A DNA stretch of 64,000 bases from Telopea speciosissima (taxonomy: Eukaryota > Streptophyta > Magnoliopsida > Proteales > Proteaceae): positions 14,037,001 to 14,101,000 of the forward strand of contig NC_057924.1 of NCBI RefSeq assembly GCF_018873765.1, given 5' to 3'. This document shows positions 1 to 64,000 of this stretch, in pieces. Position numbers and translations under genes: made by a program. The number at the start of each line of letters is the position of its first letter. Within the stretch, counting starts at the first letter, position 1. The notes below the pieces were generated by a model. The model ran no database searches. It worked only from the letters and a program-made list of their open reading frames with translations, and was not told where the DNA came from.

Positions 1-338
1 CCTAATAAAAGAAAATTTTAAAAGATATTCCAGTGCCCATATTGGAATTATTATCCCAGTTTCTAACTTTCTATACATTATTGTTGAAAACCCACCAAAC
101 CTGTTCTATCTTGTAATGGTCCTTGTGATGGTCTTAGAGTTACAATCAACACAGCATGCAAGAAAATGTTTGCAATGAAAGCATGAATGTTCTTCCTGTA
201 TGTATATTTATTTTGCTGTATAGTGCAATTTTGTGAACATGTTCTTGTTAAAATGCAGATTTCATTGAATTCACTCATTCCATTTGATTTCTTATAAACG
301 ACGACAGTAAACCTTCTCTTTTCTCATCTTATTTTCAG

Positions 339-416
339 GTCGTAGCTTTTGTTTTGGAGGCATTTTTTGCAGAAATGGAACTTGAAACCAGAAATGAATC
401 TGAACAAGATGGCAAG
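339..416 (+). CDS. TPC1: Two-pore calcium channel 1 (TPC1), near-terminal exon
   Basis: This 26-codon exon is flanked by a cag acceptor at 336-338 and a gt donor at 417. It encodes VVAFVLEAFFAEMELE followed by an acidic, polar stretch ending in QDGK. That matches the end of the last transmembrane helix and the start of the cytosolic C-terminal tail of plant TPC1, a vacuolar voltage- and calcium-gated cation channel with two 6-helix domains and EF hands. Upstream exons lie left of the window; 1-338 reads as intron. The exon ends in phase 0, so the terminal exon at 16900 (entered in phase 2) needs at least one small exon between them. The long gap is filled by retroelements. The family call rests on remembered C-terminal motifs. 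Confidence 0.8.
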
Positions 417-999
417 GTTTGTACCATATGATGAACTTAAGCAGCAGTACAGCACCATTTGACAGAGAATGGCAGTAACCACTATAAATGAGTCAAGCCC
501 TTTCCATTGGTGTGAAAATCCTTAAGAATAATGCTTTATTGTGAATATCATGTGTTGTTATTCATTGAGTGAATTTTTCTGATCATCGACTGCAATATCA
601 GAAAAGTAATACTTCATTTCTTCCACAATGATTGTTCATTTTCACTAATTTCACTGTTGTAATAGGCACTTGGAGCTCAAATCAAGCAAAACCAGCCAAG
701 TGCAAAGTTACCGCCTAATTTTTGGTGGATTCTCGGTTTCACCAAGCACCGCCACCACCGCCGGAGGACTTCCCTCTCTCTCGCCTTGCCTCCGGCGGCC
801 TTCTCTATCTCCCGTGACTCCCTCTTAAGTTGCCTCCCCTTTCTCTCGCCTCTTGTGACTTCCTTTCACTCTTCCGCCCTTTCTCACCCTTGGTGGTGAG
901 TTATCTCCCACCAAGGGGTCGTGCACCTGATATGGTTTAAATCCTTTATTTTTTGGGATTTGTTTATGCTTTTCTTTGGGATCCTCTCTTGGTGTTTTT
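417..999 (+). other. TPC1 intron start and unassigned leader-like DNA
   Basis: About 417-660 looks like ordinary AT-rich intron. From about 700 the base composition changes to C/T-rich sequence with repeated ccggcgg and ctctctcgcc motifs, and no coding match. It could be untranslated leader of the copia element whose gag begins near 2500, or 5' DNA of another element. I found neither a copy of the copia B LTR nor a primer-binding site here. Confidence 0.3.
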
Positions 1000-2440
1000 T
1001 TTTTTTTTTTTTTGTGAATAAAAAATTCATTACCAAAACCCCGAATGGAGGGTGAAAAGGGGGGGATACACAGGGAGGAAGAGAGCAGGGGAACTATACA
1101 AGCCACAAGGCCTAGGGGGCCTGGCTAGGAGAACGAAAGAGAGAAGAATCTAAGCCCCAGGTAACAACAATGTGCCTGTTCCTTGGGGAATCTAAAAGAG
1201 AGCCATGGGGAAGCATATGAAGTCCAGAGCTGACATCGAAGAAGATGGCTTTCCAAATCAGGTCAAGGGACAGGGAGTTGGAAGTCCATCTACGAAGATT
1301 CCACTACACCTAGATATGAGAGATAACAACCCCAAACACAAGCTTGCCAGCAGTATCACAAATAGAGCTACCAGAAAAGGACATATCAAGCCATAGCCAC
1401 TCCTGGCCTAAGGGAAGGAGGCGCCTACAACAGGGCCAAATGAACTGTAAAGCTTTTTTTCAAATAGAGGAGGCTAGGGGGCAAGAAAAAAAAAAAGGTG
1501 ATCGACGTCCTCAATATAGTTCCAACAAAGGATACAAGAGGGGAGATAGGGATGTAGCGGAGGAGGAAAGATTTGGTAGGGAGGTAAAGGGGTTAAGGGT
1601 TCTCCAAGCATTAAAAGAGTGTCTAGAGATGTGGCCTTTGAACCAAACAAGATTATGCCAGGGCAGAAGTGCCATGAGGTCTAACAAAATCCCAAGCAAA
1701 GAGGGAGCTAAAAATACCATTGTGGGAGGGGAGCCAGAGAACTTTGTCTGAAACTTTGTCTGAATGAGAGGGATAGGGGGGGTGGGGGGGAGAGGCCCAG
1801 ACTTGAGAGAGACCGGGGGAGAAAGGGAAAGGGAGGGGACTAGGAGCCATGGGAGATTATTGATGAGAGAGGGGCAGATTTGGGGATACCAGTTAGAGTA
1901 GACCCCTCGGGTACCTAAGATATTGTAAAGTACTCCAGAGGGATGCCAAGGATCAAGCCAAAGGGAGGTGGAGGTACCATCAACGATCACAGGTGGCACT
2001 AAGGGCTAAGGGACGGAGGAGAAGGATTTTGCGCCAGACCCAGGAGGAGTCTGCAGGCTGGGGGACAATCCAAATGGAATCATTTTTGAGGAGGTAGGAG
2101 TAGACCCAATTAACCCAAATTGAGTCCCGCTTAGTGGAGATTTTCTAGATTAGCTTGAGAAGGCCTGCAATATTGTAATCGTGGATTCGACGGATGCCAA
2201 GACCTCCTTCAAATTTGGGGCGGCAGATTGCTGCCCAGCTAATCGGATGGAGGAATTTGGAGGACTGTTGGCCTTTTCAAAGGAAAGCATAGAAGAGAGA
2301 TTTCATAGCTTTGATTGTGGATTTTGGAAGCCCATAGATACCACACCAGTAGATGTAAGAGGATTGGAGGACGGATTTGATCAGAACAATCACCCAGCTA
2401 ATCTCCGGGTGTTGATCTGTTGATTTGGGTATTTTGTTCG
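1000..2440 (-). mobile_element. 5'-truncated L1-type LINE (copy 1)
   Basis: A T run at about 997-1015 is the complement of a poly(A) tail, so the element lies on the minus strand. At 2489-2277 the minus strand encodes the end of a LINE reverse transcriptase, with LIKSVLQSSYIYWCGIYGLP and KSTI motifs. At 1999-1511 it encodes zf-RVT-like sequence with STSLWLDPWHPSGVL. Frames are broken by stops. It belongs to the same family as the copy at 9200-10845; both share the WLDPWHP block and 3' region. A possible short duplication, ttggtg, flanks it on the left (about 992-997) and right (about 2451-2456), but six bases is weak evidence. Confidence 0.75.
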
Positions 2441-2499
2441 ACCAACAACTATTGGTGATTCCGATATCTCCACCGCCTAACCTGGACATGAAGGAGCAA

Positions 2500-3165
2500 C
2501 TCAGCGTGGCTTCCTTCCGTTCCCTACTAGTGCCATTAAATTAAATGGGAGCAATTATCTCATGTGGTCGAGATCTTGCTTTTTGTCTGTTGGTTCCCAT
2601 TGTCTTTCTGGTTACATCACAGGAACTGTTACTATGTCTACTGATGCTGGTCATAAATGGATATCAAATTTTCTTGTGATGTCTTACCTTATCAACTCTA
2701 TGGATCATGACGTTGCTAGCGGTTATCTTCTTCTCGACGCTGCTGCCAAGATTTGGAAGACAGCCAAGGACACTTATTCTCAGGTCGGTAATACTGCCTA
2801 GTGCTATGAACTCCGTCAGAACTCTGAAGATACATGCCACAAAGCAGCAAAAATTAACCCTCTCCCATTATTGTTCTAAACTGCGTGGCATGTGGCAACA
2901 ACTAGATTTTGATGGGTCATTTACTGCCATTTGTGATGTTGATGCAATTGCGTTCAAGAAGTGGGAAGAAGACCTTCGAGTATTTGATTTTCTTACCGGG
3001 CTGAACATGGAGTACGACCAAATTCGAGCTAATGTCTTAAATCGTGATCCCTTCCCAACTCTTGAACAGACATGCGGTGGTGCAATCAGAGGAGAGCCGT
3101 CACACTGCAATGGTGCTCCCAATTTCCCAGGAGCATTCTGCTCTCTTCACCAGCCCACAACAGCC
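2500..3165 (+). pseudogene. copia B gag fragment
   Basis: Two overlapping frames (2562-2801 and 2707-3171) carry gag-like sequence: LNGSNYLMWSRS near 2540-2575, then the LTLSHYCSKLRGMWQQLDF and VFDFLTGLNMEYDQIRANVL segments typical of copia UBN2-type gag. At least one frameshift separates them. The fragment is cut at 3165 by copia A, and the zinc-knuckle part of the same gag resumes at 8551. Confidence 0.8.
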
Positions 3166-3392
3166 TGTTAGGTTTTAGAGTAAAAAGAGAAGAAAGAAGA
3201 AAAGCTCTAAGAGAGACAAAGTTCTAACACGATTTGGTGTAATCTGTTATCTCTCTCAACTAGAGACAAACAGCCTTATATTGAAAAGAATATTTAATTA
3301 CACTCAGGCCCTTAGCCAAATACAAATAACACATAGAATACATAAAAAGGGGTTTATGTACAAGTATACCCCTAAAACAACTATTCTTAACA
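3166..3392 (-). repeat. copia A 3' LTR
   Basis: A 227-bp terminal repeat, the left-hand copy. On minus it is preceded by the purine tract at about 3393-3400. It differs from the right-hand LTR at three positions seen by eye: two close together near 3222-3234 and one near 3376. Confidence 0.93.
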
Positions 3393-3402
3393 CTCCCCCT
3401 CA
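3393..3402 (-). promoter_or_regulatory. Polypurine tract of copia A
   Basis: The plus-strand ctccccctc reads GAGGGGGAG on minus, directly before the TGTTAAG end of the LTR. This is the expected plus-strand priming site of a copia element. Confidence 0.7.
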
Positions 3403-6400
3403 AGCTGGGTGGTATATGTCATACATACCCAGCTTGTCTAACATAAAACTGAAGTGATGAGAACTAAGTCCTTTGGTGAATATGTCTGCCACTTGTTCAT
3501 TTGTCTTCACAAAAGGAGTACAAATAGTCTTAGACTCTATCTTCTCCTTGATAAAGTGTTCATCAACCTCAACATGCTTTGTTCGGTCATGTTGAACCGG
3601 ATTGTGAGCAATACTGATGGCTGCCTTGTTATCGCAGTATAGACTCATAGGCTCAGTTGTCTCAAACTCCAATTCTTGAACAAGTTTCTTCAACCACAAG
3701 ATTTCACACACACCATGGGCCATGGCTCTAAACTCTGCTTCAGCACTTGACCTTGCTACCACAGGTTGCTTCTTACTTCTCCAACTAAGTTTCCCCCAAC
3801 AAAAGTACAGTATCCAGAAGTGGACCTTCTATCCGAAATAGACCCGGCCCAATCAGCATCTGTATAAACTTCGATTCTTAAGTGATCATTCCTAGAGAAG
3901 AGAAGTCCCTTTCCAGGACATGACTCCAGGTACCTGAGGATCCTATAAACTGCATCAAGATGTCCCATCTTGGGTGCATGCATAAACTGACTCACCACTC
4001 CAACAGCAAAAGTTATGTCAGGTCTGGTGAGGGAAAGATAGATTAGCTTGCCTACTAATCTCTGGTATTTTTCAGCATCCACAAAAGGTTCGCCACAATC
4101 TTCCCCCAGTCTGTGGTTCTGCTCAATAGGGGAGGAGATTGGTTTGCACCCTAAGTAGCCTGTCTTTGTAAGTAGATCAAGAACAAACTTCCTTTGGCAA
4201 ACATTGATCTCTTGCTTGGACCTTGAAGCTTCAATCTCCAAAAAATACTTCAATGGACCGAGATCTTTGATCTCAAACTGCCGAGCCAAATAAAGCTTAA
4301 GTTTTGAGATTTCAGCTTCACTATTTCCCGTGACCACAATGTCATCAACATAAACAATGAGAGTTGTAGTAGTACTGCCCTTCCTTTGCATAAACAATGT
4401 GTGATCAGCTTAACTTTGAGTATACCCATTTTGTTGTAGGGCTTGTCTAAACCTCTCAAACCAAGCCTTAAGAGACTATTTGAGTCCATAAAGAGCCATC
4501 CTAAGACGACAAACTTTCCCATTGTCACCAGTAAGCTTGAACCCAGGAGGATGATGCATATACACCTCTTCTTCTATGTCACCATGTAAGAATGCATTCT
4601 TCACATCAAGTTGGTACAATGGCCAATCAAGATTTGCAGCCACTGAGAGAAGTACACGGATGGAGTTGTGCTTGGCCACTGGAGCAAAGGTCTCCTAATA
4701 GTCAATGCCATACACCTGTGTATAACCCTTAGCGACCAGTCTTGCCTTATACCTCTCCACAGTACCATCAGACTTGAACTTGACCGTGAAAACCCATCTG
4801 CATCCAATAGGGGTCCTCCCTTTAGGAAGCTCAACAAGGTCCCAAGTGTGATTCTTCTCCAGAGCCAACATCTCTGTGTTCATTGCTTCTCTCCATTTTG
4901 GATCTACCATAGCTTCTGCTACATTCTTGGGAATAGATATGGAAGAGATAGCCACAGAAAAGGCTATACCTGTAAGGGAGATAGAATCATAGGAAACAAA
5001 CTTGGCAATGGGATTAGTACATGCCCTAATGCCCTTGCGGTGGGCAATAGGAAGATCTAAGTCTAAGAATATAGAAGTAGAAGAAGGTATACCTGTCTCG
5101 ATGGATGGAAGTTCAGGATGAGGAGACGAAGAACGGTTTTGGCAGGTCTTCTTTATAGGAAGCCATGAAGCAGGATTTCTTCTGTCTTTCGTATACAGCA
5201 GTGGCTCCCCCTGTTCTCTATTCACCTGTGCACTGGGAGACTCCCCCTCAATAACATTATCCACAGGAGGCTCCCCCTCAACAACAGTATCCACAGAACT
5301 TTTCTTTCCCTTGTCAATCTGAAAAGGAGAAATAGAAACAGGGGAGAAAAGAGGAACTGAAACAAACTCTGGAACCTCTTCACCCTCTACACCACCTCGA
5401 GATGAACACTCCCCCTGAAGAGGTGACTGAAAATAAGGAATAGTTTCAAAGAAATGGACATCTTTGGAGAGAAGCCACCGACGTGTAGGGGGATGATAAC
5501 ACTTATAACCTTTGGATGTAGAGGAATACCCAAAAAAGATGCACTTTAAAGCCTTAGGATCCAATTTAGTGCAGGCAGATTTGCTAATATGGACATAGCA
5601 AATACACCCAAACACCCTTGGTGGAAGAGAGAAGGAAGAAGAACAGGGAGGTAAGACCTCAAGTGGAACTTTGAAGTTCAAGACACTAGATGGCATGTGA
5701 TTAATAAGAAAGACAGCAATGAGGAGGGCATCAAACCAAAAGGTTTTTGGAACATGCATGGTAAACCGAAGCGACCTAGCTACTTCAAGAAGATGGCGAT
5801 TTTTTCTTTCAGCCACCCCATTTTGTTATGGGGTTTCAACACAGGCCACCTGATGAATAATGCCATGGTCAGAAAAAAAGGTTTCCAAACCACTATACAT
5901 ATACTCCCCACCTTTGTCAGAACGAACAATTTGGATCCGGGTTTGAAATTGGGTATACACTAACTCATAAAAATTTGAAAATGCAACATGGACATCACTT
6001 TTGTGTTTCAACAAGTACACCCAAGTAACCCGAGAATAATCATCAATAAAAGACACAAAGTAGCGGAAGCCACGCAAAGAGGTAACAGGGGAAGGCCCCC
6101 AAACATCAGTATGGATAAGATGAAAAGGTGAAGTAGATCTATTACCATTGGATGTATAAACTGTTTTACAACTTTTGGCAAATAAACAAGGTTCACAAGG
6201 AAAAACATGAGAGACAGGAAAGGAGGTAAATAAGTGAGGTAACTGTTTCCTCATAACAGAAAAAGAAGGGTGTCTCAACCGACGGTGCCAAAGCAAAATA
6301 TCCTCTTGAGTACGTCCACCTTCTTGCCCACAAACATAGGATTGAGGTTGTACAGCAGGGGAAGAACCAGGCTCCAAAACATATAACCCATTAGCTTCAT

Positions 6401-7774
6401 GACCACTGCCAATCACCTTCCTCGTCACCAAATCCTGAAAAAGACAATGGGTAGGAAAGAAGGTGATAAAGCAGTTCAAAGATTTAGTCAATTGGCTAAC
6501 GGAAAGAAGGTTAGTAGCAACGTTGGGAACATGAAAAACAGACTTCAAGGGTAAGCAAGGTGTAACTTGGATATCTCCCTTACCAGAGATGGAAGAGAAT
6601 GAACCATCAGCAATTTTTACCTTATCTTCCCAGAACAAACAGAGTAGGAATTATACAGCTGAGACCTACCAGTCATATGATCCATGGCGCTCGAGTCAAT
6701 AACCCAAGGTGTGGTGCCGGAGGAGGAAGAGGCCTGTAGTGCAGTAGAAGTAGGAGCAGCAGGTGAACCATCCAGGTGGGCTATAACCCGGCGAAAGGCA
6801 GCAATGTCAGCTTGGGAAAGGGAGGAGGAATCAGCTTCAATGACCCCAACATGAGCCTTAGGCCCCTTCTTCTGCTGTCCCTTCAGTCCCCCAGAGGAAC
6901 CAGGAGGGGGCTTCCCATGGAGATCCCAACAAAAGTCCTTCGTATGGCCAGATTTACCACAATGGTCACATAAGAATCGGCTCTTCGAAGATCCCTTAGC
7001 AGCCCCCTTATCAGCTCCCTTAGGGGAGTCCTGAGAGGTGGAAGAAACCAGAGCAGATCGCTCAACAGTGGGATTGGTACTAGTCCCCATGGCACCCCTA
7101 CGGGTTTCCTTACTCTGTAGATATCCACACACCTCCTCTAGTGAGGGAAGACTAGGTCGGCCAAGGATTTGTACCCTTAGAGGCTCAAATTCAGGATTCA
7201 GGCCACCAAGAAGAAATAGTACCCTCTCCTTCTCAAACAACCTATGTACCTTGACTTCATCATCAGGACACAGCTGAAGATCTCTTTAGTGATCATACTC
7301 CTCCCACAGGCCCACAACAAGACAATAGTACTCAGAGATGCTTCTATCACCCTGGCGTAGGCTAACAATCTGTTGGAGAAGTTAGTACACCTTTGTAGAG
7401 TCTCCAACACGATCAAAGATACAGGTTACACTATCCCAAATGTCTTTGGCAGTCTCCTTACCCATAAACCTCCGTCCAATCTCAGGCTTCATTGAGAAAA
7501 GAAGCCAAGCCATCACAAGAGAGTTCTCAGTGTCCCATTTGGAATACCCTTGGTCGGTAGGAAGAGGGGCCTTGATGCTGCCATTTATGTACCCCATCTT
7601 TCCCCTACACCTAAGGATCAGTTTCATGGATCGGGACCAATCTAGGTAGTTGGTATTGTCCAACTTGACAATGGGAAGCTGCACATTTGGGTGCTCATAT
7701 GAAGGGACAGAGGGTGATGCAGCAATTTGGTCTGCAGACAAAGGCAAGGCTGTTTCCACATTTTTGTCACCCAT
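3400..7774 (-). pseudogene. copia A gag-pol polyprotein, broken by several stops
   Basis: Read on minus from 7774, the domains run in copia order. First comes gag with LDNTNYLDWSRSMKLIL (7774-7382). A CCHC zinc knuckle, CDHCGKSGHTKDFC, lies near 6970-6930. The protease has PWVIDSSAMDHMTG, with the catalytic Asp kept but DSSA in place of the usual DSGA or DTGA (near 6690). GAG-pre-integrase follows with a W-H-R-R-L-R-H-P motif. The integrase core has HTDVWGP and SFIDDYSR (6150-6030). The reverse transcriptase carries [11 protein letters not shown] and YVDD (4620-4320). RNase H has [13 protein letters not shown] (3750-3400). Stops or frameshifts occur near 7382, 7290, 6640, 5820, 4690 and 4490-4400, so no full protein can be made. 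Domain content is complete apart from these breaks. Confidence 0.9.
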
Positions 7775-8300
7775 ATTTACCTTAAATCAAATACTTAGTA
7801 AGTCCAAACAACTGTATTCCAACCACAACAACTGCTCCTTGAACACAGCAGTAAAAAAGAGGCAAAAACAGAGACCAGAAAACTGAAAAAGGCTTGTAAA
7901 ACCTCAACAAAGCAGCAAACAGCAGCGGAGCAACAAGGGCAAGTCTTCCTTACCCAAAAACGATGCTGTATGGCCCAAAGAATGTAGCAGACAAAGCTCT
8001 ATCGAAGAGCTGGATCACTTCAAGAACTCTGACTGGCGGAAATGGTTGCAGAATGTGTCTGGCCGAAACTCAGATTCTGTCTTCTGATGCTGCCAGTAGA
8101 CTTGAGATGATCAAATGGCAAGAAAGGGGACTTCCAAACGAAGCTAGAGCATTTGGTTGCTCTCTATTTGGTTGTCAAACAAGGAAGAAACAGCTTGGTG
8201 AAGATACCCTAAGGTTTCCTTCGCAAACCAGCAAGAACAAGGAGATGGAGGTTAACTCTAGCCTTCCACGCAACCTTCAAACACCTTCAAACTCCAAGAT

Positions 8301-8318
8301 CAAATTGCTCTGATACCA
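8301..8318 (-). promoter_or_regulatory. Primer-binding site of copia A (initiator Met tRNA)
   Basis: On minus, directly inside the 5' LTR, the sequence reads TGGTATCAGAGCAATTTG. Its first 12 bases are the classic copia primer-binding site, complementary to the 3' end of initiator Met tRNA. Confidence 0.9.
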
Positions 8319-8545
8319 TGTTAGGTTTTAGAGTAAAAAGAGAAGAAAGAAGAAAAGCTCCAAGAGAGACAAAGTTCAAACACGATTTGGTGTAATCTGT
8401 TATCTCTCTCAACTAGAGACAAACAGCCTTATATTGAAAAGAATATTTAATTACACTCAGGCCCTTAGCCAAATACAAATAACACATAGAATACATAAAA
8501 AGGGGTTTATGTACAAGTATACCCCTGAAACAACTATTCTTAACA
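8319..8545 (-). repeat. copia A 5' LTR
   Basis: A 227-bp terminal repeat, the right-hand copy. It carries the promoter end of copia A. It is followed on the right by the second CAGCC target copy at 8546-8550. Confidence 0.93.
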
Positions 8546-8550
8546 CAGCC

Positions 8551-9199
8551 ATCTTATGGGGGTCCACCTTGCTCTACGGGTGATCGTTCCACTGTTGATG
8601 GCCCCTCGGTGAAGTGTGATTTTTATGGGAAGGAACGACACATCAAAGAAAAATGCTGGAAGTTACAATGGCGCCCCAATGATACATGGGGACGTGGACA
8701 GGGTCGTTTTTCTATAGCCAGGGCCAACCATACTCCATCTGAGGACACCACATCGATCAACCACTTTCTCAAGAGGAATTTCAGCATCTTCGTCATCTCA
8801 TGATCAGGCTGGACACCACCTCTTCATCCGCTCCTTCTACTGTCTTGGTTATTTCATTGCCAAGAGCCTCAGCTTTATCCACTTCTACCCCGTCAGGTAT
8901 TTCGTTTGGTGGCCAATGTGCCTCGGTCATGTCCACTTCTTGGATAATTGATTCAGGCACCACTAACCATATGACAGGTTCTTCTTCTCAATTCCTTCGG
9001 TATTTTCCTTTATCTGGTAACAATAAAGTCTGTGTTGCTGATGGTTCCCTTTCTTCTGTTTATGGGAAGGGCAACATTAAGTGTACTCCTCTTTCTCTTT
9101 CTTTTGTCTTACATGTTCCTAAATTTTCCACCAATTTGTTGTCCATAAGTAGTTTGACTTGTGATTTACATTGCACAGTGACTTTTTTCCTTACTCATT
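8551..9199 (+). pseudogene. copia B zinc knuckle and protease fragment
   Basis: Resumes exactly where copia A interrupts gag. At about 8610-8660 there is a damaged CCHC knuckle: CDFYGKERHIKEKC has Tyr for the second Cys. The protease follows, with SWIIDSGTTNHMTGSSSQFL (near 8940-9000; catalytic Asp in DSG), then VLHVPKFSTNLLSISSLT. The segment stops at 9199, in the target duplication TACTCATT of the LINE chimera. Its continuation is at 11310. Confidence 0.85.
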
Positions 9200-10845
9200 T
9201 TTTTTGGGTACATAAATATGTATTACCTTACCCCAGGGGGGGACAGGAAGAAAAGAATATACAAGGGAAAAGGGGGGAGGGGGAGAAACAACAACCAACC
9301 TACGCAGAGGTGGTAAGAAAAAGAGAGGCCAGATCAAGGCCCCAGTAGTCTGCAGTGTGCCTGTTCCTAGGGGTGTGCCTGTTCCTAGGGGTGTCCCTGA
9401 CAGCGCGAAGATGGGCACGGCTGAGCTTGGAAGAGACTTCAAAGGAGATGGCTTTCCAAATCAGATCGAAGGATCGAGAGTTGGAAGTCCATCTCCTAAG
9501 GTTACACTCCATCCAAATTTGGTGAATAGCAGCTCCAAAGACCTGCTTTCCGATGGTGTCACAAATCGAGGTCCCAGAGAAGGACTTAGCGACCCAAAGC
9601 CATTCTCTGTCAAAGGGGAGAGGTCTCCTATTTCGGTGCCAGATGGAGGAAAGGGCTTTTTGCCCGATGGTAGAGCTGAAAGGGCAGTCAAAGAAGAGGT
9701 GGGGGATGTTCTCAATACCATTCCAGCATAGGGAGCAAGCAGGGGAAACATGGATGTGACGGTGAATAAGAAAGGCTTGGGTTGGAAGGCAAAGGCGGAA
9801 GGCTCTCTAGGAGGTAAGGCTATGGCGGGGAATGTGGCCTTTGAACTAGACAAGGTTGTGCCAGGGGACAGAGGGGGCGGAGGGGCGGATAAAGTTCCAG
9901 GCTGAGGAAGTGTTGAAGAGGCCATTGGGAGAGGGCAACCACAAGAGTCTGTCATCATGGGGGGGGGAGGGGAGGGGAGGGGGGGAGAGCAGGCCAGATC
10001 CGAGCGACTATAGAGGGATTGAGGAAAGGGGGGGGGGGACCAGGAACCAGAGGAAATGAGACTGGAAAGGGGGGCAATTTTTGGAAGACCAAAGGAGTAT
10101 ATAGACCTGGGACCGAGGACGCAGAAGAGGATACCAAGGGGGTGCCAAGGATCAAGCCAGAGGGAGGTGGAGGAGCCACGAGCAATGGAGGAAGAGATCC
10201 CACGGAGGGCTAGGGGGCGGAGGGCAAGGATCTTTCTCCAAATCCAGGAGGCATCAGAGGGGGTGGAGATAGTCCATAAGGAGTCGGACTTGAGAAGGTG
10301 AGAGTAGACCCAGTTAACCCAGATGGAATTATGGCGAGTAGAGATTTTCCAGATCAACTTGAGAATACCAGCAGTATTGGAATCTTTGATGCGCCGTATC
10401 CCAAGACCTCCCTCGGATTTTGGCAGGCAGATGGACTTCCAGGTGACAGGGTGGAGGAACCTGAAGGCATCGGCCCCTTTCCAGAGGAAAGCACAGAAGA
10501 GGTGCTCCATCTCCTGGGTAGTGGCTTTGGGTAAGCCAAAGATCCCACACCAATAGATGTAAGAAGCTTGGAGGACAGAGCAAATACAAACAAGGCGGCC
10601 TGCATAGGAAAGGAGTTTGCTTTTCCAGAGCTAGAGGCGCTTGCGGATGTTGTCCAGCATAGGAGTGCAGTGGTGCTTGGAAAGCCGGGCCGGAATGAGG
10701 GGAAGACCAAGGTATTTGACTGGGAGGGAGCCCAAGGAGAAGCCAGTCAGGTGCAAAAGGGAGTCTCTCTCCTGATCAGGAATACCAGAGAGGAAGATTT
10801 TGGATTTGAGGAGATTGATGCGGAGGCCGGAGAGGGTCTCAAGGA
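9200..10845 (-). pseudogene. L1-type LINE copy 2: reverse transcriptase end and zf-RVT
   Basis: On minus from about 10845 the sequence encodes LSGLRINLLKSKIF, LGSLPVKYLGLPLIP and YIYWCGIFGLPKATTQEME, all standard in plant L1 reverse transcriptases. A 349-codon open stretch (10510-9461) then carries FLWKGADAFRFLHPVTWKSI, EGGLGIRRIKDSN and SLWLDPWHPLG (zf-RVT region). The N-terminal endonuclease and catalytic FADD region are absent, so it is truncated. Purine-rich runs near 9960-9990 and 10025-10040 disrupt the frame. Confidence 0.85.
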
Positions 10846-11282
10846 CACGGGAGGGCAGCCGGTTATTAAGCTATGCAGCAGAAAGGACTGCATCACCCCA
10901 AAACCGAGGAAGGACTGCCATAGTAAACATAAGGGATCTGGCAACTTCCAAGAGGTGTCAATTCTTTCTTTCCGCGACATCATTCTGAGCTGGAGTGTCG
11001 ACACAAGAAGTCTGGTGGATGATCCCATTATCAGACAGATAAGATTGAAATGAACCCTTCATATATACCTTCCCATTATCGGACCTCAAAATCTTCACCT
11101 TGGCATCAAACTGAGTCTGAACCATTTTATGAAATAACTGGAAGTAGGATGAGACATCACTCTTCTGATGCATAAGGTAAACCCATGTAGTACGACTAAA
11201 GCAATCAATGAAAGTAACAAACCAACGAAGCCAGAAGTAGAAAAGCAACAGATTGGGCCCTACACATCAGAATGAATGTGTC
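10846..11282 (-). pseudogene. Captured copia integrase core, inverted relative to copia B
   Basis: The minus-strand frame 11248-10958 encodes FIDCFSRTTWVYLMHQKSDV, ILRSDNGKVY and DTPAQNDVAERKN, the copia integrase core. It continues into LSAA and NRLPSRVLE before the LINE join. The same segment occurs on + at about 11634-12084. The inverted copy has a cleaner frame than the + copy and lacks its internal ~50-bp duplication, so it probably derives from another family member rather than from the adjacent DNA. Confidence 0.8.
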
Positions 11283-11309
11283 CCTCCAGGTTCCTCCACC
11301 CTGTCTCCC

Positions 11310-12241
11310 TACTCATTGTATTGCCCAAGACTTGAAAACGGGTCGTACGATTAGCAGTGGTAAGGTAATTGGTGGTCTTTACATCCTAGATAGCTCTTCA
11401 TCAGTTCCATCAGCTTTGGTTTCACGTTCTGACTCATCTAATTCTGCCTTGGCTGAACTACATAGATGGCATCAATGTTTGGGCCATCCTCTTAGAATCT
11501 TATCTACTTTATTAGCCAGTTTAGTTAAAAGTTGTAATGCAAACAATTTCTCTTGTGATGCTTGCATTTTTGCAAAACAGACTTTAGCTATTTTATCCAG
11601 TTTCAGAAAGTAAAAGTTTAATTCCATTTGGTTTGATTCATTCTAATGTGTAGGGTCCAACCTGTTGCTGTTCTACTTCTGGCTTCGTTGGTTTGTTACT
11701 TTCATTGATTGCTTTAGTCGTACTACATGGGTTTACCTTATGCATCAGAAGAGTGATGTCTCATCCTACTTCCAGTTATTTCATAAAATGGTTGAAATTT
11801 GGTCGATAATGGGAAGGTATAGGTTTGATGCCAAGGTGATAAGATTTTGAGGTCCGATAATGGGAAGGTATATATGAAGGGTTCATTTCAATCTTATCTG
11901 TCTGATAATGGGATCATCCACCAGACTTCCTGTGTCGACACTCCAGCTCAGAATGGTGTCGCGGAAAGAAAGAATCGGCACCTCTTGGAAGTTGCCAAAT
12001 CCCTTATGTTTACTCTAGCAGTCTCTCCTCGGTTTTGGGGTGATGCAGTCCTTTCTGCTGCATAACCGGCTGCCCTCACGTGTCCTTGACGCTCACTGCC
12101 CTCTGGAGGTCTTATTGGGCTCCTTTTATTTTATTGTACCCCTGAAGGTGTTTGGTTGTGTGGTTTTTCCTAGAAATCACCATGTTAGTGGGAAATTTGA
12201 TCCCAAGGGACTTAGCTGCATTTTCTTGGGATACTTTGCCA
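11310..12241 (+). pseudogene. copia B GAG-pre-integrase and integrase fragment
   Basis: 11320-11613 encodes the GAG-pre-integrase domain (IAQDLKTGRTISSGKVIGGL, HRWHQCLGHP, and a zinc-binding C-x2-C as CDACIFAKQ). 11665-12249 encodes the integrase core with WVYLMHQKSDV, RSDNGKVYMKGSF, PAQNGVAERKNRHLLEV and FGCVVF. An internal repeat near 11800-11870, in which gataatgggaaggtat occurs twice, breaks the frame. A stop follows VLSAA near 12062. The fragment ends in the target copy TACTTTGCCA at 12232-12241. Confidence 0.85.
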
Positions 12242-13380
12242 TAGTTTGAGAACTTGCGAGATCTCGCCGAGTTTCTCTGTTTTTCGAAATCCCGAGACAA
12301 GACTGCCTACGAGTCTCAAAATGTCAATATCTCGCTGAGATCTCGGATCTCGGTCGAGATCTTGGTTTGACATAGGAAAATGCCCATCTAGGTCCTTTAT
12401 ATGAGTGTCAGATCTCGAGATCTTGCTGAAAAATCTTGGTATACAGACACCTATCTATGCCAGGAACCAAGACAGACAAGACAGACGAGTTAGCATACGA
12501 GTTGTAAAAAGTGCAACAACTCTACCGAGATCTTGCCGAGTTCTCGAGAATCTCGATCCAAACTCTTTTGACGATCTCGAGATCTTGTGGAAAATCTTGT
12601 ATAAAGACACTATCTATGCAACATGTATCACACTTATTTAGGCCGAAAGACCTTATTTATGCCTAAATAAGCAATACCCTATTATTATTTTATTTCATTT
12701 ACTTAAGATATTATTCATAATAAGCAATACCCTTAGTTAAAATAAAATTCAAAAGGAAAAAATCGGAGTCAATTTTCAACTTTTAATGTTGGGTTTTCAA
12801 ATCTAAAATTCCATAAATCTTAATATAAAACATTGCTAAAAGCTAAAACTAAAATATTCATTGTTTGATGTCCAAAATATATTTTCATTGAGTGAAAGCA
12901 ATTAAGTTTGACATATAAATTTTCAATCTTTTGGAAAATTTGAATTTGATTTTTAACTATTATTATTGGATTCAAATAGGGGGCTATTTGCTTATTTATG
13001 AATAATATCTTAAGTAAATGAAATACAAATACAAAAGCATTTATTTAAATGATATTAGGCATAAATTGCCTAAATAAGTGTGTTTGTCTTGTGTCTGTCC
13101 TGGTTTCTAGCATAAGTAAGTGTCTATCCTGCTTTCCCACTAAGTGAAACTCCTATTTGGACTTTGTTTTTGCAAAATCTGAGTGCCAATGTGTTTAGAT
13201 GGCCTAAAATAGGTTGAATACCAAGTTTTAGACCTAAACTAAGTCTAAAACCCACCGAGATGAGGCTTCGAGTCGAGAAAAAAAAAAGTGCACCAACTCG
13301 GCGAGATCTCGACTCGACTCAGTTTTTCAAGGGTCCAAGTTGGCACCGAGACCCGAGTTTTCGAACCTTGTACTTTGCCA
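12232..13380. mobile_element. Non-autonomous Mutator-like element with 10-bp target duplication
   Basis: TACTTTGCCA occurs at 12232-12241 and 13371-13380, and the copia integrase frame continues across the two sites. The 1129-bp insert has imperfect terminal inverted repeats (AGTTTGAGAACTTGCGAG on the left; AGGTTCGAAAACTCGGGT as the complement of the right end). It is filled with short inverted and direct repeats of cgagatctcg type and an AT-rich centre. Mirrored subterminal text (cacttatttaggc...gcctaaataagtg) points to a foldback-like body. There is no transposase. A 9-10 bp duplication suggests the Mutator superfamily. Confidence 0.75.
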
Positions 13381-15320
13381 CCCAGAAGGGGTATAAATGT
13401 TATCACCCACCTACCCGGAAATTACTTGTCACCATGGATGTTGTCTTTCGGGAATCTGAGGCGTATTTTTCTTCCCACAAACCTCTTCACTCATCGAACC
13501 ATTGGTAGATGTTTTTGTGCCTACAATGAAAGACACCACCATAGAACTTGAAGATGATATAACTAGAGCAGAACAAATTCAGGGGGAGCCACAGTGTACA
13601 ATGAGAACTTTTTCTCGAGGAATATGGCATAAAAAGACCAGCACCACTGCTCCCACTCAATCGGCACAACCTGTTCCAAGTTCTCCTACTGGTAAGACTG
13701 ATATTGACCCTAATCTTAACTTACCAATTGCTATTCGTAAGCCATAGAGAACTTGTACTAAGCATCCTATTTCTAACTTTGTTTCGTATAATTCTCTCTC
13801 TCCTCCTTTCCATGCCTTTGTTTCCTCTTTGTCCTCTGTTTCTATTCCTAACACCTAGTAGGAGGCATTAGCAAAGAAGCAATGAATGAAGAGATGAGTG
13901 CCCTAAAAAAGAATGGCACCTTGGGATTTAGTATCTCTTCCTCTAGGAAAAAAACCCATAGGCTGCAAATGGGTCTTCATTGTAAAGCAGAAGGTTGATG
14001 GATTTATGGAAAGATACAAGGCAAGGCTAGTGGCTAGAGGTTTTACTCTAACCTATGGGATTGATTATCAGGAAACTTTTACCCCAGTTGCCAAAATGAA
14101 TATTGTCAGAGTAATCATTTCCTGTATCGTTAACCAAGGATGGGATCTTCAACAACTTGATGTAAAGAATGCATTTCTTCACAGGGAACTAGAAGAAGTC
14201 TAGATGGAGACTCAAGGCAAGGTCTCAAGAAAGCTTTATATGGCTTAAAACAGTCCCTAAGGGCTTGGTTTGGTTGGTTCCATAAAGCCATGGTGTTGAT
14301 TGGCTATAAACAAAATAATGCTGATTACACTTTGTTTATCAAGAAGAGGTCAGCATATCACAGTGTTGATAATGTATTTTGATGACATTGTAATCATTGG
14401 AAGTGATTCTTAAGAGATAGGTAAATTGAAAACCTATTTGGGAACAGAGTTGGAGATCAATAATCTGGGAAGACGAAGATATTTTCTTGGGATTGAGGTA
14501 GCTCATTCAGCTCAAGGATCTTTCTCTCACAAGGGAAGTATACTCTTGACCACTTATATAAAACAGGAATGCTTAGATACAAGCCTGCAGATAATCCTAT
14601 GGAACCTAATATTCATTTACAAAAATAAGGATGGGGAGTTGGTGGACAAGGGCAGTTATCAAAGGTTGGTTGGTCGTTTGATATACTTGCCCCATACTCG
14701 TCCAAATATAGCATTTGCGGTCAGCATGGTTAGTCAGTATATGCATGACCCTCATTCTACTCATCTTGAAGCAGCATATAGAATTTTGAGATATTTGAAG
14801 TCTGCTCTAGGACAAGGTGTCCTTTTCTCTCCTTAGGGTCACTTGCAAGTTGAGGCCTTCACTAATGCAGGTTAGGCAGGATGTCCAGATGACAGGAGGT
14901 CTACTTCAGGATATTGCACTTTTGTTGGTGGGAACATAGTAACTTGGAGGAGCAAGACGCAAGCAGCTGTTTCTCAGTCCAGTACAGAAGCTGAGTTTAG
15001 AGCTATGGGCTATGGCCCATGGTATTTGTGAGCTCCTTTGGCTGCAAGGGCTTCTTAGTGACTTAGGTGTGCCAATGAAGCTGCCTATGCGTTTGTACAA
15101 TGACAGTAAATCCGCAATCAGCATTGCTCACAACCCGGTCCAACATGTGGAGATCAATCATCACTTCATTAAGGAGAAGCTGAAGCAAGTTGTCATATGT
15201 GTCCCATTTGTGCAATCGTGTGATCAGCTAGCAGATATTTTTACTAGGAGTACTAATAGTAAAAGTTTTGTACCCATTGTAACCAAGTTGGGCATGGTTA
15301 ATATTTATGCACCAACATGA
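13371..15320 (+). pseudogene. copia B integrase end, reverse transcriptase and RNase H
   Basis: It starts with KGYKCYHPPTRK and VTMDVVFRESEAYF (integrase C-terminal region). Reverse transcriptase follows at 13913-14203 with [27 protein letters not shown] and [12 protein letters not shown]. 14426-14836 continues it with YQRLVGRLIYLPHTRPNIAF and AYRILRYLKS. RNase H is at about 14880-15320, with SSTEAEFRAM and IADIFTR-like sequence. The YVDD box is degraded to YFDD near 14370, and stops or frameshifts occur near 13745, 14203, 14410 and 14836. The final stop is at 15318. Confidence 0.85.
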
Positions 15321-15326
15321 GGGGAG

Positions 15327-15536
15327 TGTTGTAATTTGGGGAACAAGGGTATTCTGGTATTTTAGTCTTTATTATTCCCTGAGGGGTATTTTTATACTTC
15401 AATGACCCTCCCCAGACCCCGCAGTGGTGGGAGCTTTGTGCATTGTGTACACCCTATTCTGGAACATGCTTCCATCTATTATAAATAAAGTTGGCTGTGG
15501 ACATAATGTACACAAGCCATTATTCCATTCTCTACA
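15327..15536 (+). repeat. copia B 3' LTR
   Basis: It begins TGTTGTAA directly after a purine tract (gaggggag) and ends TCTACA, about 210 bp. It contains TATA-like ctattataaataaag near 15476. Positions 15403-15455 match the tail of a tRNA-derived SINE (see 63152-63314). No matching 5' LTR was found upstream of gag. Confidence 0.75.
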
Positions 15537-16899
15537 CTGACTTTTAAGGTAAGTTAGTCGTGTCATTAATTACTTCCCAATTTTATTAAAAATTTCCAAA
15601 TTTGTCCCTCAGTAATCACTTTATTATTCATTTAATTTTGTTTTTTAAGTTTTAATAGAACATGAAAAATGTCAATTTGGGAATGTGAGAATCAATGCAT
15701 TAAACACTGCAATGCACAAAGAAGTTGGAATATAGAAAAACCCCAAGGAGGAAGTCTTTGCAGGACAGAGAAAGTACCTACCTGCTGAAACTTAGGGGGT
15801 TCCTGTTTTTCTTTTAACTTTTGTAGCTCTTTGTATATTTAATTTCCTTTTTCTTAAAGAATATATTTCTCTTCATTAGATGTTTCTCTATTCTCATTTT
15901 CTTGGGAAAAAGTAGAGATCATGAATAATGAGTAAATCTGAGAATAATGAGGATGCTGACTTAATGTTACATTATAAATTTAGAATTCTAAGGGTCTATC
16001 TGTTTAGACATAAATCTTCTGTTACAGGCAGATTAATTTATAAATTAGTTTCAACATTTTTATATACCTGGTTGTGTTGCATCATGCATGAACCCCTGTG
16101 CTTCAAATTATTAACTCATTGCATTTGTGAAAAGGTATAAAATTACAGCAAAATGTTGCATAGTTTTGGAAATTTTGATTAATTGAATTGTTCTTGAAGT
16201 GGAGGGATGTTCTTTAGAGCTATAGAGAACATGGTATTTTGATGAATTACCAGTGTTCAGTGTAATTTAACAAGGCCTTATCTTTCTATCTCATGTTTCT
16301 GATTTAGTAATTCTTCTCTTTGAAAAGAAGATAGAACTGCTTTCTTTGAATTACCACCAATGTTCTCCCCTTCCCTTTTCTTTGGAAGAAGCGATAATCT
16401 TGTGCACTACAAGGGGTGCACCTTGTTGCTACAGTTACTAATTTCGTATAGATTTACTTATTTTCTTAGAAGTAAAAAATGTACTTACTGGGGGGAGGAA
16501 CCTGGGGTGTCATTATGAACACTATTTCCAGTTCATATGACTCCATGACAATTAGCCATAGGTGCAACAAGCACCATCTTAATTAATTTCACTAATTTGG
16601 GTCCATTGTTATTTGACACAATCAAGTGCTGGTTTTTCCAATGCCAGTGCAATTATTGTTTGTGGTTATCATGATGTTCAATCCATTATAAGATACTCCC
16701 ATATATGATTTGTTGTTCAGTCTAGTCTGAATCATATACATTTCTTGTTCCAGGAAGCAGGGAGGAGGGGCAGGCCACGATATGTCGGGTAGATATTGTT
16801 CTTCTGGGGGGCTCATTATTTGGACCAAAGTAATCATTTCTTCAGTTTCAGTCCCAGAAAGTTGATTTTGACACCATTTTCCACATAAATGTCATGCAG
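15537..16899 (+). other. TPC1 intron, right part
   Basis: AT-rich intron sequence between the copia B LTR and the terminal TPC1 exon. Apart from the possible small exon at 15736 I see no coding or repeat feature. The short minus-strand open frame at 16622-16837 has no recognisable content. Confidence 0.5.
15736..15773 (+). CDS. TPC1: Possible small TPC1 exon
   Basis: The 38-nt stretch has an ag before it (15734-15735) and a gt after it (15774). It enters in phase 0 and leaves in phase 2, exactly what is needed to join the exons at 339-416 and 16900. It would encode a short basic/acidic linker ending GQRN. Plant TPC1 tails have a basic linker here, but the typical RRRS motif is missing. It is offered on splice phase only; transcripts would be needed to confirm it. 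Confidence 0.3.
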
Positions 16900-16987
16900 C
16901 TCAAAAACACGGAGTCAAAGGGTTGATGCTCTTCTTCATCATATGTTGAGTGCAGAGCTAAGTCAAACTCAATGCCCCAATCCTTAG
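16900..16987 (+). CDS. TPC1: TPC1 terminal exon and stop codon
   Basis: After an ag acceptor at 16898-16899 the frame encodes SKTRSQRVDALLHHMLSAEL, then SQTQCPNP and a TAG stop at 16985-16987. The SRSQRVD-LLHHML motif is the conserved C-terminal signature of plant TPC1. Entry is in phase 2. With the exon at 339-416 this shows that about 16 kb of DNA separates adjacent coding parts of one gene. No polyadenylation signal was assigned; the 3' UTR probably runs to about 17200. Confidence 0.85.
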
Positions 16988-17205
16988 GCTTTATGCTCCT
17001 TCTCTGGTAATCTGCTTTACATATCTCATCTTAATTTAATTTGTTCAGGTGCTTGAAGCATTGCTTTACAACAATATTTTTGGACTAGTATGCTTTTTGT
17101 AAGGGAATTATACATTGGGATCTATTTGTCACATGTTATATTACAAAGGGTATACGTGTCAATCCCATTAAAATAGGGTGGGAGAATAATCCATGATAGC
17201 TATGT

Positions 17206-18552
17206 CCATAGTTGTCAAGGCGTCGCCTAGGCGACAAAGCGATTTTCAAGATCCCAGGTGACTGGTCGCCTAGTTGTCTAGGCGCTTAGATGTGACATCC
17301 AGGCGGAAAATGAGGGGAAAAGGCAAAAGGTTCAGTGGATTTATTAGAAAAAAAGATGTTCAGAGCAGATAATGTGTCTTCTAGTCCCGGAAAAGAAAAA
17401 GTAGCAGCAACAGCCACTACTGGAGAACTGCCGCTGCCATCACTGCTGGAAAAGAGGAAAAAGAACCTAGAAAAGAAGAAAGAAAAATAAGCAGCAGCAG
17501 CGACCAGTCGGCCATCATTGTCGCCCTTCCTGGAAGGAGGTGAAGAAGAAGAAAAGAACAGAGAGACTTTTGCATACCCGTCACTTGATTGCTGGAATGT
17601 CACTGAGTTGCATAGCAAGGTTTAAAGTATCGGTATCGGGTATCGTATTGGTCGGGTGATTTTAAAAGACATCGTATCGTATCATATCGGACATACGTAT
17701 CGAAGAATACAGATACACATGGAAATACACTTTTGGAACAAAAAACAATATAAATAAGCAATATATAACAAGTGTCATGCATAAACACTAGAATTGTGAA
17801 TAATGTATAGCCAAACAAGTGCAATAAATTGAAATTGTTATAAAAGATGAGGTTTCTTACATGTTGTAATCGTCTATAGCCATGAAGAGTATTGGATGAT
17901 GCAAAGGATGTTGTAGCACTCCTTGATTCGTTTTTTAGTCTAAAAGTGTGTAAAACCAAGATCAAATGCAAGATTTTAGACTCTTAATTGAGAGTTTTCC
18001 TTCATTTTTCGTTAGATTAGGAGTTGTATCGAGTGTGTGAGTGAAAATGGCTTTTTATGGAGTGTATCGGTACATATCGGTATGTATCGGTAATGTATCG
18101 GTATGTATCGAGTAGTATCGGTCGATATGAATCGATACATATCGATACGTATTAAACCACCCACAGAACCCTTTACTAGGCGTATCGATGGTATCGATAC
18201 GTATCGGACGTATTATATCGGCCCGTATCCACCGATACATTTCGATACAATTCGAGACAGTCCATTTTTTTTTTTAAAAAAAAAAAAAGAGACATATTGG
18301 TATTGTATCGTATCGGTATTGACCGATACCAATACGTATCAGTCTGTATCGTATCATATCGGTCGATACTTTAAACCATGTTACATAGGCGAGGGTGACA
18401 GTTCGACTTGCAGATGTGAGGGCAATGGACTCAACTCTGTCGAGCCGAATGTTGTGTTTGTTACACAAACTCTTATAATTTATACAAAATTGATAAAATG
18501 TGATTGCTATGACTCAATGCCTTGGGTCGCCTTGTCGCTGTGACAGCTATGG
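17206..18552. mobile_element. Inverted-repeat element of the CCATAG-TTGTCAAGGCG type
   Basis: The left end reads CCATAGTTGTCAAGGCG and the complement of the right end reads CCATAGCTGTCACAGCG. This gives imperfect terminal inverted repeats around non-coding DNA that also contains a second element (17616-18379). A clear target duplication was not seen. The repeated ggcgtcgcctaggcg motif is common in plant repeats of this kind. No transposase was seen. Confidence 0.5.
17607..18388. mobile_element. Mutator-like MITE rich in TATCGG motifs, 9-bp duplication
   Basis: Ends are GGTTTAAAGTATCG and its complement CGATACTTTAAACC. The flanks are GTTGCATAG (17607-17615) and GTTACATAG (18380-18388), a 9-bp duplication with one mismatch. 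The 764-bp body is made of dozens of tatcggta-type units on both strands. Relatives lie at about 25695-25885, 48828-49035 and 50005-50245. Confidence 0.65.
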
Positions 18553-18689
18553 ATCTGTCTTCGTGTTGATGATCTGACAAACTAAGGCTCTATTTGGTTT
18601 GATTTGAATTTCGCATTCAAGGGGTGCTTTCAAGAAATTAGGGTGTCTGGTATTTTTTTTTTTTTTTTTTTTGAGCAACCCTCCCAACA

Positions 18690-20560
18690 CTCGCACTCAT
18701 CTTTTCCTCTAAACCTCTCTGACCCTCTCCCTCCCATGTCTGACCACCCTGTTGTGGTGCCAACACCACCTAGGGCCTCACCCTCCACCTCTCACCATCC
18801 TGAATCGCTCTCTTGGTCCTCTCTCCTTAATCAATCAAACCCATCCCTTCGAGATGGCTTTCCCCTCCATTTCGTCCCGCCCACCATCATCGGTGGTTCC
18901 AAAGCTGCTCATTATGAAGTTGATCTCCTTGTCAATGAAGCAAAGAAATGGGAAATTTGCCTTGTTGGACATTTTATGGGTACTCGTCCCCCCCCCCTTT
19001 CCCTTGGTAAAATCATCCCTAACGAAGCAATAGAAAAAATGCGGTCGTTTTGAAACTTACCTCATAGATAATGGCTTCCTCATATTCAAGTTCTCAAATG
19101 CCAATGACAAATGTCGTGTGCTTGAAAGTGGTCCTTGGAATGTCGGTAGAAAGTCGTCGTTCCTCTGGCAATGGAATTAGTATCTCTAGCTTAACCACCT
19201 TGACCTCAGCTCCCTTCCTCTTTGGGTCTCTCTGCCGGGACTCCCTTTGCATTTTTTGTGTGAAGAGGGATTGAGTGTCGTGGGATCAGTTCTTGGCAAG
19301 TCCCTCTACTCTAATGGGAGAACAAAAATACAAGATCGCCTAGCTTTCACTCAAATTTGTATGGACATTTCGGCTGACTCTCCTTTCTCGAGTCTCGACT
19401 TCCGTAATAGTGGTGGATGACGAAGGCTTCTCCTTTCTCCCAAGCTATTCACTTCAACTGGATGCCGCCTCATTGCCTCTCTTACAAAGTATTTAGCCAC
19501 TCCTCTACAACATGCCAAAACAACTCTCACCCTAAGCCTTCAAGCCAGCCCACCGCTACTCCTGTCCCGGAAAATAACCCTACCTCAACTGTCGACATCC
19601 GTGCTGCTGACCTCTCATCTTCACCAAACCCTCTGTCGAAGCCATCTCCGTTATAGAACCCTTGCACCCAGACATCTCTCCATCCACCATCGTCACCGGC
19701 AATCCATCTTTTGGTCTAGTCTTAAATCCTCTCTGTATCCTCTGCCTGCTGCAACCCCACACGTTTCGAATTTCTCCTCCCCCTTGCGTGTTCGTCGGCG
19801 TAGCCGGCTACGGAAAAAGCTCCGACGTCATGTCTCCACCTCCACCTCTCCCCGTCGCCATGACCATGCTCAACCTTCCTCTTGCCCGCTGGTCCTTCAC
19901 TCTAGGACCAATGGTCAAAATCGTTTCTTTGCGTTTGGAATAGTGGATGACACTTATGACCAGATGACCTCTGCTCCGTCTGATACTTTTTGTGTTCCCT
20001 TTCCCTTTGACGTTGAAGCCCCTCCACCTCATTTGCCTTATGTTCTTCCTTCTGGTACCGCCATTTTTTCCCCTATGGCCTCTGAACATTCTACTTCAAG
20101 TTCTCGAGCTCGCATCTCTCCTCTCTCCCCCCTCCCCTCTTGCCTCTCCCAACTCCTTTAACCCCTTTTGTGGGGGAGGGGGGGCATTGATGTCAGGTCA
20201 AACCTTTACCCTCCAGTCAGCCCCCCCCCCCCTTTCTCCCAGGCTCCAAAACCAATTTGGGCCTATTTCCAGACCACCCTCCTCCTCTTTGAACCAGATC
20301 GGCCATATTATTACCACTAGTCCTTTGAGATCCCATCACCCACTAGGGTATTCACCCTGGACCCATGTGAATAATAACCCGACCCACTCTCCCTCTTCTT
20401 CCTCACCCGACACCGAACCACCATCTGTTAACCCATCTCCTCTCCCTCCCCTCTTGCCCTCTCCTAACCTGACCCATGGCTCTTTCCCTCGCAGTCTACT
20501 AGATGGACTATTGTGGACTATTGGTTGGCCACGTGTCTCATTTTCAGTTCTAGTTCACAT
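18690..20560 (+). pseudogene. LINE copy 3 ORF1 (DUF4283-type, nucleic-acid binding)
   Basis: Broken frames on + encode a plant LINE ORF1: LSWSSLLNQSNPSLRDGFPL near 18800, then LIDNGFLIFKFSNANDKCRV and LESGPWN near 19060-19140 (DUF4283 core). A C-terminal region rich in Pro and Ser runs to about 20560. Several frameshifts and stops occur. A T-rich run at 18653-18673 precedes it. The EN-RT part begins at about 21180. Confidence 0.7.
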
Positions 20561-20564
20561 CTGA

Positions 20565-21175
20565 CACTAAGGTTGGGAGATGGTTCTGGGTAATCGGGAC
20601 GGTTTTTTATCGGTTTTGATCCTCAGGGGTCTCCTAGAACTGTCCTGTTTATGAATGGGACAGGATCCGATCTCTACGATATGATTGCAATTCCTTGATG
20701 GTTCTAATCCCTCAAAGTCTTAAACAATCAAATATTACACATTCCTAAGTATACAATAAAATTTTAAAGCATACAAATAATTGAATATATTCGTAAACAT
20801 AATATAATCAGACATCACTTTGTTAAGAATACAAACACTCAATTAAGCCTCAAAATAATTTGATAAGCCTTAGTTTTCCTTTGCAATTACAATATAACTC
20901 TTATCTTATATAAGTTATAATTATTAAGTATTAACTAAACCTAAATATGTAATTTAGGCATGTTAAATATGTCCTGGCGGTTTCGGTTCTAGCCAATTTC
21001 TTATTGGGCTTTTCGTTTCTGGACCCATTGGGAAACCCGTCCCATAACCATCCTGTCTCATTTAATAACGGTCCCAAAACCAGCTCCCAAAACCATCCCA
21101 TTTAGTAATGGGACGGGTCAGTTGCTAGTTTTAGCAGGATGTTTCCAGTTTTGGACCCAAATTGACACCCTTACT
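20565..21175. repeat. Insertion between LINE ORF1 and ORF2, hAT-like right end
   Basis: Non-coding AT-rich DNA interrupts the LINE. Its right end, attgacaccctta, resembles the TAGGGTGTCAA end of hAT-type MITEs (compare 48197-48736). The left end is less clear (ctaaggttgggag) and I could not match an 8-bp duplication. The N-terminal half of the LINE endonuclease is missing here, so deletion accompanied or preceded the insertion. Confidence 0.4.
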
Positions 21176-21179
21176 CACA

Positions 21180-22628
21180 GACTATATCCGATATTGTCTA
21201 CGGGATGTATTATACAAAGTCGGTGGGTGGGGATTTTAACGCCGTGGTGCCCCCGTTGGAGAAAGCAGGTGGCAGCCCGACTTGTTCGATGTCTCTGGAT
21301 GAGTTTGAGTTTTGTGAGTGGTGCTGGACTTATAAATGCAGGGAATGCTGGTAATATCTTCACCTGGTCGAATAATCGTTCAGGAGTAGGAAGGGTCATG
21401 GCCAGATTGGACTGGTTTTTGGTGAACGCTGTGTGGGTTGGGGCTTTCCCCCAGTGTGAGGCGAACCACCTTAATCGTACGTGTTCTGATCATGCTCCTA
21501 TTTGGCTCTCCTTTTCTGCTACTTGCAGCCATGCATTTTCAGCCTTTAAATTCCAGCAGATGTGGTTGTTGCACCCGGGGTTTCTTGACTTTGTCAAGGG
21601 TCAATGGGCTGAACCGGTGGCTGGTTCCCCCCTTGTTGGTTTGTTCTTAAAGCTCAAAAGGCTTCGTGGTGCTCTCCGTAAGTGGAACAAGGAGGTCTTT
21701 GGCAATGTGCATCAAAAGGTTAGGGATGCAGAGGACTCGATGAGCAGGGCAAAGGCAGCCTTTGATCTGAGAGCCAATGAGGAGGCTAGGGAGGCACTGG
21801 AGGAGGCCAGGAATGTCCTACAGGGGGTGTTGCTTTAGGAGGAAATCTTCTGGAAACAAAAGTCCAGAGTTACTTGGTTAAAAGAGGGGGATCGTAATAC
21901 AAAGTTCTTCCATTCCATGGTTAATACCAGGAGAAGACAGGCCAGGGTGAATAAAATCAAAGGAGAAGATGGTGAGTGGATCTCCGACCCTGATGGGGTG
22001 CAGGCTGAGGCGGTGCATCACTTCTCAGGAGTCTTTGCTTCTCAGAGATGTTTGGTTGATGAAAGTTTGTTGTCGTTGATTCCCGCGGTTGTGATGGAGG
22101 CTGAGAATGCTACTCTCCTGCTTACCCCCTCATTGGAGGAGGTGAAGGGGGCTGTGTTTTCCTTGTCGAGCAATAGTGCGCCGGGCCCAGATGGCTTTTC
22201 TGGGTAGTTTTTCATGGCTTGTTGGGAGGTGGTGGGCCATGATGTTTGGGCTGCTGTGGTGGATTTCTTCAAGGGTGGGGTGCTCCCTAGAAGCTTCACC
22301 TCGGTCAATCTGGTGCTCATTCCCAAGGATAACCCTTAGGTAATGGCTGACTTCTGCCCTATTAGCCTTTGTAACTTTTCTTATAAGATTATTGCCAAGA
22401 TCTTTGTTTCCAGGTTGGCGGGGTTGCTCCCATCCTTAGTGGAGGAGGAACAGGGTGCTTTTGTACAGGGCAGGTATATCCATGATAATATCTCTATTGT
22501 TCAAGAGGTTGCTCAAGACTTAAATAGGAAGGCTCGAGGGGGTAATGTGATCCTCAAGCTAGACATGGCGAAAGCCTATGACCGGTTAGAGTGGAAGTTC
22601 CTATGGCTTGTTCTGTCCAGATTTGGGA
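21180..22628 (+). pseudogene. LINE copy 3 ORF2: endonuclease end and reverse transcriptase start
   Basis: Endonuclease pieces come first: GGDFNAV near 21225, NIFTWSNNRSGVGRVMARLD at 21355-21420 and SDHAPIWLSF at 21485. A linker follows with LRKWNKEVFGNV. Reverse transcriptase then appears with NSAPGPDGFSG (22173-22206), an in-frame stop, VLIPKDNP, FCPISLCNFSYKIIAKI, EQGAFVQGRYIHDNI and KLDMAKAYDRLEWKFL. It stops abruptly at about 22628, where another repeat begins, so the FADD catalytic box is lost. Confidence 0.85.
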
Positions 22629-23140
22629 CAGAAAGTAGCTACGAAATGGGAAAGATATCTTGTTTTTTTCAACTCCGAAACAAAACTAGCTACGAAATGA
22701 GAAAGATACATTGACTCGGCCGAGGTCTCGACCGAAACCAAACCAAACCAATGTTATAAAGTGACTTATGTCGACCTAGACCAGTCGAGATTTCAATAAG
22801 TCTCAGTCATCTCGATGGGAAACCAAGACAGACACTTATTTATACCAGAAACCAGGACAGACATTTATGCACTTATTAAGTAAATGTTTTTATATTTGTT
22901 ATTTCATTTACTTAAGAAATTATTCAAAAATAAGTACATACCCCCTATTTGAATCCAATAAAAATAGTTAAAAAATTAAATTCCAAAATGATAAAAAGCC
23001 AACCCCCAGTTCAAGAACAAAAATTGGATTTTTTGCGGTAGGTGCAATTTTCAACTTTTAAATGCTGAGGGTTTTCTCAAATCTAAAAATTCCATAATTC
23101 TTGATATGATAAAATATTTCTAATAGCCAAAAGTGCGATT
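22629..23140. repeat. Repeat related to the Mutator-like element at 12242-13370
   Basis: It contains the same text blocks as that element: tctcgaccgaaacc-type CG-rich ends, accaagacagacacttattt, gttatttcatttacttaag and cctatttgaatccaat. A direct repeat, agctacgaaatg-gaaagata, occurs twice near 22640 and 22690. It truncates LINE copy 3. Its right limit is unclear. Confidence 0.5.
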
Positions 23141-24166
23141 TTTTTTTATACATAAAACAATATTTTCATTCAGAGAGATTTTCATAGCATTCGCGCACAC
23201 CAAATAAGGTTTGATCGGAACATCTTTCAGTATAAATCAGATTTAAGCAATCTTGGATTTAACCCAACAAATCCACCCCCCCCCCCCTCCCACACACACA
23301 CACCCTTTTTAATGGTTGTCTATTGTTTGTAGTGTCAGTGTCCATTCAAGTAATTTCCCCTATTTTTGTTGTATTCCCGTTTTACTCGAATGCATTCACT
23401 TTCTTATAGGTGGCTACTTGAATCAATGTGTGGACTCCTGATCTTTATTTTGGCCATGTTATTTCTTAACATACTGGCTGTCTCACTGGAAGGGAGATAG
23501 AGAAAGAGCAACTATTTACTTGATAATGTTGATCATCAGTTGGCTGCTGACATGTAAATGTGTGGATGACTTTTCTTCCTGGCATGGAGCTTGGTACTCC
23601 TTTCAGTTGTATTGAATACACTTGTTTTGATGTGTATTTAGTTTGTTAGTTGATCTTCGTTTTGTTACAGCTAAACTCGAAATGAAACTGTCAAAGCTAA
23701 GCAAACTCTTCATTGATAAATTCCACCCAGGAACTGTATTTGAAATCTTGTTAAAGATAATCGATCCTGATGTTACTTTTATAAAAATCGAACCCAGGTT
23801 CTTGAGAAAGGGATACCCTTCTCTCTGCAACTTCAGAGTAGAACCCGAGTGTTCAATTTGGCCATAATCTGAGACAGAAAGTAGTGTTAATTCCCCTTCA
23901 ATTCCCTTAGTTGATGCATCTACAGCTGCAGCTGAGCTCAGGTATGATTCACAAGTCTCACTTTTTCTTGAATCCCAAGAGGGGAAAAATCCAAAAACAG
24001 TTCTTGCAATGCATCCCCACTCTTTTAATAAACTCCAGTTACGTTTCTTAAGAAATCTGTTACTCAAAGAGGGAAAATTGAAAGGTGACTTCCAGTAAGC
24101 AAGTGAAGCATGGAGGTTTTGTCTACTAAGAAACAAAGTGCTGGATATTTGTGGCCTTTGAGAGTT
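23141..24166. other. Unassigned DNA with a 177-codon open frame on minus
   Basis: A minus-strand frame (24136-23603) and a shorter plus-strand frame (23643-23867) overlap. I recognise neither product. The minus frame has no evident domain, signal peptide or repeat. The plus frame follows a tttgttacag acceptor-like site at about 23661-23670 and is Lys/Leu-rich. It could be a captured gene fragment, given the Mutator-like repeat to the left, or chance openness. No function is assigned. Confidence 0.25.
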
Positions 24167-24324
24167 TAGGGAAAAGGAACACTAACAGGTCTTTGGGCAC
24201 AGTGTGTACCTGTACCCATGGAAAGATGGAAAGGATTAGGATTGCGTTAGACTTTTCGTGTTGGGCTGTGTTTGGATACGGGTACACGCCTAGGCACAGC
24301 ACCAGTTAGCGTTCTTTCTCCCTA
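24167..24324. mobile_element. MITE, family GGGAAAAGGAACACTAAC (copy 1)
   Basis: The left end GGGAAAAGGAACACTAAC pairs with the complement of the right end, GGGAGAAAGAACGCTAAC. The body contains gcacagtgtgtacctgtaccc and its partner tacgggtacacgcctaggcac. The element is about 158 bp, with no coding content. A second copy is at 24744-24933. Confidence 0.65.
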
Positions 24325-24743
24325 GAGTTTAATTAGCCCTGTATGTGAAATTTTCAATCCTAAAAATAAACTTTTGTAATCAATACACCAGCAGGTGCCT
24401 GTTTTTCTTTTCCTTTTTGCTAATACATTTTGGTGACAGTATTGTAGAGACATTCACCTTCTAGATGAGATCTGAAGACCTTGATCTTACAATCAAACTT
24501 ATTTTCTGCCGCCTTGAATTTTTAAATTGATCAAAAACTTTTGAAATATGTTTTATTAATTCATTTTCTTATTAACATTCCCAAGTGTCAAATAATATAT
24601 AATCTTATTTTTCCCATCCGTATAACATGTTTTTTTTTCTTTAGTGAGGGTAAAATCTTATTTTTTACATGTGTATGCAGTCATGTAAGACAATGATAGC
24701 TCTCGAGAATGAAATGACAGTAAGTAGCTTTCATATTATTATA

Positions 24744-24933
24744 AGGGGAAAGGAACACTAACCAGTGCCGTGTATGGGTGTGTATCTGCGCCCAGACATA
24801 ACCCGGTGTGAAAAGACTGTTGCACCCTTGGATGTTTCCATCTTTCATGGGGTGCGGCAGTCTTTTAGCGTCGGGCTGAGTCTGGGCACAGGTACACGCC
24901 CACACACAGCACCAGTTAGTGTTCTTTCTCCCT
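24744..24933. mobile_element. MITE, same family (copy 2)
   Basis: The ends AAGGGGAAAGGAACACTAAC and AAGGGAGAAAGAACACTAAC (complement of the right side) form terminal inverted repeats. The interior is similar to copy 1, with gggcacaggtacacgcccac. About 190 bp. Confidence 0.7.
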
Positions 24934-26255
24934 TATCTTGTAAATTCTTTTTACTCTTTTACTTATAGCACATGCTACATATATTCAATAATATTATAAT
25001 AAAATACTAATTTTTATTTTTTTTAGTGTATTCAATTCATAAGTAGGAAAACCACCACCCTCATAAGTTATGATTATTTTAAGGTACGTTCTTAAGTCAG
25101 TATTCCCAAATGAACTTTTACATTAAGCCAAATATTTGATAAAATAGTATATGAGACAAGTGGTACCAATCAAACTTAAAGACTACAAAAACATAAAAGG
25201 TTTGACCTTAGCTCTCATGACCTTAAGTCTTAAGAATTATATAATATATAGGGTTAGAATGTGAATTTGTTCCGGTTCCAATGGTTCCTAATTGGTCTAT
25301 CGGTTCTGGAATAGTTGGGAGACCAATAACTTAATTGGTAGATCCGGATCTAGACCAATAACTAATCGGTAGATCCAGAACCAGACCAATAAGCTATTGG
25401 ATGGATTGTTTCCGGTCCGGTTCCCAATTCTGATCTAAAATAGACACCTTTACCCATGCTCTTAAATGTGCATCAATAAGAAAGGGAAAAAATGGAAGGT
25501 GTTCTCTAGTGTTAGGAATTTTAAAAGAAATACCATTACCATTGTGGCTTTTGATGCCCTAGCTTGTCTTGGGTGTGACATAGCAAGCCCAGCCTAATAT
25601 TAATTTTGTAGACCTAGACCTAATGTTCAGGTTTGATGATGACTGTACTGGGTTAACATGGGTCTGGCATTCGGCCCAAGGATTTAGTTCACGGTATCAG
25701 GACCGGTATTGGTCACCTTTAATACTGATACCAATATCGATTCAAATTAACCATACTAGCCACATTAGATGATTTTGCCCCTCCAAATTTTCAATAGCAT
25801 ATTCTTATACTATTTTTCCCTCTTTAGTTTTTGTTCCACCGATACGATCCAATATCAGTTCCTTAATCCATGATTAAGCCATATATAGTTATACCCTATG
25901 CTAAGGCTGGTCCATTGAACTGACACCTTTGTCCTAGTTCATATGTCAAGTTTCAGTCAAAACAGAGTTCACCAGATAACAAAACGAAACATAAAAAATC
26001 CAGGATTACCATGTGCAAACATACATAGGTAGATATGCCATTGGAAATTATCGCTAGGCCCCACACCAAGGCAGACAAGGACCCACAAGGGGCCAACAAG
26101 GGGGGGGCTCATTGGGCAACACACTTATTACTATGTTACTATATTACTAATTCAAAAAAAAGGAGGTAGAGGCCGGATCAAACTCTTGACTTTCCTTGGC
26201 CTTATACCAAAACCAACTGTCTAGCTGCCTGCCAATGAACTAGAACCTCATCTCC
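24934..26255. other. Intergenic DNA with degenerate short repeats
   Basis: No gene seen. 25262-25450 holds repeated tagatccagaaccagaccaataa motifs and may be a decayed hAT-type MITE. 25695-25885 carries cggtatc motifs of the TATCGG family. Confidence 0.4.

Positions 26256-26297
<42 letters not shown>
26256..26297. repeat. (ATG)14 microsatellite
   Basis: Fourteen uninterrupted ATG triplets. On minus they give a run of His codons in a short spurious frame. Confidence 0.95.
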
Positions 26298-27126
26298 TCT
26301 TCTCTTTTTGTCTTTGTTTATATTGATAAATTGAAGCAGTTGAATTTTGATTTCTTTGTTTGATAAATATGAGACTGAGACTTCTTCAATCACCAGCAAT
26401 AAAAAAAATTAATCATAATTTATTATTTCTTTCTTGTTTCATTATGACTCAAAACTCCAGATTAGACTTTAGAATGGTTAGATAACCTAGAAACTATTAT
26501 TTAATTATATATAATATCTGATATTTGATTACCGACACTTTCTGCATTAGATACGGTTAATTGCATACTTTATGTAAAAAGCAATCTATTCATTTCATCT
26601 TGTAAAGGGTTACAGAATATAGCTAGGAACCCCCACCCACTCCTTTTAGGGAACATAATTGAATAAATTAATAATGGAATCTTTAGATTTCTTGTATAGG
26701 AGGGAGAAAGGACAAAAGCAAAATGACAATCTCTGTAGATCATAACTTGATGAGCACCACCATATAAGAGAGAGAGATAGCAACTCAACATCAAACCACA
26801 CCCACTTATAAATTCTATATTTATGCTTCTTTATGGAAAGTTGATATCAAAATCTCTTTCAAGACATGTAAACAGTGCTAATGAGTGTATGCATTGGCAT
26901 TATGGGGGTGGGATTTTCACCTTTCATGGGGATAGGGCGATCATTTTATCCCTTCTCTGTGTTTAGGCGTGGGTAGAACACTCCGTCACAAAGAACTTTC
27001 TTCCTGAAAAAAAAAATTAGCTCAAAAGAGCGAGGAAATGGTTCTGTACATGGGAGGCAGAGAAGTCATTTCTTAATATGTATGCATGTGTGTGTGAGCT
27101 AGCAGACAGCACCAATGGAGACATGG

Positions 27127-27411
27127 GATGGGACTAGGGCTGTAAACGGATCGGATTCAGCTCGGATAGTGCTATATCCGCATCCGCATCCGATAGCTAT
27201 TGGACGGATTCAGATAGTGCTAAACGGATACGGACACAGATACGGATCGGATATTTTATCCGCTTACATGTAAATATAGCTTTTCGGATAGCTATAGCCT
27301 ATCCGTATCCGCATCCGTTTAGCTTTCAGACGGATTCAAATAGTGCTAAACAGATACGGACACGGATACGGAAATGGATTTCGGCTATTCATTTACACCC
27401 CTAGATGGGAC
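27127..27411. mobile_element. hAT-type MITE with perfect 8-bp duplication
   Basis: GATGGGAC flanks both sides (27127-27134 and 27404-27411). Ends are TAGGGCTGTAAA and, as complement, TAGGGGTGTAAA. The 269-bp body is full of ggatacgga and ccgtatccgcatccg units on both strands. No coding capacity. Confidence 0.85.
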
Positions 27412-28256
27412 ATCTTACAAGAGAGACATAGGAGTTTTTTAAAAAAGGGAAGAGAGAGTGGATGGTAGCTTACGGTTATACTGGCGGTATGCCCAGCCTT
27501 TTCCCAATATATAATAAAGAGTGAACCTAGTTTTTTTTTTTAAGAGGAGAAAAGAATTTTACCTTGTTAATGAAACAATTGAGATTAAGGGTTCTAATTT
27601 TGGGGGTGAAAAGCAATAACATTCATTCCCAATGATATTTGCAGTGTAGGAATAAAAGTCTCAGTCCCTTACATAATACATCAGACAGACCAAATAGGAA
27701 AATTATCTCATCTAGTTCCCTGTCCGGCCCAATTCCCCAGTTCCTCTAATAGTGGGGTGGTGGACCTCACCCGGGCAAAGTATTTGGGCAGGAGTAGGAT
27801 AGTCATTCCAGCCCCCTATTAGAGAACCGGAGAACTAGGGTGATGGACCCCACCTGGGCAGAGTGTTCGGGTAGGGGTAGGGTAGTCATTCCAGCCCCCC
27901 TTGTTAGAGGAACTGGGAACTGGACCGGGCAGAGAACTAGGGAGATAAAGATCCGACCAAATAGGTAAGGTATGACTAAAAGTTACACAATATTTGGTCA
28001 ACATGCCCACTGTGCAACATGATGAACACACTAAATTACGGGATCATGTGATATATGAATTAGGGGATTCAGTTCTGTTTCGGGTCAGATTGAGCTAGTT
28101 TCAGGTTGTTGCTAGGTCAAACCAAAATCAAACATTAAGTGGAAGTTTGGTTTGGTTTTTTATCGGGATGGCTTAACGGACTCTTATCGGTCTATTTCGG
28201 TTCAATCTGTTTTGTCATAAATATGCATTAAAAAACAATTAATAAATTTTTTTAAG
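27412..28256. other. Intergenic DNA, partly duplicated
   Basis: 27745-27800 and 27800-27910 share a repeated block, with ggggtggtggacctcacccgggca in the first and a diverged copy in the second, including gggtagtcattccagccccc. No gene is recognised. The minus frame 27819-28031 looks like a by-product of the repeat. Confidence 0.4.
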
Positions 28257-28413
28257 GGCAAGAGATCTCTACTTGATCGCATGGTCTCCACACAAGCGTC
28301 TGGGCCAATGAGTGAGCACCGCCTGGGTATCTACCCAATTGGCAAAGGCTTCATCTCATGATGCTCTGTGAGAGGGTATAGGAAACACCACCAAGTAGAG
28401 ATCTTTTCCCCTT
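28257..28413. mobile_element. MITE with GGCAAGAGATCTCTACTTG ends
   Basis: The left end gggcaagagatctctacttg pairs with ccaagtagagatcttttcccc on the right. About 157 bp. A partial relative begins near 29336 (gggtaagagatcgttgcctg). Confidence 0.65.
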
Positions 28414-28428
28414 TTTTTATTTATTTTT

Positions 28429-28615
28429 GGGAGAAAGAATGTCACTCGGTCACGCAGCGCATGCTGTCCCTACACTCTGACACAGGGGCGGCAAAATGAC
28501 CACCACACCCTGGTCATTTCCGAGGTTCCAGGGGATGCAGCAGTCATTTCGTGCGCCACTGTGTCAGGATGCAGGGGCAGCGTGCGCTGTGTGACCGGGT
28601 GACGTTCTCTTTCCC
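28429..28615. mobile_element. Foldback MITE with arms of about 85 bp
   Basis: The left arm from gggagaaagaatgtcactcg and the complement of the right arm (gggaaagagaacgtcacccg) match along most of 85 bp, including cggtcac-cagcgca-gctg-ccct. The whole 187 bp can fold into one hairpin. A half copy lies at about 30003-30056. Families at 24167, 24744 and 54468 share the gene-free, GTTCT-rich end style. Confidence 0.75.
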
Positions 28616-31299
28616 TTTATTTTTTACCAAGTTTTTTCAGGTTCAATTCGGTTTCAAGTTTCAGTTAGACAATTCCGTCAGTCCAATTTTCTATTATTTC
28701 ATAAAGCCGAAAATTGAAACCAAACCAATAAATATCGTTTGGCTCAAACTGAACCGATTGACTCCGATTGATCCAACCAATTCGGGCTGGAAATGGACTC
28801 TCAAATGGGAAATATTGTGATCTTATTAAGTTGTTCTTTTATTGGTAGTGAAGAGACTAGAGAGTAAAGCTTTCTCAGTTATTGACCTAAGTTATTTAGG
28901 ATCCAAAGAAAAGATAAAAAAGAAGCATGAAAGATCCGCGCATTGTGAGTTTGCAAACTCTCATGCTATCTCACAAAAAGTGGGATTCCATACATATTTT
29001 TGTTTTATTTTTTTATCTATTATAAAAATGTGGGAATCGCATGGATGGATACTTTTTCAAACTATTAAGTGGCGGTGGTATATAGATTCCTTCCCATTTT
29101 GGCAGTGTGGGAAATACTCTCAGAAAAGGAAATACACTAATCTTTAGGGAGCGGGTGAATTCCTTGAAAGGTATCATGATCCATGTGCCAAAGCGAGGAC
29201 CAATGGAAATGTGTAGAAACATCAATAAGGGTGAGATTTTCGATTTCAAGAGAACAGGGCAATCATTTCGCACTCCTCTGTATCTGGCACAAGAGCCACG
29301 TTGCCTTTTAGGATTCTTTTCTCTAACTTAATTTAGGGTAAGAGATCGTTGCCTGATCACATGGCCCTTATATCAGCGCGTGGGGCAATGAAAGCATACG
29401 CAAGAGTGTTAACATAGATGGGATTTCCTGTATCATTTCACAGGAGCAACGCGACAACATCTGAAATTTTAACAGTAGCCGGAGGAGACATGATATCCGG
29501 GCGGTGATGCTGCCCTCACGGCGTGATTAGCGAGAGAAAGTAATGTTTGAAACTTTGAATTGACTAAGGAAGCTGTGGAAGAATATGTTTTTGAGAAAAA
29601 AAAAAAAAATAAAGGAAATGTAGTTTACTAAAGCTCATTAGAGAGTGTTCTTTTGCCACGTGGAATATTCATTTGGTCTTTTCCATCTGTTGGAAAGATG
29701 GGATATGATGTGGACAGCAACATGGAAAATTTGCGAGGGTTTTTTTTTGGGTTAAACATATATGGCCATCATGTACAAAAGCTTTCCCTTAAGTTCCATT
29801 TGGTTACAAGAAAAATGCAAATATTTTCTTAAAAGTGAAATATATTTTATAGAAAAATCATTTTTTGCGTTTTATAAGAAAATTTCAAATATTTTTTTTC
29901 ACTTCCCTTGCAACTAAACTGAGCTTTAGTTTTTTCCCAATACTTCTTGTATTGCAATTTGTTCCCCCATGTATGAAAAATATATTGTATATTTGTATTT
30001 GTGTAAGGATGCAGGGGTGGTATGTCTAGTGCGACCGGGTGACGTTCTTTCTCACTAAACACAATATAGTAATTGAATACTTAATCCCCTATTAAATCTC
30101 ATAAAGATTATCATAGAACACATCAATGTATCAATGGCATATCATATCATCAAACATAAAATGTAATGTATCATCTATTATAAAAATAATAAAAAATTTA
30201 CAATAAAATTTCCATAACAAGAAAAGGTATACATCATCCGTCATACAACCCATGAAATCCATAAAATGTAATTCATAAGTCATAAGAAGAAAAAATATAA
30301 ATCATTCACATCTTGTTGTCTCTGAACCATATATTAATGGATTACTCTAGATAAGCAGAATAAGAACTTTTATATGTAGGAGAGTGAATATTGACTCTAT
30401 ATATATAATGAGAGTGTGTGTGAGAGACGCACCTAGTTTTACTCTAGCAATTGGTCCAATGATTGCAACCAAGTAACCGAGGTCCGAGAAACAATGGAAG
30501 GGAAGAAAGGTTTTGCACTTTCACACAGTGGAACTGTGGGGACAAAGGGAGGCTTGGAGGACCTAGTTTTACACTTTTACTCCAACGATTAGTGACTTGT
30601 TGATTGCAGTGAAGAGGAGCTCGGTTTGAAGGAGTGGAATAAGGGTTTGCAACGGTCGAGGAATGAAGGGATGAAGTTTGAAGAGTTTTTGGTACTTGGT
30701 TTCAAGAAACAGGTTAGGTTGAAGGGTTTTTGGTAATTTCCTTTTTATGTTTCAAATAGTAAAAAGCGCATATATTATGTCTTAAATACGAGATACTATA
30801 AATTATGCATATTTTTTAGACTTTTTTAAAATATGCGAATAAATAGGTTATTTTAACTAAAATATGGGGATGCAAATAATTTGCTTATTAAACGTGAATT
30901 TACTTACTATGTCTCTTCCTCTCTTTCCAGCCTCCTCTCTCTCTCTCCATTAGAATGGTTCCTATATCGGCTGAGCATGTTCCTCACAACACCTTGATGT
31001 CGTCTACTTCTTCTCCTTTAGTTGTGTCCTTCAAAGAAAAACTTCTCAATTCACGTCACACCCCTCTCCCACTTGGGCATAATCGTTGACACCGACCATG
31101 AGGCGATGGAACTCTATGGCTTCAAACTCTTTGGTTGCTTCTCTAACATACCAACAATTGATATTGACCCAAAATTTCAAACTCGTCTGCAAGAACCTTG
31201 ACGCCTCAACTTCATCACCAAACTTCTAGGTTTGTGCCTTTCTTAGCTTATGCTTAAAATTTGTATTCATGCTCTATGGAAGTTACAATAACTCCCGCA
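28616..31299. other. Intergenic AT-rich DNA
   Basis: I see no gene. 29789-29926 may be a MITE: ttaagttccatttggtta on the left and taactaaactgagctttag-like text on the right are weakly inverted. 30003-30056 is half of the foldback MITE at 28429. The rest is unassigned. Confidence 0.4.
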
Positions 31300-31590
31300 A
31301 ATCATTAATGTAGGTTCAGGTTATTATGTGTTTAAGTTCTCTTGTTCAAAGAATTATAACGAGGTTCTCTTCAGTGGTCCTTGGTCGATAGCTAACCGGT
31401 TCCTCTCTCTTTGTCGATGGAAACCTAGATTTAGACCCTCTCTAGTTACTGATACACACATTGTTCTATGGCTCAGATTTCTCAAACTCCCTTTGGAATT
31501 GTATGGCCATGAGATTATCTTTCTTTTGGACTGTCTATTAGGCATGTTATGCCCGTGCCCAAACCGCATTTGATTTGACCTTAATGTGCA
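31300..31590 (+). pseudogene. LINE ORF1 (DUF4283) fragment, left half
   Basis: The + frame encodes FKFSCSKNYNEVLFSGPWSI, ANRFLSLCRWKP and VLWLRFLKLPLELYGHE, the core of the DUF4283 domain found in plant LINE ORF1 and copia-like gag proteins. It ends at CPNRI and a stop. The likely continuation, YTIDTISQGRYARVCIQI, is 2.8 kb away at about 34424-34475. Confidence 0.75.
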
Positions 31591-33481
31591 GGTACTACGC
31601 TAGCATCTGTCAGTACTGGCAATATGTGGGCCATAACAGTCAAACAACCACATAGGATCCTTGATGAGAAGACAGAGAGATATGTGGAAGATCAAGTTTA
31701 TTGACCAAAACAGTGGTGGTTTGTCGACCGTGGCAGCTTTGTAGATGGTCCTCCTCTTATGGCCGGACGCAATGAGCGACAGGTTTAGAAAGCGATGGCC
31801 CCATCCGATTCCGGACGACTTGAGTTCATAGTTAACCCTCCACATCATTCTAAACCCCTCCGGCATGGTAGGACACACCCACATTACTGTGCACAAATAC
31901 CCATTGCGATGCCCTCGCAAGTGGGCGAGAGCCCCGACCAAATCCCAGCCCAAACAGAGCTGGAATTGACCTGCCAGTCAATCATTTGGGCAGGCCCAGA
32001 TCAGTCGGCTACATCAATCGGTGGGTCCTGCCGTCCTGTTTCGGGTTGTTGTGTGTGGGACCCCCAAATCCCGCATCGTATAGAACCCCGTGTGCATGGA
32101 ATTATGGTGTGACCTACCTTTAACTCCATGACCAGTATGGAGTCAAAGTGGGGGGTCCACGGGATCCAACCGAAAAATTAATTCGTTTTGACCCAAATAG
32201 GTGCGCAGGCAAACGGGCCTCAGTAGCTCTAACCTCTATATGCAAACTGAGTTTCTAAAACTCAGTTCTCACTTCATTTAAACCGGAGAGAGGAGAGGAA
32301 AGAAAAGAAAGAGAAGAAGAAAAGGAGGAGGAAGGAGGAGTTGGCCTTGGATTGGTCCCAGCTGCCGGTTGCATTCCAAGTTAGGTAGGCCTTAGTTCCC
32401 CATCTTTTTCTCTCCTATGCTACCATTTTATACTTAGGTTTTAGGATTTTCGGTTGGGTTTCAGTTGAAACCCAGTGTCTGGCAAGGAGGCCAGCTGGAG
32501 TGTTGTTGTGTGAGGGTTCTACACCTTCTTTCACACTCCCATATTTGTTCCCGGCCAATTCCAAGGTGATTTGGGTGAAAACTTTCCAAACTCTAGCTTT
32601 TAGGTTTTGATTGGAAATTCGATTGTATCTTTGATTTCATCTGGTGAAAATGCAGTGCAACTAAGCTCTGTGTGTAGGTGGAGTGATCCACTACAATCTC
32701 TATGGGGTGGAAATAATCTAGGCAAAGTGTTGGATTGCATCTGAACTGAAGAACAGTTCTCAGAGCATCAATCGTTCGATGACTGTGGATCCACCCCGGT
32801 CGATGACTGTGGATCCACCGGTCGATGACCACATCAACCGATGGGAAAATTTTGGAAAACTAGAGCTTCTGCCAAGCCACTGGTTGATCATAAGGCTTAG
32901 CACCGATTGATGAGTACATTAGCCGGCTACATCAACCGTCTGGTTCCCAATGTGAAATTGAGATTTACTCTTCTAGGAAAACCCTTGGCATTCGTCCAAT
33001 GTTGGGTCTAACACTTGGTTAATATGAATAGGTCAACCCTAGTACATCCAGTGAGGCGTATCTTGGGATCTCTTGGGCATCCATTGGGTTGTGATCACCT
33101 AGTCTACTAAGAAGGTGAGTGGGTGTTGTTGACTATTTTTGCAGAGTGTTTTTTTTATTTCAATTTAAGAATGACCATTCCATTCATCTCAAATATGAAT
33201 TGGTGTCCATATAACCATGCTTGATTATGTGCTATGAATGAGAGGTATGCTGAGAGTTGGAAATGAGATCTAGTGTGGCCGAGGTGGATTTTGGTACCGA
33301 GATCGCCATAACTATGTTGTGTTTATGCTGCATTTTATTTATTTATGCAAACGGATTACGGTGTGGCCGAGGTGGTTCCAGTACTGTATTCTTGTAATTA
33401 TAGTATATGTATGTGTATGTTAGTGGAGACAAAGTGGGTAGTGAGCCAGAGCGGATTTCAATACTATCATCTTGTTCTCTG

Positions 33482-33512
<31 letters not shown>

Positions 33513-34405
33513 TGCGACATCTATCATATTAGATGCATGCTGGTTAGGATAATCAACCATGTGCTACAACCCCTAGTCAACATGGGGTTACGTGTTGGTA
33601 AAGCCTTCGTGGCATGTCGGATGTTGATTTTCCCGAATGCCACATCCGTGGTACGATGTGATTATTGCCAGAGGCGGTTCCGAGCCGGGTGACCGAGGTT
33701 GTTCTGGGACCGATAGGGTCTATCGGGGTTTGCTGGGTGGCCCAAGACTCATGTTGGGACCGACAAGCTCCTAATCGCAACTAGGGGTGTATTGCTAGGT
33801 GACCCAGGACACATGCGTGGACCAGTAATACATCTGAATGTGTTGCAGTAGCACAATACCAATATGGCTTAGTTTTGTTGTTAGGTTTTCATTATAAAAC
33901 TGGAAATCATGCACTCCATCATATTTATTGTGTATGTTTGCATGCCCCCATCCCTCATTGAGCTTAGTGAAGCTCACACCACATGTGTGCCTCTTTTAGA
34001 TGTTTCCACAAGTGATGCAGTCATGGACTATGTTGATTCTCCCTCTTTCATGGCGGATGAGTGGTGGCTTCTGAGTACAAGGATCACGAGTTTGGACGTG
34101 TTTGTGAAGTTTATGCCTATAGTGACACTTTTTTATGCTTATTTGTAATAACTTATATACATTATCTTTTGTTAGATTTTGGGTATCAATTTTGGTATTT
34201 TTGAACATCTTGGATAAATGTAATTATATCACTTAGATGCCTTATTACAATGATCTTATTATATTATAGAATCAAGTCTTCCGTTGACTTTCATTGGTTA
34301 CTGTGTTGTTAAGATACTGTATCTGTGATTCTGGCAGGTGGTGTAGGATGATGTAAGCATCCCCGTCGCACTTCCATTGTCTTTGGAAGTGGGATGTGAA
34401 AAAGC
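31591..34405. mobile_element. Unassigned ~2.8-kb insertion splitting a LINE ORF1
   Basis: The DUF4283 reading stops to the left and resumes to the right, so this stretch is inferred to be an insertion. It has no recognisable protein. Features are a repeated gtgtggccgaggtgg block (33275 and 33361), a direct repeat ccggtcgatgactgtggatccacc at 32795-32830, and a (TA)n run at 33487-33512. It could be a solo LTR of a gypsy-like element or a non-autonomous element. Exact ends and target duplication were not found. Confidence 0.4.
33487..33512. repeat. (TA)n microsatellite
   Basis: About 13 TA dinucleotides in a row within the unassigned insertion. Confidence 0.9.
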
Positions 34406-35540
34406 AAGCCCTTGAAGGCCGATTACACCATTGATACTATTTCTCAGGGCCGCTATGCACGGGTTTGTATTCAAATCTCTCTATCTCTCTCTCTCTCTCT
34501 CTCTCCCCCCACCTTGCAGTACATCATCATTGGCTATACTTTCGCCGTCTAGTGATTCAAGGACCTCCCTTGGCCCTTGGATGTTGATTTCTCCCACACA
34601 ATGTCATCGCCCCCTCCAGGATTCGCTACCCTAGTCTAGCAACTCAGACCATCTTGTCGCCTTCCACAGTTCCCCCCCCCCCCACTCCTTCCTCTCCCCT
34701 TGCGGCACATGGTGAACCCCCATCTTCCTCCTTGCCACCTCATGACTTATCCCTGGCCTCCCACCACCACCCTCGTTCGCCCTAATTCTACCCCTTGATG
34801 CCACGACATCCTTGCCTCATAATAGCGATAAATCCAACCCACTGACCTCCTTGCCACGTGGCAACCATCCTTCCATGCCACTAACTCCACTACAATGTAG
34901 TACACAAAGTACAACCCCTCCCTTTCCATGCCACCTTTTTACAGCCACCACAACGCCCTCACCGCATCCTCCTTATGCTTACGCACAAAACTACCCCTCT
35001 TCTCGAAAGCTTTGCGGGGACTACTTTACGACAACAGATGACCACCTATAAGGGTTTTACAACACAAGGCCCCTGTAGAGGAAAAACTTTATCTCAGTGA
35101 ATAGAAGATGCTTAGCTCCGCACAACATAGGGATTGGCATGCTTTCAGGAAAAATATAGAATAGTTCTTACTTAACCCCTTGATACATGGTACACACCTT
35201 CTACTTCATCACCACTTGGCGACACATCTGCGTCATTTGTGACTTCCTCATCTTCATCACCTAGTGGCCCTTTTGTCTGGCACGCCTTAGCCAAGCGGTA
35301 GTAATATTCCTACAACGCTCCCCTTGGCCGCTTAGTATTTAGTAATACCAACCCCTTCTATAGTGGACCTCCCACCTAACAACACTTCATCTAAAAGTCC
35401 ATCGTTTGCCCCCTCGCCTTGGCTGTCAACCTCTCACTTCCCGCTTAGTCTCTCTTAAGAAAATCGCCCTCAGACATCACAATATGGATAAAGGACTTCT
35501 CTCCACTGGCTCCAACGTCGTCAACTACCTGCAAGTATCA
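34406..35540 (+). pseudogene. LINE ORF1 fragment, right half and proline-rich tail
   Basis: It resumes with ADYTIDTISQGRYARVCIQI (34419-34478), the end of the DUF4283 fold. A (CT)n run follows at 34475-34505, then long low-complexity Pro/Ser/His-rich coding-like DNA to about 35500, as in LINE ORF1 C-termini. Frames are broken throughout. No ORF2 follows; a tandem repeat begins at about 35574. Confidence 0.6.
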
Positions 35541-35573
35541 TCGAGCACCCTCCTTTTCCTCTTTCAATTGGTA

Positions 35574-35990
35574 TTACGTGGTCTCAATTGGGAGAGTCCT
35601 AAGTTCCCATATTTGTGTTGATTACAATCTCTTTTGGTTGAGATTGAATCAATCTCTTTTATTTGATTTGATTTTTCTTTCCTTATCTCAAGTGATTCAA
35701 TCCCATCTCTTGTATTCTTATATATACTCTTCACATGTGATAATAAAGATAATTCCTTTTTTTTTGGTAAGAAGATAATTCCATTCATTCTCAAATTCTA
35801 TATGGTTGGTCTCAATTGGGAGAGTCCTAAGTTCCCATATTTGTGTTGATTACAATCTCTTTTGGTTGAGATTGAATCAATCTTTTTTATTTTATTTGAT
35901 TTTTCTTTCAATTATTTTTATGTATACTCTTCACATGTGATAATAAAGATAATTCCATTCATTATCAAATTCTATAACTGCGTCTCTTAC
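35574..35990. repeat. Tandem direct repeat, two units of about 180-235 bp
   Basis: The block beginning tggtctcaattgggagagtc at about 35579 is repeated from about 35809. Both copies run through ttgtgttgattacaatctct, cttcacatgtgataataaag and ccattcatt-tcaaattctata. The first copy has an extra stretch near 35690 and 35755. It could be two LTRs of a very small (TRIM-like) element or a simple duplication. Confidence 0.7.
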
Positions 35991-36328
35991 AATGGATGTA
36001 CTCACAACACCAGCACTTTGATGACCATTTAGTTAATGTTTGATTGAATTTCATGTCTTGTTTGCTCTACAACTCTTTTATTTTGTTTATCTTTTATCAA
36101 ATGATTTTCATGATATTTTTTTCGACATCAGTTATACTCGGGCTCTATAAAGTCCTACTTGAGCATACTCTTTAAGTAATACAAATTTCTTTTCTATTGT
36201 CAAAAAAAAAAAAAAATTCATTAGAAGTATTTTTGCAGTCTGCCCTTCCTACCTACAATATTGCTAAATGTTCTAGCAAATTTTTACTCCTTGAAAGTGA
36301 ATTACCCATAGAAATTCGAATCGTAGGG

Positions 36329-36467
36329 CTTGCTCAAGTTCACGTACAAGAACATCCTCGTATGCCCCTGAGCCGACCTAATGAAATCCACTGTAGACCC
36401 CACTTTGTGGATTCCATAAGGTCAGTTCAGGGGCGTATGAGATGGTTCTCATACATGAACCTAAGCT
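36329..36467. repeat. Foldback repeat with arms of about 50 bp
   Basis: gcttgctcaagttcacgtac...cgtatgcccctgagccgacc on the left is complementary, with mismatches, to ggtcagttcaggggcgtatg...cctaagc on the right. The central loop is about 35 bp. The sequence resembles the inverted repeat at 51587-51716. Confidence 0.65.
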
Positions 36468-36767
36468 GAACTCTCGAATCATTGACATACTCTGAATATG
36501 CTATTTTGCCAACCCTTGATCAAATCTCTTGACATCAAATCCTAAATTCCTCATGAGAACTGGGAACTAATCCACCTGGGCCACTTCTATCTGATTATTA
36601 TCACTACAGGGCTAATTAGATTCATGGAAAAGGCACCATAGGGTGTGTTTCAAAAAATTTGTTCCCCACGAGATAATAGAGGCTTTTCATTGGAATTGCC
36701 TTTTCTAAACATCTGATTTGTCCGCAAGGCTACTCATGCATGCCGAGTTGCATAGTACTTGTCCTAA

Positions 36768-36950
36768 GGCTATGTTTGGATGCCAAGAAAAGAAAAGGAA
36801 AAAAAAAATGTAATGACAAAATAATCATGATGATGCAATAATTGATTTATGTGTTCACAAAACAAAATTATGTTCATCAAAAAAAAATTTATGTGTTCAT
36901 AATTTTTTTTTTAAATTTGTTGTTTTCTTTTATCGGCATCCCAACATACC
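36768..36950. mobile_element. Short MITE with GGCTATGTTTGGATGCC ends
   Basis: The left end GGCTATGTTTGGATGCC pairs with the complement of the right end, GGTATGTTGGGATGCC. A taa precedes the left end and tta or taa follows the right, as in Harbinger-type elements. AT-rich body of about 183 bp. Confidence 0.6.
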
Positions 36951-37589
36951 TTAAAGTTATACCAAAAAAAAAAAACATAGCCTAAAGTAGAAAAGCAAGA
37001 GAGCAAATATCTCTTCCATCTGCTTTTCAACAAGTGGCACACTGGGAATCTGGGAAAATGAAAGCAGATATCAATTTCTTTTACTATTTCAAAGGTTTAG
37101 GGTTTGACAAAGAAAAAAAAAATTAGGGTTTGACGGGTTCATCTAGCCTTGCCTTACCCATCTTGGAATTCCCAAACGATAATATTAGGTTACTATTAAG
37201 TATCAAGGATAAACAGAGCTTCGGTTACTGCTATCTTTCTCCACATGGACTCCATGGGAAGAAAGCTTCTGATGCATCAAATATCAATAATTAATGCCTT
37301 AGCTCTTGGATCCATTTTATATCTTTTATTTAATACATAAATGTGTAAACAAGCAGAGTGATGAATTGTAGGGACCCATGTTCTTTGACTGAAATTGGAA
37401 ATTTTCGGTTTGGGAGGAATATTGAATTGGAAGTAACCTGTAGAAACAGGTACCCCACTCAGCTGTTCGATACCAACATTGCACCCCAAAACCTTACCCT
37501 CCACCCTCCACCCTCCCATTCATTTCCTTTTTCTCTGATTTCTTCTGCCAATGCCAATGTAGAGAGCAACGTTACATCTTACCTCATCA

Positions 37590-37597
37590 TATATAAA
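37590..37597 (+). promoter_or_regulatory. Candidate TATA box of the mannanase gene
   Basis: TATATAAA lies about 350 bp upstream of the chosen start at 37949. It is followed by a CT-rich leader (ctctctttctcccattctct), a common plant arrangement. The transcription start is inferred. Confidence 0.5.
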
Positions 37598-37948
37598 ACC
37601 CATCAAACCAGGACAAAAAAACCCACAAATGAACAAATCAATCTCTCTTTCTCCCATTCTCTATTCCATGTTGTAGTTTGGTTTATAATTATTGGTGCAT
37701 TATGGTTGTGGCTATCTGATCATGCGTGTTTATTTGAAGGTTTTAGATTTTGGGTATCTTCCAAATTCCTTCAGTGTCCCGCATTCATTCGCCTTCTACA
37801 GTTCTACATCTGGTATTGTTGCTCTGTAGATTTGTTGATGAAGAAAATTGTTTCCGTTTAGGTTGTTTAGGTCTTGTTGATTTGTGGGGTAAGAGATCCA
37901 GGATTGAGCCCTTCTCTGTTTTGAGGACATTTTGGGAGAGAGACAATT

Positions 37949-38302
37949 ATGGCAGGCAATGGGTTGTTGTATCCACTGCTAGGTTTTACATCCTGTTTGG
38001 CTTTCATGTATATGTTCTTGGGGGATTTGAGCTTCACTAGTTATAAGCAGCCTAAGATGTCATTTGTGGATACAAATGGAGCTCAGTTCATGGTGGACGG
38101 GAAGGCATTCTACGTGAACGGATGGAATTCGTACTGGTTGATGTATCTGGCTACGGATTACAATACCGCGCCTAGGGTCAGGGAAGTGCTCCAGCTGGGT
38201 GCCAAGATGGGTCTTACGGTTTGTCGAACCTGGGCTTTTAATGATGGAGCCTACAATGCCCTCCAGATCTCCCCTGGTCAGTTTGATGAGCGCGTTTTCA
38301 GG
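37949..38302 (+). CDS. MAN: Endo-beta-1,4-mannanase, exon 1 (signal anchor and GH5 start)
   Basis: First of five exons of a complete gene (37949-38302, 39249-39446, 44015-44137, 44341-44552, 44737-45148; 1299 nt, 432 residues, near the usual 400-450). The enzyme hydrolyses beta-1,4 links in mannan and glucomannan of the cell wall (GH5 subfamily 7). Residues 7-24 form a hydrophobic signal peptide or anchor. FMVDGKAFYVNGWNSYWLM opens the barrel, and VCRTWAFNDG holds the conserved Arg93. The start Met gives the only good signal sequence. The exon ends in phase 0 before gtatgg. The assignment to a particular MAN paralogue (MAN2/5/6-like) is not certain. Confidence 0.92.
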
Positions 38303-39248
38303 GTATGGCATAAATTCTTACTTTTCTCTTCTTCTGTTCTTCTCTGCTCTCCTTCTTCTTTTCTCTTTCTGCAAGTTATCTGCGTTGCATATTTATGTCT
38401 TCTTATATGAGATCGTAAGAGGAAAGGGGAACGAAGAGATGAAAGCTTTAGACTGTTAAAAGAGTCCCAAAACCCAAAAAGAAAAAAAAAACCCTTAAAT
38501 TCAACACTTGCAATATTGTTATCTTACATCTGGTTTGAGATCTTTGAATGAAATTGATCTTTGTATTAATTCATAAATGAATTGTTCAGTTGCGATACAG
38601 AAGGTAGTTTTCTTGAATGGCTATAATAATGTATTGCATACCTTATTATTATCAGTGACATTAGAACTATTAATGAGATTTGTAAATAAACCCTTTTGGT
38701 TTTTGAACGACAAACCCTCTTGGAATTTTTGTATATTTGTTTCTTCATATTCTAAATTTTTTGTTATGAAACAAGCTTACTGGAAGTTGAGGCAACATTT
38801 TATTCACTGACCAACTGATTAAGCAATGAGGGTTCATTGCAGATTTGCAGTTTAAGGCTCATTTCTGGAAGGAAATGATTGAGCTCCTAAAGATCACCTC
38901 CTTTTTAATGGCATAGGATATCATTAATTTTGATCCTCTTTCTCATTCTACCTGTTTTGAATAATGCACTTATCTTCAAATGTACATTAATTTTGGCTTA
39001 TGTTACACATAAGTTTCTAATTGTAATATATGCATTCGTGATGTTTGTTAGAGCTAGTCACACAATACCTGATAAACAAGGTCCAAGTGTTCTAACTTCC
39101 CCCCACCCCCCCCCCCCCAAAAAAAAATCTTCATGACTTTTATTGTCTGTTGATCATGCCATTCCATGCTTTAAATACCCTTTGTCCTTTTTCTTTCTTT
39201 CTTTTGTTTTTTTTTTTTTTTGCAATTAATAACCATGAAGAATGGCAG

Positions 39249-39446
39249 GCATTGGATCATGTCATTGCAGAAGCAAGACTGCATGGGATAAGGCTGATTC
39301 TTAGCTTGGTTAATAACTTGCACAATTTTGGTGGGAAGACCCAGTATGTCAAATGGGCATGGGAAGAAGGTGTTGCTTTGAGTGCTTCTAACGATTCATT
39401 CTTCTTTGATCCATCCATCCGCAGTTATTTCAAGAACTATGTCAAG
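39249..39446 (+). CDS. MAN: Endo-beta-1,4-mannanase, exon 2
   Basis: 66 codons between a ggcag acceptor and a gtaggc donor, phase 0 at both ends. It encodes ALDHVIAEARLHGIRLILSL, VNNLHNFGGKTQYVKWAWEE and SIRSYFKNYVK, the second and third barrel units of plant mannanases. A tandem duplication in the next intron starts inside the last codons of this exon (gtcaag), so a second copy of its splice donor lies at 40127. Confidence 0.92.
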
Positions 39447-40219
39447 GTAGGCTCTATTCTCTTGTGAAATTAGTATGTTTACCAAAAGGAAACATCTTTG
39501 ATTCTATGTATTACAGCAAGAATATGGCATTGTAGAGTGCCTGATAGGAAATTTAATCTGAAAATGCAATATTTGACATGATATGATACATCACCCATTA
39601 TGAAGTATATGGAACGTTGTTAAATCATTTGCACTTTATAGATGATTGCTATGCCAACAAGGGATTCTTCCTAATGAAGTGTAAAAATGTTTCTAGAATA
39701 TCAATTATGAATTTGTCTATATTTGTTTGCAGTATCTGGAGAAACGCCAACCTGGTGGTTGATTTGTATGTGTATGTGTCTCTATGTGTGCGCCCTTTGA
39801 AGTGTTGGCTGCAAACGATGAAATTGATACTCTTAAATAAACCTCAAGCATTTCAGTTAGTTCCAACTTGGGATTGGGTACCCAAAATTGTTCTGCTATT
39901 CCATTCTGTCTAAGGCCATGTCATCTCTAAACTCATGATCCAGTCGGTCTTTCTTTAGGGTCTTGACCCACATACATTTTTGCTAATCCCCTTCTAACAA
40001 ATAAATATATTGACAATTTTCAGAACAATATTAGCTTTGAATGACTTGTTCTCTTGCCTTGGACTGAGACTGTTAAGTTAACATATTCATGATTAGGACT
40101 GTAGCATTCAGAAAAGAATTGTCTAGGTAGGCTCTATTCCCATGTGAAATTAGTATGTTTACCAAAAGGAAACATCTTTGATTCTATGTGAATACGGCAA
40201 GAACATGGCATTATAGAAT

Positions 40220-41411
40220 TGCCTAATGTAGTCCTAGATAGGTAGAAGACCTACTAGGAGCCAGGTAGATCAAACCCTCACAAAGGTGCTGGCTGATTGG
40301 GCAGAATTGAGAGTTTTAGGTCAAAACTAGGGTTAGGTTTTGGATAATGAAGTGGGGGTTTATTGGGTAAAGCTAGGCAGGCCTATGAGAGTTTAATGGG
40401 GTAGGATTTGTAGGGTTTAAGTGAAGATTTGAATTTTAGGAAATTAGGGTTTCGGGTTTTGGGTTTCAGGAATGAGGGGGATAATGAGATCTAGGGTTTA
40501 GAGGGGGAATTATGTCAAGGGGTGCTGGTCGAGTATTGTAGGTATGGAGGGGATGATTCGGTTGAAGTTTGGTGAGATTTGGATGATTGAATAGGGCTGG
40601 ACAGAATTTAGGAGTTTTTAGGGTTTTGGGGTTTTACAGAGATGAGGGAGAATTAGGGTTTTGGGTGTTAGGATGGGGCTGCAAGCTAGGTCGAGTGGAG
40701 GAGATGAGAGGGGGCTGTAGTTGGAATCTAATTGAATTTGGTTGGTAGAATTGGACTGGGCAGATTCTGGATGACCTGCAGTTTAATGGATATCGATTAA
40801 GGTTAGGTGGGAGGATTAAGAAGAAGATGGGGAATGCTGAAACAGTAACTAACTTACTGAATTAAGAAGATCTTCAATGGCAGCAACCTTGAAGACAGCC
40901 TTGAAGAAGAACCTCCCGATCTACAAGATGCAAGGAGTCACTGGAAATCCACCAGCCCTTCACCTTGATGTTACTCACAAGGCAAACTCATGTAGAGCTC
41001 AACAGCAGCAGCATTGGCAGCAGCAAAACAAATGAAAATTTTAAAGTCTGATTGTGGGGGAGCCTCCCACGATTTCAATATTAATAATAGAAGGCCATAG
41101 GCCAAATCCTGGTCTAAACAAAACACTCCCTCACTAAATCATGGAGGGATGGACCTAATTAAAACAACTTAAAATTTTAAAAAGGTTAAAAGACCTATCT
41201 ACCCCTGATAACTTAAAATAAAAGACACTTAATTAAATCACTTAAATTAGACCAACTTAAATTGAACCAATTGGATGAAACCAATTTGAACCGGTTCAAT
41301 TAAAAACTTAAAAATAAAACTAAGTGCAGAACTAATCTAAGGCTCCTACTATGACCCTATGCCTAGGTTGGTTTCTTCAACTCGAGGAGGCTTGGATCTA
41401 CTTCAATGCCT
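40220..41411. mobile_element. Unassigned 1.2-kb insertion in mannanase intron 2
   Basis: It interrupts the second duplication unit; the first unit shows the empty site. TGCCT occurs at 40220-40224 and 41407-41411, a possible 5-bp target duplication. The left part is rich in tagggttt and gggttt motifs. The right part is AT-rich with cagcagcagcattggcagcagc. No protein domain. A non-autonomous LTR-type element is possible. Confidence 0.55.
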
Positions 41412-41901
41412 GATGGGAAATTTATTCTGAAATTTTAGGTATTTGACATGATATGATACAACACCCATTTTGAAGTATATGGAACTTCGTTTAACTTTTT
41501 ATTGTGAAATCATTTGCATATGCCAACAAGGGATTCTTCTAAATGAAGTGTAAAAATGTTTCCAGAATATGGATTATGAATTTGACTAAGTTTGTTTGCA
41601 GTATCTGGAGAAACGCCAAACTGGTGGTTAGATTTGTATGTGTATGTGTCTCTTTATGTGTGCTCTTCGAAGTGTTGGCCACAAATGGTGAAATTGATAC
41701 TCTTAAATAAACCTAAGCATTTCAATTAGGTAGACAAGCATGAAATTTGCAGAGAATGAGAGAAAACGAGAAAAAAGAACCTTGATTAATAATATCAAGA
41801 AAGCTTTATCCAACTTTGGATCGGGTACCCAAAATTGATCTGCAATTCCATTGTGTCTAAGGCCATATCATCTCTAATTTCATGATCCAGTCAGTCTTTC
41901 T

Positions 41902-43628
41902 TTAGGGCCTTTTTGCTATCATTTTTCATTTTCATTTTTTCATGTGTTTGATATCTCACTTTTGAAACTTGTCTTTATTTTTGGATTATGGCCAAAAGTG
42001 TTTTTCTTTCATTTTTTCGGTAGTTTAATGAGCATGTGCTCTTAAACCCTCAAAGTCGACGGTAAAAGCGTCATTTGGCTTATTTTTAGAAGGGCATGCT
42101 TCCCGCCCCCTCTTTTCTTCTTCTTCTACCTGCAAAGCCTTGCGATTTGGGAGGGTGATAGAGAGGGAGGGAGCCAGATCCATGGTGGAATAATCGGCCG
42201 ATTGCTGAATCAGCTTCATCACCTTCTTCTTCTACTTAGATCCCCTTTTTTAATTAAAATAAAAAAGCTTTCACAGCCCAAGCCACAAGGGGCCTGCGGG
42301 CAGACTGCTCAGTTGCAGAGGGATCGGTTGCTATTGGTTGTTTTAGACTGCTCAATAGTTCTAATTGGTTCCAGATTCTTCTTTTATATGGGGCTAACCT
42401 GGGGGCCTGGTCATTTCAATTTTTTCTCACCTAACTCACAAGGGAACCTACCAATCGAACAATTTATCAGGGAATTACGGTCCCTGGACTGTTGAGCCCT
42501 CTGACGTTCACGAGGTATTGGTTTCTCATGATTCCTTTTTGGTTTCAACTTCTACCCTTGGTTGCAATTACTTCATTCCCCCCCCCCCCCCATTCAACGA
42601 GAATTAATCACTTCGTATCCATGGAGCTATAGCAGAAAAATAAATCACTTTGTATCGGAAACTCTCTCTCTGGGTGTGTGTGTTTCTCTCTCTCTGCCAT
42701 TTTGGTTTCTTTTCCCGGTTAGTTGAACTTGTTTGAGGTTCAGATTGGTGAATGGACCGACTTGCGCCAACTCCGCATTCCTTTTCTACAATCAGTGATT
42801 GAACTGAATTTTTTATGTTGAAATTCGGCTGCAAAGAAATAATTTATTGTAAGAGATGCTTTTTCTGTTACCCTGTTGTGGGATCACCGATGATATTTAC
42901 GTTTCTTGAGAACACATTTCCGTTGATTTCAAGCATTTGTTGATTCCTTATAAATCCTCCATTAGGACCATTACTGAGAGAAGTATGAGATTGAAAAATC
43001 TGTCCTATCAACTTTCTCCTGGCCTTGGATACTCTTTGGTTTCCAGATAAAAACCATGTAAAAGGAAAATTTTCAGGTAAAACAAGAAAATAGGATTTAC
43101 CTTAAAAATGTTCCTTAGAGGGGCGCAGATATAGCAAGTAAATTCAGTTTGAGAGACATGCTAGAAAATTTTGAAGTTTCGGACTGTCAAAGTGGGGAAG
43201 CATACTGGCTGAAGTGCTTGGAAGGATGAGCAACAAAAGATGGAGATGTGGGTGCAACGGCTGGCCATACCCGATCGTGGTGGCGGAGCTTGCAGCGATG
43301 GGTAAGATGCACAGGCACTGGTGTTCGTACACCTACCCCACCCCTAAATTCCCAACCCATCAAACCCTCCATCAAACAAACAGGTTTAGAGTTGATTTGG
43401 GAAAGATGGGTGATGGGAGAGTTTCTTCACCTACTATATGGGCTTTGGGCCCATTTGTTCAAAAAGTGTTATAAAAGTTATTTACACAGATAGTTCCCAA
43501 ACTTATTTTTCATTCTACAACCTATTGTGTTTAGCATTTACTAAACAATTTTTATTTTTTGATCAAAATGGATTTTATTTTTAAATAGGCCAAAAACAAA
43601 ATGAAAAATGATACCAAAAAGACCCTTA
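41902..43628. mobile_element. Harbinger-like element in mannanase intron 2 (TTA duplication)
   Basis: The left end GGGCCTTTTTGCTATCATTT pairs with the complement of the right end, GGGTCTTTTTGGTATCATTT, continuing into TTCATTTT. TTA flanks both ends (41902-41904 and 43626-43628). The unduplicated first unit shows the empty site ctttctttaggg. The 1721-bp body has no clear transposase. TSD and ends fit PIF/Harbinger, though CACTA elements also make 3-bp duplications. Confidence 0.7.
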
Positions 43629-44014
43629 GTGTCTTGACCCGTGTATATTTTTGCTAATCTCCATCTAACAAATAAATATACTGACAATTTTTAGAACAAT
43701 ATTAACTTTGAATGACTTGTTCTCTTGCCTTGGACTGAGACTGGTAAGTTCACGTATTCTTGATTAGACTGTAGCATTCAGAAAAGGATTGTCGAATTGC
43801 TCTTTCCAAAGCCACTTTTGGGTGGCTGACAACAGTTGGGAGGTCTAATTTGAAACTTGTTTTCTTAGAGCCTTGAGATCATTGTTGATATGTTAATCAT
43901 TTAGGAGTTTTACTTTCAAACTTGTCTCTTTGAAGCCTTGACATCATTGTAAACACTGAAGGTAATTGCATCAATAACAGACCTTTTCTCAGTATAGTCA
44001 CTTCTCATTTGCAG

Positions 44015-44137
44015 GCTATCTTGACAAGGAAGAACAGTGCCACTGGAATTGAATATAGAGATGACCCCACTATCTTTGCATGGGAGTTGATGAATGAACC
44101 CCGTTGTTTCTCGGATCCCTCTGGTGACACCCTCCAA
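44015..44137 (+). CDS. MAN: Endo-beta-1,4-mannanase, exon 3 with acid/base Glu
   Basis: 41 codons after a ttgcag acceptor, ending before gtaagt, phase 0. It encodes [20 protein letters not shown]. Glu212 in MNEP is the expected acid/base catalyst of GH5 mannanases. The [10 protein letters not shown] tail is typical of plant enzymes. Confidence 0.92.
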
Positions 44138-44340
44138 GTAAGTCGCCCACCCAGCTGTCTGTACCATCTAAACAATGCTACATGTTTCAGGTCCAATTAA
44201 CCCATTTTAAGGGCCAGGAATGGGATGATTACATTTAATTAAAGCTGTTGGAGACGGATGTTTGTTGCTTTACTCAGTATCTGTAACATAGAGTTTATTG
44301 AGTCCTGAGTTTGATGTAATCGTCTCGTCAAGAATTGCAG

Positions 44341-44552
44341 GATTGGATTGAAGAAATGGCTGGTTTTGTGAAAAAAATTGACAAGAAACATCTATTAACT
44401 GTGGGGCTTGAAGGATTTTATGGTCGTACGAGCCCAGGAAAATTGAATTTGAACCCAGCAGAATGGGCAGGTGCTTTTGGGACTGATTTTATTCGAAATT
44501 CCAAGATCCCAACCATCGATTTTGCCTCTGTCCATGTTTACCCCGATCACTG
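44341..44552 (+). CDS. MAN: Endo-beta-1,4-mannanase, exon 4
   Basis: It starts after ttgcag with DWIEEMAGFVKKIDKKHLLT and runs through VGLEGFYG, FGTDFIRN and IDFASVHVYPDHW (the conserved HxY segment of the active site). It ends two bases into the Trp296 codon before gtaagc. Confidence 0.92.
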
Positions 44553-44736
44553 GTAAGCATTGAATCACACCAAACTGTTTGTGAATTTCTTCTCTACAAG
44601 GATAACAATAGATATGAGGGGATGAAACTTGCCTTGGTGAAAAAAGAAAGTGCTAGATCAAAACTTGCATCTCCTTTTCTCTTATACCCATTTAAAAATC
44701 AAATTCTGACACATTTTGATTGTATTCTTTTTGTAG

Positions 44737-45148
44737 GTTTGATGATCTAGATCTTGAAGACCAAATTAAATTTGCTTCAAAATGGGTGAAGTCTCACATT
44801 GAAGATGGTGACAATGAACTGAAGAAGCCTATCTTGTTCACTGAATTTGGGTTGTCAGCCAACCAAAAGAACTTTCAACCATTACATCGTGAAAAATTTT
44901 ATAAGACAATATATGACCTTATTTACAAGTCAGCTAAGAAGAAGGGATCAGGAGCAGGGGCATTTGTTTGGCAGTTCATAGTTGGAGGTATGGAAGAGTA
45001 TGAGGACGGTAATGGGATTGTGCCATGGGAGAGGGCATCCACTTATAGTATTATAACAGAGCAGTCATGTAGGCTGGCTAGAATCCAGGGAGGGCAAGAT
45101 CAATTGCAAGGGAGCCTGAAAGATCTTTGTTCAAAGATGGTGAACTAG
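44737..45148 (+). CDS. MAN: Endo-beta-1,4-mannanase, exon 5 with nucleophile Glu and stop
   Basis: It completes the split Trp codon and encodes FDDLDLEDQIKFASKWVKSH and KKPILFTEFGLS, where Glu332 is the expected nucleophile. GAFVWQFIVGGMEEYEDGNG and the Cys-containing C-terminal tail follow, ending at TAG 45146-45148. All expected parts are present and no frameshift was seen, so the gene looks functional. Confidence 0.92.
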
Positions 45149-45529
45149 TCATTCTTTTTTTTTATTTTTTTTATTTCAAATTTAATTTTGTTTTTGGCAG
45201 AATTGTGTTTTCCTTCATGCTTTTGGCATTGTTTGCTCAAGGGTTGCAGAGATCACTGCCCCTGTTAGCATCATTGCATTTAGGCTGCCTCGCAATCTTT
45301 GGTGCTCAATAGGTTGCCTGATTACAAAAATACCCATGTAACCTTGACTATCACATATAAATGCTTTACTCAATTACTTGTATGGGAAAGGGTTCTCTAA
45401 GCAAGCGACATAGAGGAACGCACCAATGAGGTGCAACAGAATGGTTTTATACATAGGAGGGCAGCTAGGTCATTTCATATGGCCGTTCTTGTTTTGCCTT
45501 CTATGCTTGATCCTAATGGACATTCTGCC
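45149..45529. other. Mannanase 3' flank and a half MITE
   Basis: 45149 to about 45390 is probably 3' UTR and flank. 45395-45490 (gggttctctaagcaagcgacataga...caccaatgaggtgcaacagaatgg) matches units of the tandem array at 52838-53390. Confidence 0.5.
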
Positions 45530-45895
45530 ATGACGGTTGAAATCAAAGTTTTTGAAGACAATAATACTGGGGACTGTTACCAATCTTCCTCCTATCAAAG
45601 TGGTCACTGGCTGCAAGTGGGTATATAAGATCAAACTTATCTAATAAGTCCATTGAATGTTATAAGGTCCCGGCTTGATTATAAAGAGACTTTTGCTCTT
45701 GTGGCTAAGCTAGTTATTGTTTATCACCTCCTTGCCATCGCCGTTTCTTGTTATTGGTATTTCTATCAACTTGATGTTAATAATATATTTTTGCATGGTG
45801 ATCTAGAAGAAGTGTATATGAAACTTCTACTTGGATTTTCTCGAAAGGGGAGAAAAAATTTAGTTTGTTGTCTTCGCAAATTCATATATGGTTAA
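45530..45895 (+). pseudogene. copia reverse transcriptase relic
   Basis: Frameshifted text encodes the integrase/RT junction (MTVEIK and TGCKWVYK-like pieces). It then gives YQLDVNNIFLHGDLEEVYMK and CCLRKFIYG, the start of a copia reverse transcriptase. About 120 codons remain and no LTRs were found. It belongs to neither copia A nor copia B by obvious identity. Confidence 0.75.
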
Positions 45896-46600
45896 AAAAA
45901 CAGTTAATAATGTGAGGAGAGAGATGGAGAGAGGGCGTGTTAGCGTACCTTCACCTACCGGCTCAGTGAACCTTTTTCCTACTAGTATAATTTAAAAATA
46001 CTGAACCGGAAGCAAACTGTTCAGTGCTTTATTCTAGTTAAACCACCTTCGGTTTCACCAACCACAGGATTCTTACCGGAAAGCTGGGAAATGCTTTTGG
46101 TTGGTTTTTACTTCGACCAGCTTGACCGGCCGGTCTGGCAGTCCCGTCTGGTTCTACAACAATTGTTATGATTGGGCAGCGGTAAAGTTAGGAGCTTCAC
46201 CACAAGGTAAAATGATGAACAAACGACCTTGTGGGAAAATCAATCTCAATTTCCCATTAATTTTGGGTTATGGGCCTCAATCTATAGGCCCATATCAACC
46301 TATTTATGAGCAATTGGATTGCCACATGGGCTTTCGTATATGGGCTTGGGCCTGATTAGCCCAATAATTTAAAGATTGGAGGAAACAAATTATACTAATA
46401 ATAATAATATGACCAAATTACCATTAAACAACAAAGATAATTACGTTACACAGTTACTATGTATGAAGCACAGCCATGGCTGACACCCAACAATAGCACA
46501 CAAACACAGAAGAAGATGGAGGAATACACACAGCTTATTCAGCACAAACACACATATCATACCACACCTCCTATTACATTCTTATGTTTTCCCCCCAAAC
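45896..46600. other. Intergenic DNA, no gene seen
   Basis: The 46101-46355 open frame on + is not recognised. Repeated ccggtt/ggttttcacc-like motifs near 46030-46140 suggest a decayed MITE. The stretch up to about 46622 probably includes the metallothionein 3' UTR, read on minus. Confidence 0.4.
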
Positions 46601-46622
46601 TACTATTTCTGTTTATTATTAT

Positions 46623-46725
46623 TTAGTGTCCACAAGTGCAGTCAGTGCAAGCGCAGGCTGCTCCGCACTTGCACTTGCCATCGTGCTCCGCTCCGGCAAC
46701 TTCAATCACGGCATCATCGTTGTAG
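46623..46725 (-). CDS. MT3: Type 3 metallothionein, exon 3 with stop
   Basis: Last of three exons on minus (47437-47391, 47301-47254, 46725-46623; 198 nt, 65 residues). It encodes YNDDAVIEVAGAEHDGKCKC and then GAACACTDCTCGH with a TAA stop. The C-terminal cluster of six cysteines binds metal ions such as copper and zinc in the cytosol. Spacing fits plant type 3 metallothioneins, which are often fruit- or leaf-expressed. The acceptor is tgcag and the exon opens one base into the Ser codon. Confidence 0.93.
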
Positions 46726-47253
46726 CTGCAATATAGGAGAAACCCATCAGGAAAGATCTCAATTTCCATGTATGTTCCTATGTGGAGGGAGAGATTGTTG
46801 GATTCCACGCGGAGCAATTATCCCACATAGGGTGTGAGTAAACCGATGCAACAACAACAACAACAACAACAACTGAGCCTTATCCTAACTAAATGGGGTT
46901 GATTACATGGATCCTTTAAAAAACGCAGTAAGAGGAACGAAGAGGAATGCAGATTAAAATGAAGAAATGAGATAAGAAAAGTAAGTAATGAAAAATGAAA
47001 AATGAAAGTAAGAAGAAAGATGATATCCCAGGAATTCAAGAAAATCTCAGCTATATAATGTTGATAACGTGGATCCTTGCCCTCCAAAAGACTCTATCCG
47101 AGGGCATACTTGGTACAAGGCCCAGACTAAGCATATCATTCTTCACAACCTCACCTATGGTCATCTTAGGCCTACCCCTAGCTCTTTTAACTCTTTTAGC
47201 TCCTTCATCCGATGCATTAGGTACTTAACAGAAAGAGTAGATCGAAATCGTAC
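46726..47253 (-). repeat. Metallothionein intron 2 with RTE-LINE tail insertion
   Basis: 46849-46870 is (CAA)n on +, followed by ctgagccttatcctaactaaatggggttg and tacatggatcc. This is the well-known 3' end of plant RTE LINEs read on minus, with the (TTG)n tail at the left. The gatccttgccctccaaaagactctatcc block at about 47070-47100 repeats similar text. The insertion lies wholly inside the intron, leaving the splice sites intact. Confidence 0.7.
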
Positions 47254-47301
47254 CTCTTCTGGGTTTCGACGATTTCGATGCCATAGCTGTTTCCCTTCTT
47301 C
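47254..47301 (-). CDS. MT3: Type 3 metallothionein, exon 2
   Basis: 48 nt on minus between cacag and gtacga. It encodes KKGNSYGIEIVETQK, the Cys-free linker between the two metal-binding clusters. It completes Val16 at its 5' end and leaves two bases of a Ser codon at its 3' end. Confidence 0.9.
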
Positions 47302-47390
47302 CTGTGATTCAGAAACATATATATTAGCTGAATCAAATGAAATATTGATCATCAAGTATGTATAGATGGAGAAGAAAAAACAGCACTTAC

Positions 47391-47437
47391 ACACACTGGC
47401 TCTTGTCAGCGCAGTCACAGTTGCCACAGGTAGACAT
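47391..47437 (-). CDS. MT3: Type 3 metallothionein, exon 1
   Basis: It starts at ATG 47437-47435 on minus and encodes MSTCGNCDCADKSQCV, with Cys at 4, 7, 9 and 15. That is the N-terminal signature of plant type 3 metallothioneins. The donor is gtaagt. The start is certain from the short conserved N-terminus. Confidence 0.95.
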
Positions 47438-47535
47438 GGTGATGAAGTAAAAGAAAGATGAAACAGAGAATGAAGTATGAGAGTAGGAATTAGTTCTCTT
47501 GTACTCAGCTATACCTTTGAGAAACTTAGCTTTGG

Positions 47536-47543
47536 TATTTATA
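47536..47543 (-). promoter_or_regulatory. TATA box of the metallothionein gene
   Basis: On minus the sequence reads TATAAATA about 100 bp upstream of the ATG, suiting a short 5' leader. Confidence 0.75.
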
Positions 47544-47639
47544 GGGAAAATGGGAAAGGTAGTCAAGGAGAAGATATGGAACACAGAAGGACTGTGAGGA
47601 GCACACGCCTTCTCTGAAAAAATCCAAAGGAATCTCAAT

Positions 47640-48188
47640 TATATATAGTGGGCTGGCCTTCTATTGTCCTCTCATGTCATCTTCATTACTATTTTATATA
47701 GAGAAGCTACAGTGAAATTACATAATCTATCTCTTTCTTTCTTAATCTTTGAAATTGAAAGTGTGAAAACAAGAAATTGAGACCCCACACTTGGGTTATA
47801 TCCTACTTCTTATTTATCAAACAGATTTCTGTAAAAAATTTAAAAAAAATAATAAAAATGGAGATTGATTGATTAAGAAACAAAGTTGATTAGGCCTAAA
47901 GATAGGATACAATATACTATCCATTATTTGATTCTATTCGTGAAGTTAATGCATGTGAATTGATTGGTTAAAAATTAATTAAGATTGACAAAGTGATATC
48001 ATTGTTCAAAATTCAAATGAAATATAAGTAACTTTGTTGAAATGTTGGGAGGAAGTGATTTAAAGTCTTACATTGGTGCCTTCATATACTTGAGAAGCTT
48101 TCTGTTCGTCTAATGTCTTAAGGTTTTTGGTTGAACCTTTCAATATGGTATCAAAGCCTAGGTCTCTTTGTTGTTTGACCATCTATAG
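47640..48188. other. Intergenic DNA between metallothionein and a hAT MITE
   Basis: Upstream region of the metallothionein gene; AT-rich, with no gene or repeat recognised. It may hold the distal promoter. Confidence 0.4.
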
Positions 48189-48744
48189 AGCCAAGTAGCG
48201 GTGTCAATCATCAGTTTGGATTGGTTTCAGTCCAGATTGCATTGGTTTTGGTTTTGTAAGGTTGAATCCGAAACCTAGGAAAGCTTGAGTTTCGGTTCAG
48301 TTCAGTTTGATTAGGTTTCTTATCGATTTGTTATTGGTCCGGGCTGAATCGGTTTCAATTTGGTAAGGGTGAATCTGAAACCAAACCAAGAAGGAAAGCA
48401 TCTGTTTCGGTTTCTTATCGATTTGTTACCGGGTTGGTTTTTTTGTCTGTTTTGGGTTCAGTTTAACATATACATATGTATGCAACATTATGGAAAACAT
48501 ATGCTTTTCTAATGAGTTTTGGGCTGTTCTTATCGGGTTATATTGGTTTAGTTTCAGTTTCGATCAGGTTTTTTCATCCTGTTTCAATTTCAGATTAAGT
48601 CAGTTTTTGTTTGGTTCCTTTTGATTTTAGGTATGCAATACCCTAATCCAAACCCAATCTAATAAGGATTGGTTCGGCCTGTATTGGTTCGATACAAGTT
48701 AATTTCACCAACTTGATCCAAGTTTTGACACCCCTAGAGCCAAG
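48189..48744. mobile_element. hAT-type MITE with perfect 8-bp duplication
   Basis: GAGCCAAG occurs at 48189-48196 and 48737-48744. Ends are TAGCGGTGTCAA and, as complement, TAGGGGTGTCAA. The 540-bp body repeats ggttt-cggtt motifs and has no coding capacity. Confidence 0.85.
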
Positions 48745-48827
48745 TATGTCGAAGCCACATGTGAGGGAACTCTCAAACAAATATACTATAATTTATTGTG
48801 TCTACTATCTTAGCCTTGATTTTAGTG

Positions 48828-49035
48828 CATGGTATCAGATCGAGTATCAACCTGTTCCAAAATCTATACCGATATTGATATGTATTTGTCCATTTCAAAC
48901 ATTTTTGCACTCAAAGATACCAATGACATACCATAATTTGACCATTCTACCCTTTGTCCATACCATTGATTCGGTATCGACTAGGTATTGATATTTGTAT
49001 CAGTCGATACCAATATGGATTGACTGATATGACCC
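48828..49035. repeat. TATCGG-family repeat fragment
   Basis: It contains tggtatcagatcgagtatc, gattcggtatcgactaggta and gtatcagtcgatacc motifs, as in the element at 17616-18379. Confidence 0.5.
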
Positions 49036-49549
49036 TGATCTTAGCTTTCTTTTTTTTCTTTTTCTTTTTTATTTTATGAAAACTTGTGATTATTTTGGCG
49101 GGGAATAATGTGCATGGTCATTAAGTTTAATCACCCATATTCCAAGACATGGTTGGCCCATATAGCACATATGCCTTGGCTCTTCTTCTTTGTTTTCAAA
49201 CTACCTTTTCAAATGGCATCAACTTGATCAAGAAAATTAATCAAAAAGGATTAAATTAATTTTTTTAATTAACAAAGTTTTCATACACAGCCGTGCAAGT
49301 ATCCACGATCATGTTCCCTCTTACAAAGAGTGGAAAAGTCATAATCCCTCATCTATACTTAATGCCTTGAAACTCCCACCCTCTCACATACACGACTTAC
49401 ACAGCCATGTATGAAAACTTTCTCCTTATTTGCTTCCAAGATATTTTCACTTTTAGTTGAATAGTAAACTATGGTTTGAGATATCCAACAAGCCTTAACA
49501 TCTTATTACCAAAAAAAAAAACAAAGCAGCCTTTAACACCTTATGTGTT

Positions 49550-49724
49550 CCAATGGGAATTTTATTCGCTGCTGTAACTGCAACGCTGCTGTACTCATCG
49601 TACGGTGCTGTAGGTACCATGTATGCCATGTGGGGTTCACTGTGCACACATGGCACCTGCAGCGCCACACGATGAGTACAGTAACGCTGCAGTTACAACA
49701 GCAGATAATAATCCGTTCTAATGG
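49550..49724. mobile_element. Foldback MITE with arms of about 55 bp
   Basis: gctgctgtaactgcaacgct...gtactcatcg on the left pairs with cgatgagtacagtaacgctg...agttacaacagcag on the right, with ends ccaatggga and tctaatgg. Total 175 bp. No coding capacity. Confidence 0.75.
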
Positions 49725-50004
49725 ATTCCAAAAAGTGCCGTGTAGGGCACGGTTTGCTTTAAGTAGTGTGCCATAGAAATGTATGGGTCACTGTCAACTG
49801 TCAACAACAAAAGCGCCCTTCATTTCATTTCCTTTGATAGCAATAGCCACTTTATATCAAACCTTCTTCTTATCAGTTAAAATTTTTTTGTCAAACGAAC
49901 GCTGGCCTTGTGTTTTTGGCCTTTTCCTTTAATCCATAGGTGCACTTAATTGATGGTGGTCCTCCCTCTCTCTCTCTCTCTCCATTCTATGTCATGGTTC
50001 TAAG

Positions 50005-50245
50005 TATCGGTCTTGTATCACTTGTATCGGGCGATATGTATTGATTTTGCTAGTTGCCGATACTGATATCATGCTAATATCGTATCGATAACACGATATG
50101 GACAAGGGGTAAAATGGTCAGAAAACTCATTTTTTAAAGAAAATTTAGAGGCATTTGTGTTCGATACAGTCGATCCAGACCGATACCGTATCGATTTTAT
50201 ATCAGTTTTGCAAGTCACCGATACCCATTCCGATACCATACACTA
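50005..50245. repeat. TATCGG-family repeat, another copy
   Basis: ggttctaagtatcggtcttg on the left and ccgataccatacactaaaacc on the right flank cgatat and gatacc units. It belongs to the family at 17616-18379 but is shorter. Confidence 0.55.
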
Positions 50246-51586
50246 AAACCATGAGTCTATGTACCAAGTCAAAATCAATTTTTTTTTTGGCAAACATCAT
50301 ACTCTTTCTTGTGATGTATTGTCTGTGGTTCAAGACTTTCGTCGGCTCTTCTTCTCTAGAAGAAGTTAGAATTCTTGGGATTTGTAGTTCTTGGGGGTGT
50401 GCGAAGGTAATTTGATTCATGTAGTAACCCTATTCTATTTTAGAATTATGGGGTACTTCAATTGTGTTTCCTTTCCATGGGTAACATATTTAAGGTCAAG
50501 GGTCCTAGTACAAGAATCGTTATAAGGTACCTTAAACCCTAAACCCTAAACCCTATTGTAATAGTATGTTACAAAACGAGAACCTAAAAAAAATATAGAA
50601 ATCATATAAAAAAATGAAAATCATAGACAACGTACAATTACATAATACACATTAGAATTTACATGCTTCAATAAAATTGCCTATGTCCAGATCAAATGAG
50701 ATTTGTTTCACTATCAATAAAAAATAGGGTTAAGTCGTCCGTCTCACATCTCTCTCAGATTGATTATAGAGAAAGAACCTTCGCTACAAATAATATATAA
50801 TGAAACTCTATATAAACAGTTTACCGAAACACTTATATTGCCCTAAAAAAGTTCTTTCAGGGGTTGTTGCCCGTGAACACCTGCATGAATCTACCAGTTC
50901 ATTACAGCCCCAGTATCAAAGATTAACGCATAAGGCGGGCCAATTCCTCTAGGTCTTAAGGCCTACAACCTCTTAATGACCCTTCAGAATCAACCCACTT
51001 TATAATACTCATCATTAATGCAAGTGTGCAAAAACAAAAAAAGCAAATACCAAAAGCCATGTCCTTCCATGCGTAAGGTCCCCTACAGCCTCAATATATA
51101 CACCTTCAGAGTTCTTCTGCACTTTCTCTTCCAAAGTCGATATCAAACTTCCATAAGATAACATATTGCTACTGGCCTACCTAAAGGAAGACCTCCGAAA
51201 TCTAAAGTTGGATTGGATTGTGATAGATCACTGAATATGGTATGGCCCAGCCCTTACCCATCCTACAATACTGTACAACTTTGCCCACTACGCTCATTGA
51301 TGAGGAAAATTGATTTGGCAAATGAAGCCTAATCCATTAAGCCTATATGGGGTCCATTGGGGGGAATGAAGAACTTTCTCTGATCTTATCTGTTTTATGA
51401 CTTTGTGCTTGTTAACAATCAACTAGGAATTTGCAATTTTCAGTAATTTTGCACTGGTTTTTTCTTATACTCACTCTGCAACATTATCTTTTGGAGAGTC
51501 TACATCTACACTACTCCCAGTAGAAACCCATCAAATAATTCTCAAGTGTGTTGTAGGGTGAGCTTGGAGATGGAAGTCTTCTAGAA
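50246..51586. other. Intergenic DNA, no gene seen
   Basis: Three telomere-type units (ccctaaa) at about 50533-50554 are the only ordered motif. Nothing else was recognised. Confidence 0.4.
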
Positions 51587-51716
51587 GCTCAGGTTCTCGT
51601 ACGAGAACTATTCTCGTATGGTCTGAATCACACAAATGGAATCCAAGAGAGGTGGGTCTCACTCTTGGATTCCATTTGTGCTGCTTAGGCCCGTACGAGA
51701 ACCTGAGCCAACCATT
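51587..51716. repeat. Foldback repeat, arms gctcaggttctcgtacg
   Basis: The left arm gctcaggttctcgtacgaga and right arm tacgagaacctgagc are complementary. Inside, aaatggaatccaagag pairs with ctcttggattccattt. About 130 bp. Related to 36329-36467. Confidence 0.75.
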
Positions 51717-52290
51717 TTATCATCCTAGGTCGGAACAAGTTGATAGGGTACCCTTTTTGAAGTACACAAAGAATGAAGAGCAGAATGCCTTTTCGGGGAC
51801 ATGAGGAGTCATACCGTAGTGTACATGAACCAAGATCTAAGAATGATCCAAAGAATTTTTTTTATTATGCGAACACCTGACTTGCTCAGGTGGCTTGCTC
51901 CCTGCTTGTAGAATGCAGGGCGGAGGGCTTGGTCTCATGTTTAAGCCTCCCCACCTGCACATGTAGTGCAGGGCAGCCCCTACCCCCATCCCCCCTGTTA
52001 CGTGCGCAGATCTTGGTGGTGAGAAAATAGATAAACAAATAAAAAAAAGGAGAAGAGATAAGAGAGAGAGTGAGAATTGGCTTTACGGACGAAGTCGGGC
52101 ATCCTGGCGCAATTGGGAGGCTGCCAATCCTCTCTCAAGATAAACTCAAGAATTAATTAATATTTTTCGTATTGCTTTCTGCTTCTTCATTCATCATTAA
52201 ATACACAGATAATATTAACTACCCACTTTCCCACTCCTACAATTTCTCTCAACTCCTACAATATCTCCCTACAACTCATCCCACTTTTAA
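51717..52290. other. Intergenic DNA, no gene seen
   Basis: 51880-51990 contains short inverted blocks (cacctgacttgctcaggtgg) and may be a SINE or MITE relic. It is not assigned. Confidence 0.35.
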
Positions 52291-52661
52291 TAACTATAAG
52301 GGTAAATTACACGACACTCCCAGATTTTCAAACGAAACTCAAATCACCCCCTGGTTTTTTCAGAACTCAAATTACCCCCTCTACAGTAATGGTGTTAGTC
52401 TGTTGTTGGTTATTGATGTGAAAGGATTATTTTACCCTTGTACTAAAACATTAGAATTAAATTTACAATACTACCCTTCAAAATCTATGTTTGAATGTCA
52501 AGGGTAGTTTAGGTATTTAAATTTATTTAATTGGCTGACATCTTCACTTAACAACATAAAACAAACGGTAGGGACTAATTTGTCATATTGGGGTCTAAAC
52601 CAATGGGTGATTTGAGTTTTTTCAAAAACTAGGGATGACGTGTAATTTACCCTAACTATAA
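52291..52661. mobile_element. MITE with perfect 9-bp duplication, GGGTAAATTACACG ends
   Basis: TAACTATAA occurs at 52291-52299 and 52653-52661. The 353-bp element has arms of about 50 bp, from gggtaaattacacgacactc on the left and, as complement, gggtaaattacacgtcatcc on the right. The duplication size suggests the Mutator superfamily. The + frame inside it is not a gene. Confidence 0.85.
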
Positions 52662-52759
52662 ATAATAACTAACCACAATCCCGTACATACATATAATTAA
52701 TAAAATAATAATTAACTATAATAACAAATAACTACACCTAAGCAATAACGACACATAAC

Positions 52760-53390
52760 TACCCCCCTTGGGTGGCCCCATAGGGCGCCCCACTTTGGCA
52801 TTAAAAAAAAGATTTTTTTGTGATTTGGTTCTCTGAGCAAGCTGCATAGGGAGCACACCAATGAAGAGCAACGAAACAGTTTCATACATTGACGAGCAAA
52901 GACATCATTTTTTTTCTTTTGGTGAAGGGAAAAGAGAGGATGCTAGTTGTACCCCCCACAAAGCTGCATAGGGAGCACACCAATGAAGAGCAATGAAACA
53001 TTTCATACATAGAGGGGTAGAGAGATCATTACATGTGAAGAGAAGAGAGAGTTAGAGAGAGAGGATGTTAGTGTGTACCCTCCTCCAAGCTGCATAGGGA
53101 GCACACCAATGAAGAGTGTTGTACATAAGAGAGGGCATAAAGGTCATTTCATTTGTATAGAGAGAGAGGGAGAGAGAGAGAGGATGCTAGCTTGTGTGTC
53201 CCCCCTCGGGTGGCCCCACAAAGTGCCTCACTTTGGCACCAAAAAAATATTTTTTTGGTCATAGGAAGCACCACCAATGAAGAGTGATGAAACAATTTCC
53301 TCTGTAGAGGGATAGATAGATCATTTCATGTGAAGAGAAGAGAGAAATAGAGAGAGGATGTTAGTGTGTACCCTCTATCGCAATCAGAAG
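52760..53390. repeat. Degenerate tandem array of about 130-bp units
   Basis: The motif gctgcatagggagcacaccaa occurs at about 52843, 52971 and 53089, with a diverged form near 53262. Each is followed by aatgaagag, a variable tail, and gagagaggatg-tag. A larger block (cgggtggcccca...ccact-tggca) also repeats at 52770 and 53208. A single diverged unit lies at 45395-45490. Confidence 0.7.
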
Positions 53391-54464
53391 AAAACCTTTT
53401 TTCCAACCCCTTCGATGAAGGCTGGGCAGCTCCAAAGACGTCTAGGGAGCACCTCAACTGCCAAGGGCCTCCTCTCCTCTCCTCTCGAAAATTCCAAAGA
53501 ACTGTTTGAAGCTTTTATTTCGCAAGATACGAGTGCCTCTTCAGCTTTGGATCAAGAGAGCAAAAGAAAAATTGTGATAGGTTCCTATAGGATCCTCCCA
53601 GGTTCCTATAAGATCCTTCCCCCCCCTCCCCCCTCCCCCCCCCCCCCAAAAAAAAACCAGATATGAAGGTTTCTCCGGGTCAAATAGTTACACCAACTAA
53701 AGATTAAAAAAAAATAAAAAGGTGTTCTCGTTTTCAAATATTGTTCTAGAAACCCCCTAAAGTGTGCACCCTCTTTTGCAATCAGCAGGGAATCTTTTTC
53801 CCAAACACAAGACCACATGAAATGACAAAAAAGAAAATCCCAATCCTGTTGATGCCCCTGCATACACTCTCATTAGCCCCATACTTGTGCCATCTTTTTA
53901 TAATCTCGCCAAAATATAAATCTTTGGACCCTTATGAGCTCTTATATATTTTCTTCCTAACATAAAACGGAAAAAAAAGATAAGGAAAGTTGAAATCACC
54001 TTATCGACTTTTTTATTTAGATAATATCTTGTGTTGGTCGGAGCTGATCCCCTCATCAAGGTACACATGGTAAGCTACAAGGGCCAAATACCTGTAGAAC
54101 AGTCTAATTTCCCAGAGCAAAGATATTGTTTTTTCCTTTTTTAGGTGAGATCCAAAGATATTCCTAGAAACCAAATATCTATTACAGAGTTATAGTCTTT
54201 GATGCATAGCTACAAGATTTACGGTTTCTGCCACCTTTGGTTTCGCTCTTCAGATTAGGTTACCTAACAGCAGATCCTTGGAAGAGAAACAAGGTATCAC
54301 CGGAAATGGTGAAGATGACGAGGCTTTTTCTTTATTGTTACCTTTGAACACTTTTTTTTTTTTTTTTTTTTTCATAATTTTAGAATTCCAACACTATTCG
54401 GGTTTGAGAATATAAAAAAAACTTTCAAGTTGTGCTCAATCAACGAGGACAAGAGTATAAAAAA
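53391..54464. other. Intergenic DNA with a C-run
   Basis: C-rich low-complexity DNA at 53619-53647 and a T run at 54351-54372. No gene recognised. Confidence 0.4.
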
Positions 54465-54605
54465 TAAGGGAGAATGTTCTCTGTGCCGCAGTGCAGCCTG
54501 TGCCCAGACACATGGGCAGCTTGTGCAAGGGGGCAGGGTGGTCATTGCGTCCACCCAATGTGCCTGGGCGCAGGTTGCGCTGCGGCACAGAGAACAGCGC
54601 CCTAA
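54465..54605. mobile_element. Foldback MITE with TAA duplication
   Basis: TAA lies at 54465-54467 and 54603-54605. The 135-bp element has arms of about 45 bp: gttctctgtgccgcagtgca...gcccag on the left and ctgggcgcaggttgcgctgc...cagagaac on the right. Size and TAA site fit Tourist/Harbinger-type MITEs. Confidence 0.8.
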
Positions 54606-54714
54606 AAAGTAAAAACACTTAACCTAAAATAGGGAAAACTGGAGACAAAATCAGAATAGGAGTTTGAGAGTACATGAGACTGAGAAAGAGTTTAGAACGC
54701 TTAGAATGATACTC

Positions 54715-56156
54715 TAAGGCTGCGTTTGGTAAATGTCTGAACAAAGAACGGTCGTTCTTGACTAGAAACATTCTTTGGCGTTTCTGGTCTGAGACGGCGT
54801 TCTGAGACCGAAAATGACTGTTTGGCAATGGTCTCAAGAACACCGTTCAGAATGAATATGGTGTTTGGATGAATGCCGTTCAGAACGAAAAGGTTGGGTT
54901 TCCCTGATTTTTCCATTTTTTCCTCTCTGATTTTCTTCTCCATCTTTCATCATTTAAATGCAAACAACGGAAAAGCAATAGACTTCAGACTGGTTTGTTG
55001 TTGAATAAGGTGGATCAGAGCACAATAGTCGATCTTTAGGATGAAGAAATTGACATCCAAACAGTCAAAACCCTAGGGATTTCTAACTGATTTGCTGGAA
55101 AATGTTGAAAATGGATACCCGAAAGGAACTTCATTAGGGCCTAGTTGTTTGTCTTGGCGATAGTGGTGGTGGTGGTGGACCAAAGTGAAGGTTGGAGGCG
55201 GGCATATAGGTTCCGGTGGAGAATGGCATCTGGATTTTTTGACACTGAACATTCTTCCATTCCCTATGCAGAACACATAGGTTCGAAAGGCAGAGAGAGA
55301 GAGAGATGCAAAAACTACAAGAGATAGAGAGGGAGAGAGAGAGCAAACGAGAGACAAAGAGAGACAGATAGCGAGAGAGAGAGAGAGAGAGATGAGAGTA
55401 CCTTGGGAGGAAGCTCCCGTAGTTGCAGGTTTCCTTCTCTTCCCCCTTCTAACTGCAACGGCCTGTAAAAGCTCAAATCTCACAATGTTGAAAAGCCAAA
55501 AAACCTAATCACGAGTTTCCTTGAATTTTTTGCCCGATAAATTTGTTCTTGTTCTTTACAGACTGTCTCAGAGATGTTCTGTAAAGAACGTTATTTGATG
55601 GAAAGATTCCTTCGATTCGTTCTAAAAGAACGACAAAACTAACCAACATGCAAAATGTATTTTCGTGCTTTTTTGTTATATAAGAAGTGCATTCTTTGGA
55701 AGGGTTGGTACTAGTTTAATGAAGCTTTGGAGCTGATCACCACGACACACGCTCAAGTGGCCTTTGCGTTTCTCGAAAGCAACAGAGCAGCGGATTGGAT
55801 GGCTAATCATGCCTGTGATTTGGGCTCCTCGGTCATGTACCTTCAGGGCAGGTTGCCAGGTGGGAACTTTGCAGACATCATTCGAGAGGACAAGGCAGGA
55901 ATGCCTTGCTTTAGGTTTTAATGTGCAGTTTCTTTTGTAAAGGGAGCAGGATTTCCCTATCTGAGGGTTGAGAGTGCGCTAAGCATTAGGCTGAGGTAAG
56001 GCAGTATGTCTCTTGTATTCTCTGATTTTTTATTAGATTTGTATAAAAGATAGGGGCTGCCACGGGTCCCAGATAAGTTTCGGTTATTAAAAAAAAAAAA
56101 AAAAAAGAAAAGAACTATTCTGAACGGCGTTCAGACATTTACCGAACGCAGCCTAA
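54715..56156. mobile_element. Harbinger-like element carrying a LINE relic (TAA duplication)
   Basis: The left end GGCTGCGTTTGGTAAATGTC and the complement of the right end, GGCTGCGTTCGGTAAATGTC, are near-identical inverted repeats. TAA flanks both (54715-54717 and 56154-56156). The 1436-bp body is mostly non-coding, with repeated gaacgg-cgttct motifs and a (GA)n run at 55360-55392. From about 55690 to 56105 it hosts a LINE tail. Confidence 0.8.
55690..56105 (+). pseudogene. LINE 3' tail with RNase H-like end and poly(A)
   Basis: The + frame 55727-55921 encodes LESNRAADWMANHACDLGSS and ends in GMPCFRF. It resembles the C-terminal RNase H-like (RVT_3) region of plant LINEs, where NRAAD-LAN is typical. 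An untranslated tail and an A run at 56091-56107 follow. The rest of the LINE is absent (5' truncation). It lies inside the Harbinger-like element, so it inserted later. Confidence 0.7.
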
Positions 56157-57126
56157 AGTGTCTTGAATGTCTTCTATTTATAAAGAAGAGATGCCCTTTG
56201 AAAACACTTGTCCAAAGAAGTCAATAGGATGCGTCTCTGTACGAGAGAAGACACGGAAAACTATTCATTGCCGGCATCCAAAGAATTCCAATTTAAGTTC
56301 TTTCATGGTCAAGTCATCCACTCCAATTGGACACAAAGCTTATTCCAGCACCACAAGGTCTCCTAGAGAGCAACCATAAGAACCGAGTTCTAAACAACCC
56401 AAGGAGGCTGCAACCACCCCTCTCATAACCACATCTCCACCGCTATTGAATGAACAGCACAAGCCTAATCTCTAAATGTTAACATCCCTTAAGGCTCCCC
56501 TATAGAGAGCAACTATTCCAATTGAGTTTGAATCAACCCAAGGGATGCTGCAAGCCTGCAACCATTCTCTTATAACCACATCTCCCCTGGTATCAAATTG
56601 ATACCATCCACGCCATCACTAATTTGTATCATCATCCCTACAGATCCTTAGAGATGTCCAACTTCCCATGCTACTAGATCCAACTGCAGTATGACTGACC
56701 CTGGAGTGATTTTTTTTCCTATTTCCCTCACTTATTAACAGTAGTGACAGGGCTAGCTACTACAAGGGGTCGTTACTGGAAGCCGGCCAAAGAGATAATA
56801 GCTTTCAGCTTCTCAATCTTCACTCTGGCTGCAAGATGACATCCACATCCAAACTAGTTTTAACAGAAAAATGAGAAAGAGGGATGGGGGTGGGGGACGG
56901 GGAGAGGTAATTCTCCATGTACTTGGAAAGAAAGCAACCAATCATAACTACGAATATAAAACCAACAAGTCAAGTGCCGAGGACTCCAAAAACTGCTCAG
57001 TAGAATGTAACATAAAACAATTGGGGAAGAAATGAACACAATTACAAGTAGGAAACATGTAGGAAACAAAACTGTGGTACTGCAATGAATATATAACTCT
57101 TTTGTCTATACAATATAACATGTGCA
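56157..57126. other. NSF 3' flank with degenerate tandem repeat
   Basis: 56350-56460 and 56495-56600 share cctatagagagcaac-type, aacccaagg-gctgcaa and ttataaccacatctcc blocks, an old duplication. The stretch near 56900-57126 is probably NSF 3' UTR read on minus. Confidence 0.45.
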
Positions 57127-57270
57127 CTAAGGGCGGACAACATCGCCCAAGCAATCAAAGAAATGACTGATGCCAATCTTCTCCTTACCAGAGTAAATGG
57201 CCTCTGCAGCCCCACCTCGCTCACCTTGGGCAGCCATTTCGATTATCATGTAAACCTTCTTTATTGGCAT
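57127..57270 (-). CDS. NSF: NSF (vesicle-fusing ATPase), last exon
   Basis: On minus from 57270, after a tttcag acceptor, it encodes [20 protein letters not shown], then [20 protein letters not shown], and ends LGDVVRP and TAG. This is the C-terminus of the D2 AAA domain of N-ethylmaleimide-sensitive factor, the hexameric ATPase that takes apart SNARE complexes after membrane fusion. The Met is internal, not a start. Confidence 0.88.
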
Positions 57271-57898
57271 CTGAAACACGGAAAAATACAAGTTCATGAA
57301 GTGAGAAGAGCATGATATGATTCTCATATCAACCCCATGTTTTTAACTAAAATGCACCAATCTTTTTGAAATCAAATCATATACAGATAATATCATACAG
57401 GAGTTGACTGGTACATATAAAGTAACCATATAATGACCAAATTACCCATTACATGTTAGTTTAAAAACTGCATCCTAATTGGCCACCATATAGGATGGCC
57501 GGTAGAGGATTTTGTTCTCCATTTTCAAAATAATAAAGACCAATATATTTAATTGGAAAGAACAATATTTTTTAAAAAACATGCTCCGAAAAATTCATCC
57601 CATATGAATTGGATCCCATCCTTGAATTATGTAATCACCAGATAAGTTAGGTTAAAACACCTCCACTCAAAGGACACTTATCTGTTTTTTAAAGGCGAAA
57701 GCTTAATAAGCTTCAGAAGACAAGAGATAAAATAAAAAGAAAATAGATTTCACGCAAAATGTCACCAATATGATATAAAATGCTGAAACAATTCATTTCA
57801 GTTTCATTCACAATTACCATCATATGTGCTGCTCCGATCCATAATGGCTCCAGTATGGGTGGAGGAGGGATCTGCAAATCCCCTTTATTTAAGGTCAC

Positions 57899-58322
57899 TA
57901 AGGCTCCGTTTGGTTAGATTTAAAGTGAACGGAAATAGAATTTTCATTGGTAAAGCAAATGAGACAAGTCCACGAAAGTGAGTGAGTGAAAATAACCAAA
58001 AGTGGGACAATATCAACACATATTACATTCAAAATCAATTTTAATGTGTTTGGTTGCAATAAAAATTTGTGCCCCACACTTTTTTTCTGTTCAGGTATTA
58101 CTTATAATGGCTGTTTTCCATCTCTGCATAAATACAGCAGAAAATTATTCATTACCTACTTCTATTTTGTGGTCCCAACATTTCACACACCACTTTGCAT
58201 CGACTTTACTTCTAACCTAATACCCTATTGAAAATTCTATTATATTTCCTTTTCATTTCACTTCAATTCACATTGCTGATGAGCATTTTATTTTACTTCA
58301 CACCAAACCAAACAGGGCCTAA
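57899..58322. mobile_element. Tourist/Harbinger-type MITE in an NSF intron
   Basis: TAA lies at 57899-57901 and 58320-58322. Ends are GGCTCCGTTTGGTT and, as complement, GGCCCTGTTTGGTT. The 418-bp body is AT-rich with no coding. It sits between the last two NSF exons. Confidence 0.8.
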
Positions 58323-58433
58323 GCATTGTTCCGTCTACATAGCATCCTAAGAGGTAGTACAGAAAATAAACAAATAATTACTGAATAAATAAATGAAGAG
58401 ATCTGCCTGAAACACAAATGAAATTAAGCTTAC

Positions 58434-58499
58434 ATCATTCAAGGCCTCTGCGGCAGCATCAATATCATGTGGTGCAAAAACGTTTAGCTGTTCTAGAAC
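58434..58499 (-). CDS. NSF: NSF, penultimate exon
   Basis: 22 codons on minus between ccacag and gtaagc, phase 0 at both ends. It encodes VLEQLNVFAPHDIDAAAEAL plus ND, part of the small helical subdomain of the NSF D2 domain. It continues directly into MPIKK in the last exon. Confidence 0.88.
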
Positions 58500-59705
58500 C
58501 TGTGGATAAGAGATAGGAACCATGTCAGCAAAAAATATGTTATTTCAAAAAAAGATATATATATAAGGAAATATCCTCTTAAACCAAATGATCCTTCGAA
58601 CCCAAAATATAAGGAAACCGTAGAAAAATGGTTAGAAATTACAACACCAACTATGCTAATCCCTCTCGAATCTTACAGCACAATGGATATCAGAAATTGC
58701 AACCATCAAAAGTACACCAATTTCCTACATGGATTGGAAAAATCCAGCATTTCATAGAGGTTGCAGACTAAAACAACACGAGGAATACCCCCAAAATAGC
58801 ATTCCATAGAGAGAGCAACCTAACTATTGGGAAAAAACCCCTAAATAGTTTTCTTTCTCCACGAAAGAATAAATTAAACTAGAACCTAAAACATATGAAA
58901 CAAAATATCATTTTCTAAAAAGCACTGACTAATAATTTATACTATATTTAAGCACAGTTCAAACTGAGTAATGCCCGAGGCCATAATCCCAGTACAAAGG
59001 TGACATATTAGATCTCCCAAATGCAGACACATTAACTTCCATAAAGCCAAACTAGTTATTGGGAATACACATGCATTAAGATTTTATACTCGAAAATCGG
59101 TCGTGAGGATCATTACTTGGAAAACAATAGAAAGCTCATTCCCATTTGGAAAGATACAGCACACATGCACATGAAAACATCAGAACTACCTCAAAATAAT
59201 GAATATTATTATGTGCAGACCTATAAATCAACTTTACTCCCTGGTATCCCAAGAGATGAATACTTTTTCCCTAAACCAAGCTAGAACGATAAATACTGAA
59301 CTACCTACTCTATCCTTCTCTGAAATTTCATCATAAGAAAAATCAAGTCCCTGGAAGCAACCTTAAGGATCCCTTCTTGGAAAACAAGAATAGAGAGCTC
59401 TTACCTGTTAGAAAGGCACAACATAAATGCATATCTAAGAAGAAGATTAATTCCAATAGAGAATCCAAAGTTCCAAACCATACGAGATTGCACACACTTG
59501 CCAAATGTCTAGGAGACAAATGGGTACACCAATCTTAGAGATAGTTGTATCAAGTGTTATAGAAATGTCCGCATAGTTCTCTTCACTATTAGTTTCTTTA
59601 AATTTCCTACAAACTTTTATCACAGGCATGGAAAGAAATTGCTTACAAGGACTTATTTAACAAAGCAATTAATTGAGATAGCTAAAAAATATGATGATCA
59701 TTTAC
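58500..59705 (-). other. NSF intron
   Basis: AT-rich intron. Two blocks ending gaatagagagctc and caatagaaagctc (about 59400 and 59130) are loosely repeated. No insertion with clear ends was seen. Confidence 0.5.
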
Positions 59706-59828
59706 CTTTTTGGCATCTCCTGTCTTCAGTGTTGGAACATTGTAAGTGACTGAGAAGGCATCACAGAAACCAACTGAATCCAGGAAATCCACCTCACTAG
59801 TTGTCCCAATCACCAGCATGTTTTTCCC
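59706..59828 (-). CDS. NSF: NSF, third exon from the end
   Basis: 41 codons on minus between a ggcag acceptor and gtaaat donor, phase 0. It encodes [20 protein letters not shown], then [20 protein letters not shown] and K. GTTSE and [10 protein letters not shown] are typical of the NSF D2 ATPase core. The next upstream exon was not found in the 4.1 kb to the window edge, which is rich in repeats. Confidence 0.88.
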
Positions 59829-60419
59829 CTGCCAACAAAGCAAGAACAGAACAGATTTTCTTGTGCCCCCCTTGTGACTTTGGGCTACATATAAAACCAT
59901 ATGGTCAACAGATCCAGTACTAAAAAACTATCAAAACTGCCAGCGACCTCACATAGACTCGTATAAGCAAATACCATCAAGTACAGCTTCAATATTGGGT
60001 TGATATCAAGAACCAGATCAACTACATATAGTTTTAAGAGGACCAACCATGTACAAGATTAACTAGATTAAGAGTAAACATCTTGAGCTACAAGTGGAAT
60101 TAAGCTTCATGTTAAAATAACATATTAAAATCAGGAATTGATCTAATCAAGAAAATTGATGCCACGGAAGTGACTATCTCAACCTTCATGCATGGTAATT
60201 TGTTGGCATTTCAGCCTTACACAGTTGCAAAATTAGATTGATATGACCTGTAGAAGTGAAAGCAATGGGTTGCCCCAAAAGAGGGAGGGGGAATCACTCC
60301 ATTGGGAAGACACGTCTAACTCATAGCAGTAAAATATGGAAGTAGTGTAATGCAATCTGAAAATCCAAATTATAGATCTCATATGCAAGCAGACCCAATG
60401 ATGTATGGTATATGCAAGC
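59829..60419 (-). other. NSF intron, continuing to or beyond the RTE relic
   Basis: No coding match on either strand. It probably belongs to a long NSF intron that also holds the elements at 60420-63333. Confidence 0.4.
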
Positions 60420-61202
60420 CCTTATTTTTTTGCACTAATCATAGATGATTTAACTAGAGATATTCAAGATGAGGTTCCTTGGTGTATGCTTTTTTCTGAT
60501 GATATTGTTTTGGTGGATGAAACAAAAGCAGGAATCAACGCCAAGTTGGAGTTATGGAAATAAACCTTGAAATCAAAAGGTTTTAAGATAAGTAAAACGA
60601 AAAGAGTATATACTGTTTAACTTTAATTATACTATTCACCCCCCAAAAAAAAAACTTTAGTTACACTAGAACTAATAATGCGGTGGTGAAAATTGCTGAG
60701 AGGGAGATCCCACAAAATGATTATTTTAGGTATCCCGGTTCAATCATAAATAAAGAAGGTGATATAGAGAATGATGTTTCACAGAGAATTAAAATAGGAT
60801 GGAAGACGTGGAGAGATGGGTCCAGAGGGTTGTGTGATCGATGTATTTCTTTATAACTTGAAGGAAAATTTTATAAAGCAGACCTACGACTGGCTATGAT
60901 GTATGGTGCGAAATGTTGGGCAGTTAAGAAGCATCATATAGATAAATTGAGTGTAGCTGAGACGAGGATTTTGAGATGGATGTGTGGCAAAACTAGGAAG
61001 AATAAAGTAACGAATAATCATTATTAGAGCTGATTTGAGAGTAGCTCCGATACATGATAGCTACAAGAAAATTGTTTGAGGTGGCATGGGCATGTTCAAT
61101 GGAGACCTTTAGATGTTCTAGTACAGAGGAGTGATTTAATTCAAGATTAAAGGGGCTAAAAGAATCAAGGGCAAACCTAAAATGACTCTGGGAGAAGTTG
61201 AG
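60420..61202 (+). pseudogene. RTE-type LINE reverse transcriptase relic
   Basis: Broken frames on + encode FALIIDDLTRDIQDEVPWCM followed by LFSDDIVLVDE (the F-x-DD catalytic box, here FSDD), LELWK, FRYPGSIINKEGDIENDV, RLAMMYGAKCWAVKK, ETRILRWMCG and a GKPKMTLGE tail. These are the familiar blocks of plant RTE LINEs. Stops and shifts abound. It breaks off at 61202, where the foldback element begins. The tail of the same LINE class is in the metallothionein intron. Confidence 0.8.
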
Positions 61203-62390
61203 GCAGATAAGTCACATAATGGGCTTATTTTATTGGAAATAAGCCTTGGATGGGGTTATGTATGCATTGGGCCTTTGATTCTATGTGTTTTCTTTGTAAT
61301 GGACCTAAAATATGGGTACAAGGAAGGCATACGGGATTAGGCTTAGTAGTAGCTTATTTAGTTATTTTCATATATCTAGGTAGTTAAGTGTCTTTTCATA
61401 TTCCTAGGCAGATTTATTATTTTCCTTGTTTGTAGTTCCAAAGTCGTGGAGCAAGTCTCTAGTTTTCTTGGGGGTGGGGTTCAATGTATTGGGTTTATGT
61501 TTTCTATGTAATGGGTTGGGAATACCAACAGTTCATAATTGCTTACATGTATGTTTGGGGAACTCCTTCCTCCCCTATAAATTCAAATGGTGAAGGCTGC
61601 TTTGCCATTCCAGAATTCTTAAAACAAAGACTTAGTCTTCTTCTCTCTTTGAGAACTTTTTCTTGTGAGACTCAAGTGGGATCAAGGTGGGATCAAGGTG
61701 GGACTCCTTCGATCGTGACCTCGCCACCTCGGTGCGACTCCGGTGGTTGGGCAACTAGTGGGACCCTAGGCTGCCACCTATATATCTTCTTCTTCAACTG
61801 TCATCATCCTCATCAGTATTCCGTAGATTTATTATTTTCCTTGTTTATAGTTCCAAAGTCTTGGAAGAAGTCTCTAGTTTTCTTGGGGGTAGGATTCAAT
61901 GTATTGGGTTTATGTTTTCTATGTAATGGGTTGGGAATACCAACAGTCCATTAATTGCTTACATGTATCTAAGGGGTTTTTGAACTCCTTCCTCCCCTAT
62001 AAATTCAAATGGTGGAAGGCTGCTTTGCCATTCCAGAATTCTTAAAACAAAGACTTAGTCTTCTCTCTTTGAGAACTTTTCTTGTCAGACCCAAGTGGGA
62101 TCAAGGTGGGACTCCTTCGATCGTGACCTCAGTGGGACTCCGGCGGTTGAGCAACTAGTGGGACTCTAGGCTGCCACCTATATATCTTCATCTTCAACTA
62201 TCATCATCTTCATTGGCTCCATCATCATAAGGTCCTACTAAGCCTAATCCCGTATGCCTTCCTTGTACCCATATTTTAGATTAAAGTGGCCCATTACAAA
62301 GAAAACACATAGAATCAAAGGCCCAATGCATACATAACCCCACCCAAGGCTTATTTCCAACAAAATAAGCCCATTATGTGATTTATCTGC
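61203..62390. mobile_element. Foldback element with 147-156 bp terminal inverted repeats
   Basis: The left arm 61203-61349 starts gcagataagtcacataatgg; the right arm 62235-62390 is its complement with few differences. Between the arms lie two direct copies of a ~400-bp block (61411-61825 and 61826-62220). Each contains ccttgtttgtagttcc-type text, a ctataaattcaaatgg TATA-like region and ggctgccacctatatatctt. No protein is encoded; the + frame at 61484-61954 spans the repeat. Sequence after 62390 may resume the RTE LINE, but no target duplication was settled. Confidence 0.75.
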
Positions 62391-62439
62391 ATCAGAAGTG
62401 GCGAGGAAAGACATGCATAGCTTAAGCATTGTATCAAAC

Positions 62440-62780
62440 ATAGTTCAAAATCTCGACGAAATTTCATTGAGAACTTGAATATTTCAAGTATTTCGGTCGA
62501 GCCGAAACAAGATGCTATGTCGAAATGAAAAAATGCAATATTTTGAAAACTTAAATTTCGGTCATCTAGTTTCAGAAATTTCGGTTAAAAAAATGCACTG
62601 TTTCATCGAAATTTCGATTATTTCGGTCATTTCAGCATTTTACACAAATGACCAAACAAGATTCAGAGAAAAAATACAATATTTCAAAGAAATTTCACTG
62701 CAATTTCGGTATCTCGGAAATTTCGGTCTGGCTGAAATGGCCTTCCAAAATGAGATTTAATACTATGGTACCAAGTATGA
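62440..62780. repeat. Degenerate TTTCGG-rich repeat
   Basis: Many units such as aaatttcggt, tatttcggtc and gtcgagccgaaac lie between catagttcaaaatctcgacg and a diverged right end near catagtattaaatctcatttt (complement). It resembles the CG-rich ends of the Mutator-like element at 12242. Confidence 0.5.
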
Positions 62781-63132
62781 CCTCGAACAGAGCTAATTGG
62801 AGGGTAAGGATGCCGACCATATTTAGTTGAGATAAGGCTGAGTTGTTTTTTACACAAGCAGGTCAAATGATCAAATCCAGAATCAGATATGAGATAAAGG
62901 AAGTAAGTGTGTTGTCAAGGGAAGAAATCAGATCGATGAAAGGGGAGGGAAAAGATATGAGACTGATCTTCTTTGGAGGAAGAAGAGAGAAGAAGAGAAC
63001 ATATGAGAAGAGATAAGGTTTAGGATACTAATCATGTATGCACTACTCAACAACAACAAAACTCTTATTAAAAAAAAATAAAAAATAAAACTCTTATTCT
63101 ATAATCTATACTCAAATCATCCCTAATTGATG

Positions 63133-63333
63133 AGGGTGTATTACATATATAGGGCGCACCCAGTGTACGAGGCTCGCACCACTGGGGTCTAGGGAGAGTC
63201 ATAATGTACACAGCCTTACCCCTGCTTTTCGCAAAGAGGCTGTTTCCAGACTCGAACCTGTGACCACTTGGACACAATAGAGCAACCTTTACCGTTGCAC
63301 CAAGACCCACCTCTAGGGTGTATTACATATATA
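63133..63333 (-). mobile_element. Au-like tRNA-derived SINE with 19-bp target duplication
   Basis: The 19-bp sequence agggtgtattacatatata occurs at 63133-63151 and 63315-63333. The 163-bp insert (63314 to 63152 on minus) starts with a tRNA-like head. Its polymerase III boxes are tggtgcaacggt (A box) and ggttcgagtctgg (B box). It continues with gcaggggtaaggctgtgtac and ends cactgggtgcgccc, as in Au-type plant SINEs. The perfect duplication suggests a fairly recent insertion. Confidence 0.9.
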
Positions 63334-64000
63334 AAGACCTAAAATTCCTAAATTGACTCATAAAAGGACTCCTAATCACATTCACACTCAAAGTAAATAA
63401 ACTCAAAATATAACACAATCTAGATATTAAGTATTCTAATCTAAATCAAACACTCAACATAACTAATGAAACTCAAAAAAATAAAAGGCCCAACCTATAA
63501 TATAATTACACAGATCAATTTCAGCCCAATGGACTGCAACAAGAACCTTATACGCCTCCCAAGCTTGTGCATAGGCCTCTATACTGGATAAATATCTAAT
63601 GTAACTACATCAATTCCTCTGGTGTTGAGAAAAAATCGCCCTTGAGTTTTGTAGAATGGTAGGAATAAAGACACTTTAATGGGTGTTGCAGTTCCTTATT
63701 TGGAAGACTGGAACTTGAACAAAATCCAAAATATGAAGCTTCGATGTTGCATCCATGCCTTGAAATAAGTGGTGAACAACATGTTGAACATCCTCTGTTG
63801 CAGTGGAGTATGTTGTTACTTCACTACTTCACCCATAAAAACATTTCGTCTCCCTTTGTCATTCCTTGTTGTCCCTCATCAGAGGGATCTTCCTCTTGTG
63901 TTGATTAATTATGTGGCTGCACTGTTGGTTTCACCTCCTTTGCCTCTGAGCATACTTCGTCAACCAATCCTTCAAAACAAACGTCTGTTGTAGATGAGAA
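63334..64000. other. Unassigned right edge
   Basis: No gene or element recognised. The + frame at 63769-63993 has no known motif. It may be NSF intron or part of an element cut by the window edge. Confidence 0.35.

What the first reader, a model, noticed from the sequence alone, without database searches (positions are those of the whole stretch)
9192..11317. LINE insertion with a copia integrase segment fused to its 5' end
One 8-bp target duplication (TACTCATT) encloses, on minus, a copia integrase core in sense, then a truncated L1 in sense, then an A tail. The host copia resumes in frame outside it. Seen: the order, orientation, tail and duplication. Known: L1-type enzymes can switch templates during target-primed reverse transcription. 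Inference: the LINE enzyme jumped from LINE RNA to a copia transcript, giving a LINE/LTR chimera rarely described in plants.
Basis: partly seen in the sequence, partly recalled or inferred. Interest (0 to 1): 0.75.

Follow-up and report, generated by a model that had tools for sequence, protein, structure and literature searches.

The report
LINE insertion patched with neighbouring DNA
A jumping gene (a LINE) inserted into another jumping gene in a plant, and its front end was probably finished with an upside-down copy of host sequence lying about 300 bases away plus a scrap of the LINE itself, so the apparent fusion of two elements is best read as local patching and not as capture of a distant transcript.

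Summary
In detail: one 8-bp duplication (TACTCATT) encloses, on minus, a 439-bp copia integrase piece, then a 5'-truncated L1 and an A6 tail. The empty site is in frame, and 23 of 28 other genomic copies of this copia read straight across it. In 7 of 7 L1 copies fetched (of 39 listed) L1 runs unbroken through the junction.

The source was missed. The integrase piece is the reverse complement of the host copia's own integrase, 318-771 bp from the insertion point. In a tree with 28 other copies, insert and host are sisters (UFBoot 100) and share a 1-bp deletion found in none of the 28. Between integrase and duplication lies a second scrap: 26 nt of inverted L1, 26 of 26 identical to one L1 copy. 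The L1/integrase join shares TTGA.

Best reading: an L1 insertion whose 5' end was completed by locally templated synthesis (filler or snap-back). A jump onto a distant copia RNA, or 5' transduction, is disfavoured; a jump onto RNA or displaced DNA of the host locus is not excluded. New variant of a known kind. The genome is probably Telopea speciosissima.

The parts
9192..9199 (.). target-site duplication, copy at the LINE 3' (A-tail) side
   Evidence: TACTCATT; empty site in frame; once, exact or as a variant, in 23 of 28 other copia copies
9200..9205 (-). A6 tail of the LINE (T6 on plus)
   Evidence: sequence
9206..10845 (-). L1-type LINE, 5'-truncated in the reverse-transcriptase region, zf-RVT near the 3' end
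   Evidence: Pfam zf-RVT, alignment to plant LINE proteins, other genomic copies, the best long one 91% over query 7-1654
10839..10845 (-). junction L1/integrase; bases TCCTTGA in element sense, of which TTGA is shared by L1 and copia
   Evidence: L1 copy L002 reads TCTTTGAG, host copia TCCTTGAC, insert TCCTTGAG
10839..11277 (-). copia integrase piece, inverted copy of the host element's 11636-12089
   Evidence: sister to the host copy among 30 sequences; Pfam rve
11278..11282 (.). five unassigned bases (GTGTC on plus)
   Evidence: outside the copia homology: all 39 non-self rows begin at 11277
11283..11308 (+). 26-nt L1 piece in the opposite orientation to the main L1 body
   Evidence: 24 of 26 to the insert's own 10442-10467, 26 of 26 to L1 copy L006; score 20 against at most 13 in 600 controls
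11310..11317 (.). target-site duplication, copy at the LINE 5' side
11636..12089 (+). host copia integrase, inferred template of the inverted copy; since altered by an 8-bp deletion and a short local patch
10442..10467 (-). place in the L1 body matching the inverted 26-nt piece

Best explanation
An L1-type LINE inserted on the minus strand into the Pol_BBD to GAG-pre-integrase region of an already resident copia element by target-primed reverse transcription (shown: A tail, 8-bp duplication, truncated L1). Its 5' end was not joined directly: the gap was closed by synthesis on local templates (inferred). About 440-450 nt were copied in inverted orientation from the host copia flank beginning 318 bp beyond the nick, and 26 nt from L1 sequence, with a TTGA microhomology at the L1/integrase join. 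The geometry fits either (M1) the growing plus-strand cDNA moving from L1 RNA to host plus-strand sequence and then back onto L1 cDNA, or (M2) the right-hand 3' end copying 26 nt of L1 RNA and then snapping back on its own strand before annealing to the cDNA. Plant end-joining (filler DNA) or the LINE enzyme itself could have done the synthesis; the sequence does not decide.
For: Insert and host integrase are sisters among 30 sequences (UFBoot 100, FastTree 0.98) and group together also when the middle, the distal, and the 5' plus distal stretches are analysed separately (supports not read out). Ten derived states are shared by the two against the eight nearest copies, including a 1-bp deletion found in none of the 28 others. 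The pair is the longest of the three inverted pairs found in the window. Empty site and unbroken L1 copies. The 26-nt inverted L1 piece is far beyond chance. Precedents, read as passages: a large fraction of ZfL2-2 LINE 5' extra nucleotides come from flanking sequence (PMC4245944); in Arabidopsis break repair 3 of 4 insertions (80, 328 and 534 bp) came from the flank or the excised spacer, the 80-bp one in opposite polarity, and short filler (1-36 bp) was usually copied from nearby sequence (PMC3289645).
Against: Insert and host differ at 19 of 431 aligned sites, so a lost, unassembled or unscored sibling copy as donor cannot be ruled out; only 40 of 2,620 candidates were scored. Differences are unevenly spread, so later gene conversion may have inflated the likeness in the middle, where 8 of the 10 shared derived states lie; the outer parts alone still pair the two. 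No microhomology was evident at the joins other than TTGA, and six added bases are unassigned. In PMC3289645 the fourth Arabidopsis insertion came from another chromosome and the six tobacco ones were not traced to the flank. No bench data.
Confidence: 0.72

Rival explanations
1. The LINE reverse transcriptase jumped from L1 RNA to an RNA transcribed from the host copia locus itself (nascent, sense), then ended on L1 cDNA. This keeps the reader's mechanism with a local RNA.
For: The integrase piece is sense relative to L1, the orientation that passages of PMC13174262 associate with template switching or RNA ligation; the local source is compatible with a local transcript.
Against: Needs transcription of a decayed element at that moment; does not by itself give the 26-nt inverted L1 piece; DNA templating explains the same geometry.
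Confidence: 0.13
2. One reading: a jump to a transcript of a copia copy elsewhere in the genome.
For: Known for other RNAs in mammals (PMC13174262, passages); orientation fits.
Against: Of the 38 other copies listed besides the host, none is closer than the host (40 of 2,620 candidates scored); the insert carries a 1-bp deletion that only the host shares among 29 other copies.
Confidence: 0.05
3. 5' transduction: a donor locus with L1 inserted in sense in a copia was transcribed as a chimeric RNA and retrotransposed.
For: Sense copia/LINE juxtapositions exist (P0137 has copia domains followed by zf-RVT).
Against: Among the 41 rows for the whole insert only the window itself covers the junction and the integrase, though only 40 of 5,962 candidates were scored and a junction-only search did not complete; it also requires landing by chance 318 bp from the closest relative found.
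Confidence: 0.04
4. A later event: a break at the 5' end of an ordinary L1 insertion was repaired with an inverted copy of the flank, or gene conversion reshaped it.
For: The host shows a similar small local patch near 11804-11821; clustering of differences suggests conversion.
Against: The filler ends one base from the duplication, which a later independent break would have to hit by chance.
Confidence: 0.05
5. Classical twin priming on one L1 RNA.
For: An inverted L1 piece sits at the 5' end inside the duplication.
Against: The inverted piece comes from the part of L1 that the direct cDNA also contains (10442-10467 lies inside 9206-10845), which one RNA cannot give simply; the 8-bp duplication is shorter than the 10-20 bp that passages of PMC4245944 report for human L1 inversions; does not explain the integrase.
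Confidence: 0.01

Closest known systems
LINE 5' junctions with extra nucleotides (5' EX; [quoted passage not shown] PMC4245944 and PMC2666801, passages)
   Same: Non-LINE bases at the 5' junction, a large fraction derived from flanking sequence
   Different: Here about 470 nt with two local sources, one inverted; the passages speak of 'several extra nucleotides', and their lengths were not looked up
Plant filler DNA and locally derived insertions at double-strand breaks (PMC3289645, passages)
   Same: In Arabidopsis 3 of 4 insertions of 80, 328 and 534 bp were local, the 80-bp one in opposite polarity, plus 1-36 bp filler copied from nearby
   Different: The break here was made by a LINE during insertion; the inverted copy is about 440 bp and its source was not deleted
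Maize Cin4 insertion wx-Cin4-2 with 13 bp extra sequence at its 5' end (PMC10490952, passages)
   Same: Plant non-LTR insertion with a 5' addition
   Different: 13 bp against about 470 bp
LINE-1 chimeras with U6, U3, 28S and Alu RNA (PMC13174262, passages)
   Same: Foreign segment joined to a truncated LINE in the same orientation inside one duplication
   Different: The partner here is the target-site flank, not an abundant RNA; no second copy of the junction among scored matches
Twin priming (PMC2837659, passages)
   Same: Inverted L1 piece at the 5' end
   Different: Only 26 nt, overlapping the direct part, and separated from it by integrase

Membership tests
L1-clade LINE insertion | target-site duplication | tested here: met
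   8 bp, empty site checked
L1-clade LINE insertion | A tail at the 3' end | tested here: met
   A6 on minus
L1-clade LINE insertion | ORF2 with RT and zf-RVT | tested here: met
   zf-RVT in Pfam; RT-region alignment; no Pfam model scored on the two RT-side fragments given
L1-clade LINE insertion | endonuclease domain | not testable with these tools
   absent through 5' truncation
RT template-switch chimera with a foreign RNA | foreign segment in the same orientation as the LINE, inside one duplication | tested here: met
RT template-switch chimera with a foreign RNA | segment best matches an RNA source away from the target | tested here: not met
   nearest relative found is the host flank (40 of 2,620 candidates scored)
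Locally templated filler (5' EX) | added bases derived from the flank or from the LINE itself | tested here: met
   integrase piece from 11636-12089, 26 nt from L1; 6 of 471 added bases (11278-11282 and 11309) unassigned
Locally templated filler (5' EX) | short homology at the joins | tested here: inconclusive
   TTGA at one join; none evident at the other two
Twin priming | inverted 5' segment adjoining the direct segment on the same RNA | tested here: not met
   26 nt inverted, but overlapping the direct part and not adjoining it
5' transduction | donor locus with the same junction | tested here: inconclusive
   not among the 41 rows (40 of 5,962 candidates scored); junction-only search unanswered

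The most novel reading that the evidence does not exclude
During target-primed reverse transcription the plant L1 enzyme itself left its RNA and copied about 450 nt of the displaced target strand, or of a nascent transcript of the target locus, then turned back onto its own cDNA: a LINE copying its landing site in cis and thereby building an inverted repeat inside the host element.
Probability: 0.3. Interest if true: 0.55.

Novelty: new variant of a known kind. Interest (0 to 1): 0.36.

Why it matters
It shows that an apparent LINE/LTR fusion can be made from the target's own flank, so chimeras should be checked against the landing site before a captured transcript is claimed. It is also a well-resolved plant example of a long, two-source 5' junction: empty site, L1 relatives, likely donor flank and filler are all identified. 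Such insertions make inverted repeats, here arms of about 440 bp with 358 bp between their inner ends, which could feed gene conversion or double-stranded RNA (inference).

Tried and rejected
Considered and rejected: distant copia RNA, 5' transduction, simple twin priming, and two separate insertions (no duplication at the ends of the integrase piece; the empty site closes across the whole unit). I first took the TAG stop in the DVWG motif as a private mark of insert and host: of 171 proteins held, 52 matched the motif pattern and all 52 have W; but genomic copy L013 also has TAG, so it is not private and I dropped it. One search counts on 67 relatives used a pattern that demanded W and are not used for that residue. 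A first count of shared states demanding absence from all 28 other copies gave only 1 site; against the eight nearest copies it gave 10, counting the deletion. The first tree alignment held 14 sequences because copies on the other strand were left out; it was redone with all 28 others. One search printed three L1 loci in the wrong orientation; redone. Split support was not read out for the partial trees (printed as None), so they are cited for grouping only; they held 28, 29 and 30 of the 30 sequences. The clustering P value is post hoc and leaves out the 5 differences in the host patch. Rfam and tRNA scans were empty. Literature: 9 of 10 searches used; the lists were capped at 10-15 rows; no listed title or abstract start described a plant LINE with a long inverted copy of its own target flank, which is a statement about those listings only. 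Passages of PMC4838847 (L1-like retrocopies in dicots) and PMC13317346 (gene capture by plant elements) were seen and gave no such case. Other papers named in the listings were not opened.

Full report
What is there. The window is C9:14037001-14101000 of an 823-Mb assembly. At 9192-11317 two copies of TACTCATT enclose 2,110 bp. Read on minus they hold: 1 base, 26 nt of inverted L1, 5 unassigned bases, a 439-bp copia integrase piece, about 1,640 bp of L1 (overlapping the piece by the 7-bp junction), and six A. Pfam finds the integrase core (rve) and the LINE zinc finger zf-RVT; LINE reverse transcriptases of plants align from the junction onward.

The host. The insertion splits a copia element on plus between a Pol_BBD match (in 8743-9192) and a GAG-pre-integrase match (in 11320-11610). 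Closing the site across one TACTCATT gives an open frame, TFFLTHCIAQDLKTGRTI. Of 28 other copies of this copia fetched from the genome, 23 align straight across the point with one copy of the site or a variant of it, 2 only partly and 3 not at all. The duplication is therefore real and encloses one unit. These are paralogues; no orthologous empty site was available.

The L1 side. Of 41 rows for the whole insert in the genome, one is the window itself; none of the other 40 goes beyond query position 1664, 39 end at 1645-1664 (window 10836-10855) and one is a short internal stretch (40 of 5,962 candidates were scored). In all 7 L1 loci fetched besides the window (of those 39) L1 runs unbroken through the junction. 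The L1 is thus truncated there. L1 copy L002 reads TCTTTGAG, the host copia TCCTTGAC and the insert TCCTTGAG: four contiguous shared bases, TTGA.

The integrase side. The piece 10839-11277 is the reverse complement of host 11636-12089, with 412 identical and 19 different sites and three indel blocks. In a genome search the host copy is the best match after the piece itself (89% with gaps); the next two are 86% (40 of 2,620 candidates scored). A tree of the piece, the host and 28 other copies pairs insert and host with 100% ultrafast bootstrap and FastTree support 0.98; the shared stem (0.031-0.037) is longer than the insert's own branch (0.014). Ten derived states are shared against the eight nearest copies, among them a deletion of one T that none of the 28 others has; eight of the ten lie between 11009 and 11244 and two nearer the L1 junction, and several of the substitutions recur in more distant copies. 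The pairing holds for the middle, for the distal part, and for the 5' plus distal part taken alone. The donor was therefore most likely the host element itself, 318-771 bp from the nick. Since then the host has changed more than the insert: 13 against 4 polarised sites with 2 unresolved, 5 of the 13 in one patch, plus an 8-bp deletion.

The second scrap. Between integrase and duplication, 11283-11308 matches L1 in the opposite orientation: 24 of 26 to the insert's own L1 body and 26 of 26 to genomic copy L006. Its score of 20 compares with at most 13 in 600 controls, 300 window pieces and 300 shuffles. All 39 non-self copia rows begin at 11277, so this scrap is no part of copia. Whether it was copied from this insertion's own L1, whose body has since changed at two sites, or from another L1 RNA is open.

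How it probably arose. Shown: one target duplication, an A tail, a truncated L1, and two added segments whose best sources lie at the site or in the LINE. Inferred: the L1 cDNA was made by target priming and the 5' end was closed by synthesis on nearby templates. Growth from the cDNA end (host strand, then its own cDNA) or from the other end (L1 RNA, then snap-back on its own strand) both give the product. Published passages support the elements: a large fraction of the extra nucleotides at ZfL2-2 LINE 5' junctions come from flanking sequence (PMC4245944), and a large proportion were ascribed, as unpublished data, to template jumping (PMC2666801); in Arabidopsis break repair 3 of 4 insertions (80, 328, 534 bp) came from the flank or the excised spacer, the 80-bp one in opposite polarity, with short filler usually copied from nearby, while the fourth came from another chromosome and six tobacco insertions were not traced to the flank (PMC3289645); a maize Cin4 insertion has 13 extra bases at its 5' end (PMC10490952). 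Passages of PMC13174262 take sense orientation as a sign of template switching or RNA ligation and antisense as a possible sign of twin priming; by that rule the piece would be a switch, but the rule was drawn for RNAs from elsewhere.

Caveats. The 14 substitutions outside the host patch are clustered: a run of 211 columns without one, P 0.00035 in 20,000 shuffles, chosen after seeing the data. Gene conversion between the two arms is a fair reading, and it would make the shared deletion, which lies in the clean stretch, weaker evidence. The terminal branch of the L1 body is 0.047 in a tree of eight copies, longer than that of the integrase piece, which is compatible with conversion or with change in the source L1 lineage before insertion. 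A closer sibling copy of the copia may be unassembled or unscored. The junction-only genome search did not complete.

Verdict. The captured sequence most likely came from the landing site, which makes this a long, two-source version of a known kind of LINE 5' junction.

Noticed in passing
3166-8545: A second copia on minus sits in the gag part of the host copia; its 228-bp terminal repeats are 98.7% identical and CAGCC flanks it.
   Followed up: partly
12240-13375: An insertion of about 1.1 kb rich in CGAGATCTCG motifs, with TACTTTGCCA at both ends, further splits the host copia; parts match 22876-23132.
   Followed up: no
1000-2400: Another L1 copy on minus, 73-75% identical in its matching parts, with a long T run at its low end.
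   Followed up: no
11804-11821: The host integrase carries a small patch that repeats CGATAATGGGAAGGTATA from 11855-11872; the insert and the nearest other copies have the ordinary sequence, so the patch is a change of the host.
   Followed up: partly
L013 with 11260-11262 and 11651-11653: Three copies share a TAG in place of the W of the integrase DVWG motif, which suggests that a defective copia lineage was still amplified.
   Followed up: no
10839-11277 with 11636-12089: Differences between the inverted arms are clustered, as gene conversion would leave them.
   Followed up: partly
9357-9392: A short head-to-tail duplication (GTGCCTGTTCCTAGGGGT) inside the 3' part of the L1.
   Followed up: no
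protein P0137: A 454-aa predicted protein with copia domains followed by LINE zf-RVT, probably a LINE inserted in sense in a copia.
   Followed up: partly
61199-62394: A cluster of direct (88%) and inverted (91%) repeats.
   Followed up: no
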